Shown here piece by piece: positions 1-64,000 of a stretch of 64,000 bases of DNA. The notes beneath the pieces were generated by a model. That model saw only the letters and a list, made by a program, of their open reading frames with translations, was not told where the DNA came from and ran no database searches. This DNA is from Agaricicola taiwanensis. GTDB taxonomy: Bacteria > Pseudomonadota > Alphaproteobacteria > Rhizobiales > Methylopilaceae. The stretch lies in the NCBI RefSeq assembly GCF_014635245.1, contig NZ_BMCP01000002.1, positions 1,116,001 to 1,180,000 of the forward strand, given 5' to 3'. A program made the position numbers and the translations under genes. Each line of letters begins with the position of its first letter. Position 1 is the stretch's first letter.

Positions 1-729
1 AAGCGCCTCGGCGCCGACGTCATGAACATGGCGGTCTCCTCCTCATCGATCAAAAAGGGCGAGACGCTGCTGGATACGGCCGCGACGCTCAATGCCATGC
101 GGCCGGACCTGATCGTCGTGCGCCACCACGCGGCAGGCGCCGTGCACCTCCTGGCGCGCAAGGTGGACTGTTCCGTCATCAACGCCGGCGATGGCGAGCA
201 CGAACACCCGACGCAGGCGCTGCTGGACGCCCTCACCATCCGTCGCAACAAGGGCCGCATCGAGGGGCTGGTGGTCGCCATTTGCGGCGATGTGCTGCAC
301 AGCCGCGTCGCCCGATCGAACATCCTTCTCCTGCAGACGCTTGGCGCACGGGTCAGGGTCGTGGCTCCCTCCACGCTGCTTCCGGCCGGAATTGATCGCT
401 TCGGCGTCGAGGTCCACCGCAACATGCGGGAAGGCCTCAAGGATGCTGACATCGTGATGATGCTGCGCCTCCAGCGCGAGCGCATGAAGGGCGCCTTCGT
501 GCCCTCCGTGAAGGAATATTTCCGCTACTTCGGCCTCGACGCGGAAAAGCTGTCCTGGGCGAAATCCGATGCCCTGGTGATGCACCCGGGGCCCATGAAC
601 CGCGGCGTGGAGATCGACTCCGAGGTCGCGGACAGCGCGCAGTCGCTCATCCGCGAACAGGTGGAGATGGGCGTGGCGGTTCGCATGGCCGTGCTTGAGG
701 CGCTGGCGCGCCATCTGCCGAACGGGTGA
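1..729 (+). CDS. pyrB: Aspartate carbamoyltransferase catalytic subunit (5'-truncated by window edge)
   Basis: Condenses carbamoyl phosphate with L-aspartate, the first committed step of pyrimidine synthesis, in the cytoplasm. The frame is already open at base 1, so about 70 N-terminal residues with the carbamoyl-phosphate loop lie outside; 242 residues remain. Visible family marks are the substrate loop SSSSIKKGE, the VVRHHAAGA segment, the [12 protein letters not shown] signature and the C-terminal [13 protein letters not shown] motif. The stop is 4 bases before the pyrC-like gene, so the two are surely cotranscribed, and the proteins probably form one complex. Confidence 0.97.
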
Positions 730-733
730 TGGG

Positions 734-2032
734 ATGACGGCTCCGAAACTCTTCGCCAACGCGCGGTTGATCGATCCCCTTACGGGGCGCGATGAACAAG
801 GCGGCCTGCTCGTCCACCACGGACTCATCGCCGATCTCGGCCCTTCGGTGAAGGCCGATGCAGCGCCCGATGACACCGAGATCATAGACTGCCAAGGGCG
901 GGTGCTTGGTCCCGGCCTCGTGGATATGCGCGCCTTCGTCGGCGAGCCCGGCGCCGAACACCGCGAAACCATCGCCACGGCAACACAGGCCGCCGCCGCC
1001 GGCGGCGTGACCACGCTCGTGTGCATGCCAGATACCAATCCGGCGATCGACGACCCTGCGATCGTCGACTTCCTGCTGCGCCGCGCCCGCGACACCGGTG
1101 TCGTCCGTATCCTGCCCGCCGCCGCGCTGACGCGGGGGCTTGCCGGTACGGAAATGACGGAGGTCGGCCTTCTCAAGGAAGCAGGAGCCGCGGCCTTCAC
1201 CGACGGCGCTCGCAGCATTCGTAACGCGGGGATTTTTCGACGGATCCTGACCTACGCCCGTGACTTCGATGCCCTCGTCATGCATCACACCGAAGATCCG
1301 GACCTTGTCGGCAGCGGCGTGATGAACGCAGGCGAGCTGTCGAGCCGTCTTGGCCTCCCCGGCCGCCACACGGCGGCGGAAACCATCATGCTGGAACGCG
1401 ACATGCGCCTGGTGGAATTGACCGGCTGCCGCTATCACGCCGCCAGCGTGACCTGTCGTGCCTCGCTCGATGTGATCCGCCGCGCGAAGGAGATGGGGCT
1501 GCCCGTTTCGTGCGGCGCCACCATCAACCATCTGTCCTTCAACGAAGGCGACATCGGCGACTATCGCACCTTCTTCAAGCTGTCGCCGCCGCTGCGCAGC
1601 GAGGATGACCGACAGGCCCTCGTCGCCGCCGTCGCCGAAGGGCTCATCGATGTGGTGGTCTCCGACCACAATCCGCAGGATGTGGACCAGAAGCGCCAAC
1701 CCTTTGCCGAGGCCGCGGATGGGGCCATCGGGGTCGAAACCATGCTCATCGCCGGGCTCCGGCTGGTGCATGCAGAGATGCTGAGCCTTGCCGGCCTCTT
1801 CGCCGCCATGTCGGCACGGCCCTCCCGGCGCCTCGGCCTTGCCGGCGGGAAGCTCGCCAAGGGGGCGCCCGCCGATCTGGTGGAACTCGATCTCGGCGCA
1901 CCCTGGGTGCTTGACCCGGCACAGTTGAAATCACGGTCCAAGAATACGCCGTTCGATGGGGCTCGCCTGCAGGGGCGCGTAACACGTACCATGGTCGGCG
2001 GCAGCATCGTTCACGAAGCCAGCTCCGCCTGA
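734..2032 (+). CDS. pyrC: Dihydroorotase-like protein lacking the HxH metal motif (PyrC/PyrX type)
   Basis: An amidohydrolase-fold protein of 432 residues in the class I dihydroorotase family, which closes carbamoyl aspartate to dihydroorotate. ATG 734 was chosen because it sits 4 bases after pyrB and begins the fold ([14 protein letters not shown]). At residues 64-73 it reads [10 protein letters not shown] where catalytic enzymes read DMHVHLREPG, so both metal-binding histidines of HxH and the substrate arginine are replaced. Other ligand motifs remain: [20 protein letters not shown]. It may therefore be a non-catalytic partner that assembles aspartate carbamoyltransferase, as PyrC' does in Pseudomonas. 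From memory, the same substitution occurs in other Hyphomicrobiales pyrB-linked copies. A second, active pyrC would then be needed elsewhere. Confidence 0.9.
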
Positions 2033-2042
2033 GGCACCATCG

Positions 2043-2678
2043 ATGGAAGCACCTTCTACCGCAGAGCTGCCCTGGATGTTCCTCGCCGCCGCAGCCGTCT
2101 TCGGCTATCTGCTCGGATCCATTCCCTTTGGCCTTGTCATCACCAAGCTGAGCGGCCTTGGTGATATCCGGGCCATCGGCTCGGGCAACATCGGCACGAC
2201 CAATGTGTTGCGCACGGGCAGGAAGGATCTGGCAGCCGCAACGCTGCTCTGCGACGCCCTGAAGGGAACGGCCGCCGTCCTCATCGCCGGAATGTGGGGC
2301 ATGGAATGCGCCATGGTGGCCGGCCTCGCCGCCTTTCTCGGCCATGTCTTCCCGGTCTGGCTCCGGTTTAAGGGCGGCAAGGGGGTTGCAACCTACCTCG
2401 GTGTCCTCATTGCCCTTGCCTGGCCGATAGCTCTTCTCTTCGCCGTGATATGGCTGGGGGTGGCGTTCGCGACGAGGTATTCATCGCTTGCGGCCCTGCT
2501 TGCGGCTACGCTCGTTCCCGTCGCACTCCTGATGACAGACCGGATGGATCTTGCACTTCTCTTCCTCGTGCTGAGCGCCATGCTGATGGCCCTGCACCAT
2601 CAGAACATCCGCCGCCTGCTCGCCGGCACCGAAAGTCGCATCGGCAAGAAGAGCAGCGCGCCTCCGCCCGCCAGCTGA
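2043..2678 (+). CDS. plsY: Glycerol-3-phosphate acyltransferase PlsY
   Basis: Integral inner-membrane enzyme that moves an acyl group from acyl-phosphate to glycerol 3-phosphate, making lysophosphatidate for phospholipid synthesis. The 211-residue length fits the family. Conserved motifs are visible: GSIPFG near residue 26, [12 protein letters not shown] near 48-59, and KGGKGVAT near 110, set between hydrophobic segments. The gene lies 10 bases after pyrC and ends one base before dprA, the usual order in this order of bacteria. It ends in a short polar tail rich in Ser, Lys and Pro. Confidence 0.96.
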
Positions 2679-2679
2679 C

Positions 2680-3810
2680 ATGACACGGGGGGAGCCGCTG
2701 AAGACGCGTGGCGATCAAGAGCGGATCGACTGGCTGCAGCTCTACCGGTCGGACAACGTAGGCCCGGCCAGCTTCCGCTCGCTTCTCTCAGCCTATGGCA
2801 GCGCACAGGCGGCGCTGGAGGCACTGCCTGAGATTGCCGCACGCGGCGGCGCACGCAAGCTGCGGCTCTGCTCGCGCTCGGAGGCAGAGCGTGAATACGC
2901 GGCACTGATGCGTCTCGGCGGATTCCTCGTAACTTGTGGAGAGCCGGATTTTCCGCCTCTCCTCGCGGAGGCTGAAGGCGCACCTCCGCTGCTCCAGGTA
3001 CTGGGTCATGCGGACGTTCTGGCGCGGCCGTCGGTTGCCATCGTGGGCGGCCGGAACGCCTCGGCGGCAGGCCGGACCTTTGCCTCCCAGCTCGCTTCGG
3101 CGCTTGGCGCCATGAACTATGTCATCGTATCCGGTCTTGCGCGCGGCGTGGACGGCGCGGCCCATAAAGGTGCCCTGCGCGGCGGCACCATCGCCGCGAT
3201 CGCAGGCGGCCTCGACCGCATCTATCCGCCTGAACATGCCGACTTGGTGGAACAGATGATCGATGCGGGCAGCGCCGTTGTCAGCGAAATGCCGCTGGGC
3301 TGGGTGGCGCGTGCACAAGACTTTCCCCGCCGCAATCGCATCATCGCCGGGATCGCCCAGGGAACGGTGCTGATCGAAGCGGCCATGCGCTCAGGTTCAC
3401 TGATCACGGCGAGGCTGGCCGGGGAACTCGGCCGCGAGGTCATGGCCGCACCTGGTTCGCCGCTTGATCCCCGCTGCGAAGGTTCAAACCGCCTGATACG
3501 CGACGGTGCGACCCTCATCACCAATGCCGATCACGTGGTTGAAGCCCTAGCACCCCTCGGCCTGCCTTTGTTTTCCAGGCAGGATCAGTTCAAAGAGGAG
3601 CAATCAGCCGCGATTTTGCCTGTCGGCATAGCCTCCGATGATCTGCGCGAGGCGGTAATCCAACTTCTGGGTCCCTCTCCCGCGACGATCGATGACATCG
3701 TACGTCACTCCACCGCCCCGGCTCAGGAGGTGCAGATGGTGCTGCTGGAACTGGAGCTGGCAGGGCGTCTGGATCGTCTGTCCGGCGGCAGGATCGCCCT
3801 TACAGGATAG
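2680..3810 (+). CDS. dprA: DNA processing protein DprA
   Basis: Single-stranded DNA-binding protein that loads RecA during natural transformation; outside competent species its role is less clear. The 376 residues show the order expected of DprA: an N-terminal SAM/helix-hairpin region, a Rossmann core with VAIVGGRNAS, SGLARGVDGAAH, GGLDRIYPPEH, RRNRIIAG and EAAMRSGSLITA, and a C-terminal winged-helix segment (residues about 315-375). It starts one base after the plsY stop and ends 6 bases before a convergent small gene. Confidence 0.96.
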   Translation: MTRGEPLKTRGDQERIDWLQLYRSDNVGPASFRSLLSAYGSAQAALEALPEIAARGGARKLRLCSRSEAEREYAALMRLGGFLVTCGEPDFPPLLAEAEGAPPLLQVLGHADVLARPSVAIVGGRNASAAGRTFASQLASALGAMNYVIVSGLARGVDGAAHKGALRGGTIAAIAGGLDRIYPPEHADLVEQMIDAGSAVVSEMPLGWVARAQDFPRRNRIIAGIAQGTVLIEAAMRSGSLITARLAGELGREVMAAPGSPLDPRCEGSNRLIRDGATLITNADHVVEALAPLGLPLFSRQDQFKEEQSAAILPVGIASDDLREAVIQLLGPSPATIDDIVRHSTAPAQEVQMVLLELELAGRLDRLSGGRIALTG

Positions 3811-3816
3811 GGGGCC

Positions 3817-4023
3817 TCAGGGACCGTTTCGTTCAACCTGCAGGGCTTCGACACGCGCCATTTCCAGAAAGTAGGCGACGAGATCAAGCCCATCCCGGCG
3901 CGCCATATCGCTGAGGCTGGTCGCCATGGCGGCGACGTAACGTGCGGTTTCACGGGCTTCGAGCGAATCTGTCTTCGGGTCGGCATCATCCAGTTTGCTC
4001 AACCCGTCATTGTCATTGGTCAT
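3817..4023 (-). CDS. Small uncharacterised protein, 68 residues
   Basis: A short acidic protein starting MTNDNDGLSK; a longer upstream extension is open, but this ATG follows a purine-rich GTGGGGGCACA stretch that can act as ribosome binding site. The C-terminal half reads as a single amphipathic helix pair (ARYVAAMATSLSDMARRDG and LVAYFLEMARVEAL). Small proteins with this kind of MA-x-x-x-GL-x-x-x-AYxLxMA pattern occur near dprA/topA in related genomes as far as I recall; no function is known to me. No signal peptide or membrane segment is seen. It converges on dprA. Confidence 0.7.
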   Translation of the reverse strand: MTNDNDGLSKLDDADPKTDSLEARETARYVAAMATSLSDMARRDGLDLVAYFLEMARVEALQVERNGP

Positions 4024-4225
4024 TGTGCCCCCACTTGACTTGGCCGCACGGTAGCTCTTGCCAAGTCTTAACCAAAACTGGCGGGGGTTGTTCCAAAACA
4101 TGAGGTACACGTCAATGGTGCGCGCCTGCTATCCTGATGCAGGATGGGACTATTTGACAGACTCCCCCCCCTCCCCCATGTTCTGCGCGACCTTAGCCCG
4201 CCCCGTTTGAAAGCATAAGCAGACC

Positions 4226-6844
4226 ATGGATGTCGTCATCGTTGAGTCTCCCGCCAAGGCGAAGACCATCAACAAATACCTCGGTTCGAACTACGAAGTT
4301 CTGGCGTCATACGGTCATGTCCGTGATCTGCCCCCGAAGGATGGCTCGGTCGATCCCGATCAGGACTTCGCCATGCAATGGGAGGTGGACGGCAAGGCTT
4401 CAAAACGGCTGGCGGAGATCGCCAGGGCCGTCAAAGGCGCAGACCGCCTCATTCTCGCTACCGACCCTGATCGCGAGGGTGAAGCCATTTCCTGGCATGT
4501 GCTGGAGGTTCTGAAGGCGAAGCGCGCCTTGAAGGACCAGGCCGTGCAGCGGGTGGTGTTCAACGCCATCACAAAGCAGTCGGTCCTGGAGGCGATGAAA
4601 AAGCCGCGGGAGATCGACGTTGCTCTGGTCGATGCCTATCTGGCGCGCCGTGCTCTTGATTACCTCGTCGGTTTCACACTCTCGCCGGTTCTGTGGCGGA
4701 AGCTGCCGGGTGCGCGTTCGGCCGGCCGGGTGCAATCGGTCGCGCTGCGGCTGATCTGCGACCGGGAGCACGAGATCGAGCTCTTCAAGTCCCAGGAATA
4801 TTGGTCGATCAACGCCCTGCTGGCCACGTCCCGGGCTGAAACCTTCACGGCGCGGATCACCGGAGCCGACGGCAAGAAGATCAACCGCCTCGATATATCA
4901 TCCGAGCCGGAGGCCATGGCGCTGAAGGCAACCTTGGAAAAGGCGCGTTTCACCGTCGCCTCGGTCGAAGCCAAACCGGCCAAGCGCCATCCGCAGCCAC
5001 CGTTCACCACATCCACGCTGCAGCAGGAGGCCTCCCGCAAGCTTGGCTTCTCGGCATCGCGCACCATGCAGATCGCCCAGCGGCTCTATGAGGGCGTCAA
5101 TTTCGGTGGAGAGACCATCGGCCTCATCACCTATATGCGTACCGACGGCGTCCAGATCGCCGACGAGGCGATTGTGGCGGTGCGCGGTCATATCGACCAA
5201 GCCTATGGCAAGCGCTACCTGCCGGACAGTCCTCGCATCTACAAGACCAAGGCAAAGAATGCGCAGGAGGCACATGAGGCCATCCGCCCTACAGACCCGA
5301 CCCGCACTCCCAAGGACGTAAAGAGCCACCTGGAAGACGAGCAGTTCAAGCTCTACGAGCTTATCTGGAAGCGCACCGTGTCCAGCCAGATGGAATCGGC
5401 GGATCTGGAGCGCACCACCATCGACATCCGCGCCGAGGACGGCGATCGCACCATCGATCTGCGTGCCACGGGCTCGGTTGTGCGCTTCGATGGCTTCCTG
5501 ACGCTCTACCAGGAAGGGCGCGACGACGAGGAGGACGATGAAGGCGGCCGTCTGCCACTGGTGACCAACGGCGAGGAGCTGAAGCGCGAGAAGATCGATG
5601 CCGCGCAGCATTTCACCGAGCCGCCGCCGCGCTATTCGGAAGCCTCCCTGGTCAAGAAGATGGAAGAGCTCGGCATCGGCCGTCCTTCCACCTATGCGGC
5701 AACGCTTTCGGTGCTGCAGGACCGGGATTATGTCAGGTTGGAAAAGAAGCGTTTCGTGCCGGAGGGCAAGGGCCGCATCGTCACGGCCTTTCTGGAGAGC
5801 TTCTTCGGGCGCTATGTCGAATATGACTTCACGGCCAGCCTCGAAGAACAGCTCGACAGGATCTCCAACAACGAACTCGATTGGCGCGAGGTTCTGAGAG
5901 CCTTCTGGCAGGACTTCAACGGCGCCATCGCGGGCACCAAGGAATTGCGGACCACCGAGGTTCTGGATGCGCTGAACGATCTTCTGGCGCCCCTCGTCTT
6001 TCCGGATCGCGGGGACGGAACCGAACCACGCTCCTGTCCCACTTGCGGCACCGGCCGGTTATCGCTGAAGCTCGGCAAGTTCGGCGCGTTTGTCGGCTGT
6101 TCCAACTATCCCGAATGCCGTTACACGCGCCAACTCGGCACCGCGGGTGGAGATGATGGCCAAGCTCTCGAGAGTGACGGCCCCCGGGAGCTTGGCAAGG
6201 ATCCTGAGTCCGGCCTCGACGTCACCCTGCGCGACGGCCGCTTCGGGCCTTACGTCCAGCTTGGCGAGGGTGACAAGCCCAAGCGCTCATCCCTGCCCAA
6301 GGGCTGGTCGGTGGCCGATCTCGACCTTGAAAAGGCGCTGGCCCTCCTGTCGCTGCCACGGGTGGTGGGCACACATCCGGAAACGGGGTCGCCCATCACG
6401 GCGGGGATCGGTCGCTATGGCCCCTTCGTTGAGCACGAGGGCACCTATGCCAATCTCGATTCCGCCGAAGAGGTCTTTTCGGTCGGAATCAACCGTGCTG
6501 TTGCCGCCCTCGCTGAAAAGAAGGACCGCAAGGGCGGACGCGGTGCCGCAGCAGCTGGCCGCACGCTTGGCGATCATCCAGAGCTCGGCGGCCCCATCAC
6601 CGTTCATGCCGGACGCTTCGGCCCTTACGTCAAGCACGGCAAGGTCAACGCGACCATCCCGCGCGAGCAGTCGCCGGATGACATCACGATCGAGGCTGCC
6701 GTCGCGCTGATCGCCGCGCGGGCTGAGAAGGCGGGGACCGGAAAGGTCAAGGCGAAGCCGAAGGCGAAAGCCACGGCATCGAAGGCAAAGGCTGCCACCA
6801 AGCCAAAAGCCAAGGCCGCGGCAAAGACAAAGGCTGCTTCATGA
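4226..6844 (+). CDS. topA: DNA topoisomerase I
   Basis: Type IA topoisomerase that relaxes negative supercoils through a transient 5'-phosphotyrosine link. The 872 residues carry the Toprim domain at the N-terminus (VIVESPAKAKTI; DPDREGEAISWH), the core with catalytic Tyr303 in GLITYMRTDG, a four-cysteine zinc ribbon near residue 605 (CPTCG...CSNYPEC), then three DGRFGPYV-type repeats and a Lys/Ala-rich tail of about 40 residues that probably binds DNA. A possible -35 box TTGACA lies at 4154-4159, but the -10 is poor, so the promoter is not certain. The gene is followed closely by rnr. Confidence 0.98.
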   Translation: MDVVIVESPAKAKTINKYLGSNYEVLASYGHVRDLPPKDGSVDPDQDFAMQWEVDGKASKRLAEIARAVKGADRLILATDPDREGEAISWHVLEVLKAKRALKDQAVQRVVFNAITKQSVLEAMKKPREIDVALVDAYLARRALDYLVGFTLSPVLWRKLPGARSAGRVQSVALRLICDREHEIELFKSQEYWSINALLATSRAETFTARITGADGKKINRLDISSEPEAMALKATLEKARFTVASVEAKPAKRHPQPPFTTSTLQQEASRKLGFSASRTMQIAQRLYEGVNFGGETIGLITYMRTDGVQIADEAIVAVRGHIDQAYGKRYLPDSPRIYKTKAKNAQEAHEAIRPTDPTRTPKDVKSHLEDEQFKLYELIWKRTVSSQMESADLERTTIDIRAEDGDRTIDLRATGSVVRFDGFLTLYQEGRDDEEDDEGGRLPLVTNGEELKREKIDAAQHFTEPPPRYSEASLVKKMEELGIGRPSTYAATLSVLQDRDYVRLEKKRFVPEGKGRIVTAFLESFFGRYVEYDFTASLEEQLDRISNNELDWREVLRAFWQDFNGAIAGTKELRTTEVLDALNDLLAPLVFPDRGDGTEPRSCPTCGTGRLSLKLGKFGAFVGCSNYPECRYTRQLGTAGGDDGQALESDGPRELGKDPESGLDVTLRDGRFGPYVQLGEGDKPKRSSLPKGWSVADLDLEKALALLSLPRVVGTHPETGSPITAGIGRYGPFVEHEGTYANLDSAEEVFSVGINRAVAALAEKKDRKGGRGAAAAGRTLGDHPELGGPITVHAGRFGPYVKHGKVNATIPREQSPDDITIEAAVALIAARAEKAGTGKVKAKPKAKATASKAKAATKPKAKAAAKTKAAS

Positions 6845-6860
6845 TCATGGACGGGATCTG

Positions 6861-9158
6861 ATGGCGAAAGGCGTCAAGGCCAGGAAGCCCGCGGCAAAGC
6901 CAGACTCGCGTCTTCCCTCCAAGGACGATCTTCTCGCCTTCATCGCCGCAAACCCTGGTGAGGCCGGCAAGCGGGAGATCGCGCGCGCCTTTCATCTCAA
7001 GGGCGGAGACAAGATCGGCCTGAAACGCCTGCTGAAGGAATTGGAGGAGGATGGCAGCGTCGACCGACGCGGAAAAAGGCTGCATCAGCCCGGTACCCTG
7101 CCAAACGTGGTCCTCACCGATGTCACCGGCCGCGATGCCGACGGCGAGCTTCTGGCCAAACCCGTGGAATGGGATGAGGACCATGGGCCGGCACCCGTTA
7201 TCCTGATCGTCACCGGGCGGCGCGGCAAAGAGCGCGCGCCGGGCGTGGGCGATCGCGCGCTGCTGCGGGTGGAAAAATCCACGGAGCCTGGACCTGACTA
7301 TAACGGGCGGGTCATCAAGATCATTTCCAAGACGGCCGCCCGCGTGCTCGGCATCTACCGCGCGCTGCAAGGCGGCGGCGGACGGCTGGAGCCGGTCGAC
7401 AAGAAGAAACTCGGCAGCTTCCTCGACATCGCCGCCGGCGAAGAGGGCGAAGCGCGCGACGGCGACCTCGTTGCGGTCGATGTTCTGCGCGAAGGCCGCT
7501 TCGGCCGCCCCAAAGCCAGAGTGCGGGAACGGCTCGGCTCCATGACGAGCGAGAAGGCCGTCAGCCTGATCGCCATCGAGACGCACGGCATTCCCAATGC
7601 CTTCCCGCCGTCCGTGCTGGCCGAAGCCGATGCGGCCAAGCCCGCGACGATGAAGGGCCGCGAGGACTGGCGGAAGCTGCCCCTGGTGACCATCGACCCT
7701 CCCGATGCCAAGGATCACGACGACGCGGTCCATGCCGAAGCCGATAGCGACACGGCCAACGACGGCGGCTTTGTCGTCACGGTCGCCATCGCGGATGTGG
7801 CGGCTTATGTGACACCGGGATCAGTCCTGGACGAGGAAGCGCTGAAACGGGGAAATTCGGTTTATTTCCCCGATCGGGTCGTTCCGATGCTGCCCGAGCG
7901 TATCTCCAACGACCTCTGTTCGCTGCGCCCCGGCGTCGACCGGCCCGCACTCGCCGTGCGCCTGGTGATCGGCAAGGATGGCCGCAAGAAAAGCCACAGC
8001 TTCCACCGCATCATGATGCGCTCTGCCGCCAAGCTGGCCTATGCGCAGGCGCAGAATGCGATCGACGGCGTGACCGACGAGACCACCGACATTCTGCTGG
8101 AGCCGGTGTTGAAGCCGCTCTGGGCGGCCTATGCCTGCGTGAGCAAGGCGCGTGAGGCGCGGCAGCCGCTGGATCTCGACCTGCCGGAACGCAAGATCAT
8201 CCTCAACGCCGATGGCGGGGTCGATCGGGTGATCGTGCCGCCGCGGCTCGAGGCGCACCGGCTGATCGAGGAGTTCATGATCCTGGCGAACGTCGCAGCC
8301 GCCGAAGAGCTCACCCAAAAGAAAACGCCGCTTGTGTTCCGCGTCCACGACCAGCCCTCGCTGGAGAAGCTCAATGGCCTGCGCGAGGTCCTGAGCAGCC
8401 TCGGCATCGATCTGCCGAAGCAGGAAAATCTGAGGCCCGCCAACTTCAACCGCATCCTGGAGCGCGTCGCCGGCACGGAAAACGCGCCGCTGGTGAACGA
8501 AGTGGTGCTGCGCAGCCAGGCTCAGGCGGAATACAGCGCCGACAACTACGGCCACTTCGGTCTCAACCTGAGGCGCTATGCGCATTTCACCTCGCCGATC
8601 CGGCGCTATGCCGATCTCATTGTTCACCGGGCTCTCATCCGGGCACTGGGGCTTGGCAAGGACGGCCTTCCGGACGCCATGACGGTGCCCGTGCTTAACG
8701 AGATCGGTGCGCAGATTTCCGCGGCAGAACGCCGTGCCATGGCCGCCGAGCGCGAGACGGTCGACCGCCTGATCGCGCATTATCTGGCGGACCGTGTGGG
8801 CTCGACCTTCACCGGCCGGATCACGGGCGTGACCCGCTCGGGTCTCTTCGTCTCGCTGGCGGAGACCGGTGCGTCCGGTTTCGTGCCCGCGGCGACCATC
8901 GGCAAAGACTATTACGCCCACGACGAGGCACGACAGGCGCTGATCGGCGCCGCCACGGGTGAATCCTTCCGTCTCGGAGACACGGCCGAGGTGCGGCTGG
9001 TTGAAGCAGCGCCTGTGGCTGGTGCGCTGCGCTTTGAACTCTTATCTGAGGGGCGCTATCTCAAGCCGTCCGGCGACAGCCGCCGCGGCAAGCGGCGCGA
9101 ACGCGGCACGGCGAAGGCCAGTTCTGCGAAATCTCGCGTCCGCAGATCGAAAAAGTAA
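6861..9158 (+). CDS. rnr: Ribonuclease R
   Basis: 3'-5' exoribonuclease of the RNB family that degrades structured RNA. The 765 residues show an N-terminal winged helix (about 20-70), a cold-shock-like region, the RNB catalytic domain with metal-binding aspartates in DPPDAKDHDDAV, then YFPDRVVPMLPERISNDLCS and HFTSPIRRYADLIVHR, an S1 domain near 640-720 (FTGRITGVTRSGLFVSL), and a strongly basic tail. It begins 16 bases after topA, in the conserved topA-rnr pair of this order. Confidence 0.97.
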   Translation: MAKGVKARKPAAKPDSRLPSKDDLLAFIAANPGEAGKREIARAFHLKGGDKIGLKRLLKELEEDGSVDRRGKRLHQPGTLPNVVLTDVTGRDADGELLAKPVEWDEDHGPAPVILIVTGRRGKERAPGVGDRALLRVEKSTEPGPDYNGRVIKIISKTAARVLGIYRALQGGGGRLEPVDKKKLGSFLDIAAGEEGEARDGDLVAVDVLREGRFGRPKARVRERLGSMTSEKAVSLIAIETHGIPNAFPPSVLAEADAAKPATMKGREDWRKLPLVTIDPPDAKDHDDAVHAEADSDTANDGGFVVTVAIADVAAYVTPGSVLDEEALKRGNSVYFPDRVVPMLPERISNDLCSLRPGVDRPALAVRLVIGKDGRKKSHSFHRIMMRSAAKLAYAQAQNAIDGVTDETTDILLEPVLKPLWAAYACVSKAREARQPLDLDLPERKIILNADGGVDRVIVPPRLEAHRLIEEFMILANVAAAEELTQKKTPLVFRVHDQPSLEKLNGLREVLSSLGIDLPKQENLRPANFNRILERVAGTENAPLVNEVVLRSQAQAEYSADNYGHFGLNLRRYAHFTSPIRRYADLIVHRALIRALGLGKDGLPDAMTVPVLNEIGAQISAAERRAMAAERETVDRLIAHYLADRVGSTFTGRITGVTRSGLFVSLAETGASGFVPAATIGKDYYAHDEARQALIGAATGESFRLGDTAEVRLVEAAPVAGALRFELLSEGRYLKPSGDSRRGKRRERGTAKASSAKSRVRRSKK

Positions 9159-9180
9159 GAACGCGGTCGCGGAGGCGATC

Positions 9181-9612
9181 ATGCCCTATGAGATCAAGGA
9201 TCCTGCCGGCGAACGCAGCGCCAAGAGTGCTATGCTGCGCGGCCTGCGCGGCCGGTGTCCCCGCTGCGGCGAAGGCCGGATCTTCGGCCGCTATCTCAAG
9301 GTCAACGAAGAATGCTCCGCCTGTGGCGAAGCGCTCTATCATCACCGTGCCGACGACGCGCCGCCCTATGTGGTCATCACGGTTGTCGGCCATATCGTCG
9401 TGGGCCTTGCGCTGGCCATGGAGCGCTCGCTGCAGCCTGATCTCTGGATACACATGATGATCTGGGCGCCGCTGACGCTGCTGCTGTCACTCCTGATGCT
9501 GCAACCGGTCAAAGGCGCCCTGATCGGCATGCAGTGGGCCTTCAAGATGCATGGCTTCGACCCTGAATCGCCGGAAGCCCAGGAACCTCCTCCATCGCTG
9601 GCCGCCTCGTGA
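9181..9612 (+). CDS. DUF983 family membrane protein
   Basis: A 143-residue protein with a zinc-ribbon-like front (CPRCGEGRIFGRYLKV then CSACGEAL, two CxxC pairs), the DDAPPYVVI segment typical of DUF983, and two hydrophobic segments that should cross the inner membrane (about 60-80 and 88-110). Function unknown. The ATG at 9181 was chosen because the family begins near here and the longer open frame overlaps the rnr coding tail. Its stop overlaps the GTG start of the NUDIX gene (GTGA), so translation is probably coupled. Confidence 0.9.
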   Translation: MPYEIKDPAGERSAKSAMLRGLRGRCPRCGEGRIFGRYLKVNEECSACGEALYHHRADDAPPYVVITVVGHIVVGLALAMERSLQPDLWIHMMIWAPLTLLLSLLMLQPVKGALIGMQWAFKMHGFDPESPEAQEPPPSLAAS

Positions 9613-10343
9613 CCACCACCGGCTTCGCCCCCGATCCGACGAGCCTTGCGCCCGCGAAGACATCGCGCCTTCGCCCGCGGGATGCCGCGACCATCATCCT
9701 GCTCGACACGTCCGGCTCCGAACCCCTGGTGCTCATGGGTCGGCGGCACGACGGCCATGTGTTCATGCCGGGCAAATATGTCTTTCCCGGCGGCCGGGTC
9801 GAAGCCGGCGACGGGCGCATGAACATCTGCGGCAATTTCGCCGAACATATCGAAGAGCAGCTGATGGCCCGCGTATCGCGGCCCAGCTACACCCGCGTGC
9901 GCGCCTATGGGCTGGCCGCGATACGCGAGCTCGCTGAGGAAACCGGTCTGCTGTTCGGCTTCAAGGATGCTGGAATCCCTCCGGCACCGACCCCGGAATG
10001 GGAGCCCTTTGCCCGCGCCGGCGTGTTTCCCACGCTTGAAGGCCTTAGCTTCATCGCGCGAGCCATCACCCCGCCCGGCCGCACCCGCCGGTATGACACT
10101 CGTTTTTTTGCCGCGAACGCTGATTATGTTGCCGACCGGATCGAGGGCATCGTGGGGCCGGATGCGGAACTGACCGAACTTGTCTGGGTCACCCTCCCCG
10201 CCGCGAGATCTCTCGATCTGCCACGCATCACCGGAGTCGTTCTCGGCGAACTTGAGAAAAGGTTGGAAGCTGGGATCGACCGAGTTCAACCGGTGCCGTT
10301 CTTCTTCTTCCGCTCAGGCCGGTCACAACGTGAAGAGCTTTAA
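9609..10343 (+). CDS. NUDIX hydrolase (RU2/NUDT19-like, split Nudix box)
   Basis: A probable nucleoside-diphosphate-derivative or CoA-type pyrophosphohydrolase of 244 residues. The start is GTG at 9609, overlapping the previous stop. The Nudix box is present but split: FPGGRVEAGDGR near residue 57 and the catalytic helix RELAEETGLLFG near 103, separated by about 35 residues. That spacing is known in the NUDT7/NUDT19-like branch rather than in MutT. The substrate cannot be told from sequence. Position after DUF983 is conserved in related genomes. Confidence 0.88.
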   Translation: MTTTGFAPDPTSLAPAKTSRLRPRDAATIILLDTSGSEPLVLMGRRHDGHVFMPGKYVFPGGRVEAGDGRMNICGNFAEHIEEQLMARVSRPSYTRVRAYGLAAIRELAEETGLLFGFKDAGIPPAPTPEWEPFARAGVFPTLEGLSFIARAITPPGRTRRYDTRFFAANADYVADRIEGIVGPDAELTELVWVTLPAARSLDLPRITGVVLGELEKRLEAGIDRVQPVPFFFFRSGRSQREEL

Positions 10344-10442
10344 AGACCAATGGAAGATCACAGCAATGATGACCGTCTGAATGGCGCCTGTCACACGCCC
10401 CTGCTAGAGCAGGAAAACGACTGTTCTCCCCGCAAGGATGAT

Positions 10443-11609
10443 ATGACCGGCGAATTGCATCTCACCGCGCGTCAGCGCACCCTCGCCCTCGTTGCGGCCA
10501 TGGCGTCGATCAGCGTGGTGGGCGCATCGCTGGGCCTGTCGGTCCCGCTGCTTGCCTTCGCCCTGGAGGCGCGCGGGATGTCCGCGACGTTCATCGGCAT
10601 CAACACCGCCATGGCGGGCGTCGCCGTCGTTTTCTTCGCGCCACTTATCCCCTTGGCCGCCGCACGGTTGGGTGTCCGCTCGGTCATGATCATGGGCCTT
10701 GCCGGCGGCGCAATCACCACCCTCGCCTTCTACTTCATAGAGCCTCTCTGGATGTGGTTCCCGCTGCGCTTCCTGTACGGCGGGTCCCTGGCAATCCTGT
10801 TCGTTCTGTCGGAGTTCTGGATCAACGCCATTTCGCCCGAAAAGCGGCGCGGCCTCATCATGGGCGTTTATGCCACCACCCTCTCGCTGGGTTTTGCAGC
10901 AGGGCCTGCGCTTCTCGCGGTGCTCGGCAAATGGGGTGTGGCGCCCTACGCCGCCGGGGCGATCCTCTTTGTCGTGGCGGCAGCGCCCATTCTCCTGGCG
11001 GGAAGCTCTGCACCTCGTCTTCCCGAGAAAGCTCATGTCAATCTCATTCCCTTCCTGCTGGCAGCCCCCGCGGCCACGCTAGCAGCTCTTGTCTTTGGCG
11101 CTGTTGAAACGGGCGGAATGACCTTTGTCCCGCTTTACGGGTTGGCGATCGGATATTCCGCCACGGCCTCAGCTCTGCTCGTCAGCCTTCTCGCGCTTGG
11201 CAATGTGCTGGTGCAAATACCCATCGGCATGCTCTCCGACCGTGTGGACCGGCGCAAACTCCTGCTGGTGCTCGGCCTGCTCGGGACCGCCGGCGCCGCG
11301 GGGATGCCCTATGTGATCCACTTCCCGCGACTGTTTGAGAGCACGATCTTCATCTGGGGCGGTCTCGTCGCGGGCCTCTACACCGTCGGGCTGGCGCACC
11401 TCGGCTCGCGCTTCCGCGGCGCACAGCTCGCTTCGGCCAATGCGGCTTTTATCGTGTGCTATTCCATCGGCATGCTGTCGGGTCCGCCGCTGCTCGGCGC
11501 GGGCATGGACATCTGGTACCCGCACGGCCTGCCCATCACTGCCGCCGTCCTGTTCGGGCTCTATTCCATTGTGGCAGGTTGGCGCATTTTGCGATCTGGC
11601 ACCGAGTGA
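10443..11609 (+). CDS. MFS transporter, YcaD-like
   Basis: A 388-residue major facilitator with about 12 hydrophobic segments and the inner-loop motif SDRVDRRKLLL after segment 6. The SEFWINAISPEKRRG stretch resembles YcaD-type members. ATG 10443 is preferred because AAGGAT lies 6 bases ahead; an ATG at 10350 would add 31 polar residues. The substrate is unknown. It stands between the NUDIX gene and rpmG on the same strand. Confidence 0.88.
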   Translation: MTGELHLTARQRTLALVAAMASISVVGASLGLSVPLLAFALEARGMSATFIGINTAMAGVAVVFFAPLIPLAAARLGVRSVMIMGLAGGAITTLAFYFIEPLWMWFPLRFLYGGSLAILFVLSEFWINAISPEKRRGLIMGVYATTLSLGFAAGPALLAVLGKWGVAPYAAGAILFVVAAAPILLAGSSAPRLPEKAHVNLIPFLLAAPAATLAALVFGAVETGGMTFVPLYGLAIGYSATASALLVSLLALGNVLVQIPIGMLSDRVDRRKLLLVLGLLGTAGAAGMPYVIHFPRLFESTIFIWGGLVAGLYTVGLAHLGSRFRGAQLASANAAFIVCYSIGMLSGPPLLGAGMDIWYPHGLPITAAVLFGLYSIVAGWRILRSGTE

Positions 11610-11690
11610 AGCTTGACTTCGCGTCCGTGATGGGTAGGTTGCGCCTCTCGAATTCAGAGGCGCCCACGGCGCCCTATGGAGATTCTCATC

Positions 11691-11858
11691 ATGGCTAAGG
11701 CCGTATCCATCAAGATCAGGCTCGTCAGCTCGGCCGACACCGGATTCTTCTACGTCACCAAGAAGAACTCCCGGACCATGACCGAGAAGATGGTCAAGAA
11801 GAAGTACGATCCCGTCGCTCGCAAGCACGTCGAGTTTCGCGAAGCCAAGATCAAGTAA
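11691..11858 (+). CDS. rpmG: 50S ribosomal protein L33
   Basis: A 55-residue large-subunit protein beginning [14 protein letters not shown], after a GGAG ribosome binding site. It lacks the two CxxC zinc pairs, so it is the zinc-free form of L33 and should not take part in zinc-starvation paralogue exchange. It is followed by a strong intrinsic terminator, which closes the plus-strand run. Confidence 0.97.
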
Positions 11859-11898
11859 GCTGCTCAATAGGCGCCGCACGGCGCCACGGGACGATCAG

Positions 11899-11926
11899 CG
11901 CGCGGCCTCGGCCGCGCGTTTTGTTT
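11899..11926 (+). terminator. Intrinsic terminator after rpmG
   Basis: A perfect 9-bp GC stem (CGCGCGGCC pairing with GGCCGCGCG around a 2-base loop, or 8 bp with loop CTCG) followed by TTTTGTTTT. It lies 40 bases after the rpmG stop on the same strand. Confidence 0.9.
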
Positions 11927-11940
11927 TGGCGCGAGACAGC

Positions 11941-11970
11941 AAAAAGCGCGCAGCTCGTAAGCTGCGCGCT
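11941..11970 (-). terminator. Intrinsic terminator facing left
   Basis: A perfect 11-bp stem AGCGCGCAGCT / AGCTGCGCGCT with a 4-base loop; read on the minus strand it ends in TTTTT. The nearest clear minus-strand gene is pleD, whose stop is 300 bases upstream, so this either ends a long pleD 3' UTR or terminates a small RNA from the gap. Confidence 0.85.
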
Positions 11971-12270
11971 GATATAATAATATCAATTCACGTACAGGAT
12001 AGTGCCCCCAATATTGTGACCGATCGGGCGCACCCGAGTAAAGATAGACGATACGTCCGATCGGCCGAGCCTTGCGGGGTCCAGGTGATGCGGCGGCCTG
12101 AGGATAACCCGCAAGACAATATCAAAAGAACGTTCGCCCGAACCTGTTTACTTGGCGATGTTCTTGTATTGAAGGCTACCAAACCTCCGCCGAAAGGCAA
12201 TCGGAACAAGCCGCCCGAAGCCGGAAAGCTTTTGTAAACCTAAAATTTTAAGGTTACGGTGTCAGAAGAT
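11971..12270. other. 300-base stretch with no convincing gene
   Basis: Short open frames exist on both strands but none has a good start, codon pattern or recognisable family. Structures seen are two copies of the palindrome CCGATCGG (12020-12027 and 12057-12064), an inverted repeat around TAAAATTTTA just after the pleD stop (12239-12257), and the leftward terminator at 11941-11970. A minus-strand non-coding RNA is possible. Confidence 0.5.
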
Positions 12271-13644
12271 CTAGGCGGCATCCGCCACGACGCGGTTGCG
12301 GCCATCCCGCTTCGCCCGATAGAGGGCCTGGTCCGCCCGGCGCAGGAGCGTGTCGGAAGCAGCATCCTCCGCCGTCCTGACAGCGATGCCCACCGATACG
12401 GTGACGTCGATGCTCTGCTTGCCGCCATTGATGGCGAAGGCCGTGGCGGCGATCTGACGACGCAGGCGCTCGCCGACCGCACTCGCGGTCGCGATCTCTG
12501 CCTCCGGCATCACGATGACGAACTCCTCGCCGCCGTAGCGGCAGGCGAGATCGATGCCGCGGATGCCGCCCTTCAGACGCCGCGCGAACTCACGCAGCAC
12601 CTCGTCGCCGGTATCATGTCCATAGGTGTCGTTGATCATCTTGAAGAAATCGATGTCGACGATGAGCAGCGCCAGAGGGCGATTGCCTTCCGTCGCCCGC
12701 TCTAGGAGGGACGCGAGGTGGCTTTCCATGTACCGCCGATTGTGCAGGCCGGTCAGGCTGTCCGTGATGGCCAGTTCCACGCTCTGCTGGACATTGGAAC
12801 GCAAGCGCTCGGTGTAGCGCCGGCGGCGCACCTGTGTCTTCACGCGGGCGATGAGCTCGTTGCGGTCCGTCGGCCGCATCAGGTAATCGTTCACGCCGAG
12901 ATCCAGGCCCCTGACCAGCCGCGCGGTATCTTCCGGCTCGGCGATCAGGAGGATCGGCATGGAGCGCGTCCGATCCAAAGACCGGGCCTGACTGCACAAC
13001 CGCAGTGCATCGTACTCGGCAAAGCCGAGGCTGACGATCATGAGGTCGTAATCCTGTTCCGCCGCGCGGAACAGAGCCTCGTGGGGATTGGTCTCCACAT
13101 CGACCGTTTGCGTCTCGCCCAGCGCCTTGGCGATCCGGTCGCAGGATGACGGGCGGTCGTCCACCACCAGAATGCTGCCGCCGAGGCCGTTGTCGACGCT
13201 GTTGTCGCCGATGCTGTCGAGAATGCCGATCTCGCGGGTCGTGGCGGCGCGCAGCCGCAATTCGTCCGTCATCATCTTGAGGCGGGCAAGGCTCTTCACA
13301 CGCGCGAGCAGTGCTATGTCGGAAACCGGCTTCGTCAGGAAGTCGTCGGCACCCGCTTCCAGACCGCGCACGCGGTCCGACGGCTGGTCCAGCGCCGTTA
13401 CCATGACAACGGGGATATGCTGTGTCTGGGGATCCGCCTTCAAGTGACGGCAGACTTCAAAGCCATCAAGTCCGGGCATCATGACGTCGAGCAGGATGAC
13501 ATCGCATTGCGTGCGCGCGCAGACGTCGATCGCTTCCTGCCCCGACATAGCCGTGATCACCTCGAAATATTCCGCCGTCAGACGGGCCTCGAGCAGCTTC
13601 ACATTGGCAAGCACATCATCGACAACAAGAATCCGCGCCGTCAT
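12271..13644 (-). CDS. pleD: Response regulator diguanylate cyclase PleD
   Basis: Makes cyclic di-GMP in response to phosphorylation and governs the motile-to-sessile switch and polar development. The 457 residues hold receiver 1 with phospho-acceptor Asp53, a degenerate receiver 2 in which the acceptor position reads LMIVSLGF, and a GGDEF domain with active GGEEF at 371-375. An RxxD inhibitory site (RGID, 362-365) lies five residues before it, so product feedback is likely. It lies 9 bases after divK, in the same pairing as in Caulobacter. Confidence 0.97.
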   Translation of the reverse strand: MTARILVVDDVLANVKLLEARLTAEYFEVITAMSGQEAIDVCARTQCDVILLDVMMPGLDGFEVCRHLKADPQTQHIPVVMVTALDQPSDRVRGLEAGADDFLTKPVSDIALLARVKSLARLKMMTDELRLRAATTREIGILDSIGDNSVDNGLGGSILVVDDRPSSCDRIAKALGETQTVDVETNPHEALFRAAEQDYDLMIVSLGFAEYDALRLCSQARSLDRTRSMPILLIAEPEDTARLVRGLDLGVNDYLMRPTDRNELIARVKTQVRRRRYTERLRSNVQQSVELAITDSLTGLHNRRYMESHLASLLERATEGNRPLALLIVDIDFFKMINDTYGHDTGDEVLREFARRLKGGIRGIDLACRYGGEEFVIVMPEAEIATASAVGERLRRQIAATAFAINGGKQSIDVTVSVGIAVRTAEDAASDTLLRRADQALYRAKRDGRNRVVADAA

Positions 13645-13653
13645 AAGCCCCTC

Positions 13654-14025
13654 TTATCCTTCGCCCAGATAATGTCTGACGGTCTCCAAGAACTTGGCTA
13701 CCGATATCGGCTTGGAAAGATAGGCCTCACAGCCTCCTTCCCGGATGCGCTCCTCGTCGCCCTTCATCGCGAACGCCGTGATGGCGATGACGGGTATGGA
13801 GCGCAGGTCATCGTCGTCCTTCAGCCATTTGGTGACTTCCAGGCCGGAGACTTCCGGGAGCTGGATGTCCATCAGGATCAGATCCGGATGATGCTGACGG
13901 GCGAGTGCGATTGCTTCGATCCCATTCCGCGTCTGAATGGTGGCATAGCCATTGGCTTCGAGAAGATCGTGGAAGAGCTTCATATTCAACTCGTTGTCTT
14001 CCACAATCAAAACTGTCTTGGCCAT
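13654..14025 (-). CDS. divK: Single-domain response regulator DivK
   Basis: Cell-cycle signalling receiver that, when phosphorylated, acts through the DivL-CckA pathway to lower CtrA activity. The 123 residues form one receiver domain with the acidic pocket ED (9-10), phospho-acceptor Asp53 in LMDIQLP, and the switch TAF...SKPIS. It is the first gene of the divK-pleD operon, with a GAGGAAATCAGGG stretch before the start. Confidence 0.97.
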
Positions 14026-14142
14026 ACCCTGATTTCCTCATGTGTCAAGGCATCTCTTGCTTTTCCCGCCGCGATGCCTTGGCCTGATAGTTCGCTCAAA
14101 CTGTAGCGATCATGTATTGATGATCCGCAAACGGACGAAAAA

Positions 14143-14412
14143 ATGCCAAACAGGCTCACCGCAGATCCCGAAGCCATTGCGATTTCCGCTCTTTCCTTCA
14201 TCGCGTCCGATGCAGAGCGGCTGCGCATCTTTCTGGATCTGACGGGCCTTCAGCCCGCCGAGATCCGTTCCGCCGCCACCTCGCCAGGCTTTCTGGCGGC
14301 CATTCTCGATCATATCATGAGCGACGAAGCCCTGCTGACGGCCTTCGCCTCCGACTCGAACGTATCTCCTGAGATCATTCCCGCCGCCCGTCACGCCTTG
14401 GGGCGGTCGTGA
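14143..14412 (+). CDS. DUF3572 family protein
   Basis: An 89-residue, mostly helical, soluble protein. The segment AIAISALSFIASDAERL followed by FLDLTGLQP fits the DUF3572 family found in alphaproteobacteria, always near dinB or divK. Function unknown. Its stop overlaps the dinB start (TGATG), which suggests coupled translation, and its promoter must lie in the 117 bases shared with divK. Confidence 0.85.
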   Translation: MPNRLTADPEAIAISALSFIASDAERLRIFLDLTGLQPAEIRSAATSPGFLAAILDHIMSDEALLTAFASDSNVSPEIIPAARHALGRS

Positions 14413-15764
14413 TGCAGGATCTCGGCGCCTTCTGCCGGGACTGCGGTGCCGCCGCCGGCCACCATACGCGCTGTCCCGCCTGCGGCAGTCCCCGTCTCCT
14501 GCGCCATCCGGAGGTGGGCAACCTCAGCATCGCCCATGTCGACTGCGACGCTTTTTTCGCCACCATCGAGAAGCGCGACGACCCATCGCTCCGCGACAAG
14601 CCCGTCATCATCGGTGGCGGCAAGCGCGGCGTTGTCTCCACCGCCTGCTATATCGCACGCATCAATGGTGTGCGCTCGGCCATGCCGATGTTCAAGGCGT
14701 TGAAACTCTGTCCCAATGCGGTGGTCATCAAACCCAATGGGGACAAATACAGCAAGGTGGGGCGGGAGGTGCGCCACCTGATGCAGGAATTGACGCCGCT
14801 GGTGCAGCCCGTCTCGATCGATGAGGCTTTCCTAGATTTGTCAGGCACCCAGCGCCTGCACGGCATGGCGCCGGCCCAGACGCTGGCGCGTTTCGCCCGG
14901 CGGGTGGAAGCAGAGATCGGCATCACCGTCTCTGTCGGCCTGTCGTATAACAAGTTCCTCGCAAAGATCGCTTCGGATTTGGATAAGCCACGCGGCTTTG
15001 CCGTGATCGGACGCGCCGAGGCCAAGGAATTCCTGGGTGAAAAACCGGTCAGCATCCTGCCCGGCATCGGCAAGGCCACCGAGGAGCGGCTGGCGGCCAA
15101 GGGCATCCGTACATTGTCGGATGTTCGCCGGACCGACCTGAAGGATCTCGCCCGCATCTACGGCAACGGCGCGGACAAGCTGCTTCGAATGGCACTGGGT
15201 GAGGATGACCGGCCGGTGCGCTCGGAGCGGGACCGCAAGAGCGTCAGCGCCGAAACCACCTTCGACGCCGACATCTCGGAACGGGAGTTTCTGGAGGCGA
15301 CCCTCTGGAGACTGTCGGAGCGGGTCGCCCGGCGATTGAGATACGAGGGTGTCGGTGGCGCCTCAGTGACGTTGAAACTGAAGACGCCAGACTTCCGTCA
15401 GCGCACGAGGGCGACCCTCCTGCCCGCACCGACGCGCCTCGCCAAACGTATTTTCGATGCAGGCCGGGAGCTTCTGCGGCATGAGCCGGCGGAGCCATTT
15501 CGGCTGATCGGCATCGGCGTCGCGGACCTTCATCCGCTCGAGGATGCCGATCCGCCGGATCTTGTGGACACCACCTCGAAAAGGCACGTCAGTCTCGAAG
15601 GCGCGGAAGATCGGCTGCGTGACCGCTTCGGTGATACTGCCGTCACCCGCGGGACGAGCTTCGCGCTTCAGTTGCGCCGTGAAAAGGAGCGCGCTCAGCG
15701 ACAGTCGGAAAGCGGAAACAGTTCCAATTCCACCAACCGGCCTTCCACGACGAAGGTGCCGTAA
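14412..15764 (+). CDS. dinB: DNA polymerase IV with N-terminal zinc ribbon
   Basis: Y-family translesion polymerase of 450 residues. Catalytic carboxylates are seen in HVDCDAFFA (Asp44 region) and SIDEAFLDLSG. The N-terminus carries an added zinc ribbon with Cys8, Cys11, Cys21 and Cys24 (FCRDCG, RCPACG), a feature of this order's dinB linked to DUF3572. The little-finger domain follows the helix-hairpin-helix near LPGIGKATEERL. The last 25 codons overlap the convergent eipB gene by 70 bases. A GTG at 14409 is an alternative start. Confidence 0.95.
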   Translation: MQDLGAFCRDCGAAAGHHTRCPACGSPRLLRHPEVGNLSIAHVDCDAFFATIEKRDDPSLRDKPVIIGGGKRGVVSTACYIARINGVRSAMPMFKALKLCPNAVVIKPNGDKYSKVGREVRHLMQELTPLVQPVSIDEAFLDLSGTQRLHGMAPAQTLARFARRVEAEIGITVSVGLSYNKFLAKIASDLDKPRGFAVIGRAEAKEFLGEKPVSILPGIGKATEERLAAKGIRTLSDVRRTDLKDLARIYGNGADKLLRMALGEDDRPVRSERDRKSVSAETTFDADISEREFLEATLWRLSERVARRLRYEGVGGASVTLKLKTPDFRQRTRATLLPAPTRLAKRIFDAGRELLRHEPAEPFRLIGIGVADLHPLEDADPPDLVDTTSKRHVSLEGAEDRLRDRFGDTAVTRGTSFALQLRREKERAQRQSESGNSSNSTNRPSTTKVP

Positions 15765-16510
15765 TCCAGCGTCACGCTGGGCGTGATACCATTGTCCATG
15801 AGTTCCGCTGTGTAGACGAATTTGGGCCGCTGATCCTCCCGCACCTCGGTCTTCTCGAAATAGCCGATGGAGACGGGCCAGACCTTCTGATCCCCCAGAT
15901 TCTCTTTGGCCAATAGCTCTTCATTGCGTGGATCGGGCTCACGAAACTCACCGATAAAGGCCACGGTGTCGGTGACGACGTCACCGGGATCCGTTCCGTC
16001 GTACACCGGCACGGAGATCGTGGATCGACCTTGGTGTGCGGCGTCCAGCACCAGCTTCATGTGCTGTGTGGGGAAGACGGTGGCATCGCCGAGTGTAACC
16101 TCGCGCTCGCCAGGGCTCGTCAAACTGATGCTGGCGTGTTGAGCCGTCTTCTCGCCTTTGCCGGTCACGGTCGAATCCGGCTCGCCGTTGACGAACGTCT
16201 TGTTATCGAAGCTGAAGGTCTTACCGTCTGTGCTCTCCTGCGTGGTCGAGCGGAAATCGATGACGTTGGGCGTGCCTTCGTTGGGGGCCATGCGCATGAC
16301 CTGACGGTAGGTCAGTTCGAAATCGCGGCAATTCTTCTCGCGTGCTTCCATGGCGATACGGCCACTGACCTCCCGCACGCCCCCGGCCTCGCGCGCATTG
16401 GAAAGCGTCAGTTCATATACGGCGCGATGGGACGCCAGCCGCGGCTCGGCGGCGAAAGCGGGAAGGGTTGCGGCAAGAGCCAGCGGGACGAGAAGAAGAT
16501 GGGAGCGCAT
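15695..16510 (-). CDS. eipB: Cell envelope integrity protein EipB (DUF1849)
   Basis: Periplasmic beta-barrel-like protein needed for envelope integrity in Brucella. The 271 residues begin with a signal peptide (MRSHLLLVPLALAATLPAFA, cut near AFA-AE), then LASHRAVYELTL and SGRIAMEA. Two cysteines remain after cleavage, at about 61 (REKNCRD) and 270 (SDCR); these match the conserved disulfide pair of EipB. ATG 16510 is preferred, with CAAGG ahead; a TTG at 16531 would add seven residues. The C-terminal 70 bases overlap dinB tail-to-tail, and the overlap contains the second cysteine, so the end is probably correct. Confidence 0.88.
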   Translation of the reverse strand: MRSHLLLVPLALAATLPAFAAEPRLASHRAVYELTLSNAREAGGVREVSGRIAMEAREKNCRDFELTYRQVMRMAPNEGTPNVIDFRSTTQESTDGKTFSFDNKTFVNGEPDSTVTGKGEKTAQHASISLTSPGEREVTLGDATVFPTQHMKLVLDAAHQGRSTISVPVYDGTDPGDVVTDTVAFIGEFREPDPRNEELLAKENLGDQKVWPVSIGYFEKTEVREDQRPKFVYTAELMDNGITPSVTLDYGTFVVEGRLVELELFPLSDCR

Positions 16511-16643
16511 GAAACCTTGCAAGCTGAACAAAATGCTATCCTAGTTTTCATTCGGGCCTATGTTGGCTCAAATAGGTCGCTTGCGCGAGAGCTCAGTGTC
16601 AGCCATCAACACACGGCCTGAACCATCGCAAGGAGAACCGCAT

Positions 16644-17114
16644 ATGAGCGGAGAGACCGAACGCCGCCTCGCTGAACTCGGCGTGACGCTGCCGACCCCC
16701 ACCGCACCCGCCGCAAATTATGTTCCTGTTGTCAAAAGCGGCAATCAGCTCTTCGTGTCGGGTCAATTGCCCATGGGGGCTGATGGCCTCACCTGCAAAG
16801 GCAAGGTGGGCGCGGATGTTTCCATCGAGGATGCCCGCGAGGCAGCCAAGCTCTGCGCCATCAACATCCTGGCTCAAGCGAAAGCCGCGCTGGGCGGAGA
16901 TCTCGGAAAGCTGGTGCGTATCGTGAAACTCACCGGTTTCGTCAACTCCGTGCCTGATTTCGGCGATCAGCCCAAGATCATTAACGGCGCTTCGGACTTC
17001 CTGGTCGATGTCCTCGGCGACCGGGGCCGCCATGCCCGTTCTGCCGTCAGCGCCGGAGCCCTGCCCTTCAACGCGGCTGTCGAAGTGGAAGCGATCATCG
17101 AGGTCGCGGGATGA
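16644..17114 (+). CDS. RidA/YjgF family protein
   Basis: Belongs to the RidA superfamily, whose members hydrolyse reactive imine/enamine intermediates from PLP enzymes. The 156 residues show ANYVPVVKSGNQLFVSGQLP, the RSAVSAGALPFNAAVEVEA ending, and the conserved Arg of the RSAV motif, so activity is plausible. The start follows a strong AAGGAG. The stop overlaps the next gene (ATGA). This longer form (about 155 residues) is a subgroup distinct from the classical 128-residue RidA. Confidence 0.9.
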   Translation: MSGETERRLAELGVTLPTPTAPAANYVPVVKSGNQLFVSGQLPMGADGLTCKGKVGADVSIEDAREAAKLCAINILAQAKAALGGDLGKLVRIVKLTGFVNSVPDFGDQPKIINGASDFLVDVLGDRGRHARSAVSAGALPFNAAVEVEAIIEVAG

Positions 17115-17869
17115 AGGGACCGGGCCGTCTCGACTGGCTTGTCGCGCGGCCCATCGCACACCGGGGGCTTCACGATCGAGCCGCCGGTGTGATCGAGAAT
17201 TCCGCCACTGCCGTTGCCCATGCGGTCAACCTCGGCTTCGCCGTTGAAGTCGATGTCCAACTCACCGCCGACGGCTCCGCCGTGGTCTTCCACGACGATA
17301 TGCTGAACCGGCTCACCGCCTACAAGGGCCTGGTTGTAGAACGTTCGGAGGAAGAGCTCCTCAGCATGCCCCTGCTGGATAGCGCAGCTGGGGACCTGAT
17401 CTGGACCCTGGAGCAATGTCTGACGCTGGTGGCGGGCCGGGTTCCCGTCGTGGTCGAGATCAAATCCGCCTGGAACGGTGATACGCGCCTTGCAGAGCGT
17501 GTTGGCCGCAGCCTTGCCGCCTACTCCGGACCGCGTGCAGCCAAGTCCTTTGATCCAACCATGGTGCAAGCCCTGTATCGCGCCGCGCCGTCCGTGCCAC
17601 GCGGCATCATCGGCTGCGCCTATACCACAGCGGATTGGCCGTTCCTGTCCTGGCAGCAGCGCTGGCGGCTGCGACACATGATCCATTGGCCGCAGACGCG
17701 GCCGGATTTTGTCTCCTGGAAAGTAGATGACCTGCCGAGCCCGGCGGTCTCCGTCGCCCGGCGCGTGATCGGTGCTCCGGTCATGACCTGGACGGTCCGC
17801 ACGCCGGAACAGCAGGCCCGTGCGGGGCTCTATGCAGACCAGATGGTGTTCGAAGGGTTCGTACCCTGA
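17111..17869 (+). CDS. Glycerophosphodiester phosphodiesterase family protein
   Basis: A 252-residue GDPD enzyme likely to cut glycerophosphodiesters into glycerol 3-phosphate and an alcohol. Family residues are in place: AHRG near 16-19, IENS, EVDVQLTADG with the metal-binding Glu and Asp, FHDD, and VVVEIKS. No signal peptide is seen, so it should be cytoplasmic. It overlaps the RidA-type gene by 4 bases and lies 12 bases before the FemAB-like gene. Confidence 0.9.
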   Translation: MKGPGRLDWLVARPIAHRGLHDRAAGVIENSATAVAHAVNLGFAVEVDVQLTADGSAVVFHDDMLNRLTAYKGLVVERSEEELLSMPLLDSAAGDLIWTLEQCLTLVAGRVPVVVEIKSAWNGDTRLAERVGRSLAAYSGPRAAKSFDPTMVQALYRAAPSVPRGIIGCAYTTADWPFLSWQQRWRLRHMIHWPQTRPDFVSWKVDDLPSPAVSVARRVIGAPVMTWTVRTPEQQARAGLYADQMVFEGFVP

Positions 17870-17881
17870 CGGTTCCGTGCG

Positions 17882-19126
17882 ATGACGGCAACCACTTGGC
17901 GCGGCGGCCAGGATCATTACCTTAGAGACGTGTCGCAGTCCCAATCCCTAGACCTGACCCTGCGCCTGACGCCCTCTATGGCGGGCATCGAGGCAGCCGC
18001 ATGGGATGCTTGCGCCAATCCGGGACCTCACGTTACAGATGAAGATGAGAGTTTCAATCCTTTCATATCTCACGCTTTCCTCTCAGCTCTGGAAGTGTCC
18101 GGATCCGCTACCCCAGAGACAGGCTGGGGCGGCGCGCATCTGATCGCGGAGGATGCCGACGGCACCATGCTTGCGGCCGTGCCCGCCTATCTCAAGAGCC
18201 ATTCCCGCGGCGAATATGTCTTCGACTGGGGCTGGGCCGAGGCCTTTGAGCGCGCGGGCGGCGCCTATTATCCGAAGCTGCAGGTCTGTGTGCCCTTCAC
18301 GCCGGTCACCGGCCGCCGGCTGCTCGTGCGGCCGGGCCCTCACGCGGCTGCCGCCACCCGCCTGTTGATCAATGGACTTCGCACCGTGATGCGGCGCCTC
18401 GGCGCCTCGTCGGTGCATGCCACCTTCCTTTCAGAAGCGGACCATAACGCCTTCGAGACGGAGGGCTTTCTTTCGCGCATCGACCAGCAATACCACTGGC
18501 AGAATGACGCCTATGGCAGCTTCGACGATTTTCTCACCGACCTCTCCTCCCGCAAGCGCAAGAACATCCGTCGCGAACGGCGGGACGCGCTGCAGAACGA
18601 CATCACCGTCGAGCGGCTGACGGGCAAAGCCATCACGGAGGATCACTGGGACGCCTTCTTCGGCTTCTATCTCGATACGGGATCCCGCAAGTGGGGTTCG
18701 CCCTATCTGACGCGCTCGTTCTTCAGCCTCCTGGGTGAGACATTGGCCGACCGTGTGCTGCTCGTCATGGCAAAGCGCCAGGGGCGCTACATCGCCGGCG
18801 CGTTGAACCTCATCGGTGACAAGGCGCTCTACGGCCGAAATTGGGGGGCATCCGAGGACCACCCCTTCCTTCATTTCGAAGTCTGCTATTACCAGGCCAT
18901 GGAGTTTGCGATCGAGCGAGGGCTTGCCCGTGTCGAGGCCGGCGCGCAAGGCGAACACAAGCTCGCCCGCGGCTACCGGCCGACCATCACCCGCTCCGCC
19001 CATGCCTTCGTTGATCCTGGCCTTGGCCACGCGGTAGCCGATTTCCTGAAACGTGAGCGGGCGGCGGTGCTCCACGAAGGCGAGGTTCTGGGCAGCTACC
19101 TGCCGTTCCGCCGTGACGAGGCTTGA
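17882..19126 (+). CDS. FemAB-like GNAT-fold protein (DUF482)
   Basis: A 414-residue protein of the peptidoglycan-biosynthesis-like GNAT group (PF04339). Typical segments are FNPFISHAFLSALE near residue 60, YVFDWGWAEAFERAG near 110, KRKNIRRER near 225, and GRNWGASEDHPFLHFE near 320. The donor and acceptor are unknown; related FemABX enzymes use aminoacyl-tRNA. It ends 49 bases before the HIT gene. Confidence 0.88.
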   Translation: MTATTWRGGQDHYLRDVSQSQSLDLTLRLTPSMAGIEAAAWDACANPGPHVTDEDESFNPFISHAFLSALEVSGSATPETGWGGAHLIAEDADGTMLAAVPAYLKSHSRGEYVFDWGWAEAFERAGGAYYPKLQVCVPFTPVTGRRLLVRPGPHAAAATRLLINGLRTVMRRLGASSVHATFLSEADHNAFETEGFLSRIDQQYHWQNDAYGSFDDFLTDLSSRKRKNIRRERRDALQNDITVERLTGKAITEDHWDAFFGFYLDTGSRKWGSPYLTRSFFSLLGETLADRVLLVMAKRQGRYIAGALNLIGDKALYGRNWGASEDHPFLHFEVCYYQAMEFAIERGLARVEAGAQGEHKLARGYRPTITRSAHAFVDPGLGHAVADFLKRERAAVLHEGEVLGSYLPFRRDEA

Positions 19127-19175
19127 CCTTCGTGCGCCGCTCTGCAAGCTGCCGGCCGACATGAGGAGAGCATCG

Positions 19176-19595
19176 ATGGTCTATGACAACGACAATGTGT
19201 TCGCCAAGATCCTGAGGGGCGAGCTGCCCGCCCAGAAGGTCTATGAGGACGAGCACACCCTGGCTTTCATGGACATCATGCCACGCGCGAACGGCCATGT
19301 CTTGGTGATCCCCAAGACGCCCGCCCGCACCATCCTCGACGCCGATCCCGCAGTGCTGGGCCATGTCATCACGACCGTGCAGAAGGTGGCGGGCGCCGTC
19401 CGCACCGCCATGGCAGCGGATGGGCTGACCATCCAGCAGTTCAACGAGAGCGCCGGCGGCCAAGTGGTGTTCCATCTTCACTTCCACATCGTGCCGCGCT
19501 GGGAGGGTGTCGCCATGCAGCCTCACACGGGCCAGATGGAAAAGCCCGAGGTGCTGGCCGCCAACGCGGAAGCGATCCGCGCGGCGCTGGCCTGA
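19176..19595 (+). CDS. HIT family hydrolase
   Basis: Histidine-triad nucleotide-binding protein of 139 residues that probably hydrolyses AMP-linked amine or acyl compounds. The catalytic HLHFHIVP triad lies near residue 95 and the nucleotide-binding IMPRANGHVLVIPK near 30. ATG 19176 follows GAGGAG; an ATG at 19161 is an alternative. It converges on azlD with 3 bases between stops. Confidence 0.94.
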   Translation: MVYDNDNVFAKILRGELPAQKVYEDEHTLAFMDIMPRANGHVLVIPKTPARTILDADPAVLGHVITTVQKVAGAVRTAMAADGLTIQQFNESAGGQVVFHLHFHIVPRWEGVAMQPHTGQMEKPEVLAANAEAIRAALA

Positions 19596-19598
19596 CGA

Positions 19599-19955
19599 TC
19601 AGAGACCGGCGAGCATGCCGCCGATCAATATGGCCTCGGCGACGATGATGCCGGGAACGAAGCGCCGGCCAGTGAGGAAGAACACGGCATAGCCCGCACC
19701 GATGGCACCGATCCGCAAGGCCACGTGTGCCTGCGCCAGCGAGCCTTGCGGAAAGAGGACGACCTTGGCAATGACGCCTGCGACAAGAGCGGAGGCAACC
19801 GCCCTCACCCACACGAAGAGCTCGGAATCCTCGGAAATGGAGTTCCCGAGAAAAACCCCCGCCCAGCGCCAGCAGTCGGTTGCGACAAAGCCGGCGATAA
19901 GGATGAAGACATAAGGCCAAAGCGGCCCAAGATCGGCATGGTAGGACCAATTCAT
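19599..19955 (-). CDS. AzlD-type branched-chain amino acid exporter, small subunit
   Basis: A 118-residue membrane protein with four hydrophobic segments. It overlaps the azlC gene by 4 bases and follows it. AzlD proteins pair with AzlC to export branched-chain amino acids. The substrate here is inferred from the family only. Confidence 0.85.
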   Translation of the reverse strand: MNWSYHADLGPLWPYVFILIAGFVATDCWRWAGVFLGNSISEDSELFVWVRAVASALVAGVIAKVVLFPQGSLAQAHVALRIGAIGAGYAVFFLTGRRFVPGIIVAEAILIGGMLAGL

Positions 19956-20695
19956 GTCGCGCCTGCCTTCCTCTGCGTCCGGTGGGCGAGATAGGCCAGC
20001 GTGCCCGCGCCAACGCCGCCGATCAGAAGATCAGCTTCCGGAAACCACATCGTCGCCAGAGGCGTCGCCACAAGACCAAAGCCGAGCGCCAGGTAATCGG
20101 TCCGGACCTTCGCGGCGATCGTCAGCGAAACGAGAAAATAGACGGGCATCAGAAACACGAGGCCGGCCGACAGAGCGGGAGGAAGATTGGAACCGCCCCA
20201 GAAGCCGAGAACGGTTGCGATGGTGTTGGTCGCTGACAGGGTGGCACCAAGCCCCAGATACCATGACACCCGCCCATGAACCGGGATGTTTCCCATCAAG
20301 CGCAGGGCCGCCACCCAAGGCGTGACCGCCATGAAATGCGAGGCCGCAAGCAGCGAAATCCGGGACGGCTTGCCCGCGCCGATCAGCGGCATCAAGGCGA
20401 CGGTCATGGGCAGAAGCCGCACCGCCGAAAGCGTTACGGCAATGGCCGTCGTCAAAAGCGACAGCCCACCGGCGATCGCGCCGACCAACACCACCTGGCT
20501 TGGAAGAGCCCAGATCACCGCGGTCATGGCGATGGTGATGTCCAGGGGCAGCCCGGACTGCGCCGCCAGCCCGCCGAACCCGAGCATCGATCCGAACAGG
20601 ATCAGTCCCGGAACGCCGAACGCCTGGCGGGAGCCCCGCCAAAACCACATAAAACGAGACGAGGGCGCTTGGCCCTCGTCGGAAGAAGCATTCAT
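19952..20695 (-). CDS. AzlC-type branched-chain amino acid exporter, large subunit
   Basis: A 247-residue inner-membrane protein with the AzlC order of segments: GVPGLILFGSMLGFGGLAAQ, IWALPSQVVLVG, LSAVRLLPMTVALMP and HFMAVTPWV. ATG 20695 is given; GTG 20704 is also possible. The gene lies 17 bases after clpA on the same strand, so it may be read from the clpSA promoter. Confidence 0.87.
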   Translation of the reverse strand: MNASSDEGQAPSSRFMWFWRGSRQAFGVPGLILFGSMLGFGGLAAQSGLPLDITIAMTAVIWALPSQVVLVGAIAGGLSLLTTAIAVTLSAVRLLPMTVALMPLIGAGKPSRISLLAASHFMAVTPWVAALRLMGNIPVHGRVSWYLGLGATLSATNTIATVLGFWGGSNLPPALSAGLVFLMPVYFLVSLTIAAKVRTDYLALGFGLVATPLATMWFPEADLLIGGVGAGTLAYLAHRTQRKAGAT

Positions 20696-20712
20696 GTCAC
20701 GCACTCACCGCA

Positions 20713-23139
20713 TCAGGTCTTGACCAGTGGCGCTTTGGGTGAGGCGCCTTTGCCGGGCTGCACCCTCTTTCTCGATGCCGTCGTTTTACGCGGCTTCTTG
20801 GCTTCCGGCTCCGCGCGTTCGGTGACGACCTTTTCGGGCTTCGGCTCGACCGGACCGGCAGGGAAATCGAAGCCAAGGCCCGTCTTTCCGTCTTCCTTGG
20901 TCTCGACCATGACCTTGACCGTACCGCCGTCCTTCAGGCGGCCAAAGAGGACCTCCTCAGCAAGCGGCTTCTTGATCGTCTCCTGGATGAGGCGGGCCAG
21001 AGGCCGCGCACCCATGAGCGGATCGTAGCCCTTCTCCGCCAGCCAGTTGGTGGCCTCCTCGTCGAGCTCGATGGTGACGCCGCGGTCGGCGAGCTGTGCT
21101 TCGAGCTGAAGCACGAACTTCTCGACCACCCGCTGCACCACGTCCTGCGGAAGGTTGGCGAAGGGGATGATGGCGTCGAGCCGGTTGCGGAACTCCGGCG
21201 CGAACAGCTTGTTGATCGCGTCGGTATCTTCTCCCTCGCGCTTGGAACGGCCGAAGCCGATGGGGGCCTTGGCCAGATCGGACGCGCCGGCATTGGTGGT
21301 CATGATGAGCACCACGTTGCGGAAATCGACCTGCTTGCCGTTGTGATCCGTCAGCTTGCCGTGATCCATGATCTGCAACAGGATATTGAACAGATCGGGA
21401 TGCGCTTTCTCCACCTCGTCGAGCAGCAGCACGCAATGCGGATGCTGATCGATGCCGTCGGTCAAAAGACCGCCCTGGTCGAAGCCGACATAGCCCGGAG
21501 GCGCTCCGATGAGGCGCGAGACCGTGTGCCGTTCCATATACTCCGACATGTCGAAGCGCAGGAGCTGGACGCCCAGGAGGTCCGACAGCTGGCGGGCGAC
21601 CTCGGTCTTGCCGACACCGGTGGGGCCGGAGAAGAGATAGCAGCCAATCGGCTTCTCCATGTCGCGCAGACCCGCGCGGGACAGCTTGATGGCCGCCGAC
21701 AGAGCCTCAATGGCGGCACTCTGGCCGAAGACCACCCGCTTGAGGTTGGTCTCGAGATGGCGCAGCACCTCGGCGTCGTCCTTGGAGACGGACTTCGGCG
21801 GGATGCGCGCCATGGTGGCGACGGTGGCCTCGATCTCCTTCACGCCGATGGTCTTGCGGCGGCGCGACTCCGGCACGAGCATCTGCGAGGCGCCCGTTTC
21901 ATCCAGCACGTCGATGGCCTTGTCCGGCAGCTTGCGATCGTTGATGTAGCGAGCCGACAGTTCCACCGCGGCCTTGATCGCCTCGGCGGTGTAACGGATG
22001 CCGTGGAAGCTTTCATAGTAGGGCTTCAGACCCTTCAGGATCTCGATGGTATCAGGCACCGTCGGTTCATTGACGTCGATCTTCTGGAACCGCCGTGCCA
22101 GGGCACGGTCCTTGTCGAAGTACTGGCGATACTCCTTGTAGGTGGTCGAGCCGATGCAGCGCAGCGAGCCTGAGGCCAGAGCGGGTTTCAGCAGGTTGGA
22201 CGCATCCATCGCGCCGCCGGAGGTGGCACCGGCGCCGATCACGGTGTGAATCTCATCGATGAAAAGGATCGCGCCGGGCGTCGCCTCGAGCTCCTTCACC
22301 ACCTGCTTCAGGCGCTCCTCGAAATCACCGCGATAGCGGGTGCCGGCCAAGAGCGCTCCCATGTCGAGGGCATAGATGGTGGAGGTGACCAGCACGTCCG
22401 GCACTTCGCCGCGCACGATGCGGCGCGCCAGGCCTTCGGCGATGGCCGTCTTGCCGACACCGGGATCACCCACCAGCAGCGGGTTGTTCTTGGTCCGGCG
22501 GCAGAGCACCTGCACCGCACGCTGCACCTCTCCATCGCGCCCGATCAATGGGTCGATGCGGCCCTCGCGGGCCTTGATGTTGAGGTTGTTGCAGTAAGCG
22601 TCCAGCGCGTCCTGCTTCTTCTTCGTGGCGGTATTGCCCGCGTCCTCACCGCTGGTTTCTTCCTCAGCTCCACGCACGGGGCGCGCCTCGGTGTGACCAG
22701 GACGTTTGGCGATGCCATGGCTGATGTAATTGACCGCGTCGTAGCGCGTCATGTCCTGCTCCTGCAGGAAATAGGCGGCATGGCTCTCGCGCTCGGCGAA
22801 GATCGCGACCAGGACATTGGCGCCCGTCACCTCCTCGCGGCCCGATGACTGCACGTGGATCACCGCGCGCTGGATGACGCGCTGGAAGCCGGCGGTCGGC
22901 TTGGAATCCTCGTGGCCGTCGGTGATGAGGTTGTCGAGTTCGCTGTCGATATATTCATTCAGATTGCGCTTGAGGATGTCGACATCGACGTTGCAGGCGC
23001 GCATGACGGCTGAGGAATCCTGATCATCCAGCAGCGCCAGCAGGAGATGTTCAAGCGTCGCATATTCATGCTTTCGCGCGTTTGCGAGCGCGAGCGCCCG
23101 ATGCAGCGACTGTTCAAGGTTGCGCGAAAATGATGGCAC
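20713..23139 (-). CDS. clpA: ATP-dependent Clp protease ATP-binding subunit ClpA
   Basis: Hexameric AAA+ unfoldase that feeds substrates to ClpP. The 808 residues show the N-terminal Clp repeat domain, an acidic linker near 150-170, AAA module 1 with Walker [12 protein letters not shown] module 2 with GPTGVGKT and the [19 protein letters not shown] segment, and a C-terminal Lys/Arg/Pro-rich tail of about 50 residues that is longer than in E. coli. It follows clpS by 9 bases. Confidence 0.98.
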
Positions 23140-23148
23140 GAGAGCCTC

Positions 23149-23568
23149 TCAGTTCTTTTCCATGACGCATTGCAGCGGATGCTGCTGGCGCCGTGCGAAA
23201 TCCATAACTTGGGTCACTTTGGTCTCGGCGATTTCGTAGGTGAAAACGCCGCATTCCCCTACCCCATTCTGATGGACGTGAAGCATAATCTGCGTCGCGT
23301 CCTCTTGATTTTTATTGAAGAAGCGCTGGAGCACATGGATGACGAACTCCATGGGCGTGTAGTCGTCGTTCAGAAGCAAAACGCGATAGAGGCTCGGCTT
23401 TTTGACCTGCGGCTTGATCTTGGTGACGATCGCCGTACCCGCGCCATCTCCACCCGTACCGCGAACCCGCCCTGCGAGGGTAATGCCCTCGAACGCGCGA
23501 TCGACCTTACCCTGTGCTTCCGGCATATCCGACATGGCAACCCGACCCGTCACTTCTGGAACCTTCAT
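23149..23568 (-). CDS. clpS: ClpA adaptor protein ClpS
   Basis: Adaptor that brings N-end-rule substrates to ClpA. The core (residues about 60-139) carries [20 protein letters not shown] with the N-degron pocket residues and [21 protein letters not shown]. The N-terminal 55 residues are a flexible glycine-rich extension, longer than average. ATG 23568 has AAGGGG at a usable distance; ATG 23571 is adjacent. First gene of clpS-clpA. Confidence 0.96.
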
Positions 23569-23675
23569 CATGCCCCTTCCGCTGCTTAATTAACTTATAA
23601 ACGAGTCTTCGGTTTCGCCAGATATGGATGGTCACAAACCTGTAACAGCGGCGCCGCCCGGCAAGCGGGGCACAT

Positions 23676-23701
23676 AAAAAAAGCCCGGCTGCCGCCGGGC
23701 T
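23676..23701 (-). terminator. Intrinsic terminator after the phasin gene
   Basis: An 8-bp stem AGCCCGGC / GCCGGGCT with a 4-base loop, followed on the minus strand by seven T. It lies 24 bases after the phasin stop. Confidence 0.9.
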
Positions 23702-23725
23702 TTCGAAATCAATCTTTGCTTCCAC

Positions 23726-24067
23726 TCACTTGGTGGCAGCAGTCGCCTTAACGGTCGCGGCCTCGAACGGGCGATAAGCGTCCTTGAAAAGGTCCGCGTA
23801 AAGTTCGCCGATCTTCGTGGCGCGCGACAGGAAAGCCTCATAAGCTGCCTTTGCGGCCTCGGCCTGGATCTCGACAGCCTTGTCCAGCGTCTTCACGCCC
23901 AGGAGCTTTTCCACGGTGGCGGAGCCGTCTTCAAAGGACTTCTTGGAATAGTCGGCAACCTCGACCGCGATGGCCTGAACGCCCTTGGTCATGGTGCCGA
24001 AGCTCTTCAGAGCCGCATCCGCATTGTCCTTGCCGATCTTCTGCATGTCGTCAAAAGTCGCAGCCAT
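23726..24067 (-). CDS. Phasin family protein
   Basis: A 113-residue helical protein of the phasin_2 family that coats polyhydroxyalkanoate granules. The pattern VEVADYSKKSFEDG, LLGVKTLDKAVEIQAE and AYEAFLSRATKIGELY is characteristic. No signal peptide. It has its own promoter and terminator, and the promoter is overlapped by sites resembling those of the PHB-responsive repressor PhaR. Its position next to clpS is common in related genomes. Confidence 0.92.
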   Translation of the reverse strand: MAATFDDMQKIGKDNADAALKSFGTMTKGVQAIAVEVADYSKKSFEDGSATVEKLLGVKTLDKAVEIQAEAAKAAYEAFLSRATKIGELYADLFKDAYRPFEAATVKATAATK

Positions 24068-24124
24068 AGATTCTGCTCCCTAGGGTTTACGTGCCTGTTC
24101 CAGGGAGTTTAGTCTCCCCTCGCC

Positions 24125-24174
24125 TATATGATGCAACGCACCATGGAAGTCAACCATCTTGTTGCGATGCACAA
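24125..24174 (-). promoter_or_regulatory. Phasin promoter with two PhaR-type boxes
   Basis: On the minus strand, -35 TTGACT (24148-24153) and -10 CATATA (24125-24130) are 17 bases apart. Two plus-strand 12-mers, TGCAACGCACCA (24132-24143) and TGCGATGCACAA (24163-24174), both fit TGCRNYGCASMA, which I recall as the PhaR site in Bradyrhizobium. One fills the spacer; the other lies just upstream of -35. Their starts are 31 bases apart, about three helical turns. Confidence 0.65.
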
Positions 24175-24396
24175 TGAAGAGAATTTTATTCAATTCGATT
24201 AACTCATGCGTAACCGCGATTTCTTACGGTTGGGTTATGTGGCGCCGAGGTAACGGCGTGAAGAGAAGCACGGGGATAATCCTTTCCGGTTAGCGCCATG
24301 TTGGCCGCTGCCCGGAGAAGAGACCTTACGGTCGGGGGAAGTCCTCGCGTTTCGTCAGCTCGCGCGGCAGATGCCGCGAGACGCGGGGACGGTGTG
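24175..24396. other. Intergenic region before the carboxypeptidase
   Basis: Together with the phasin promoter this makes a 329-base gap without a gene. The left half is AT-rich; the right half (24298-24396) is open in the carboxypeptidase frame but is Arg/Ala-rich and precedes the signal peptide, so I treat it as leader. A small inverted repeat AACCG...CGGTT lies near 24212-24231. Nothing else is clear. Confidence 0.4.
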
Positions 24397-26049
24397 ATGC
24401 AGTTGCGTAACGCGTATTTTTCAAGAATCTGCCTCGCTGCGGGAGCGGCGGTCATGATCACGGCGCTGGCCTTGGCGAGCGTCACTCCGGCGGAGGCGGC
24501 GCGCAAGCGCAAGTCCGGCGGATATAATCCGCCCTACGCAGCCATCGTGGTCGATGCCAAAAATGGCCGTGTCCTGCATCAGGACAGCGCCGATGCCCAT
24601 CGGTATCCGGCGTCGCTCACCAAGATCATGACGCTCTACATCCTCTTTGAGGAACTGCAGCGCGGACGGGTGAAGCTCGATACGCCCATGCGCGCCACCG
24701 CCAATGCAGCGGCGCAGCCTCCGTCCAAGCTGGGGCTGCGGCCAGGTGATGTCATCACCGCCGAAGATGCCATCAAAGCGCTTGTCACCAAGTCCGCCAA
24801 CGATGTCGCCGTTGTCATCGGCGAGCATATCGAGGGGTCGGAAAGTGCTTTCGCCCGGCGCATGACACGCACCGCTCGCGCCATCGGAATGACGCGCACG
24901 ACCTTCCGTAACGCCTCCGGTTTGCCGGACAGCGAGCAGAAGACCACCGCCCGTGATCTTGCAGTGCTGGCCCGCACCATCCAGGAACATTATCCCCGCT
25001 ATTTCGCCTATTTCTCGACCCGCTCTTTCAGCTGGAAGGGAAGGGTCCATGGCAACCACAACAAACTGCTCGGCCGCGTTCCTGGAGTAAATGGCATCAA
25101 GACCGGCTTCATCCGCGCCTCCGGTTTCAACCTGTCCACCAATGTGGAGCGCGACGGCCGGCATATTGTGGCGGTCGTGATGGGCGGCCGCAGCGGAGCG
25201 TCTCGCGACGCCCGGATGCGCGATCTCATCGAAGAATATATGCCGAAAGCGACCCGCGGCAGCTACACCGACGATCTCGTCGCTCGCGCTGAGATGCCGT
25301 CCACGACGGGCAGCATCGCCGCTGCGAAAGTGCCGCTGCCGGTCGCCGCACCGCGCGATGTGATCATGGCCTCTGCCGCAGCGGTCGCTCCGCTGCCTGC
25401 CGCGGCACCGGCACCGCGCGCCGCTGCCATTCCCACCCCGGCTCCGATCCTGCCCACGATGGCCGTCACCACCGCCGCGGCCAGCGCTGCCAGTTCGGCC
25501 GCTTCGACGGCAACCCGTCCGCTGGCCAAGAACCCGATCGACATCGTTGCCTCCGTGCACCGTGCTGTAACCCCTGCAGCGCTGTCCTCCGAGCGCAGCG
25601 ACGCAACGCCCGGTGAGGCGCTTGCCTTGGCCAACACCACCACGACCCCCGCCATGCGCTGGGTCGAAGGACCGAAGGCGGTGACCGCGGGCAAAGCTGC
25701 CGTTACCTCCGCACAGCCGGTTGCCGCAGCCGCGTCGGTGCCGCAGGTTGCGCCCGAGGCTCGGGCAGCCGCCGTCGCCTCCGCCAATGTGCCGGAGTCG
25801 GTGCGCACCGGCTGGTTGATCCAGGTCGGCGCCACGGATGACCCGAGCAAGGCGGAAAACCTTTTGCAGCGGGCTCAGTCTCGTGCCAGCAACGCCCTTT
25901 CCCGTGCTGAACCTTTCACCGAACCCGTGCAGAAGGGCGAGCAGACTCTCTACCGCGCCCGCTTCGCAGGCTTTACCGAGAAAACCGCCCAGGCCGCCTG
26001 CAAGGCACTGAAGAACCGCGACATCGCCTGTTTCGCCATCCGGAATTGA
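24397..26049 (+). CDS. D-alanyl-D-alanine carboxypeptidase with SPOR domain
   Basis: Low-molecular-weight penicillin-binding protein that trims the terminal D-Ala of peptidoglycan stem peptides. From ATG 24397 it has 550 residues: signal peptide (cut near AEA-AR, residue 35), then the serine peptidase S11 domain with SLTK (Ser73, Lys76), SAN (133-135) and KTG (235-237), an Ala/Pro/Thr-rich linker of about 170 residues, and a C-terminal SPOR domain that binds denuded glycan at the septum. The open frame extends 33 codons further upstream without a plausible signal peptide. Confidence 0.94.
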   Translation: MQLRNAYFSRICLAAGAAVMITALALASVTPAEAARKRKSGGYNPPYAAIVVDAKNGRVLHQDSADAHRYPASLTKIMTLYILFEELQRGRVKLDTPMRATANAAAQPPSKLGLRPGDVITAEDAIKALVTKSANDVAVVIGEHIEGSESAFARRMTRTARAIGMTRTTFRNASGLPDSEQKTTARDLAVLARTIQEHYPRYFAYFSTRSFSWKGRVHGNHNKLLGRVPGVNGIKTGFIRASGFNLSTNVERDGRHIVAVVMGGRSGASRDARMRDLIEEYMPKATRGSYTDDLVARAEMPSTTGSIAAAKVPLPVAAPRDVIMASAAAVAPLPAAAPAPRAAAIPTPAPILPTMAVTTAAASAASSAASTATRPLAKNPIDIVASVHRAVTPAALSSERSDATPGEALALANTTTTPAMRWVEGPKAVTAGKAAVTSAQPVAAAASVPQVAPEARAAAVASANVPESVRTGWLIQVGATDDPSKAENLLQRAQSRASNALSRAEPFTEPVQKGEQTLYRARFAGFTEKTAQAACKALKNRDIACFAIRN

Positions 26050-26057
26050 TGGAGGGA

Positions 26058-26759
26058 TCAGCCATGGCGACCCAGCAGGAAATCCTTCGCTTGGTTCACA
26101 CGAGCAGCGAGGTACGCCGACCCCCCTTGGTCGGGATGGACTTTCTTCATCAGCGCCCGATACGCACCGCGGATCTCTTCCGCCCCGGCGTTCGGTTGAA
26201 GCCCCAGGATTTGATACGCTTCATCCGCACTCATTGGCCCATCGCCCGCCGCGCCACGCCCCCGCGGCTCAGCATCAGCCTCACGGTGCTGACGCCAGCT
26301 GGGCGACCGGCGGTCGAGATAAGCTTCAAGTAAGGCACGGGTGTCCGGATCCCCGGCTGCCTCATGCCAAAGATCGGCAAGCTGACCAAGATCCAGGTCG
26401 CGCAGGGCGCGGCCTGAGTGTTTCCCGGACAAAACCCGCCCTTCCATCGCTCCGCTGTCATGGTCGAGGTGCATCTCGATCATATGCGTGCGGACGCGAG
26501 AACTGCGTCCCGATGCTTTTCGTATCGGCTGGTTCTGCTTGTATTTCCGCCATAGCGCGAGCCCAAGAAACACGAGCGGCATGGCCAAGGCCGGGCGTCC
26601 CACCCCCGTCAGCGCTATGGCCGCCACGAAAGCCAGCCCCGCTCCCGAAAGATAAATCCGACCTGCCAGATGGGCAGGGTTGGTACGGACGAAGGTATTG
26701 GCGCCCCAGATCCCGAGCACGAGAACAAGAATGCCCGCCAGCAGTGAGAGAAGGCCCAT
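26058..26759 (-). CDS. Membrane-anchored DnaJ-domain protein
   Basis: A 233-residue protein with two N-terminal hydrophobic segments (about 1-20 and 37-65), a middle region, and a J domain at the very C-terminus (about 178-232) with the HPD motif in KKVHPDQGG. This layout resembles Tim14/Pam18 and alphaproteobacterial homologues, where the J domain faces the cytoplasm to stimulate a DnaK. It follows the VWA gene with 3 bases between, so the two form one operon. The partner Hsp70 is not in the window. Confidence 0.88.
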   Translation of the reverse strand: MGLLSLLAGILVLVLGIWGANTFVRTNPAHLAGRIYLSGAGLAFVAAIALTGVGRPALAMPLVFLGLALWRKYKQNQPIRKASGRSSRVRTHMIEMHLDHDSGAMEGRVLSGKHSGRALRDLDLGQLADLWHEAAGDPDTRALLEAYLDRRSPSWRQHREADAEPRGRGAAGDGPMSADEAYQILGLQPNAGAEEIRGAYRALMKKVHPDQGGSAYLAARVNQAKDFLLGRHG

Positions 26760-26762
26760 GGC

Positions 26763-27464
26763 TCAGCCCATCCGCGCGAGCAGCAGCCGGGCCGTATCCT
26801 GGCGTTCCGCAAGCTGCTTCAGAGCATGAACACCACCGGCCGCATAGGCGGCCACGGCCCGCAGAAGCGCGCCCAGCTCATCGGCAGCGGATCCATCGAA
26901 GACGCAATGGGCGCCACGCGTCAGCCGCGCGATCTCCTTGAAGGCGCGGCTTGCAACGGGATCGCTTCCTTCCTGGAAAAGGAAGACGGGCACAGCACGC
27001 AGAGCCACCTCGCCCGCAGCGGCGCAGACATCATCAAGGCTTTCCTCAAAGGCATCTCCAACGAAGGCCAGCGCCTTCACCTGCCCCCTGGCTGCCTCAC
27101 CGGCCGCATGGCGCAGAACGCGGCCAAGTTGCGTGTGCCCTCCGCGGCAATCGATTTTCTCCATCATGGCTTTCAGGCTCTTCGCCTCGTGAGCCCAGCG
27201 GCTCGCGCGGCACTCACCAAGGCCGCGATAGTAGACAAGCTGAATATGAAGGCCGCCGGCCTTGGCCGCCTCGTCGAACATGCCAGCCTGGAGGAGACAG
27301 GCGCGATCCCATGTCGGCTGGCGGCTCATGGTGGCGTCCAGGGCGAAGATCAGCCCGTTGCCGCCCGCAGCCGGTGCAATGCTGCGTGCCTCTTGCACGA
27401 AGTCCGCGATTTGGCGTGACGGCGCCGTGCCGGAACCCGCCGGAATGGTCTTGTTGCCTGCCAT
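26763..27464 (-). CDS. VWA-domain protein
   Basis: A 233-residue soluble protein with a von Willebrand A fold. FALDATMSRQPTWDRA carries the MIDAS-like DxTxS, GGHTQLGRVLRH the distant Thr, and AFVGDAFEE the third metal segment. ATG 27464 follows CAGGGAGAGA and is preferred to a longer frame. It is the first gene of a two-gene unit with the membrane DnaJ protein. Function unknown; a metal-dependent protein-protein contact is likely. Confidence 0.85.
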   Translation of the reverse strand: MAGNKTIPAGSGTAPSRQIADFVQEARSIAPAAGGNGLIFALDATMSRQPTWDRACLLQAGMFDEAAKAGGLHIQLVYYRGLGECRASRWAHEAKSLKAMMEKIDCRGGHTQLGRVLRHAAGEAARGQVKALAFVGDAFEESLDDVCAAAGEVALRAVPVFLFQEGSDPVASRAFKEIARLTRGAHCVFDGSAADELGALLRAVAAYAAGGVHALKQLAERQDTARLLLARMG

Positions 27465-27596
27465 TTCTCTCCCTGACCTTACTGGAAAGATGGAGGATGG
27501 GCCTGGCCGCTGCAACCGGCGCAAACCTTCATTTGCACCACAGCCCCCATGGATTTAGGGTCCGCGCCGCCCTGCCCCTTTCTTGGAGATTCCAGA

Positions 27597-28445
27597 ATGA
27601 CGATCCCGGTGATCGCGCAGCTCGATGAATTGCGGTCCACGGTGGCCGCCTGGCGAGCGGATGGACAGCGCATCGCGCTCGTTCCCACCATGGGAGCCCT
27701 TCACCAGGGGCATCTCGATCTGGTGCGGCGCGCCGGCGAACTGGCCGAGCGCGTGGTCGTTTCCGTGTTCGTCAATCCGACGCAATTCGCGCCCACCGAA
27801 GACTTCGGGCGCTATCCCCGCGACCTGGAGCGGGATTATGCCGCGCTGAGCGGCACCGCTGTGTCCGCGCTCTATGCGCCGACGGCGCAGGATATGTATG
27901 GGCCGAATTTTTCGACAAAGATCTCGCTGGAGGGCCCGGCATTGGGCCTTGAAAGCATCACCCGCCCCCATTTCTTCGCCGGTGTAGCGCTGGTGGTGAC
28001 AAAGCTCTTCAACCGCTGCGCTCCGGATGTCGCGCTTTTCGGCGAGAAGGACTACCAGCAGCTCAAAGTCATCTCGCGCATGACCAAGGATCTGGACCTG
28101 CCGGTCGAGATCATAGGCGTGCCGACCACACGCGAGGCGGACGGCCTCGCGCTGTCTTCCCGCAACGTCTATTTGTCCGAGGAGGAACGGGCGGTGGCCC
28201 CGCGGCTGCACATGGCCCTCCAAGACCTTGCCCAGGTGGTCAGCCGGGGCGATCCGATCGCGGCTGCGGTGGCGCAGGCGCGAGAGGCATTGGCAGCGGC
28301 GGGATTTGACGTCGACTACGTGGAGGTGCGGGACGCCGAGACGCTTGAGGCCGTGGAGGCACATGACAGGCCGCTGCGGGTGCTGGCGGCGGCCAAGCTG
28401 GGCACCACCCGCCTCATCGACAACATCGCCGTGCCGCGAGCCTGA
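27597..28445 (+). CDS. panC: Pantothenate synthetase
   Basis: Joins pantoate and beta-alanine with ATP in coenzyme A synthesis. The 282 residues carry PTMGALHQGHLDLV, VFVNPTQFAPTEDF, FGEKDYQQL and SSRNVYLS, the nucleotide and pantoate sites of the HUP/nucleotidyl-transferase superfamily. ATG 27597 follows GGAG. It stands alone on the plus strand, 17 bases from the convergent ATP12 gene; panB is not beside it. Confidence 0.97.
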   Translation: MTIPVIAQLDELRSTVAAWRADGQRIALVPTMGALHQGHLDLVRRAGELAERVVVSVFVNPTQFAPTEDFGRYPRDLERDYAALSGTAVSALYAPTAQDMYGPNFSTKISLEGPALGLESITRPHFFAGVALVVTKLFNRCAPDVALFGEKDYQQLKVISRMTKDLDLPVEIIGVPTTREADGLALSSRNVYLSEEERAVAPRLHMALQDLAQVVSRGDPIAAAVAQAREALAAAGFDVDYVEVRDAETLEAVEAHDRPLRVLAAAKLGTTRLIDNIAVPRA

Positions 28446-28462
28446 TCCAGAGATGCCGGCGG

Positions 28463-29218
28463 TCAGTCGAGCAACGCCAGAAGGCGGTGTGCCGCGCTCA
28501 TTTCCGCAAAACGGGTGGAGCGGCGGATCATCGCTTCCTCATCCCGTCCCCAGAGCTGCATGTTCCAATCCTCGTCCACATGGGCGGCAGCCCAGGCTTC
28601 ATCGGCGGTGAGGCGGCCCTTGAAGACGGCAATCGCGAGGAGCGCGGAACCAGTCAACGTCATGATCGTGTGAAGTGCCGCCAGCCGCAGCGGGTCCAGC
28701 GGGGCGACCAGTTCGCGGATGCGGTCAAGTGTCGGTTCCGGCTGATCGGTGAAGCTGATGCCCTGCACGAGGACGAAGCTGAGGTCGAGGTCATCGCGCG
28801 CCCAGGCGAGCACCGGGTCCCATTGCATGCTCTGGCTGAGCACGAGGCCTTCCGGCGCTTCGGCCCGATAGCACAGAAGGTCGGATCCGGCATATTTGAC
28901 GATTTCGTCGGCTACGGCATTTCGCTCGCCGGTCACACCGTCGATCGCCACGTTGACCAGACGGGTCAGAGGCATGGTCAGGGGGTCAATGCGCTCACCC
29001 TGCGCCATCCACTCCTCGGCCAGCGCGATGGCCAACGCCCGCGACGGCAGCGCGATCGCCTGCCTTGCCGGCGTGCGTATCGGCCGGCCGTCAAGATGGA
29101 CCGTAAAATGCTGATTCTCTTCAGCGGCCTCCGCGCTTTTGTAGAAGCGTTTTGGGAGCTCGGGGCGCATCAGGCGCTGCGCCTGGCGCATGGGATCATC
29201 GGCCGGAATTTCGCTCAT
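28463..29218 (-). CDS. ATP12-family ATP synthase assembly chaperone
   Basis: A 251-residue homologue of the mitochondrial F1 assembly factor ATP12, which binds the alpha subunit before hexamer formation. Matching segments are KRFYKSAEAAEE, VHLDGRPIRTPAR, AEEWMAQGERIDP, MPLTRLVNVAIDG and HVDEDWNMQLWGRDEEA. Bacterial ATP12 is typical of alphaproteobacteria. It follows the HAD phosphatase by 9 bases in the same direction. Confidence 0.93.
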   Translation of the reverse strand: MSEIPADDPMRQAQRLMRPELPKRFYKSAEAAEENQHFTVHLDGRPIRTPARQAIALPSRALAIALAEEWMAQGERIDPLTMPLTRLVNVAIDGVTGERNAVADEIVKYAGSDLLCYRAEAPEGLVLSQSMQWDPVLAWARDDLDLSFVLVQGISFTDQPEPTLDRIRELVAPLDPLRLAALHTIMTLTGSALLAIAVFKGRLTADEAWAAAHVDEDWNMQLWGRDEEAMIRRSTRFAEMSAAHRLLALLD

Positions 29219-29227
29219 GGCTTTGAC

Positions 29228-29932
29228 TTAGTGCGGCTCAAGGGAAAGCGAAAGATCATCCGCCTCGGCGAGCGCCGCGTCGACAGCCGCTTCCACTTCC
29301 AGGAAGTCCTTCAGGACGCATCTCGCCCCCGCTTCGACCAGCAGCTCGTCAGGGTGATAGCCCCAGCCAACGCCAACCGCGGCGACGCCGGCGGCTCTTG
29401 CCATCCGGATGTCCCAGGCAGTGTCACCGATCATGACGGTTTCCTGCGGCGTGACGCCCATTTCTCCCATGGCACGCAGGACCATGGCGGGATCAGGCTT
29501 GGACGGATTATCGTCGGCGGTCTGGATGGTCAGGAAACGCCCCTCGAAGCCGTGGGTCTTCAGCATGCGTTGCACGCCTCGCACGGATTTGCCGGTGGCG
29601 ATGCCGAGCAACAGGTCATCGCGCCGCGACAGCCGCTCCACAGTTTCAAAAGCGCCTGGGAACAGAACCTCGTCATGCTGGCCTGCAAGCCGGAGTTCGG
29701 TGAAGGCTGCCGCATAATGCTCGCGCAGTGCGGCCGCGGGGAAGCCCGGCTGATGGTTCCCCAGTGTCTGCATGGCTTCCAGGAGGCTGAGGCCGACGAT
29801 GGACAGGATCGCCTCACGTTCGGGAGGGATGAGACCTTCCGCCTCGAAGGCCCGCGTCACAGCGGCGACGATCATGTGCTGGCTGTCGACCAGCGTGCCA
29901 TCGACATCAAAAAGAACAAGGCGCGGCGTCAT
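29228..29932 (-). CDS. HAD-family phosphatase (phosphoglycolate phosphatase-like)
   Basis: A 234-residue haloacid-dehalogenase-fold hydrolase with motif I FDVDGTLVDS, motif II near IATGK, motif III Lys in NPSKPDP and motif IV GDTAWDI. It has the helical cap of subfamily I, like Gph. The substrate is unproven. ATG 29932 begins the fold; an ATG at 29971 adds 13 residues. In relatives this gene follows rluC directly; here katA and oxyR lie between. Confidence 0.88.
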   Translation of the reverse strand: MTPRLVLFDVDGTLVDSQHMIVAAVTRAFEAEGLIPPEREAILSIVGLSLLEAMQTLGNHQPGFPAAALREHYAAAFTELRLAGQHDEVLFPGAFETVERLSRRDDLLLGIATGKSVRGVQRMLKTHGFEGRFLTIQTADDNPSKPDPAMVLRAMGEMGVTPQETVMIGDTAWDIRMARAAGVAAVGVGWGYHPDELLVEAGARCVLKDFLEVEAAVDAALAEADDLSLSLEPH

Positions 29933-30006
29933 CACGGCAATCCATCCCCGACGGCCGTCTGCCGCCATCACGGGCTTACCTCATCCTGCTTGAGGAGAGA
30001 ACCAAA

Positions 30007-30039
30007 CAAAAAGGCGAGGATGCCGCAGCACCCTCGCCT
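30007..30039 (-). terminator. Intrinsic terminator after katA
   Basis: An 8-bp stem AGGCGAGG / CCTCGCCT, extended by an inner TGC/GCA pairing, followed on the minus strand by TTTTTGTTTGG. It lies 28 bases after the katA stop. Confidence 0.85.
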
Positions 30040-30066
30040 GTTCTCAAGGCCTGATCGGCCGGCCTT

Positions 30067-31575
30067 TTACTCGGCTGCTTCGACGCCCTGCGGCATCTTC
30101 TGCTGCTGGGCGGTCTCGGACGCCTTTTCGCGCGTCATGGTTTCCAACGCGGAGCGAACGCCGGCGCCGTAGTCCGGATGCACCTTGGTGAAATGACCGA
30201 GCTGGCGCTCGATGATTTCCTGCGGCACGCCCCACATGGCTTCCGCCAGGTTGAGGAAGAGGCGCTGGCGCTGGCCCTCGTCGAACAGTTCGAACAGCGC
30301 GCGGGGCTGACGATGGTCGTCATTGCCGTCGCGGTGGTTGAAGCGGTCCGCATCGCCCGAGATCTTCAGCGGGGGTTCAGCAAAGCGATCATCCTGAGCG
30401 GCTCCGTTGAAGGAGTTGGGCTCATAGTAGGCGTTCTGGGCGCCGGTCACCTGGCCGAAGAAGTTCATGGCGCCGTCCTTGTGGTAGTGATGGACGGGGC
30501 ACTTGGGGGCATTCACCGGCAGGTGCTCGTAATGCGTGCCGATGCGATAACGATGAGCGTCGGCATAGGAGAAAATCCGCGCCTGCAGCATCTTATCGGG
30601 GGAGAAGCCGATGCCCGGCACGATGTTCTTCGGAGCGAAGGCGGCCTGCTCAACTTCCGCGAAGTAATTTTCCGGATTGCGGTTCAGCTCCAGAACACCG
30701 ACGTCGATCGGCGGGTAGTCGGCATGCGGCCAGACCTTGGTGAGGTCGAAGGGGTTGTACCAGTGCTTGCCGGCATCCTCCTCCGGCATGATCTGCACCT
30801 GCATGAGCCACTTCGGATAATCGCCCTTCTCGATGGCATTGAAGAGGTCTTCCTGGGTGCTCTCGCGGGTGCGGCCCACCACCTCGGCGGCTTCCGCATT
30901 GGTCCAGTGACGGTGGCCCTGCAGGGTCTTGAAGTGGAACTTCACCCAGAAGCGCTCATTGGCGTCGTTGATGAAGGAGAAGGTGTGGCTGCCGTAGCCG
31001 TTGATATGGCGCACGTCCGTCGGCAGGCCGCGGTCCGAGAACAGCGTCGTGATCTGATGCAGGCTCTCCGGCGAAAGGGACCAGAAGTCCCACATGGCGG
31101 TGGGGGAGCGCATGTTGGTCTTGGGGTGACGCTTCTGCGTGTGGATGAAGTCCGGGAACTTGTAGGGATCGCGGATGAAGAAGACCGGCGTGTTGTTGCC
31201 GACGAGGTCCCAGTTGCCCTCTGGCGTGTAGAACTTGATGGCGAAGCCGCGCACGTCGCGCTCGGCATCAGCGGCACCGAGCTCACCCGCCACCGTTGAA
31301 AAGCGCAGCAGCAGGTCGGTGGTCGCGCCCGGCTGAAGCACCTTCGCCCTGGTGTATTTGGCGATCTCGGGATTGGTGACTGTCAGCGTGCCATAGGCGC
31401 CCCAGCCCTTGGCGTGGACGGCGCGCTCGGGAATGCGTTCGCGGTTCTGATGCGCCAGCTTCTCGATGAGCTGGTAATCCTGCATCAGCAGGGGCCCCCG
31501 CGGGCCGGCTGACAGAGAATTCTGGTTATCGGCAATGGGCGCGCCGGCGCTGGTGGTCAGTGTCGGTCGTGTCAT
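30067..31575 (-). CDS. katA: Heme catalase (monofunctional)
   Basis: Splits hydrogen peroxide to water and oxygen. The 502-residue small-subunit catalase has the distal His54 in [10 protein letters not shown], the catalytic Asn in [12 protein letters not shown], and the proximal heme Tyr in [14 protein letters not shown]. No signal peptide. ATG 31575 gives the normal N-terminus. It is divergent from oxyR with 104 bases between, so OxyR control is very likely. Confidence 0.97.
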
Positions 31576-31638
31576 CTTTTTTGTACCCTCGGAGTGAAAC
31601 CGGCCCAACCATGCCCCGAGGAGGAGGATCAGCACAAA

Positions 31639-31673
31639 TCAGATTGAATCCGTTCTAAGATAAGATTATCTGA
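31639..31673. promoter_or_regulatory. Likely OxyR operator between katA and oxyR
   Basis: The segment holds two dyads in tandem, GATTGAATC (31642-31650) and GATAAGATTATC (31659-31670), the second perfect. Tandem dyads in a short divergent spacer are what a LysR-type tetramer binds. The 31671-31679 stretch before the oxyR ATG has no Shine-Dalgarno match, so the operator also overlaps the oxyR translation start region. Confidence 0.55.
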
Positions 31674-31679
31674 TCACCG

Positions 31680-32621
31680 ATGTTGACCCTTCGCAATCTT
31701 CGCTATTTCCAAGCATTGGCTCGCCATGAGCACTTCGGCCGCGCGGCGGAGGCCTGCTCGATCACACAGCCTGCGCTGTCCATGCAGATCCGCGAGCTGG
31801 AGGCCCATCTGGGGGAAAAGCTTGTGGAGCGAAGCCGGGAGGGGGTGCGCCTCACCGAAACCGGCCGCGAGACGCTGAAGCACGCGGAACGGATCCTGTC
31901 CGCCGTGGCAGACCTGGAATCGCAAGCCCGGCGCAGCCGGCCGCCGCTCTCCGGCCCTTTCCGGCTGGGCGTCATTCCTTCCGTGGCGCCCTATCTTCTG
32001 CCCCGGCTGCTGCCGGCGGTACGCCGGCGGGTGCCGGATGCCCGGCTTTCGCTGCGTGAAACACGCACCGCACAGCTGGTCGAGGAGCTGATGGCAGGCC
32101 AGCTTGATGCGGTCATCCTGAGCCTTCCCCTGCACCAGCCCGAACTTACCCAGCAGCCGCTGTTCGATGATCCTTTCCTGCTTGCCGTCGGAGCAGACAG
32201 CCAATTTGCGGAAAACGCATGTGCAAATGAGGCCATGCTCGGCAGCGACGACCTGCTGCTTCTCGAAGACGGCCACTGCTTCCGTGACCAGGCCCTGGAG
32301 GTATGCCGCACGCTCGATGCGGGACAGCTTCGCAGCTATGGCGCCACCAGCCTCTCCACGCTCATTCAACTCGTGGCGAACGGTCAAGGGATCACACTGG
32401 TGCCGCAACTGTTCGTATCCTCGGAGGCGCAGGCTGACCCGCGCGTGAAGATGCTGCACTTTCCCGCCCCTGCCCCACAACGGACGATCGGGCTCGCGTG
32501 GCGGCGTGCGGCGAACATGCAGCGTGACATTCGCGAGATTGCGGAGGCGGTTCGGACCTCGCTTCCTAGCGAGAGCCTGGCGCTTGCCTATTCTTCCGGC
32601 GCTTCCTCGATCGGATCGTAG
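31680..32621 (+). CDS. oxyR: Hydrogen-peroxide sensor regulator OxyR
   Basis: LysR-family activator that is switched on by a disulfide. The 313 residues begin with a winged helix-turn-helix (HFGRAAEACSITQPALSMQI) and carry the redox pair Cys200 and Cys209 in DGHCFRDQALEVC, the same spacing as E. coli OxyR (199/208). The last 34 bases overlap the convergent rluC-type gene. Divergent arrangement with katA supports the assignment. Confidence 0.95.
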   Translation: MLTLRNLRYFQALARHEHFGRAAEACSITQPALSMQIRELEAHLGEKLVERSREGVRLTETGRETLKHAERILSAVADLESQARRSRPPLSGPFRLGVIPSVAPYLLPRLLPAVRRRVPDARLSLRETRTAQLVEELMAGQLDAVILSLPLHQPELTQQPLFDDPFLLAVGADSQFAENACANEAMLGSDDLLLLEDGHCFRDQALEVCRTLDAGQLRSYGATSLSTLIQLVANGQGITLVPQLFVSSEAQADPRVKMLHFPAPAPQRTIGLAWRRAANMQRDIREIAEAVRTSLPSESLALAYSSGASSIGS

Positions 32622-33583
32622 CGGGAAGCATCAAAGCCCAACAGGTTCCACGACTGCTGCATGTGCGGCGGCAGCGGTGCCGTGACATCGATCACGCCGC
32701 TGCCGCGCGGATGCGGGATCACGATACGCCTGGCCAGAAGATGCAGCTTGTGTTGGATGCCCCCGGGCACTTCCCAATTTTCCTTATTGAAGTATTTGGG
32801 ATCGCCGATGATCGGATGGCCGATGTGGTCTGTATGAGCGCGCAGCTGGTGGGTGCGGCCGGTGACCGGCTTCAGTGACAGCCAGGCTACCCGCTGCGCC
32901 GCGTTTTCCACCAGGGTGTAATAGGTCACGGCATGGCTCGCGTCCTTTTCGCCATGGCGGGCGACGCGCATACGCTCGTTTCCGTCCGCCCCGGCATCCT
33001 TGGCCAGATAGGTCGAGATGCGGCCCTGCTTGGGCTTCGGCACGCCGGCGACCAGCGCCCAATAGATCTTGCGCGCGGAACGCGAACGGAAGGTCTTGGC
33101 AAGAGCGGCTGCGGCCAGCCGCGTCTTGGCGATCACGAGGCAGCCGGCGGTGTCCTTGTCGAGCCGATGCACCAGCCGGGGCTTCTGCCCTTCGGCATCG
33201 CGCATGCTCTCCATCAAGCCGTCGATGTGCCTGATCGTGCCGGGGCCGCCCTGCACGGCGAGGCCCGCCGGTTTGTTCAGCACCATGACGTCCTTGTCCT
33301 CGAAAAGGATCAGCTCCCGGAGGAAGCGCTCATCCTCCGAGCGAGGCTTGGGCGGTCGCGGCTTGCCCTCCTCATCCTCCAGCTTCAGCGGCGGCACGCG
33401 GATCGCCTGCCCCGCTTCAAGGCGGGTCTGCGTCTTGGCGCGCGCGCCATCGACCCTCACCTGCCCGGTGCGAACAAGCTTTTGCAGATGGTCGAAGGAC
33501 AGCGCTGGAAAACGGGCCTTGAACCAGCGGTCAAGCCGGAGGCCGTCCTCGTCTTCCTTCACGGTGATAGTCTGAACGCTCAT
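32588..33583 (-). CDS. rluC: RluA-family 23S rRNA pseudouridine synthase (RluC-like)
   Basis: Converts uridines in 23S rRNA to pseudouridine. The 331 residues show an S4 RNA-binding domain at the N-terminus (LDRWFKARFP) and the catalytic domain with HRLDKDTAG, where the Asp is the nucleophile, and PVTGRTHQLRAH. The RluC/RluD choice is by general resemblance. It starts 9 bases after crcB in the same direction. Confidence 0.9.
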   Translation of the reverse strand: MSVQTITVKEDEDGLRLDRWFKARFPALSFDHLQKLVRTGQVRVDGARAKTQTRLEAGQAIRVPPLKLEDEEGKPRPPKPRSEDERFLRELILFEDKDVMVLNKPAGLAVQGGPGTIRHIDGLMESMRDAEGQKPRLVHRLDKDTAGCLVIAKTRLAAAALAKTFRSRSARKIYWALVAGVPKPKQGRISTYLAKDAGADGNERMRVARHGEKDASHAVTYYTLVENAAQRVAWLSLKPVTGRTHQLRAHTDHIGHPIIGDPKYFNKENWEVPGGIQHKLHLLARRIVIPHPRGSGVIDVTAPLPPHMQQSWNLLGFDASRYDPIEEAPEE

Positions 33584-33592
33584 GTGCTTCTC

Positions 33593-33973
33593 TTACGTGA
33601 GGGAGCGCGCCAAAGCGAGACCAGCGACAAGAGCCACCAGCGCGAGAACGACCGAGCCCATGACATAGGCGGCGGCAAGTTGCGGCTGGCCGCTGTCCCA
33701 GAGCGCCGTGGCGTCCAAGGAAAATGCGGAAAAGGTCGTGAATCCGCCGAGAACGCCGGTGGCGAGAAAAAGCCGGATGTTGGCTCCGCCGCCTTCGAAC
33801 TTCAGCGCCAGCCAGCCCGCGAGCAAACCCATGAGAAAGCTGCCGATGACGTTCACCGCGAAGGTGCCCCAGGGAAAGCTGACGCCGAAAACTCTCAGAG
33901 CCGCGAGGTTGACGAGATGCCGCGCTCCCGCGCCGAGACCGCCGCCGATCATGACGAGGACAAGAGGTTTCAT
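33593..33973 (-). CDS. crcB: Fluoride channel CrcB/Fluc
   Basis: Small dual-topology fluoride exporter. The 126 residues have four hydrophobic segments with GGGLGAGARHL, GTFAVNVIGSFLMG and GGFTTFSAFS, the pore-lining family motifs. ATG 33973 follows GAAGG. No fluoride riboswitch was found in its 180-base upstream region, which is shared with the aconitase-type gene. Confidence 0.95.
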   Translation of the reverse strand: MKPLVLVMIGGGLGAGARHLVNLAALRVFGVSFPWGTFAVNVIGSFLMGLLAGWLALKFEGGGANIRLFLATGVLGGFTTFSAFSLDATALWDSGQPQLAAAYVMGSVVLALVALVAGLALARSLT

Positions 33974-34172
33974 TCTATACCTTCTGCAGGCTTCGATCCG
34001 TCCGCGAGCGGCGGCCAAGGATATGCCCGTCTCCCGACCCGAAGGCAATGAGCCATGATACTTGGTCCCGTTGACATGACCAGCAGCCCTCCTGATAATC
34101 TTCATAAGAATACGAGGCGCGCCAACGCCGGGCGGGCGATCTTCGCCTGCCGAAATGGAAGGAAATAGATCT

Positions 34173-36830
34173 TTGCACGACACGATCGACACAGGCGCCG
34201 CGCGACGCGAACTCGCGGTCGGCGGCAAGAGCTACACCTATTTTGCCTTGGAGACGCTTACGGGCGCAGAGGGTGTCGATCTCAACCGGCTTCCCATCTC
34301 TCTCAAGATCCTGCTGGAGAACCTGCTGCGGCATCAGGATGGCGAGGTTGTCACATCGGAAGACATCATGGCGCTGGCGCGCGGCGGGGGATCTGATGCC
34401 AAGGAGATCGCCTATTTTCCGACGCGCATCGTTATGCCCGACTCTTCGGGCATCCCTCTTCTCGCCGATCTCAGTGCCATGCGCGACGCGATCCTCGCGC
34501 GCGGAGGAGACCCCGAGCTCATCAATCCGGCAATCCCCGTCGACCTTGTGGTGGACCATTCGGTCACCGCGGAGTTCTTCGGATCCCGCGCCGCGCTTCA
34601 GCGCAACATGGATGAGGAATATGCCGCCAATCGTGAACGATATGAGTTCGTGAAATGGGCCGCACAGGCCTATCGGAACCTGCGCGTGGTGCCGCCGGGC
34701 ATGGGCATCGTGCATCAGGTGAACCTGGAATACCTCTCGCGGCCCATCTGGCATGAGATGAAGGCGGGGAAAGCGCTCGCTTATCCCGACACGCTTGTCG
34801 GCCTCGACAGCCATACGCCGATGATCAATGCACTGGGTGTGCTCGGCTGGGGCGTGGGCGGCATCGAGGCCGCATCGGCCATGCTGGGCGAGCCGATCAT
34901 GATGCCGGTGCCGGAGGTGCTCGGCTGCCATCTCGTGGGGCAAAGAGCGCCCGGCGTCACCAGCACGGATATCGTGCTGGCCGTGACGCAGCGCCTGAGG
35001 CAGAAGGGCGTCACCGGCAAGCTCGTCGAATTCATCGGCGAGGCGGCCCGCCGGCTGTCGCTGGCCGATCGCGCCACCATCGCGAACATGGCGCCCGAGT
35101 ACGGCGCCAACATGGGCTTTTTCCCCATCGACGACGAGACGCTGCGCTACCTGCGCATGACAGGGCGCGATGAGGACAGCGTGCTGCTGGCCGAGGCCTA
35201 CGCAAAAGCGCAAGGCATGTGGGCCGATCACGCCGCCACGGCGGTCTATACGGACACGCTGGAAATCGACATCAGCGAGGTTCGCCCGTCCATGGCGGGA
35301 CCCAAGCGGCCACAGGACCGGCGCGCGCTGGCGGAGGTCGCCTCCAGCTTCGCCGAGGCCTTTCCCAAACCGGCAACATCAGGCGATGCTCGGCCCGGGC
35401 ATGGTGACATCGTCATTGCATCCATCACCTCCTGCACAAATACGTCGAACCCCTCGGTGATGCTGGCAGCCGGCCTTCTCGCCCGCAATGCCCGTGCTCG
35501 CGGGCTTCAGGCAAAGCCATGGGTGAAGACCAGCTTCTCCCCCGGCTCCCGCGTCGTTGCCGATTATATGGCGGAAGCCGGATTGCAGCCGGCGCTCGAT
35601 GAACTGGGTTTTCACATCGTCGGCTATGGCTGCATGACCTGCGCCGGTGCATCAGGTTCGCTGCCCGCGGAGATCACCGAAGCGATGGCCGCGAACAATG
35701 CGACAGCAGTCGCCGTTCTTTCCGGCAATCGCAATTTTGAAGGCCGGATTCATCCCGCTGTAAAGGCGGCCTACATCGGCTCGCCGCCGCTGGTCATCGC
35801 CTACGCCCTTGCTGGAACCATCGACATAGACATCGAGCGCGATGTTCTGGGGCATGCGTCTGACGGCACGCCCGTTACCCTGGCCGACATCTGGCCGTCG
35901 GACGCCGAAGTCTCGGATCACATCGCGCGCTTCGTTGCCCCGTCGATGTTCCGTGACAGCTATGCCTCGATCTTCGGCGGCGACGGCAACTGGGCGGCCC
36001 TCCATGGCCGGCAGGGTGGCACCTATCAGTGGGACGACACGAGCACCTACCTGCGGCGCCCTCCCTTCTTCGACGGCGCGGCGGAGCCGAAAGCCGAGAC
36101 GATCGACATACGAGGGGCTCGTGCCCTTCTTATGCTGGGCGACAGCATCACCACCGACCATATCTCGCCGGTCGGCCCCATTCAGAAAGACAGCCCCGCC
36201 GGCCTTTACCTGCGCGAGCGCGGCCTGCAGCCGGCAGAGCTGCATTCCTTCCTCGCTCGCCGCGTCAACCACGACGTCATGATCCGCGGCACCTTCGACA
36301 ATCCGCGCCTGCGCAACGAGATGGTGCCGGGCATGGAAGGTGGGATGACCCGGCTTGTTCCAGGCGGCGACATCGTTCCCGTTCCTTCCGCCGCCGATCA
36401 TTACGCGGCGGCGGACACACCGCTCATCGTTATCGCCGGGCGGGAATATGGCACAGGATCATCGCGCGACTGGGCGGCCAAGGGCACACGGCTCCTCGGG
36501 ATCAAGGCGGTGGTGGCGGAAAGCTTCGAACGCATCCACCGTTCCAACCTGGTCGGGATGGGTGTTCTCCCGCTTCAGTTTCCCGAGGGCGTGACGCGAT
36601 CCTCGCTCGGGCTCGATGGCCAGGAAAGCTATGACCTTGTTCTGCCGGGCGGGAAACTCGTGCCGAGAGGCCAGGTCCGTCTGATCATTCATGGCCCCAG
36701 CGGCCGCAAGGACGTCGACCTTCTTTGCCGACTCGACACCGAGCGAGAGGTTGAATGGTACGTCGCCGGCGGGGTCCTCCACTACGTGCTCGACAAGATT
36801 TCAGCATCGGGAGTGCGGCTCAGCGCCTGA
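34173..36830 (+). CDS. Aconitase-family hydratase, AcnA/AcnD-like
   Basis: A 4Fe-4S hydro-lyase of 885 residues. Cluster ligands are Cys421 (TSCTNTSNPS), Cys487 and Cys490 (GYGCMTCAGASG), and the swivel-domain residues are in GREYGTGSSRDWAAKG. The segments IDIERDVLG, VTLADIWPSD and ERIHRSNLVGMGVLPLQF look closer to AcnD (2-methylisocitrate dehydratase) than to the usual rhizobial AcnA, which reads GYGCTTCIGNSG. Citrate/isocitrate activity is also possible. TTG 34173 is preferred because GGAAGGAAA lies ahead and the protein then begins like the family; ATG 34155 has no ribosome binding site. Confidence 0.85.
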   Translation: MHDTIDTGAARRELAVGGKSYTYFALETLTGAEGVDLNRLPISLKILLENLLRHQDGEVVTSEDIMALARGGGSDAKEIAYFPTRIVMPDSSGIPLLADLSAMRDAILARGGDPELINPAIPVDLVVDHSVTAEFFGSRAALQRNMDEEYAANRERYEFVKWAAQAYRNLRVVPPGMGIVHQVNLEYLSRPIWHEMKAGKALAYPDTLVGLDSHTPMINALGVLGWGVGGIEAASAMLGEPIMMPVPEVLGCHLVGQRAPGVTSTDIVLAVTQRLRQKGVTGKLVEFIGEAARRLSLADRATIANMAPEYGANMGFFPIDDETLRYLRMTGRDEDSVLLAEAYAKAQGMWADHAATAVYTDTLEIDISEVRPSMAGPKRPQDRRALAEVASSFAEAFPKPATSGDARPGHGDIVIASITSCTNTSNPSVMLAAGLLARNARARGLQAKPWVKTSFSPGSRVVADYMAEAGLQPALDELGFHIVGYGCMTCAGASGSLPAEITEAMAANNATAVAVLSGNRNFEGRIHPAVKAAYIGSPPLVIAYALAGTIDIDIERDVLGHASDGTPVTLADIWPSDAEVSDHIARFVAPSMFRDSYASIFGGDGNWAALHGRQGGTYQWDDTSTYLRRPPFFDGAAEPKAETIDIRGARALLMLGDSITTDHISPVGPIQKDSPAGLYLRERGLQPAELHSFLARRVNHDVMIRGTFDNPRLRNEMVPGMEGGMTRLVPGGDIVPVPSAADHYAAADTPLIVIAGREYGTGSSRDWAAKGTRLLGIKAVVAESFERIHRSNLVGMGVLPLQFPEGVTRSSLGLDGQESYDLVLPGGKLVPRGQVRLIIHGPSGRKDVDLLCRLDTEREVEWYVAGGVLHYVLDKISASGVRLSA

Positions 36831-36857
36831 CGGCACCGGAACCCCGGGGCATTCACC

Positions 36858-36882
36858 CCGCCCAAATCCAACTGGGCGGTTT
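36858..36882 (+). terminator. Probable terminator after the aconitase-type gene
   Basis: A 7-bp stem CCGCCCA / TGGGCGG with an 8-base loop, followed by TTT only. It lies 28 bases after the stop; the short T tract makes it moderate. Confidence 0.55.
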
Positions 36883-36973
36883 CATGTCCGGTTCCGTGTT
36901 CGGCCGCCGGGCCAGGCGCGGCGCCGCGGATTATGCGTCAGAAGAGGCACCCAGGCAGCCTGAGTTCGTCCGC

Positions 36974-38284
36974 TTATCCCCCACCGCGCTCCCGGCGCAG
37001 CTTGTCCCAGTAGTCGAGCCTCTTGCGGATTTCCCGCTCGAAGCCCCGGTCCGGCGGATCGTAAAACCGCTGCCGGCCCAGGGCCTCCGGGAAATAATCC
37101 TGGCCGGAAAAGGCATCCTCCTGATCGTGGTCATAGAGGTAGCCCTTGCCGTAGTCCTTCTCCTTCATGAGCGTGGTCGGCGCATTGAGGATGTGCTTGG
37201 GCGGCACAAGCGAACCATGTTCCTTGGCGGCACGGCGGGCGGCCTTATAGGCGAGATAGACCGCATTGGATTTGGGCGCGGTGGCGAGATAGACGCAAGC
37301 CTCGGCGAGAGCGAGCTCACCTTCGGGCGTGCCGAGATGTTCGTAAGCCTCACGCGCGGCATTGCAAATTCCCAGCGCCTGCGGGTCGGCAAGGCCGATA
37401 TCTTCGGCCGCCATACGCACCAGGCGGCGAGCGAGATATCTCGGGTCCTCTCCCGCATCCAACATTCGCGCGAGATAGTAGAGCGCCGCATCGGGATCGG
37501 AGCCGCGGATTGATTTGTGCAAGGCGGAGATCAGATTGTAATGGCCATCCTGGCTCTTGTCGTAGATCGGTGCCCGCCGCTGGATGATGTCCTGCAAAGC
37601 GTTCTGGCCGAAGATTTCACCCGTCCGCGCCGCTCGCCAGACCTCTTCGGCCAACGTCAGCGCCGCCCGGCCATCACCATCAGCCATTCGCACGAGCGAG
37701 GCCCGCGCCTCCTCATCGAGAGGCAGGGCCCGGCCTTCGATGTCTTCCGCCCGAGACAGGAGCTGCGCCACGGCTTCCGAGCCAAGCGGCTGGAACACCA
37801 TGACCCTAGCTCGAGACAGAAGCGCGGAGTTCAAGGCGAAGGAGGGATTTTCGGTGGTGGCGCCGACCAAAGTGACGGTCCCGTCTTCCATCACCGGCAG
37901 AAATGCGTCCTGCTGAGCCCTGTTGAAGCGGTGGATCTCGTCCACGAACAGAAGGGTGCCCTGCCCCACCGCCCGCCGACCGCGCGCCGCCTCGAATATC
38001 TTCTTCAGGTCCGCGACGCCGGAGAAAATGGCGGAGATGGGCTCGAAATAAAGATCCGTCTCGTGAGCCAGCAGGCGGGCGACGGTGGTCTTTCCCGTGC
38101 CGGGCGGCCCCCAGAAGATCAAAGAGCCCAAGCTGTCCGCCTCGATCAACCGCGACAGCGACCCGTCTGGGCCCAGGAGGTGCTGCTGCCCCACAACTTC
38201 GGCAAGCCGCGCCGGGCGCAGCCGATCCGCGAGAGGCCGCGGCGCATCCCTCTCCATGCCGGCCGCGGCGAAGAGATCGCTCAT
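36974..38284 (-). CDS. rarA: Replication-associated recombination ATPase RarA (MgsA)
   Basis: AAA+ ATPase related to clamp loaders that acts at stalled forks. The 436 residues carry Walker A GPPGTGKTT, Walker B FVDEIHRFN, sensor GATTENPSF, and the C-terminal tetramerisation region (KSIRGSDPDAALYYLARM, SLVPPKHILNAPT). Its ATG overlaps the degQ stop by 4 bases, so the two are translated in sequence. Confidence 0.96.
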   Translation of the reverse strand: MSDLFAAAGMERDAPRPLADRLRPARLAEVVGQQHLLGPDGSLSRLIEADSLGSLIFWGPPGTGKTTVARLLAHETDLYFEPISAIFSGVADLKKIFEAARGRRAVGQGTLLFVDEIHRFNRAQQDAFLPVMEDGTVTLVGATTENPSFALNSALLSRARVMVFQPLGSEAVAQLLSRAEDIEGRALPLDEEARASLVRMADGDGRAALTLAEEVWRAARTGEIFGQNALQDIIQRRAPIYDKSQDGHYNLISALHKSIRGSDPDAALYYLARMLDAGEDPRYLARRLVRMAAEDIGLADPQALGICNAAREAYEHLGTPEGELALAEACVYLATAPKSNAVYLAYKAARRAAKEHGSLVPPKHILNAPTTLMKEKDYGKGYLYDHDQEDAFSGQDYFPEALGRQRFYDPPDRGFEREIRKRLDYWDKLRRERGGG

Positions 38285-39693
38285 GAGCGGAACGACTGCG
38301 TCAGCACCTGATCACCCCGCTGGATGGTCAGCGACCAGATCCGGTCACGCCGTGCATTGACGGCCTCCAACGTTCGGGTGCTGTCGATCTCCCGATCATT
38401 CAAGGCCTTGATGCGGTCGCCCTCCTTCAGCCCGATCCGTTGCGCAACCGAGCCTTCCGCTACCTTCGCCACGATCACACCGGAGCCCGCGGTCTCGAGA
38501 CCCAGCTCCTCGGCGACGGCCGGGGACATGTTGAGCACGGTCGCGCCTGTGACAGGTCCATTGCCATCCAGGAGCCGCTCGTCGCGTGCCGGTGTCTCGG
38601 GCGCGGGCACCAGAGACAGAGCCACGTTCTGCGTCTCGCCATCACGGATGAAGGTGATGGGGACGCTGCCACCAATCGGCCGCGTGGAGAAGCGGTAGCC
38701 AAAATCTTCCAGCGTTTCGATCTGCTGATCGGCAATCGTGACGATGATGTCGCCAACGCGAAGGCCGGCGGCCTCAGCGGGGCCGCCCCGGACCAGATCG
38801 GAGACGAGCACGCCCGAAGGGCGCTCGATACCAAGACTCGTCGCGATGTCAGGCGTTACGCTCTGGAGGGTTGCGCCGAGCCACGGACGCTTCACCCGCT
38901 CTTCGCCATCTTCCGCTGCCTCGATGACCTGACGCACCACATTGACCGGCACGGCGAAGCCGATGCCGTCGGAGCCCCCGGACCGAGAGAAGATCGCTGT
39001 GTTAATGCCGACGAGCCGTCCTCGCATATCGGTGAGTGCGCCGCCGGAATTGCCCTGATTGATGGCTGCATCCGTCTGGATATAAACGCGCTGATCGTTT
39101 GAGCGCAGCTCAACGCGCCGCAGGGCCGACACGATCCCTGAGGTTACGGTCTGGCCAAGCCCATAGGGATTGCCGATCGCCAGCACCAGATCACCCACTT
39201 CAAGAGCGTCGGAATCCGACAGCTCGATGAAGGGAAAGTCCTCTCCGTCCTTGATGCGCAGAACGGCAATGTCACTGCGCTCGTCACGGATGACGACTTC
39301 CGCCTCGAACTCGCGCCGGTCGGCCAAGGCGACCTTGATCTCGGTAGCGCCATCGATGACGTGGACGTTGGTCACGACCGTGCCGTCGGCGGAGACGATG
39401 ACACCGGAGCCAAGCGCGCGCTGCACCCGCTCGCGGGGAACCGCCAAGGGACTGTTTCCGAAGAACTGCCGGAAGATGGGATCGTCGAAGGGAAAGCCCC
39501 GGGGCCGTTGCTGCACCACCCGAGACGCGTAAACATTGACCACGGCGGGAGAGACGGACTTGACCACAGGCGCATAGGACAGCTGCACATCCGCCCGGCT
39601 CTGCGGCACGGCCCGTTCCTGCGCCATCGCGACATCGGTTGCCGGCGTCGTTGCCAGTGCCAGCGCCGCGCCCAGGTAAAGCATCGTCTTCAT
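38281..39693 (-). CDS. degQ: Periplasmic serine protease DegQ/DegP (HtrA family)
   Basis: Quality-control protease of 470 residues. A signal peptide ends near AMA-QE (residue 24). The catalytic triad is His111 (TNVHVIDG), Asp141 (ERSDIAV) and Ser216 (GNSGGAL). Two PDZ domains follow, near 275-365 and 385-465. ATG 39693 is two codons inside the longest frame and has CGGAG ahead. In relatives this gene follows rplQ directly. Confidence 0.95.
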   Translation of the reverse strand: MKTMLYLGAALALATTPATDVAMAQERAVPQSRADVQLSYAPVVKSVSPAVVNVYASRVVQQRPRGFPFDDPIFRQFFGNSPLAVPRERVQRALGSGVIVSADGTVVTNVHVIDGATEIKVALADRREFEAEVVIRDERSDIAVLRIKDGEDFPFIELSDSDALEVGDLVLAIGNPYGLGQTVTSGIVSALRRVELRSNDQRVYIQTDAAINQGNSGGALTDMRGRLVGINTAIFSRSGGSDGIGFAVPVNVVRQVIEAAEDGEERVKRPWLGATLQSVTPDIATSLGIERPSGVLVSDLVRGGPAEAAGLRVGDIIVTIADQQIETLEDFGYRFSTRPIGGSVPITFIRDGETQNVALSLVPAPETPARDERLLDGNGPVTGATVLNMSPAVAEELGLETAGSGVIVAKVAEGSVAQRIGLKEGDRIKALNDREIDSTRTLEAVNARRDRIWSLTIQRGDQVLTQSFRS

Positions 39694-39801
39694 CCACATC
39701 TCCGTTGACGGAAGCCTCGCAAGCGAGGGGAAACTTCATCGTGTAGATACCAAAGGCGAGATATGCTCATCCGAATTAAATTCCAACCGGAGGAACTGAG
39801 C

Positions 39802-40359
39802 TTGGAATGGATTATCCTCGGCATCATCGCTCTTGGCGTGCTTTCGGGCATCGGCATCTACAACCGGCTTGTGCGTCTGCGGCAGGTAACCAATCAGGCT
39901 TGGGCCGACGTCGATGTCCAACTCAAGCAGCGCTATGATCTGATCCCCAATCTCGTCGAAACCGTGAAGGGCTATGCCGGACATGAGCGGCAGACATTGG
40001 AAGCAGTGGTCAATGCCCGCAACGCTGCGGTTCAAGCCTCCGGCCCCGCGGCAACAGCACAGGCCGAAGGCGTTCTGACGGGCGCCCTGCGCCAACTCTT
40101 CGCGCTTACCGAAAGCTATCCTGACCTGAAGGCCAACACGAACTTCCTGCAGCTTCAGTCGGAACTGTCCGACATCGAGAACAAGATCGCGGCCGCGCGC
40201 CGCTTCTTCAACAACGCCGTCTCAGAGTTCAACGCCGCCATCGAAACATTCCCGGCCGTCCTTTTCGCCTCGGCGCTCGGCTTCAGGTCACGCGAGTTCT
40301 TCGAGGTGCCGGAGACCGAGCGTGCGACGGTTGAAACGGCCCCGCAGGTCAAGTTCTGA
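39802..40359 (+). CDS. lemA: LemA family protein
   Basis: Membrane-anchored helical protein of 185 residues. One N-terminal hydrophobic segment is followed by the LemA core: YNRLVRLRQ, NQAWADVDVQLKQRYDLIPN, LVETVKGYAGHE, and IAAARRFFNNAVSEFN. TTG 39802 is preferred because GGAGG stands 8 bases ahead and the product then begins like other LemA proteins; ATG 39763 would add 13 residues. It is followed by an M48 protease, the common pairing. Function unknown. Confidence 0.92.
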   Translation: MEWIILGIIALGVLSGIGIYNRLVRLRQVTNQAWADVDVQLKQRYDLIPNLVETVKGYAGHERQTLEAVVNARNAAVQASGPAATAQAEGVLTGALRQLFALTESYPDLKANTNFLQLQSELSDIENKIAAARRFFNNAVSEFNAAIETFPAVLFASALGFRSREFFEVPETERATVETAPQVKF

Positions 40360-40375
40360 CGCCGCCTCCCGCATC

Positions 40376-41473
40376 ATGTTCGGCACCGTCGGCCTGCGCA
40401 CGCACATCTGGAACAACGCCCTCAAATCATTGGCGTTGCTTGCGGGCTTTCCCCTCCTTCTGTTCCTGATCCTCTATGCCTTTTCGATCGTCATGCTGGC
40501 ATTTGAGGGGCAGGATGTGGCCAGTGCGCTTGAGCTTGGTGTCTACCGGGCGCCATCGCTACTGCCCGTAGCTGTTGCGGCAGCAGCGATCTGGTTCACT
40601 ATCGCCTACTTCAGCAATGTTTGGATCATCTCGGCCGCGACAGGCGCACGAAGTGTCGCCCGTCAAGACGAACCGAGACTGTACAACCTGCTCGAAAACC
40701 TCTGCATCTCTCGCGGCATGCCGATGCCGCGGCTACGGATCATGGAGACGGAGGCACTCAACGCCTATGCTGCCGGACTGACGCGATCCCAGCATATGAT
40801 CGCCGTAACCCGAGGGTTGATGGACACGCTGTCTGACGAGGAACTTGAAGCGGTTCTCGCCCACGAACTCACGCACATCAGAAACAGCGACGTTCGCCTG
40901 CTCGTCATCGCCACTGCCTTTGCCGGGATCATATCGCTCGCTGGCGATCTCCTCTCGCGCAGCTGGCGCATCTTCGAGCCCTCTCCCGGCGACGGCCGAT
41001 GGGGCGGCCCCACATGGGGCGGCGGGACCCACAGCAGTGGGAACTCCAGTGGGAAGAAGGGCAGCGGCGGTGCAGGAGCCATCATCATTCTGCTGCTGAT
41101 CGCGGTAGCCCTCATCTTTCTGGCGCGTCTGCTGGCCATCGTCATCCGCTTCACGATCTCGCGCAGCCGTGAATTCATGGCCGACGGCGGTGCCGTGGAA
41201 CTGACGAAAAATCCAGACGCCATGATTTCGGCCCTGCGCAAGATCGAGGGGCGGTCCCATGTCGTGGACGTGCCGGCAGACGTTCGGCCGATGTTCTTCG
41301 ATGATCACGCCAAGACAGGATTCATGGCGAGCCTCTTCGCCACACATCCATCTATCGAAGACCGTGTTCAGGCTCTCGTGCAAACTGCAGGTGGACGGGA
41401 CCCCGGCCCTTACATCCCGCCCGCGGGGCCCTGGGGGTCATTGAAGCCGCAATTGGCCGCCCGCCGACAGTGA
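40376..41473 (+). CDS. M48-family membrane zinc metalloprotease
   Basis: A 365-residue HtpX-like protease. Two hydrophobic segments (about 15-40 and 60-85) precede the zinc motif HELTH at 163-167; a later hydrophobic segment near 235-260 and SREFMADGGAV supply the third ligand Glu. A Gly/Ser-rich loop (WGGPTWGGGTHSSGN) lies between. It follows lemA by 16 bases; such pairs are thought to act in membrane protein turnover. The ATG has no strong ribosome binding site, so coupling to lemA is likely. Confidence 0.9.
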   Translation: MFGTVGLRTHIWNNALKSLALLAGFPLLLFLILYAFSIVMLAFEGQDVASALELGVYRAPSLLPVAVAAAAIWFTIAYFSNVWIISAATGARSVARQDEPRLYNLLENLCISRGMPMPRLRIMETEALNAYAAGLTRSQHMIAVTRGLMDTLSDEELEAVLAHELTHIRNSDVRLLVIATAFAGIISLAGDLLSRSWRIFEPSPGDGRWGGPTWGGGTHSSGNSSGKKGSGGAGAIIILLLIAVALIFLARLLAIVIRFTISRSREFMADGGAVELTKNPDAMISALRKIEGRSHVVDVPADVRPMFFDDHAKTGFMASLFATHPSIEDRVQALVQTAGGRDPGPYIPPAGPWGSLKPQLAARRQ

Positions 41474-41517
41474 CAACACGTTGGGAAGCTCAGTGCCTCA
41501 CCAGCGACTTTAAACAG

Positions 41518-41548
41518 CAAAAAGGGCGGCCATAAGCCGCCCTTTTTG
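41518..41548. terminator. Strong bidirectional terminator
   Basis: A perfect 13-bp stem CAAAAAGGGCGGC / GCCGCCCTTTTTG with a 5-base loop. The A and T tracts let it stop both the M48 transcript from the left and the ribosomal superoperon from the right, between converging genes. Confidence 0.93.
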
Positions 41549-41568
41549 TTTGCGTCCTTCGAGGACGA

Positions 41569-41997
41569 TCAGGCTGCAACAGCTTCCTGCGAGCCCTCGG
41601 CCTCGGCGCGCGCGCGATCGGCAGCGCCCTTGGCGTCCATATCGCGGTCAACGAGCTCGATTACGGCCACCGGCGCATTGTCGCCATGGCGGAAGCCGGC
41701 CTTGAGAATGCGGGTGTAGCCGCCCGGACGCTCCTTGTAGCGCTCGGCGATAACCGAGAACAGCTTCTGGACCGTCGGCACATGACCGATCTCGGCGATC
41801 GCCTGACGGCGTGCGTGCAGGTCGCCCCGCTTGCCGAGGGTGATCAGCTTCTCGACCACAGGACGCAGATCCTTGGCCTTCGGCAGGGTGGTCACGATCT
41901 GCTCGTGCTCGATCAGCGAAAGAGCGAGGTTGGCGAACATCGCTTTCCGGTGACCCTGGCGCCGATTGAACCGGCGGCCGCGCTTGCCGTGCATCAT
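41569..41997 (-). CDS. rplQ: 50S ribosomal protein L17
   Basis: A 142-residue large-subunit protein, last gene of the superoperon. It begins [20 protein letters not shown], the family signature; the C-terminus has an Ala/Glu-rich tail. It follows rpoA by 42 bases and is closed by the bidirectional terminator. Confidence 0.98.
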
Positions 41998-42039
41998 ATC
42001 AAGTCACTCCTCATGCAGCGGACGACATCCGTCGCGCGC

Positions 42040-43056
42040 TCAATAATGCTCTTCGAAGCGCTTGGCCAGCTCTTCGATGTTCTCCGGCGGCCAGCCAGGG
42101 ACTTCCATACCAAGATGGAGGCCCATCTGCGCCAGCACTTCCTTGATCTCGTTCAGCGACTTACGGCCGAAGTTCGGGGTGCGGAGCATTTCCGCCTCGG
42201 ACTTCTGCACGAGATCGCCGATGTAGACGATGTTGTCGTTCTTGAGGCAGTTCGCGGAGCGAACCGACAGTTCCAGCTCGTCCACCTTCTTGAGGAAAGC
42301 CGGGTTGAAAGCCAGCTCCGGAATGGTGCTCTCGGCGGCTTCCTTCTTCGGCTCTTCGAAGTTGAGGAAGATTTCCAGCTGATCCTGCAGGATGCGAGCG
42401 GCATAGGCCAGGGCATCCTCCGGCGAGACCGATCCGTTGGTCTCGATGGTCATGGTCAGCTTGTCGTAATCGAGGATCTGGCCCTCGCGGGTGTTCTCGA
42501 CCTTGTAGGAAACCTTCTTGACCGGCGAGAACAGGCTGTCGATCGGGATAAGACCGATCGGCGCATCCTCGGGCCGGTTACGCTCGGCGGTCACATAGCC
42601 CTTGCCGGTTTCCACCGTCAGTTCCATGCGAACATCCGCACCCTCATCGAGCGTGCACAGCACCAGATCCGGGTTCAGAACTTCCGTATCGCCGGAGACC
42701 TGAATGTCGCCGGCGGTGACGACGCCAGGGCCGGTCTTCTTCAGGGTCAGGCGCTTCGGGCCCTCGCCCTGCATCCTGATGGCGATGTCCTTGATGTTCA
42801 GGACGATGTCCGTCACGTCCTCACGAACGCCCGCGATGGACGAGAACTCATGCAGCACGCCATCGATCTGCACCGAGCTGACAGCGGCGCCCTGGAGCGA
42901 CGACAGCAGGATGCGGCGCAGCGAGTTGCCGAGGGTCACGCCAAAGCCACGCTCCAGCGGCTCGGCGACGACGGTCGCGATACGCTTGGAGTCGGCGCCG
43001 GCAGAAATCTCGAGCTTGCTCGGCTTGATGAGGTCTTGCCAATTCTTCTGGATCAC
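42040..43056 (-). CDS. rpoA: RNA polymerase alpha subunit
   Basis: Assembly platform of RNA polymerase and contact for activators and UP elements. The 338 residues have the N-terminal dimerisation domain ([15 protein letters not shown]) and the C-terminal DNA-binding domain with [18 protein letters not shown] and [14 protein letters not shown]. Its 84-base upstream gap to rpsK is the longest in this sub-operon. Confidence 0.99.
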
Positions 43057-43140
43057 GGCAGCACCCTAAGGTCTAAATACAAATGCGCTCCCGGGCCGCC
43101 ACCCGAAGAGCGAAAAGCCAGCCCCGGAGGGCTGGTTCGA

Positions 43141-43530
43141 TCACACGCGGCGCCGCTTGCGCGGACGGCAGCCGTTGTGCGGAATGGGCGTCACGTCGCG
43201 GATCGCCGTTACCGTGAAGCCGGCAGACTGCAGGGCGCGTAGAGCGGACTCACGGCCGGAGCCGGGACCGGACACCTCCACCTCAAGGGTGCGCATGCCA
43301 TGCTCGGCTGCCTTGCGCGCAGCGTCTTCCGCTGCGATCTGGGCGGCATAGGGGGTCGACTTACGCGAACCCTTGAACCCCATGGTGCCAGCGGACGACC
43401 AGGACACGGTATTGCCCTGCACGTCGGTGATGGTGACCATGGTGTTGTTGAACGAGGCGTTCACATGCGCGACGCCCGAGACGATGTTCTTTCGCTCGCG
43501 GCGGCGAACGCGGGTAACTTCTTTGGCCAT
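43141..43530 (-). CDS. rpsK: 30S ribosomal protein S11
   Basis: A 129-residue platform protein of the small subunit. Conserved segments include [27 protein letters not shown] and the C-terminal [13 protein letters not shown]. It follows rpsM by 82 bases. Confidence 0.99.
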
Positions 43531-43612
43531 TCAATCAGTCCTTACAGTCCTTCAGGCGCGCCCGTAATCCCAGGCGCTCGGGACGAGCCGCGCGACCGCC
43601 GCGCGACCCTTA

Positions 43613-43981
43613 TTACTTCTTCTTGCCAGCGATCGGCTTCGCCTTACCCTTGCGGGTGCGGGCGTTGGTGTGGGTGCGCTGACCACGAACCGGCAGTCCG
43701 CGACGGTGGCGCAGGCCACGATAGCAACCGAGGTCCATGAGGCGCTTGATGTTCATCGCGACATCGCGACGAAGATCACCCTCGACGAGATAATCGCGAT
43801 CGATCGTCTCACGAATTTGAATTACATCAGCATCCGACAGCTGGTTCACACGGCGATCGAGCGGGATGGAAACCTTCTCGCAGATCTCTTCGGCCTTCTT
43901 AGCGCCGATGCCATGGATGTACTGAAGCGCGATAATGACGCGCTTATTCGTCGGAATATTGACGCCAGCGATACGCGCCAC
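43613..43981 (-). CDS. rpsM: 30S ribosomal protein S13
   Basis: A 122-residue head protein contacting the P-site tRNA. It begins [15 protein letters not shown] and has the [11 protein letters not shown] helix-two-turn-helix and the basic C-terminus [17 protein letters not shown]. It is first gene after the internal promoter and has a leader of about 150 bases. Confidence 0.99.
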
Positions 43982-44135
43982 GTTACGTCTCCGTTATTGT
44001 CACCGGGCCCCGAAAGCCCAACCAAAACCAATGCTCTTCGGAACCCCCGACAGTCACCGGCAAAAGCGAAAAGGCACCGGCCATCTGCCAACAGAAGACC
44101 AGCACCGCAACAGACCAAATCTGTCGGAAGCCGGT

Positions 44136-44164
44136 GTATAAGGGATTCAGGAAAGCCGCGTCAA
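44136..44164 (-). promoter_or_regulatory. Probable promoter of rpsM-rpsK-rpoA-rplQ
   Basis: On the minus strand, TTGACG (44159-44164) and TTATAC (44136-44141) are 17 bases apart in the 191-base gap between adk and rpsM. This would let the rpoA group be transcribed apart from the upstream superoperon. Confidence 0.6.
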
Positions 44165-44172
44165 CCTCTCAA

Positions 44173-44763
44173 TCACGCTTCAGCATGTGCCAGAATGTCG
44201 TTGATCTGACGAGTCACCTCGTCGATCCCCGCCATTCCGTCCACTTCGCTGAGCAGCCCCCGCTCCCTATAGTAGGGCGTGAGCTGCGCCGTGACAGCCT
44301 TGTATTCCTGCAGGCGCTTGCGAAAGACGTCGGGATTGTCGTCCTTGCGCACCGCCTCGCCACGAGCCAGCGTCTCCGCCGCCCGCTTCTCAATGCGGCC
44401 GATGAGAGCATCCTCATCCACCTTCAATTCGATAACCGCATCGAGCGTGAGGCCTTTTTCCTTCAGCATCCGCTCAAGCGCATCGGCCTGGCCCACGGTC
44501 CTCGGAAAGCCGTCGAGGATGAAGCCACGGCGCGCGTCGGCTTCCTCGATACGGTCCGCCACGATGCCAACGACGATCTCGTCGGAGACAAGTCCGCCGG
44601 CGTCCATCACGGCCTTTGCCTTGCGGCCGATCTCAGAGCCGGAGGCCACGGCTGCCCGCAGCATGTCTCCGGTAGAGAGCTGCGGAATGTCGAACCTGGT
44701 CACCAGCCTTTGTGACTGGGTGCCCTTGCCGGCCCCGGGCGGGCCCAAAAAAATCAGTCTCAT
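44173..44763 (-). CDS. adk: Adenylate kinase
   Basis: Interconverts ATP, AMP and ADP. The 196 residues have the P-loop [10 protein letters not shown], the AMP site [10 protein letters not shown] and DGFPRT, and a short LID without the zinc or long insert, i.e. the short form common in alphaproteobacteria. Its start overlaps the secY stop by 4 bases. Confidence 0.98.
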
Positions 44764-46094
44764 CGGCGCTTTCCTCTCAACTTGGCCTTCTTGATGAGGC
44801 CCTCATACTGCGCCGCGTAAAGATGTCCCTGCACCTGGGAAACGGTATCCATTGTCACGCTGACGACAATCAACAGCGAGGTACCGCCAAAGTAGAAGGG
44901 AACGGCTGCATAGGAGATCAGAATTTCCGGGATCAGGCAGACCAGAGCGATGTAGGCCGCGCCGATGACCGTGATGCGCGTCAGCACGTAATCGATATAT
45001 TCCGCCGTGCGCTCTCCCGGGCGAACGCCAGGGATGAAGCCACCATACTTCTTCAGGTTCTCCGCCGTCTCCTGTGGGTTGAAGACGATGGCGGTGTAGA
45101 AGAAGCAGAAGAACACGATGAGCGCGACATAAAGCGCCATATAGAGCGGCTGGCCATGGCCAATGTAGGCCGTGAGCGTCGTGAGCCAACCGGGACCGCC
45201 CGCGCTTGCAAAGCCCGCGACCGTCGTCGGCATCAGCAGCAGCGACGAGGCAAAGATCGGCGGGATCACGCCGGCGGTGTTGACCTTCAGCGGGAGATGA
45301 GAGGATTCCCCGCCTGCCATCCGGGTCGCCGAGACCTGACGCTTCGGATACTGGATCAGCAAGCGACGCTGCGCACGCTCCATGAACACCACGAAGGCAA
45401 TGACCACGATAGCCAGAACGATGATGGTGAGGATGATGCCGGTTGACAGCGCACCCTGACGTCCCAGTTCCAGCGTTCCCGCCAAGGCAGACGGCAGTTC
45501 CGCGACAATGCCCGCGAAAATGATCAGCGAAATGCCGTTGCCGATGCCGCGGGAGGTGATCTGCTCACCCAGCCACATCAGGAACATGGTGCCGCCGACC
45601 AGCGTGATCACCGCGGTGATGATGAAGAAGATGCCAGGCTCGATAACAACGCCTTGGGCGCTTTGAAGCCCCACAGCGATGCCGTAGGCCTGGAGCGTGG
45701 CAAGAAAGACCGTGCCGTAGCGCGTATACTGGTTGATGACCTTGCGGCCCGCCTCGCCTTCCTTCTTCAGCTGCTCAAGACGCGGAACAACCGCCGTCAT
45801 GATCTGCACAATGATGGAGGCCGAGATGTACGGCATGATGTTCAGGGCGAAGATGGCCATGCGGCCAACGGCTCCACCCGAAAACATGTTGAACAGGCCG
45901 AGGATCCCGGCCTGTTGCTGCTGGAAGATCTGCGCCAACGCCTGGGGATCAATCCCCGGCAACGGAATGTAGGTTCCGAGACGATAGACGATCAGGGCAC
46001 CGAGCGTGAACCAGATGCGCTTCTTCAGCTCCGTCGCTTTGGAGAGAGCCGAAAAATTCAGATTTGCTGCGAGCTGTTCCGCCGCCGAGGCCAT
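44760..46094 (-). CDS. secY: Preprotein translocase subunit SecY
   Basis: Channel subunit of the Sec translocon. The 444 residues form ten hydrophobic segments, with family motifs [41 protein letters not shown] read across residues 50-95, and [14 protein letters not shown] at the C-terminus. It lies between rplO and adk. Confidence 0.99.
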
Positions 46095-46136
46095 CGTCCC
46101 CTACTCCGTTCGTCCGTCACTGCCCCTATATAGGGG

Positions 46137-46622
46137 TCAGGAGGCGTCCGCGCTCGGCGTCTCACCCAGGATCTTGATCGTACCACCAGCTTTTTCGACG
46201 GCCTCGCGTGCGCCCTTTGTCGCAGCATAGACCTCGAAGGCCACCTTCTTGGTCGTCAGTTCGCTGCCGCCAAGCAGCTTCACGCCTTCGCGCGGCTTGG
46301 AGATGACACCAGCCGCAACCAGCGCCTCAATGGTCACTGGGCTCTTGGCGTCAAGCTTGCCGGCATCGATCGCCTTCTGCACCCGGCCGAGGCTCAGCTC
46401 GTTCAGGTCCTTGGCGAAGATGTTGACGAAACCACGCTTTGGCAGGCGGCGGTAGAGCGACATCTGACCGCCTTCGTAGGCCTTGATAGCCACGCCGCTG
46501 CGTGACTTCTGACCCTTAACGCCACGGCCGCCGGTCTTGCCCTTGCCGGAACCGATGCCGCGTCCTACGCGGATCCGCTCCTTGGAAGCGCCGGGATTAT
46601 CCCGAAGATCGTTGAGCTTCAT
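46137..46622 (-). CDS. rplO: 50S ribosomal protein L15
   Basis: A 161-residue large-subunit protein. The glycine-rich N-terminus ([20 protein letters not shown]) is diagnostic. It is followed by secY after 42 bases. Confidence 0.99.
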
Positions 46623-46640
46623 AATCTAAATCTCCGTCGG

Positions 46641-46850
46641 TCAGACTTCGTCGACGACACGGACGAGGTGAGCCACCTTGGCAATCATGCCGCGCACAGC
46701 CGGCGTGTCGGTAAGCGTGCGACGGCGGCCGACCTTGTTAAGGCCGAGACCAACCAGGGTCGCGCGCTGATCCTGCGGACGCCGGATGGGGCTTCCGGTC
46801 TGCTCGACCGTTACGGTCTTGTCGTTGGTTTTCTTAGCGGCTTTGGCCAT
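46641..46850 (-). CDS. rpmD: 50S ribosomal protein L30
   Basis: A 69-residue protein with [20 protein letters not shown] and the LVRVVDEV end. ATG 46850 is used; a longer frame adds seven residues. Lies 17 bases after rpsE. Confidence 0.97.
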
Positions 46851-46867
46851 GATCCTGTCTCCTGGTC

Positions 46868-47434
46868 TCACGCCTCAGCGGCGGCGGCATCGCCATCCAC
46901 GTCACGGCGACGGGACTGCAGAGCCGACACCTTCAGGCCGCGACGTGCCGCGACCGAACGCGGGCTGTCCTCTGCCTTGAGCGCCGAGAAGGTCGCACGC
47001 ACCATGTTGTAGGGATTGGATGATCCCAGCGACTTGGCGACGATGTCCTGGACGCCAAGCGTCTCGAAGACAGCGCGCATCGGACCGCCGGCGATGATGC
47101 CCGTACCGGCCGGAGCCGCACGCAGGATCACCTTGCCTGCGCCCCAGCGGCCGGCGACATCATGATGCAGGGTGCGGCCTTCGCGCAGCGCAACGCGCAC
47201 CATGCCGCGCTTGGCAGCCTCGGTCGCCTTGCGGATGGCCTCCGGCACCTCGCGGGCCTTGCCATGTCCGAAACCGACACGGCCCTTCTGGTCGCCGACG
47301 ACGACAAGCGCAGCAAAGCCGAAGCGACGGCCGCCCTTGACGACCTTCGCCACGCGATTGATGTGCACCAGCTTATCGACGAATTCGCTGTCGCGCTCTT
47401 CGCGATCGCGGTCGCGTTCCCGTTCACGAGCCAT
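46868..47434 (-). CDS. rpsE: 30S ribosomal protein S5
   Basis: A 188-residue protein of the decoding region. It has the double-stranded RNA-binding core ([16 protein letters not shown]) and the [13 protein letters not shown] segment. The N-terminus is an Arg/Glu/Asp-rich charged run and the C-terminus an Ala/Asp tail, both common in this group. Confidence 0.98.
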
Positions 47435-47485
47435 GGCGTTCTCTAGTCCTTAAACTCTCGTGCGGCATGCACCGCACAGTGATCC

Positions 47486-47848
47486 TCAGAATGTCAGCCC
47501 GCCCTCGCGGGCGGCATCGGCGAGTGCCTTGACGCGGCCGTGGTAGAGGTAGGAGCCGCGATCGAACACGACCTCCTTGACGCCCTTCTCAACCGCGCGT
47601 TCAGCGATCAGCTTGCCGACCGCCTGGGCCGCCGCTGTATCCGCTCCCGTCTTCAGGCCGCTGCGCAGATCCTTTTCGACGGTGGAAGCCGCGACGATTG
47701 TCACGCCCTGCACATCGTCGATCAGCTGCGCATAGATATTCTTGGACGAGCGATAGACGGACAGACGAAGCCGTCCACTCGCTGCCTTCTTAACCGCCCG
47801 CCGAACACGCGCCCGGCGGCGGGCTTCAACCACAAGATTCTTCGCCAT
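47486..47848 (-). CDS. rplR: 50S ribosomal protein L18
   Basis: A 120-residue 5S rRNA-binding protein with [17 protein letters not shown] and the end [20 protein letters not shown]. Follows rplF by 12 bases. Confidence 0.99.
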
Positions 47849-47860
47849 AGCTCGCGTTCC

Positions 47861-48394
47861 TTACTTCTTCTTGCCTTCCTTGCGGAAGATAAATTCGCCG
47901 GCATACCGGACGCCCTTGCCCTTATAAGGCTCCGGCGGACGGAATTCGCGGATTTCCGCTGCGACCTGGCCGACCTGCTGCTTGTTGATGCCGGAGATCG
48001 AAATCTCGGTCGGCTTCGGGCAAGCGATCTGAATGCCATCCGGGATCGGATAAAGCACTTCGTGGCTGTAGCCAAGAGACAGCTGCAGGTTCTTTCCCTG
48101 CACAGCCGCCCTGTAGCCGACGCCTTCGATCTCGAGCTTGCGCTCGAAACCGGTGGTGACGCCAGTCGCCAGGTTCTGCACCATGGTGCGGGACATGCCC
48201 CACATCGAGCGCGCGACCTTGTCCTGGGACCGCGGTGTCACAGTGATCGCGCCGTCCTCAAGCTTGGCCGTGACTTCCTGATGGAGCACAAAGGACAGTT
48301 CGCCCTTCGGACCCTTCATCTTTACCTGCTGGCCGTCCACCGAGGCGGTCACACCGCTGGGAACTGCCACTGATTTCTTCCCGATGCGCGACAT
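47861..48394 (-). CDS. rplF: 50S ribosomal protein L6
   Basis: A 177-residue protein with two repeated folds. Begins [15 protein letters not shown]; the C-terminal signature [16 protein letters not shown] is complete. Confidence 0.99.
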
Positions 48395-48427
48395 CTGCGC
48401 ACTCCGTTCCTATCTATTCCGCTGCGA

Positions 48428-48826
48428 TCAGAAGATCGTGCAGAGAACTTCGCCACCGACGTTATTGTCGCGAGCCTCGTGATCGGCCATCACGCCCTTT
48501 GGCGTGGAGACGATCGCCACGCCAAGGCCATTGGCCACGCGCGGCAGGTTGCTCACCGACGCATAGACGCGGCGGCCAGGCTTCGACACGCGGCTGATCT
48601 CACGGATCACCGGTACGCCATCGAAATACTTGAGCTCGATCTCGAACTCGGTTCGGCCACCGTCGTATTCGGTGGTCGAATAGTCGCGGATATAGCCCTC
48701 GGACTTCAAAACGTCGAGCACCCGCGCACGAAGCGTGGAGCCAGGCGTCGAGACCTTGGTCTTGCGCCGCATCTGCGCGTTGCGGATGCGGGTCAGCATA
48801 TCGCCGATCGGATCATTCATAGCCAT
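48428..48826 (-). CDS. rpsH: 30S ribosomal protein S8
   Basis: A 132-residue 16S rRNA-binding protein with [20 protein letters not shown] and the C-terminal [12 protein letters not shown]; its end [10 protein letters not shown] is typical of this order. In E. coli S8 represses the spc operon, but I did not identify its mRNA site here. Confidence 0.99.
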
Positions 48827-48839
48827 AGCGACCGTCTCC

Positions 48840-49145
48840 TCACCAGCTCGACTTCACGAGACCGGGGATCAGTCCCTTATTGCCGAGCTCACGCAGGGCG
48901 ATACGAGACATCTTCAGCTTGCGATAGAAAGCACGCGGACGACCCGAAACCTCACAACGGTTGCGGATGCGGATCTTTGCCGAATTGCGCGGCAGCTCCG
49001 CAAGCTTCAGGCGGGCGGTGAAACGCTCCTCACCCGAAAGCTCCTCGTTGTTCGCGATCGCCTTCAGCTCAGCACGCTTTGAAGCGTAACGGGCGGCAAG
49101 CTTTGCCCGACGCTTGTTCTTCTCGATTGCGCTCTTCTTCGCCAT
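48840..49145 (-). CDS. rpsN: 30S ribosomal protein S14
   Basis: A 101-residue S14 of the long, zinc-free type; the C-terminal half [20 protein letters not shown] lacks the four cysteines of the short form. Lies between rplE and rpsH. Confidence 0.99.
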
Positions 49146-49156
49146 CGGTTCCTCGC

Positions 49157-49717
49157 TCAGTTCCGGAACGGAAAGTTCAGGGCGCGGAGAAGCTCACGCG
49201 CCTCATCGTCCGTCTTCGCCGTCGTGCAGACGATCACGTCCATGCCCAGAACCTGGTCGACCTGATCGTAATTGATCTCGGGGAACACAATGTGTTCCTT
49301 GATTCCCATCGCGTAGTTGCCGCGACCGTCAAAACTGCCCGGGTTGAGCCCGCGGAAGTCGCGGACACGCGGCAGCGCGATATTCAACAGACGATCCAGG
49401 AACTCGTACATACGAACCTTGCGGAGCGTCACCTTGGCGCCGACCGCCTGCCCTTCGCGCAGCTTGAACGTCGCGATGGAGGTGCGGGCGCGGGTGATCA
49501 CGGGCCGCTGGCCGGCGATCAAACCGAGATCCTTGGCGGCGGAGGTCGCCTTCTTGGAGTCGGCGACAGCCTCGCCAACGCCCATGTTGAGGACGACCTT
49601 TTCGACGACCGGAACTTCGAAGGAGTTCTTGTATCCGAACTTCTCCGTCAGGGCCGCACGAACCACCTCGTTGTAGTGCTTCTTGAGCCGCGGCTCGTAA
49701 TTCTGCGTATCAAGCAT
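49157..49717 (-). CDS. rplE: 50S ribosomal protein L5
   Basis: A 186-residue-class 5S rRNA-binding protein beginning [19 protein letters not shown]. The conserved [15 protein letters not shown] and [11 protein letters not shown] segments are present. ATG 49717 lies inside the end of rplX, an 8-base overlap. Confidence 0.98.
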
Positions 49718-50027
49718 CGATCCGCTCCCCAGAGCGCTTTGCCACACGCACCTTGCGACCGTCTTCAAGGATCTGGAAACCGACGCGGGTCGGCTTGCCG
49801 TCCTTGGGGTCAAGGTGGGCGAGGTTCGAAAGATTGAGCGGCGCTTCCTTGCGGATCAGGCCGCCTTCCTGGGCCTGGGTCTGACGCTGATGGCGAACCA
49901 CAACGTTGACACCCTTGACGATGGCTCGGTTCTCCTTGGGGAGAACCTGGGTCACCTCGCCAGTCTTGCCCTTGTCGCGGCCGGCGAGCACGACGACCTT
50001 GTCACCCTTGCGGATTTTCGCGGCCAT
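49710..50027 (-). CDS. rplX: 50S ribosomal protein L24
   Basis: A 105-residue assembly-initiator protein with the KOW motif [22 protein letters not shown] 50027 overlaps the rplN stop (TGATG). Confidence 0.98.
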
Positions 50028-50395
50028 CACAGCACCTCCGGCGCAAGCGAAATGATCTTCATATGGTTCTTCAGGCGCAGCTCGCGCGGAACCGGTCCAA
50101 AGATACGCGTGCCGACAGGCTCGCCTTCCTTATTGACCAGGACCGCCGCATTGCGATCGAAGCGGATCACGGATCCGTCGACGCGGCGAATGTCCTTGGC
50201 CGTGCGAACGACGACCGCCTTCATCACGTCGCCCTTCTTCACGCGACCGCGCGGAATGGCTTCCTTGACGGAGACGACGATAATATCGCCGACCGACGCA
50301 TACTTGCGCTTCGATCCGCCGAGCACCTTGATGCACATCACACGGCGCGCACCGGAGTTATCCGCGACGTCGAGATTGGTCTGCATCTGAATCAT
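50027..50395 (-). CDS. rplN: 50S ribosomal protein L14
   Basis: A 122-residue protein of the subunit interface, with [17 protein letters not shown] and VRRVD-type core ([17 protein letters not shown]). It starts 72 bases after rpsQ. Confidence 0.99.
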
Positions 50396-50467
50396 GGCAT
50401 GCTGCCTTCTCTCTTATCGGGCCGGTTTCCCTCAAGGGACCTGCTCCCGATCAACCTCAACTCGTCT

Positions 50468-50707
50468 TCAGCTTGCCGCTTCGTCCAGGACCACCCAGCT
50501 CTTCAGCTTGGAGATCGGGCGGCTTTCCACGATCTGGACAATGTCGCCGACCTTGCAGCGATTGGCCTCGTCATGGGCGTGATAGTTCTTGGTCCGGCGC
50601 ACCGTCTTCTTGAAAAGCGGATGCGTGAACCGGCGCTCGACCTTGACGACGACGGTCTTGTCCGTCTTGTCGGACACGACGACGCCCTGCAAAATACGTT
50701 TTGGCAT
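50468..50707 (-). CDS. rpsQ: 30S ribosomal protein S17
   Basis: A 79-residue 16S rRNA-binding protein. [20 protein letters not shown] and the [15 protein letters not shown] segment are diagnostic. Follows rpmC by 11 bases. Confidence 0.99.
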
Positions 50708-50718
50708 CTCGGTATCCC

Positions 50719-50928
50719 TTACGCCTTGGCCTGGTCCGCGCGCTTCTTCTGCTGCGCGAAGGTTTTGATACGTGCGATGTCGCGGCGAACCGCCTTCACG
50801 CGCGCGGTGTTCTCAAGCTGGCCGGTCGCCCGCTGGAAGCGCAGATTGAACTGCTCCTTCTTCAGCTTGAGCAGCTCGTCGCCAAGCTGATCGGCCGTGA
50901 GAGTCGGGAAGTCACTGGTCTTTGCCAT
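50719..50928 (-). CDS. rpmC: 50S ribosomal protein L29
   Basis: A 69-residue helical protein near the exit tunnel: [20 protein letters not shown] and [16 protein letters not shown] 50928 was chosen by family length; the open frame continues far upstream over rplP. Confidence 0.98.
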
Positions 50929-50938
50929 CTCTCTACCC

Positions 50939-51352
50939 TCAGTCCGCGATGCGCTGCACGAAACGGGTGCGGATCGGGAGCTTCGCAGCGGCAAGGCGAA
51001 GCGCCTCACGTGCGATTTCCTCGTCCACGCCGTCGAGCTCGAACATGATGCGCCCAGGCTTGACCTTGGCGGCCCAGAATTCAGGAGCGCCCTTGCCCTT
51101 ACCCATGCGCACTTCGGTCGGCTTCTTCGACACCGGCACATCCGGGAACACACGGATCCACACGCGACCTGCACGCTTCATATGACGCGTCATCGCGCGG
51201 CGAGCCGCCTCGATCTGACGCGCGGTGATGCGCTCGGGATCAACGGCCTTGAGACCAAAGGTCCCGAAAGCCAGATCGGTGCCGCCCTTCGCGGTACCGC
51301 TGATGCGGCCCTTGAACTGCTTGCGGAACTTCGTCCGTTTCGGTTGCAGCAT
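50939..51352 (-). CDS. rplP: 50S ribosomal protein L16
   Basis: A 137-residue protein contacting the A-site t[19 protein letters not shown] and [20 protein letters not shown] are diagnostic, and the RMGKGKG turn follows. Confidence 0.99.
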
Positions 51353-51377
51353 TTGACTAACCTCTCACGTCCCGCGT

Positions 51378-52097
51378 TCAGGCTGCGGCTTCGCGACGGC
51401 CACCGGACCGCGACTGCTCGCCGCTTCCAGCACCTTCGTTCATACGCTTGTCCTGGGCGAGCGGGTCGTGCTCCATGATCTCGCCCTTGAAAATCCAAAC
51501 CTTGACGCCGCATGTGCCCATGGCCGTCATGGCGGTGGACACGCCGTAATCAATGTCGGCACGTAGCGTGTGCAATGGCACGCGTCCTTCGCGATACCAC
51601 TCGGTACGCGCGATTTCAGCGCCACCCAGACGGCCCGAGCAGGTGATGCGGATGCCTTCTGCGCCGAGACGCATGGCCGATTGCACCGCCCGTTTCATGG
51701 CGCGGCGGAAAGCCACGCGGCGCTCGAGCTGCTGGGTGATCGAATCGGCCACCAGCTGCGCATCGATTTCCGGCTTGCGCACCTCAACGATGTTGATGTG
51801 CACCTCGGAATCCGTCATCGAGCCGACCTTCTTGCGAAGCTTCTCGATGTCGGCGCCCTTCTTGCCGATCACCACGCCGGGACGACCCGAATGGATCGTC
51901 ACGCGGCACTTCTTGTGGGGGCGCTCGATGACGATGCGCGACACGGCTGCCTGCTTCAGATCCTTCAGAAGAGCCTCGCGAATGCGCAGATCCTCATGAA
52001 GCAGCTTGCCGTATTCCGCGCGCGTCGCGAACCAGCGCGAATCCCACGTGCGATTGATACCGAGCCGAAGCCCGATCGGATTGATCTTCTGTCCCAT
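51378..52097 (-). CDS. rpsC: 30S ribosomal protein S3
   Basis: A 239-residue protein of the mRNA entry site. It has the KH domain with [17 protein letters not shown] and the C-terminal [20 protein letters not shown]. Its ATG overlaps the rplV stop by one base. The tail is Gly/Ser/Arg-rich. Confidence 0.99.
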
Positions 52098-52477
52098 CAG
52101 GCAGACTCCTGAACCTGGCGAACCACGATGGTCAGATGCGAGAAAGGCTTCTCGATCCGGCCAACACGACCGCGAGCGCGCGGGCTGAAACGCTTCATCA
52201 CCAGTGCCTTGCCCACATAGGCCTCGGCGACGATCAGATCATCGACGTCAAGGTTGTGGTTGTTCTCGGCATTGGCGATTGCCGACTCCAACGTCTTGCG
52301 GACGTCGCCGGAAATCCGCTTGCGCGAAAACTGCAGGTCGGCCAACGCCTTGTTGACCTTCTTGCCGCGGATCAGGCCTGCGACGAGGTTCAGCTTCTGC
52401 GGCGAAATCCGGAGATTGCGCGCAACAGCCTTGGCCTCGTTCTCAGGGAGCGTGCGCTCACGCGCTGGCTTGCCCAT
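52097..52477 (-). CDS. rplV: 50S ribosomal protein L22
   Basis: A 126-residue tunnel protein. The family segment [20 protein letters not shown] and the hairpin tip [15 protein letters not shown], which binds macrolides, are visible with no obvious insertion. Confidence 0.99.
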
Positions 52478-52480
52478 GGC

Positions 52481-52759
52481 TTACTTCCTCTTCGCTTTCT
52501 TGTCCGCTGCGTGACCGTAATAGGTCCGCGTCGGAGAAAACTCGCCGAACTTGTGGCCGACCATCTCTTCCGAGACGTAGACCGGAACGTGCTTCTGCCC
52601 GTTGTAGACCCCAAAGGTGAGGCCGACGAACTGCGGCAGAATGGTGGAGCGACGGCTCCAGGTCTTGATGACTTCTGCGCGACCCGATCCGCGGGCGGCT
52701 TCCGCTTTCTTGAAGAGGAAACCGTCGACGAAGGGGCCTTTCCAAACAGAACGTGCCAT
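52481..52759 (-). CDS. rpsS: 30S ribosomal protein S19
   Basis: A 92-residue head protein: [15 protein letters not shown] and [20 protein letters not shown]. Ends 3 bases before the rplV start. Confidence 0.99.
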
Positions 52760-52773
52760 GGTTCAGGCCTCGC

Positions 52774-53610
52774 TCACTTCTTCTTCCGAGCGTGGCGGCT
52801 CGAAATGATGAACTTATCCGTCGCCTTATTACGACGGGTTTTCTTACCCTTGGTGGGCTTGCCCCACGGGGTGACGGGATGGCGGCCACCCGAGGTGCGG
52901 CCTTCGCCGCCGCCGTGCGGATGGTCAACCGGGTTCATGGTCACGCCGCGATTGTGCGGGCGCCGGCCGAGCCAACGCGAACGTCCAGCCTTGCCGTAAT
53001 TGATGTTGCTGTGGTCAGGATTGGAGACCGCACCAACGGTCGCCATGCACTGTCCATTGACCAAGCGCTGCTCGCCGGAGTTGAGACGCAGGATCACATA
53101 TCCCTGGTCGCGACCCACGATCTGCGCATAGGCGCCAGCCGAACGGGCAATCTGTCCGCCACGGCCGATCTTCAGCTCCACATTGTGGACGATCGTGCCG
53201 ACCGGCATGTTGCCAACCGGCATAGCGTTACCCGGCTTCACGTCGACCTGGGTGCCGGCGACAACCGTCGCACCCGTCGCCAAACGCTGCGGAGCCAGGA
53301 TATAGGCCTGCTCGCCATCGGTGTAGGTCAGAAGAGCGATGAAAGCCGACCGGTTGGGGTCATACTCGATTCGCTCGACCGTCGCTGCCACATCGAACTT
53401 GCGGCGCTTGAAATCGATGACGCGATAGGTCCGCTTGTGACCGCCGCCACGAAAGCGGACAGTGACACGGCCGTGATTGTTGCGACCGCCGGACTTGCTC
53501 AGGCCTTCCGTCAGCGACTTGACCGGCTTGCCCTTGTAGAGCTCGGAACGGTCGACGATGACGAGCTGGCGAAGGCTCGGCGTAATGGGTTTAAACGTCT
53601 TCAGTGCCAT
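52774..53610 (-). CDS. rplB: 50S ribosomal protein L2
   Basis: A 278-residue protein near the peptidyl-transferase centre. The conserved [14 protein letters not shown]-type segment reads [16 protein letters not shown], with the essential His. Other marks: [19 protein letters not shown]. Confidence 0.99.
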
Positions 53611-53630
53611 TTTTACTCTCCCCGCCGCTC

Positions 53631-53927
53631 TCAGAGACCGGTCGAGACGTCGATCGAATGGCCTTCGGCCAACGTCACGACGGCTTTCTTGACATCGCTC
53701 TGAACGCCGAGGCGGCCCTTAAAGCGCTTGACCTTGCCCTTGCGGACCAGGGTGTTGACGCCGGTGACCTTGACGTCGAACAGCTTCTCGACAGCTGCCT
53801 TGATCTGCGGCTTGGTCGCAGTCTTGGCAACGCGGAAGACCACCTTGTTCTGCTCGGACGCCAGCGTCGCCTTCTCGGTGATGACCGGCGACAGGATGAC
53901 GTCGTAGTGGCGTGGATCGGTGCTCAT
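53631..53927 (-). CDS. rplW: 50S ribosomal protein L23
   Basis: A 98-residue exit-tunnel protein that docks trigger factor and [16 protein letters not shown] and [15 protein letters not shown] are seen. It overlaps the rplD stop by 4 bases. Confidence 0.99.
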
Positions 53928-54547
53928 TTGAAGCGCGCCTCCAGCGCATCAACCGCAGCGCGCGTGAGCACCAGGGTGTCACGGCGCAGGATGTCGTAAA
54001 CATTGATGCCCTGAACCGGCAGCACGTCCACATCGGGAATGCTGCGGGCCGCACGACCAAAGTTCTCGTTGACCGTCTCGCCGTCGATGACCAGCGTGCT
54101 GGCCCAACCGAGCTTCACGAAACGCTCCTTGAGAGCCTTGGTCTTGGCATCGTCGAGTGTGATCTGATCGACGATCACGATCTGCGACGCCTTGGCCTTG
54201 GCGGACAGCGCGAGCTTCAGGCCGAGCGCGCGGACCTTCTTGGGAAGGTCGTGCTCGTGGCTGCGGACCACCGGACCGAAGGCACGTCCACCACCGCGGA
54301 ACTGCGGCGCGCGAGCGGAACCGTGACGAGCGCGACCGGTGCCCTTCTGCTTGAAGAGCTTCTTGCCGGTACGTGCGATCTCGGAACGACCCTTGGTCTT
54401 GTGGGTTCCGGCCTGGCGCTTGGCCAGCTGCCAGCGCACCACCCGGTAAAGGATGTCCGTGCGGGGCTCGAGACCGAAGATCTCGTCCGAGAGTGTGAGC
54501 TTGCCGGCGTCAGAGCCGTCGAGCGTCTTGATGGCGATATCCATCAC
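53924..54547 (-). CDS. rplD: 50S ribosomal protein L4
   Basis: A 207-residue protein whose loop reaches the exit tunnel. [21 protein letters not shown] is diagnostic (residues 61-81). In gamma-proteobacteria L4 also represses the S10 operon; no such leader is identified here. Overlaps rplC by 4 bases. Confidence 0.99.
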
Positions 54548-55305
54548 GCGCCCTCCTCGTTGGCCGCGGGCGCCTCAGCCGGCGCAGCGGTCTCGTCCTG
54601 TGCCTTCGCACTTACCTGTTCAGCATCGTTGCCGATCTTGAACTTGCCCGGCTTCGGAGCCTCGTCCGGCAGAGGACGCTTCACAGCATCACGCACCACG
54701 ATCCAGCCGCCCTTGGAGCCCGGAACCGAACCCTCGACCAGGATCAGCCCACGCTCGACGTCGGTGCTGACAACCTTGAGGTTCTGGGTCGTCACGCGCT
54801 CATCGCCGAGATGACCAGGCATCTTCTTGTTCTTGAAGGTCTTGCCCGGATCCTGGCGGCCACCGGTCGAACCGATCGAACGATGCGAAACCGACACACC
54901 ATGCGAGGCGCGAAGACCGCCGAAGTTCCAGCGCTTCATACCGCCGGCGAAGCCCTTACCGACGGTCGTGCCCGTGACGTCGACGAACTGACCGACGACG
55001 AAATGATCCGCCGTGATCTCCGCGCCGACGGGGATGACCGTCTCATCTTCAACGCGGAACTCAACGAGGCGCCGCTTGGGCTCCACATTGGCAACCGCGA
55101 AATGACCGCGCTGAGCCTTCGGCGTGTTCTTCGCCTTGGCGAAGCCAGCACCGAGCTGAAGCGCAACATATCCGTCCTTCTCGACCGTGCGGTGGGCGAC
55201 CACCTGGCACGCATCGAGCTTAAGGACCGTAACCGGCACATGCTCACCGGCCTCTGTGAAGAGGCGGGTCATTCCGAGCTTCTGTGCAATCACACCGGAC
55301 CGCAT
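54544..55305 (-). CDS. rplC: 50S ribosomal protein L3
   Basis: A 253-residue protein with [16 protein letters not shown] and the [20 protein letters not shown] loop near the peptidyl-transferase centre. Beyond the family core it carries a C-terminal Ala/Glu-rich tail of about 30 residues, seen in other alphaproteobacteria. ATG 55305 is used rather than the five-codon-longer start. Confidence 0.98.
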
Positions 55306-55325
55306 GGTCGTCCTCTCCAAAAGGC

Positions 55326-55634
55326 TCAGAGCTTGATCTCGACGTCCACGCCGGCAGCGAGGTCGAGCTTCATCAGCGCGTCCACCGTCTGCGGCGTGGG
55401 GTCAACGATATCGAGAAGACGCTTATGCGTGCGCATCTCGAACTGCTCACGGCTCTTCTTATCGATGTGCGGGCTGCGATTGACCGTGAACTTCTCGATC
55501 AGGGTCGGCAGCGGGATGGGCCCACGGACACGAGCGCCCGTGCGCTTTGCCGTCGACACGATCTCACGGGTCGATGCATCGAGAATCCGATGATCGAACG
55601 CCTTGAGACGAATGCGTATGTTCTGACCGTTCAT
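55326..55634 (-). CDS. rpsJ: 30S ribosomal protein S10
   Basis: A 102-residue protein of the 30S head that also binds NusB in antitermination. [14 protein letters not shown] and [19 protein letters not shown] are diagnostic. First gene of the S10 group, 71 bases after tuf. Confidence 0.99.
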
Positions 55635-55659
55635 TGGTCGACCTCAACTCGAAGAAAGC

Positions 55660-55688
55660 GCGTCGGATCGGGACATCCCACCCGACGC
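55660..55688 (-). promoter_or_regulatory. Hairpin between tuf and rpsJ, possible attenuator
   Basis: A 7-bp stem GCGTCGG / CCGACGC with a partly paired 15-base interior, followed on the minus strand by GCTTTCTTC. The broken T run suggests partial termination after tuf rather than a full stop. Confidence 0.45.
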
Positions 55689-55705
55689 CTTACTTTCCGA
55701 TTCCC

Positions 55706-56896
<1,191 letters not shown>

Positions 56897-57023
56897 CGGC
56901 TCGACCTCTAAATCCGTCCAAATGCCGGTGGCCACCCATGGGCCGGCCGGTCGGTTGCTTTTTGTGCGACGTCTCCGCTCATCGCGGGCGTCCGGTCCTC
57001 GGTTGCGCCCCGCCCTGGAATGA

Positions 57024-57097
57024 TGGAGCGGGTGAAGGGAATCGAACCCTCGTCATCAGCTTGGAAGGCTGTTGCTCTACCATTGAGCTACACCCGC
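57024..57097 (-). tRNA. tRNA-Gly (anticodon TCC)
   Basis: Folds as a standard cloverleaf: acceptor GCGGGTG / CACCCGC, D arm AGCTCAATGGTAGAGC, anticodon loop CTTCCAA with TCC, T loop GGTTCGATTCC, discriminator T and an encoded CCA. It lies 127 bases before tuf. Confidence 0.95.
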
Positions 57098-57116
57098 ATG
57101 TCGCATTCGGCCGAGG

Positions 57117-57201
57117 TGGTGGGGGAGGTAGGACTCGAACCTACGAAGGCATAGCCAGCGGATTTACAGTCCGCCCCCTTTGCCGCTCGGGACACTCCCC
57201 C
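57117..57201 (-). tRNA. tRNA-Tyr (anticodon GTA)
   Basis: A class II tRNA of 85 bases with a long variable arm. Acceptor GGGGGAG / CTCCCCC, anticodon loop CTGTAAA with GTA, T loop GGTTCGAGTCC, encoded ACCA end. It lies 19 bases before tRNA-Gly and shares its promoter. Confidence 0.95.
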
Positions 57202-57290
57202 AAACCTCGAACGCACACCACCTTGAAGGAGACGGCTCGAAGACACGACGACGCCCCGCCAACTGAAGCGGGGTGGATCGCACGGCGCGT

Positions 57291-57319
57291 TTTATGGTGA
57301 CCCGCATCAGCCGTGTCAA
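57291..57319 (-). promoter_or_regulatory. Promoter of tRNA-Tyr/tRNA-Gly/tuf
   Basis: Minus-strand TTGACA (57314-57319) and CATAAA (57291-57296) are 17 bases apart, about 90 bases before tRNA-Tyr. The start region just after is GC-rich (ACGCGCCG), the kind of discriminator linked to stringent control of stable RNA promoters. The -35 overlaps the region before rlmB. Confidence 0.75.
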
Positions 57320-57378
57320 CCGGAAAGCACATAACCTTGATTGCCAAAGGGCCCGCACGGTGCAAAGAACACGTCACC

Positions 57379-58161
57379 ATGCGTCAAGGACGACCCTCGA
57401 AATCCGCCCGCCCCTTCCATGGGGGCCGCAACCACACACGCCCTCCCCGCGATCCATCCGGGCCCGCGATCCTCTATGGCCATCACTCGGTCGTTGAGGC
57501 GCTGAAAAATCCGCGCCGCCAGTTCCGCCGGCTGCTCGCGACCGAAAACGCCCTGAAGCGCTTGCAGGAGGAAGGCATCCCCGTTCCTCAGATCGCGGAG
57601 GTGGTGCGCCCCGGGGCCATTGACCGGGAACTGACACCAGATGCCGTCCACCAGGGATTGCTCCTGGAGGCCGATCCGCTTCCGGCGCTCAGTCTCGATA
57701 TGCTTCGCGACGATGCGCTTGTTCTGGTGCTGGACCAGATCACCGATCCGCACAATGTCGGCGCGATCGTGAGAACGGCTGCCGCATTCGGAGTGACCGC
57801 CATCGTCACCACGGCGCGCCACAGTCCCGAGGCGACAGGAGTGCTCGCCAAAAGCGCCTCCGGCGGACTTGAGCATGTGCCGATCATCACAGTGCGCAAC
57901 CTTGCGGGAGGCCTGGAGGAGCTGGGTAGTCGCCACTTTCAGCGCGTCGGCCTCGATTCGGAGGGCGAGACGTCCCTGCCCTCCGTTCCCTTGCGCCGCC
58001 CGCTGGCCCTGGTGCTGGGAGCCGAAGGAAAAGGCCTGAGACAGAAGACCCGCACTTGCTGCGACGTGTTGGCGCGGCTCGACATGCCGGGCGCCATCAA
58101 AAGCCTCAACGTCTCAAACGCCGCGGCGATCGCGCTGCATGTCGCGGCGTCCGCAGCCTAG
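57379..58161 (+). CDS. rlmB: 23S rRNA (guanosine-2'-O-)-methyltransferase RlmB (SpoU family)
   Basis: Methylates a 23S rRNA guanosine ribose with S-adenosylmethionine. The 260 residues have an N-terminal RNA-binding part (LYGHHSVVEALKNPRR) and the knotted SPOUT domain with LDQITDPHNVGAIVRTA, LVLGAEGKGLR and IKSLNVSNAAAIAL. ATG 57379 is favoured; the longer frame begins inside the tRNA promoter. Divergent from the tRNA-tuf unit. Confidence 0.94.
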   Translation: MRQGRPSKSARPFHGGRNHTRPPRDPSGPAILYGHHSVVEALKNPRRQFRRLLATENALKRLQEEGIPVPQIAEVVRPGAIDRELTPDAVHQGLLLEADPLPALSLDMLRDDALVLVLDQITDPHNVGAIVRTAAAFGVTAIVTTARHSPEATGVLAKSASGGLEHVPIITVRNLAGGLEELGSRHFQRVGLDSEGETSLPSVPLRRPLALVLGAEGKGLRQKTRTCCDVLARLDMPGAIKSLNVSNAAAIALHVAASAA

Positions 58162-58230
58162 GATATCGAGTCGCTCCAGAATCTTACGCGGTGGAGCGCA
58201 CAAAGTGATTCCACTCGTTTGAGCGACGTC

Positions 58231-58509
58231 TCAGGTCTTGGGAATCCGCTCGATGGCGGGAGGCGGCGCGCCATATTCCGGCGCGGGAACGGATGCCGGC
58301 GGCCGTGAAGGCTGAACGCGCTGCCTGTCTTCGTCCTTGCGGGGATAATAGACCCGCGGAGGCTTGTAGTTGTTGCGGTAGTGGCGCTGAGAGGGGCTGG
58401 AGCGAAAATGCTGGTCGCGATCCCGAAAGCTATCCTGCGCCAGCGCAGGAGACGCCGTCGCGATCATGATGCCGGCAAGAACCCAAAGATGCTTTCTCAT
58501 GAACTTCAT
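58231..58509 (-). CDS. Small secreted basic protein, function unknown
   Basis: A 92-residue protein with a clear signal peptide (KHLWVLAGIMIATASPALA, cut before QDS). The mature part is Arg/Tyr/Pro-rich (RHYRNNYKPPRVYYPRK) and low in hydrophobic residues, so probably unfolded in the periplasm. No family recognised. Two alternative ATGs (58509, 58500) exist; neither has a strong ribosome binding site. Confidence 0.7.
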   Translation of the reverse strand: MKFMRKHLWVLAGIMIATASPALAQDSFRDRDQHFRSSPSQRHYRNNYKPPRVYYPRKDEDRQRVQPSRPPASVPAPEYGAPPPAIERIPKT

Positions 58510-58676
58510 ATGGGGATCGCTGCTCAAAAAGGCCACAGGTTATCGCCTTCGTTATCGACCCGCCGTTTCTTCTGTTGAACCGATATGGGGTCGCTGATAC
58601 CTAGGCGGGGATGAGTCGGGTCAAGTGTTTGAGATTGTGTGTTCATCCACATTCTCATTCTGATTTCCCGGCCAAA

Positions 58677-58751
58677 GCCGGCGTAGCACAGCGGTAGTGC
58701 AGCGGTTTTGTAAACCGAAGGTCGGGAGTTCGATCCTCTCCGCCGGCACCA
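58677..58751 (+). tRNA. tRNA-Thr (anticodon TGT)
   Basis: Acceptor GCCGGCG / CGCCGGC, D arm GCACAGCGGTAGTGC, anticodon loop TTTGTAA with TGT, T loop AGTTCGATCCT, discriminator A and an encoded CCA, followed at once by TTTTT. It is the only plus-strand gene here, between two minus-strand secreted-protein genes. Confidence 0.94.
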
Positions 58752-58776
58752 TTTTTCAACTGAAGACACGCGATGA

Positions 58777-58810
58777 AAGAACCCCGGAAGCCTGAGCTGC
58801 CGGGGTTCTT
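58777..58810. terminator. Hairpin between tRNA-Thr and the repeat-protein gene
   Basis: A perfect 11-bp stem AAGAACCCCGG / CCGGGGTTCTT with a 12-base loop. It lies 14 bases beyond the stop of the minus-strand repeat-protein gene and 26 bases after tRNA-Thr, so it can end transcripts from both sides, although the T run is short on each strand. Confidence 0.65.
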
Positions 58811-58824
58811 ATCGTGGCTCAAGG

Positions 58825-59517
58825 TCAGTTACTGCTGCCACCCTCGTTCTGATCATCGCCGGACCCGCCGACGCTGAGACCATCGGAGCCAAGGCCAACG
58901 CCGACATCTCCGACGTCCGCGCTGATGCCGTCAGAGTCGACGCTCGCACCGATGCCGCCTTCCCCGCCGACACCGGCGTTGATGCCCTCGCTGTTGTTGC
59001 TGCCGGCGCCTTCACCTCCAATATCGGCGTTGATGCCGCCAGTATTTTCGCCAGCCGCGCCGGATCCAAGGCCAACATTGAGGCCACTGGAATTGCTGCT
59101 GGCCGCACCGGAGCTGAGACCAGCGTTGATGCCGCCGGTATTGGAACTCGCGGCCCCGGAGGCGATGCCGGCGTTCACACCACCGCTGTTGGTGGATACG
59201 GCGCTGGAACCGACGCCCACGTTAACGCCGCCAGTGTTGGCACCGGCGCCGCCGGCAACGCCGACATTAAGCCCGCCAGCCGCGGTTCCTGGTGTTCCCG
59301 TTCCGGGAGTGGACGATGTGGCTGAACGGCCCGAGAAGATCGAACTGGTGGTCGGATTGCTCGTCGGGTCGAGCTTGGTGCACCCCTCCTCCGCAATCTG
59401 CGCCAACTGTTGGGACGTCAATTGTCCGGCCGGCACGTCGCACATATCGGCTTTCGCACCAGCAAGGCCAAAGCCCATGCCCACGATCACTGCACTGACT
59501 GATGTTAGGATACGCAT
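58825..59517 (-). CDS. Secreted Gly/Ser/Asn repeat protein, function unknown
   Basis: A 230-residue exported protein. Signal peptide ends near AKA-D (residue 23). Residues 24-50 hold a Cys pair (Cys26, Cys46) around GQLTSQQLAQIAEEG, which may form a disulfide-closed helix. After a Ser/Thr/Pro linker, residues 82-220 are about eight units of 16 residues with pattern G-[LVI]-N-[VA]-G-x-x-S-G-A-A-x-x-N-T-G; later units become acidic and Asp-rich. Such periodic Gly/Asn/hydrophobic repeats often form a beta-solenoid. GGGAGG precedes the ATG. No family recognised. Confidence 0.8.
   Translation of the reverse strand: MRILTSVSAVIVGMGFGLAGAKADMCDVPAGQLTSQQLAQIAEEGCTKLDPTSNPTTSSIFSGRSATSSTPGTGTPGTAAGGLNVGVAGGAGANTGGVNVGVGSSAVSTNSGGVNAGIASGAASSNTGGINAGLSSGAASSNSSGLNVGLGSGAAGENTGGINADIGGEGAGSNNSEGINAGVGGEGGIGASVDSDGISADVGDVGVGLGSDGLSVGGSGDDQNEGGSSN
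58858..59274 (-). repeat. Tandem 48-base repeats inside the secreted repeat protein
   Basis: Eight or so units of 45-57 bases, mostly 48, coding for the 16-residue motif. Adjacent middle units (residues 97-160) are the most alike; the ends have diverged. Hydrophobic positions alternate Val, Ile and Leu, which points to selection on protein shape rather than recent DNA slippage. Confidence 0.8.
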
Positions 59518-59712
59518 ACAAACCTCCCAAAAACTGGTGTTGTGTTCGGGGGATTAACTCTGTCGACATGCGGAAAGTTGCTCAATTTGCAACCGTGGAT
59601 TGGCAATAATCTAGACAGATCTTTAACGAAAACGGCTCATTCTGACCTAACGTTCATCCAGCTTTCAGTCACACTTGTTCACCATGGCCTCCGGCCGCTT
59701 ACTGAGCAGTTC

Positions 59713-60534
59713 ATGATCAATCGCCACAACTCTGAGTACGCCCGTGAGCTGGCGCGCGCCGCAGGTGGCTGCATCCTTTTTGCCTTTCCGCTGCAGATGA
59801 CCATGGAAATGTGGTGGCTGGGGTTCTTCATGGAACGCGAGCGGCTCCTGATCTTCATGATTGTCGGCTTCGCGCTTCTGCTCGGTCTTTCCTATTATTC
59901 CGGATTTGCCCGCGACCAGCCGCTCAAGGACGATATCCTGGATGCGTTCTCGGCCTTTGGCCTTGGCGTGATCATCTCCGCCATCATGTTGCTCATTTTC
60001 AATGTGCTGGCGACGGAGCACTCTCTCAGGGAAATCATCGGCAAGGTCGCGCTGCAGTCCATCCCCGCTGGCATGGGCGCGATCCTGGCACGCAAGCAAC
60101 TTGGTGTCGCCGATGAGGGAGAAGAAAGACAGCGGCGGATCGATAGCTACGCTGGCGAACTTTTTGCCATGACGGGCGGAGCGATCTTTATTGCCTTCAA
60201 CGTCGCCCCAACGGATGAGATCTCGCTTATCAGCCATCTCATGACGCCATGGCACTCGGTGATCCTGTGTTTGATCTCGCTCCTGCTTCTCCATGCCCTG
60301 GTCTATGGCGTCGAACTGGCAGGTCAGGCTCAATGGCCCGAAGGCCATGGCTTTTTGTCCGTCTTCTTTCGCTTCAGCCTTGCCGGCTACGGCGTCGCGG
60401 TCGCCGTCAGCTTGTATATTCTCTGGAGCTTCGGGCGCCTTGACGGAACCGGCTGGAACGAGATCGCCGCCATGCTGGCCGTGCTTGCCTTTCCTGCTTC
60501 CATCGGCGCGGCGACCGCCCGTCTCGTGATCTGA
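59713..60534 (+). CDS. TIGR02587 family integral membrane protein
   Basis: A 273-residue protein with seven to eight hydrophobic segments. The opening RELARAAGGCILFAFPLQMT and the segments ETWWLG-like MEMWWLGFFM, TGGAIFIAFNVAPTDEI and YGVELAGQ fit TIGR02587. It is paired with a TIGR02588 gene 13 bases on, as this family normally is. Function unknown. The ATG at 59713 has only a weak GAG ahead; longer frames lack a better start. Confidence 0.87.
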   Translation: MINRHNSEYARELARAAGGCILFAFPLQMTMEMWWLGFFMERERLLIFMIVGFALLLGLSYYSGFARDQPLKDDILDAFSAFGLGVIISAIMLLIFNVLATEHSLREIIGKVALQSIPAGMGAILARKQLGVADEGEERQRRIDSYAGELFAMTGGAIFIAFNVAPTDEISLISHLMTPWHSVILCLISLLLLHALVYGVELAGQAQWPEGHGFLSVFFRFSLAGYGVAVAVSLYILWSFGRLDGTGWNEIAAMLAVLAFPASIGAATARLVI

Positions 60535-60547
60535 GAGGAGATCGTCG

Positions 60548-60955
60548 GTGTCGGATATGACCGCCAGCGAGCAACAAAAGCCGCCGAAAACACCCGCCTT
60601 GGAATGGATCGCATCGTCCATCGGAGCCATCTTCGCCGTCGGCCTGATCAGCTTTCTCACCTGGGACATCTTCGTGGCGGCCGAGCCGGCCGATGTTTCG
60701 GCACAGCCAGGCGTGATAGAGCAAGCCAGCCAGGGCTATACCCTGGGCATTGTTGTGCAGAACACAGGCGGGCTGACCGCAGCCGAGGTTGAAGTCGAAG
60801 GCAGGGTTACCACCGTCGACGGAACCGAAGAGACCAGCCAGGCGACCTTCGACTATCTGCCGGGAAAATCCGAGCGACGCGGCACATTGATGTTTCAGAC
60901 AGAGCCGGACCCGGCCCAACTGCGGCTCCGGGTGGTCTCCTACCGCGAGCCCTAG
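60548..60955 (+). CDS. TIGR02588 family membrane-anchored protein
   Basis: A 135-residue protein with one transmembrane helix (about 22-42, SSIGAIFAVGLISFLTWDI) and an extracytoplasmic beta-rich domain (YTLGIVVQNTGGLTAAEVEVEG) that looks like a small immunoglobulin-like fold. GTG 60548 follows GAGAGGAG and is the likely start. Always found next to TIGR02587; the two probably form one complex. Confidence 0.86.
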   Translation: MSDMTASEQQKPPKTPALEWIASSIGAIFAVGLISFLTWDIFVAAEPADVSAQPGVIEQASQGYTLGIVVQNTGGLTAAEVEVEGRVTTVDGTEETSQATFDYLPGKSERRGTLMFQTEPDPAQLRLRVVSYREP

Positions 60956-60981
60956 GCCGCAGCCCCCCTGTTCTAACTGGA

Positions 60982-62142
60982 TCAGGCAGCCGTCAGGGAG
61001 GGCATGGAGATGACCTTGTCAGCAACCAGCCGTGCGCTCTGGCGGCCGGCCTCTGCCAGGAGGTCCCGCAGAAGCATCTGCACGGGGTCGAAATCGGAAA
61101 CGCCCGCCGCCGCCTGCGCCTCATACATCCGTGACAGCCGCCGACGAAGCTGTGTGGCGGCTGCTATGGCATCCGCTGGCGTTGACGCCATCACAAGATC
61201 GTCGATCGCGGCCCGAAAGGCGGGATAGGCCGATTTCGGCAATTCGACACGACGGTAGAGCATAGCGAAGCCGTTGCTTCGGCCATCACGGATGAGGTTG
61301 GAGATCCGGCTTCTCTCCAGGCCCGACAGCTCTGAAAGAACGGTTTCGAAGAAATCGATATTGCCGGCGGCCAAGGCGCGGAGAAGAAGAGCCGGGGTGA
61401 GTTGCCCCGTCTCGCGAAGATGCCGGACCAGATGGGGCATGTCCGGCTGGCCTGCTCGTTCGGATGCGAGTGTCACGGTCGCCTTTTCGCAGGCGCGACC
61501 TGCAATGACATCGGCATGTGCCTTGGACATCCACTTGCGTCCGGAGACGAGGCTCGAGAGGTTTTCCGCCACAGCGCGCACCAGCGACTGCTGGATATGA
61601 ATCGGCAGATCCTTGCGTTCCAGCAGTGCTTCGCGAACGTCCGCGTGGGAGGCATGGCGCTCGACGAGACGTTTCATGGCGGATGGCGTCAGTACCGCGT
61701 CGCTGTTGCGCACCAGGATCGCACAGGCGTCAGACCCGCCCACTTCGGCAAGCGCCGCCGCCACTGGAGCCGGCAGATCGGCACGCGCGGCCACCGCCGA
61801 TTGGACAAGGCTGTCGTGGCTGGCCGCATGGTCGACAAGATCGGCCGTCGTGAGAAGGGGCGACAGGGCAAGAACGGGCGCGGCCACCTCGGCGTTGTCT
61901 TCACAAAGAGCGGTGATGATGTGGCGCGGCACCCTGGGTGATGCTGCTATGGCTTCCGCAAGCGCCTGACGCACATCCGCGGAAGGATCATCCAACAAGG
62001 AGGTCATGGCGGCCTCCGCCAGCAGCGTCTCATCGGCACCGAGAACATCCTGCACATAGGCCCGGCCAAGAGCCCGTGCCGCCTGTATCCGCCCCTCGAC
62101 CGGAGCGGTTCTGGCCCAATGTAGAAAACGCCGAATGATCAT
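60982..62142 (-). CDS. DUF2336 domain protein
   Basis: A 386-residue, all-helical protein. The first half is HEAT-like (LLDDPSADVRQALAEAIAAS, PRHIITALCEDNAEVAAPVL, HDSLVQSAVAARADLPAPVAAAL), matching the DUF2336 family common in alphaproteobacteria. No signal peptide or membrane segment. ATG 62142 begins 4 bases after the transglycosylase stop, so translation is coupled. Role unknown; repeat folds of this type usually bind proteins. Confidence 0.85.
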   Translation of the reverse strand: MIIRRFLHWARTAPVEGRIQAARALGRAYVQDVLGADETLLAEAAMTSLLDDPSADVRQALAEAIAASPRVPRHIITALCEDNAEVAAPVLALSPLLTTADLVDHAASHDSLVQSAVAARADLPAPVAAALAEVGGSDACAILVRNSDAVLTPSAMKRLVERHASHADVREALLERKDLPIHIQQSLVRAVAENLSSLVSGRKWMSKAHADVIAGRACEKATVTLASERAGQPDMPHLVRHLRETGQLTPALLLRALAAGNIDFFETVLSELSGLERSRISNLIRDGRSNGFAMLYRRVELPKSAYPAFRAAIDDLVMASTPADAIAAATQLRRRLSRMYEAQAAAGVSDFDPVQMLLRDLLAEAGRQSARLVADKVISMPSLTAA

Positions 62143-62146
62143 CAGG

Positions 62147-63109
62147 TCATACCGTGCCGCGACCACGCGCATTGGACGCGGTCGCAAGATTCAGAAAGGT
62201 CGAAAGATCAAGGGGGCCGCCGGGACGGGACGGTGCAGCCGGCCTGGAATGCGGCAATGGCGCCGCGTTTGCCAACACTGTCTTGTTCTCCGATGGCGCC
62301 TGCCTTTGCGCCAGCTGCGGATCCGCCACCAATCCGCTCCATGCGCGCTCAACGTAGGCATTGACCGGCTGGCGGTGTCCGGTGCGGTAGAGCGAGTGGA
62401 ACACAGGCCCGGTTTCAGGAATAGCCGGCTGTTCAAACGCGGCATGGGCCGCAGCTACTGTTGCCGCAGGGCTGCTGCCGACCGGCAGTGTGACCGATGT
62501 GCCGCCATGCTTGGATTTCAGATTGGCCAGCACCTCAGCGACAGGTCGTGCCTTTCCGTCAGCATAGAAGATGCTGCGGTTGGCGGCGGCTGCTTCAGGG
62601 AAGGCCCTTGCCGCGGAGGCACCGGGATTGGTCTCCGCGAGACGGATCATGGAAGCCGCACCCTGGGCACCCAGGAAATGGGCGGCGTAGAGTTCGCCAT
62701 CATCCGGCGCCCGGCCGATCGAGCCGGTCAGGCTTTCGCGATTTCGCTCGGTAAAGGCGCCGGCGAGCAAAGCGGAAACTTCCGGATCATAGCGCAGCGC
62801 CAGAATGTCACTTCTTGCCTCGGGGCTTGAAACGGTGAAACGTCCGGAAGCGGAGCGGCGGATCTGACTTGCCTGGTCATCGAGACCGAATCGGGGGCCG
62901 TCCTCCTTCATGACCTGGAGCCACGTCTGCTCGACGAACTGGAACGCGCCGGCAGCGCTGGAGGTCGGAGCCTTGGCTTGCGGGTTGAGACCGGACTCGC
63001 GAAATGCTGTCTTAAGGAGATAATCGAAGCCCGTGCCGGTCGCAGCCGCAGCCTTGCGCACTGCTCCCGTCACATTCTGCGCGGCGTCATTGAGTGACGT
63101 CAGAAACAT
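62147..63109 (-). CDS. Lytic transglycosylase domain protein
   Basis: A 320-residue protein with an SLT-like muramidase domain at the N-terminus: catalytic Glu38 in TAFRESGLNPQAKAP, then SAAGAFQFVEQTWL and AHFLGAQGAA. The C-terminal half is Pro/Ala-rich and unstructured. Unusually, no signal peptide is visible before the domain, so its route to the periplasm is unclear. It is followed by DUF2336, a pairing I recall from other members of this order. Confidence 0.87.
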   Translation of the reverse strand: MFLTSLNDAAQNVTGAVRKAAAATGTGFDYLLKTAFRESGLNPQAKAPTSSAAGAFQFVEQTWLQVMKEDGPRFGLDDQASQIRRSASGRFTVSSPEARSDILALRYDPEVSALLAGAFTERNRESLTGSIGRAPDDGELYAAHFLGAQGAASMIRLAETNPGASAARAFPEAAAANRSIFYADGKARPVAEVLANLKSKHGGTSVTLPVGSSPAATVAAAHAAFEQPAIPETGPVFHSLYRTGHRQPVNAYVERAWSGLVADPQLAQRQAPSENKTVLANAAPLPHSRPAAPSRPGGPLDLSTFLNLATASNARGRGTV

Positions 63110-63218
63110 GTCGACCCCGAGCCTTCAAGACAAGGCTATCCAAAGCTCAGCTTGGCGCCATCATGGTAAAATTTGGGTTAAATTTAGACTTAGCTCCGAC
63201 GGATCGAGAGGCCTTATC

Positions 63219-63704
63219 ATGACGGAAAACCAACATCTTCGCTCTCCGCGAGGCGGCCTCTACTTCGAGGATTTCGCCATCGGCCTGGTGTTCGAGCATC
63301 CGCTTACACGCACGGTCACGCAGATGGATAACATGCTGTTTTCCAATATGACGCTGAACCCGCAGCCACTGCACATCGACCGACACTTCTGCGAACGCGA
63401 GACGGAATGGGGCCAGCCGCTCATGAACTCGCTCTTCACGCTCGGCCTCATGATCGGCATTTCGGTGAGTGACACGACCGTCGGCACCACAATCGCCAAC
63501 CTCGGTATGACCGATGTGAAATTCCCGCACCCGCTGTTTGAAAACGATACAGTGCGGGTGACAACGGAGGTCGTGGCCATGCGCGAATCCAATTCGCGGC
63601 CGGAAGCCGGGATCGTGGAGCTTCATCACCGCGCCTTCAACCAGAACGACAGGCTGGTGGCCGAATGCCGCCGCCAGGCTTTCATGAAGCGGAGACCCGC
63701 CTAA
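63219..63704 (+). CDS. MaoC-like (R)-specific enoyl-CoA hydratase family protein
   Basis: A 161-residue hot-dog-fold protein. GLYFEDFAIGLVFEHPLTRT, NPQPLHIDRHF with the catalytic Asn/Asp-His region, and NLGMTDVKFPHPLFENDTV fit MaoC dehydratases of the mesaconyl/methylmalyl type. The stop overlaps the CoA-lyase start by one base. Together they suggest hydration followed by lyase cleavage of a CoA ester. Confidence 0.88.
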   Translation: MTENQHLRSPRGGLYFEDFAIGLVFEHPLTRTVTQMDNMLFSNMTLNPQPLHIDRHFCERETEWGQPLMNSLFTLGLMIGISVSDTTVGTTIANLGMTDVKFPHPLFENDTVRVTTEVVAMRESNSRPEAGIVELHHRAFNQNDRLVAECRRQAFMKRRPA

Positions 63705-64000
63705 TGCGCTCGCTTCTGTTTGTTCCCGGCGACAGCCCTCACAAACTCGCCCGTGCCTTGGAATCAGGCGCCGATGCCCTGATCATCGACCTGGAGGATT
63801 CGGTCGCGCCCGCGGCCAAGGCGGAAGCACGGGCGACAGCCGCGGCCTTCATCGACGAAGCACGGCGTTTTGACGAGCGCATCGGGCTGTGGGTGCGCAT
63901 CAATGCCTTCGGGACCGGCCTTGCCGATGATGATCTGGCCGCCGTCGTACCGGCGGAACCCAATGGCATCCTGCTGCCGAAAAGCACCGGCGGCTTCGAC
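63704..64000 (+). CDS. HpcH/HpaI (CitE-like) CoA-ester lyase, 3'-truncated
   Basis: The first 99 residues of a TIM-barrel lyase, running off the window. MRSLLFVPGDSPHKLARAL, DALIIDLEDSVAP (with the metal-binding acidic residues of beta strand 2) and WVRINAFG are characteristic of citramalyl/malyl-CoA lyases. ATG 63704 overlaps the MaoC stop. The rest of the gene, including the second metal ligand, is not seen. Confidence 0.9.
   Translation, partial: MRSLLFVPGDSPHKLARALESGADALIIDLEDSVAPAAKAEARATAAAFIDEARRFDERIGLWVRINAFGTGLADDDLAAVVPAEPNGILLPKSTGGFD

Follow-up and report, generated by a model that had tools for sequence, protein, structure and literature searches.

A rare family of predicted exported 16-residue repeat proteins, represented in Agaricicola taiwanensis, with a likely beta-solenoid fold and an EcfG-like promoter pattern

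Background

The heads of YadA-type trimeric autotransporters have a 14-residue repeat and an anchor barrel. Coils of 16 residues are described for the solenoids of ice-nucleation proteins in a portion of PMC9418140, and the fungal proteins of this kind are, according to sections of PMC13288671 and PMC12978214, secreted and furnished with terminal disulfide caps; a covalent solenoid cap is reported there as new (PMC13288671, in part). The general stress response of alphaproteobacteria, as presented in an extract of PMC6599016, guards against very different stresses and has many targets listed as hypothetical proteins. The extract gives GGAAC-N17-20-GTT as the Sphingomonas motif for EcfG and lists some EcfG-dependent genes that bear GCAAC, while an excerpt of PMC12148442 has the motif as GGAAC-N16-17-C/GGTT. 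Here we describe a repeat protein gene in a 64,000-nucleotide stretch of the Agaricicola taiwanensis genome (the window), its family, its predicted fold and the pattern that lies upstream of it.

Results

Gene and protein anatomy

The gene occupies positions 58825..59517 of the window on the minus strand, as do all of its parts given below, and encodes a repeat protein of 230 residues (P0001), defined by the ORF call and by homologues. The ORF is not an artefact of GC-rich DNA, because the protein is kept in homologues. A Shine-Dalgarno-like GGGAGG can be read from the sequence 5' of the ATG (59523..59528), and residues 1-23 (59449..59517) form a putative signal peptide, judged by eye and similar in layout in the homologues, which would likely be cut after AKA. 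The protein is thus predicted to be exported. It continues with a head (59380..59442) containing C26-x19-C46, a PA..L motif and a short helix (residues 35-44), recognised from the alignment, the cysteine spacing and a helix in the model, followed by a Pro/Gly/Ser/Thr linker (residues 47-80, 59278..59379) delimited by alignment and by a pLDDT under 50 for residues 52-78. Periodicity, model and register count then define five regular repeats of 15 or 16 residues (residues 81-159, 59041..59277), and the homologue alignment defines conserved terminal coils of the form GGINADIGG..GSNN..GINAGVGG (residues 160-185, 58963..59040). An acidic tail, apparent from sequence and alignment and poorly conserved, completes the protein (residues 186-230, 58828..58962).

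Repeats start at residues 81, 96, 112, 128 and 144, with lengths of 15, 16, 16, 16 and 16, and the terminal coil begins at 160; the last coil, from about residue 177, is degenerate. The protein matches itself at an offset of 16 in 48 of 134 residues, compared to a mean of 21.7 and a maximum of 39 in 5000 shuffles. From C26 onward there are 17 Asp and Glu residues against 2 Lys and Arg. The first-pass annotation had reported this ORF with its repeat unit, which we confirm, and had put the number of repeats at about eight; the 16-residue period stands, and the count comes to seven coils (five regular and two terminal), near to that figure. The acidic, Asp-rich end it noted exists in this protein, but a long acidic tail is not conserved among the relatives.

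A rare family that shares head and repeats

Including the window's gene we found 11 distinct family genes, the ten other homologues sharing both head and repeats. A scan of genome contigs yielded six of these relatives, in Pseudaminobacter, Chelativorans, Pararhodobacter, Chthonobacter and two metagenome genomes, of which the first is labelled Alphaproteobacteria and the second no further than Proteobacteria. Genome searches added L012, L073 and L074, and a viral contig added L021 (L072 is the same gene and was counted once); the genome G884 holds two different family copies, one identical to the L021 gene. Carriage is sparse: at the thresholds applied and counting the window's own genome each time, at least one of 18 genomes of its family, at least three of 397 sampled genomes of its order and at least one of 385 of its class carry the gene, and in the family of the Pseudaminobacter genome it is carried by at least three of 394 genomes, that genome counted. 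P0001 had no match at E<=0.001 in plasmid and phage collections, a second scan of viral contigs with P0004 as query yielded no relative, and two weak matches from a scan of 61 genomes (L002, L003) do not belong to the family.

The spacing of the two head cysteines is 20 in all 11 members, in keeping with the earlier description of a cysteine-containing, disulfide-capable N-terminal cap, and four head residues (Cys, Ala, Leu and Cys) do not vary among the nine members aligned. The 49 exact 16-mers give the column consensus G G I/V/L N A/V G V/L G x G/N A A S G N T/S, in which G6 is occupied in 49, G2 in 48, N15 in 46 and A11 in 45. Each member has 5 to 11 in-register repeat starts; where visible, the first unit often has 15 residues and the last spacing is 17 or 19, and P0006 has three extra in-register starts inside its Gly-rich tail. 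Among the matches listed in a search of the 397 genomes with a profile of the head alone, three were strong, all of them family genes, which argues that head and repeats belong together; seven weak matches (E 0.0009-0.009) we regard as chance. In the closest pair (L006/L007) dN/dS is 0.26 overall, 0.16 in the repeats plus cap and 0.41 in the head plus linker, and so in this single pair the repeats are under purifying selection.

No Pfam model matched at E<=1 in any of nine members searched, and nothing credible was found for these members in Pfam, NCBIfam and PHROGs together (three weak matches, E 0.27, 0.87 and 0.52, in one member each). A sequence profile search of the PDB gave none at E<=10. 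Literature searches met no described family, an absence limited to those searches. The family is real, selected and rare, with no description in the literature searched, in agreement with the first-pass annotation, where no described family was recognised.

Predicted fold

AlphaFold2 was run on P0001 and P0006 as monomers, with models built on 8 sequences (the P0010, L073 and L074 proteins lay outside the alignments) and of middling confidence. For P0001 the mean pLDDT is 60.0, with blocks of 64-80 across residues 81-160 and strands at residues 83-87, 98-102, 114-118, 130-134, 146-150 and 162-166. P0006, which has more repeats, has a mean of 62.8, with blocks of 74-86 across residues 121-250; its head reaches 87-89 and its first coil 55-56, and strands again recur every 15-16 residues.

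Foldseek found no match to either model at E<=0.001 in the PDB or among viral models. In VIA-align the top row for P0001 was the ryegrass ice-binding protein 3ult (Z 11.1, rmsd 7.4, 114 residues aligned, 5% identity), with acyltransferase-type helices near Z 7 (rmsd 8-9) and the bactofilin 6rib at Z 6.5 (rmsd 2.8 over 91), a level at which, as for any Z under 8, the similarity may mean only a common arrangement. P0006, compared with 9 chains, gave enzyme beta-helices at Z 7.0-7.5, a range that the tool calls common. Taking AlphaFold2, Foldseek and VIA-align together, we conclude no more than that a parallel beta-solenoid is likely for the two proteins. A secreted, beta-solenoid-like protein had been proposed at the outset, and both parts of that proposal are supported, the former by the signal peptide judged by eye and the latter by repeat conservation and by the two models, in which the structure prediction called for then returned, with middling confidence, regular strands that recur every 15-16 residues.

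An EcfG-like promoter pattern upstream of the family genes

Upstream of the window's gene lies an EcfG-like promoter candidate, GCAAC-N18-GTT (59556..59581, minus strand), the first base of which is 64 bases upstream of the ATG and which differs from GGAAC by one mismatch. This stress-promoter-like pattern is a new point, absent from the first-pass annotation. Three other members have GGAAC-N17-GTT before their starts (L004 at -60, L005 at -65 and L008 at -56). The strict form GGAAC-N16-18-GTT occurs in 3 of 9 upstream regions, a count equalled in 2 of 2000 dinucleotide shuffle sets, and in 4 of the 11 genes overall, the window's gene not being among these. A relaxed form, GNAAC-N17-18-GTT at -90 to -50, occurs in 7 of 9 regions (in the window at -64), compared to a maximum of 2 of 9 in 3000 shuffle sets, and in 6 of 156 nearby genes, three of the six being family members. 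The first nine regions had already been viewed when GGAAC was relaxed to GNAAC and the positional range was picked, and the pattern was therefore tried on two genes found later, both of which have it: L074 has a perfect GGAAC at -52 and L073 has GCAAC at -55. In total 9 of 11 genes have the relaxed pattern, at distances of 52-83 bases from the start codon, and L009 and L021 are without it. L006 and L007 have upstream sequence in common and do not count as independent cases. The pattern is thus enriched upstream of the family genes.

NepR (PF18557) was detected in all 8 carrier genomes at E<=0.01, above the model cut-off in 7, including the window's genome. Between positions 58500 and 59900 of the window we detected a single terminator-like site, compared to a shuffle average of 1.6, and nothing of the sigma-70 promoter type. 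The upstream pattern and the presence of NepR suggest that the family genes are probably under EcfG general stress control.

Genomic context

Comparison of nine neighbourhoods revealed no conserved neighbour. Only the Pararhodobacter and Chthonobacter loci share a cluster, ABC-transporter-like as judged by eye, which follows the gene in one of them and precedes it in the other. The window's gene is flanked by a tRNA-Thr gene (58677-58751, 73 bases away) and by a divergent pair (59713-60955) comprising a DUF2391/TIGR02587 membrane protein gene and a TIGR02588-like partner that scores below the model cut-off. The divergent DUF2391 gene is present in 14 of 18 genomes of the same family, the window's included. 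Among 14 DUF2391 loci from other genomes of the family, a tRNA-Met adjoins four and a tRNA-Thr adjoins none, so that they do not provide a clean empty site.

A tRNA gene lies within about 1 kb at 4 of the 11 loci (73 bases away in the window, 407 in L023, 852 in L024 and 1004 in L025), and none is that near in L008, L022, L026, L027, L061/L062, L073 or L074, of which L008, L073 and L074 are short stretches. The four nearby tRNAs are all different (Thr, Ser, Met and Val). The copy represented by L021/L061/L062 (an IMG/VR record, G783) adjoins the lysis genes of a tailed prophage, immediately beyond their endolysin end; the prophage also has capsid, protease, tape measure and tail genes; this copy is a possible cargo gene. 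Proximity to tRNA genes and prophage fits lateral movement without proving it.

Small proteins were also seen near some copies. These are an Arg/Tyr/Pro-rich protein with an exported-looking start and no family match in the window (58231-58536), a proline-rich protein, likewise with an exported-looking start and no family match, directly upstream of the Chthonobacter copy (L026, 4633-5070), and a BA14K-like protein adjoining the Pseudaminobacter copy (L022, 7908-8525).

Discussion

We propose that P0001 is the product of a single EcfG-induced gene, a disulfide-capped beta-solenoid stress protein of the envelope or extracellular matrix, a reading to which we give an even chance of being correct. 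Transcription would probably be turned on by EcfG, the alphaproteobacterial general stress sigma factor, and Sec would export the product. Outside the cytoplasm C26 and C46 of the head would probably be oxidised to a disulfide, and beyond a flexible linker the 16-residue repeats would fold as a narrow parallel beta-solenoid closed by the conserved terminal coil. The outcome would be a small, robust rod whose repeats carry few charges and which may line or cross-link the envelope or matrix and act under starvation, drying or osmotic stress. Export and the solenoid fold are predictions within this proposal, and the disulfide, the EcfG control and the protective or structural role of the rod are inferred.

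The stress-promoter-like pattern would also fit a disordered, glycine-rich desiccation protectant resembling hydrophilins, in which the unfolded repeats serve as a water-holding polymer. Low complexity, a glycine content of 23-36% and the presence of 0-2 aromatic residues in each of the 11 members are consistent with such a protein, as is the middling pLDDT of the P0001 model. However, the alternation I/V/L-x-A/V-x-V/L, the Asn fixed in 46 of 49 repeats and the purifying selection in the repeats fit a folded coil, and both AlphaFold2 models have regular strands; we therefore think a disordered protectant unlikely. It is distinctly unlikely that the protein is a subunit of a functional matrix amyloid acting in the manner of curli, for which it has the small size, predicted export, Gly/Asn/Ser-rich composition and single strand-turn per repeat. 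The exporter CsgG was found in none of nine genomes or records searched (the viral record being a fragment) and nine members are without any Pfam match, leaving the curli reading unsupported; Pfam includes models for curlin and for ice-nucleation proteins, and curli repeats have a Gln pattern that is missing in the repeats of this family.

The repeat pattern also looks like that of the YadA head, and as the AlphaFold2 models are of monomers only, this resemblance is the point in favour of a surface adhesin with a trimeric head of that type. We consider such an adhesin very unlikely. Pfam, which includes YadA_head, gives no match at E<=1 in the nine members, no credible profile or BLAST similarity links the family to a true YadA-head protein from a genome of the window's family (L028), and in place of a C-terminal membrane anchor P0001 ends in terminal coils and an acidic tail, so that the YadA-head reading is unsupported.

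An ice-binding or ice-nucleating function appears highly improbable, despite the leading position of 3ult for P0001 (Z 11.1, though with an rmsd of 7.4 over 114 residues), the 16-residue coils shared with ice-nucleation proteins and the secretion and disulfide caps ascribed to the fungal ones in the sections cited above. Compared in its best rotation to the consensus AGYGSTQTAGEESSLT, the family has Thr at the two TxT places in 1 and 3 of 49 repeats and Thr or Ser at both places in none of the 49, and the match to that consensus does not rise above chance, being equalled by 25% of shuffles. The number of in-register starts (5 to 11) is low against the 50 to 100 repeats mentioned in part of PMC12978214, and the VIA-align rows for P0006 are other solenoids. 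With TxT missing and consensus similarity at chance level, the ice-nucleation reading is unsupported. Finally, a calcium-binding RTX-like fibre, as the first-pass annotation had suggested, is scarcely credible in spite of the acidic tail, of the DSDG stretches that some members have and of one GGxGxD each in P0001 and P0004, since the other 9 of 11 members have none, serial GGxGxDxUx nonapeptides are missing in all 11, nine members searched have no Pfam match, the tail acids are unconserved and a signal peptide replaces the type I secretion layout.

Returning to the stress-induced, disulfide-capped solenoid, the family may exemplify an unnamed class of exported solenoids with 16-residue coils and a disulfide cap, extracytoplasmic structural proteins of the alphaproteobacterial general stress response that perhaps self-assemble into protective rods and have spread laterally; we offer this wider classification tentatively and consider it doubtful. 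If the gene is controlled by EcfG, this rare exported solenoid would be a concrete stress effector outside the cytoplasm, and the two-cysteine head is an obvious candidate for capping the solenoid covalently.

Several known systems share part of this architecture. YadA-type trimeric autotransporter heads (PF05658) are likewise extracytoplasmic and built of short Gly/Ala-rich strand-turn repeats, but credible sequence similarity to the family is missing. InaZ-type ice-nucleation proteins, bacterial and fungal, have a Gly-containing coil of 16 residues and a beta-solenoid by prediction, whereas the family lacks TxT, SLT and the Tyr ladder and has few coils. The Lolium perenne protein 3ult is a short-coil beta-roll with the top Z for P0001 (11.1), although at an rmsd of 7.4 and 5% identity, and was outside the 9 chains compared with P0006. 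Bactofilins share a narrow beta-helix (6rib, Z 6.5 with P0001); they are cytoplasmic and have neither a signal peptide nor repeats of this kind. In the case of the EcfG general stress regulon, the window's motif has one mismatch, but the family resembles that regulon in its promoter pattern and spacing and in the presence of NepR in the genomes that carry it.
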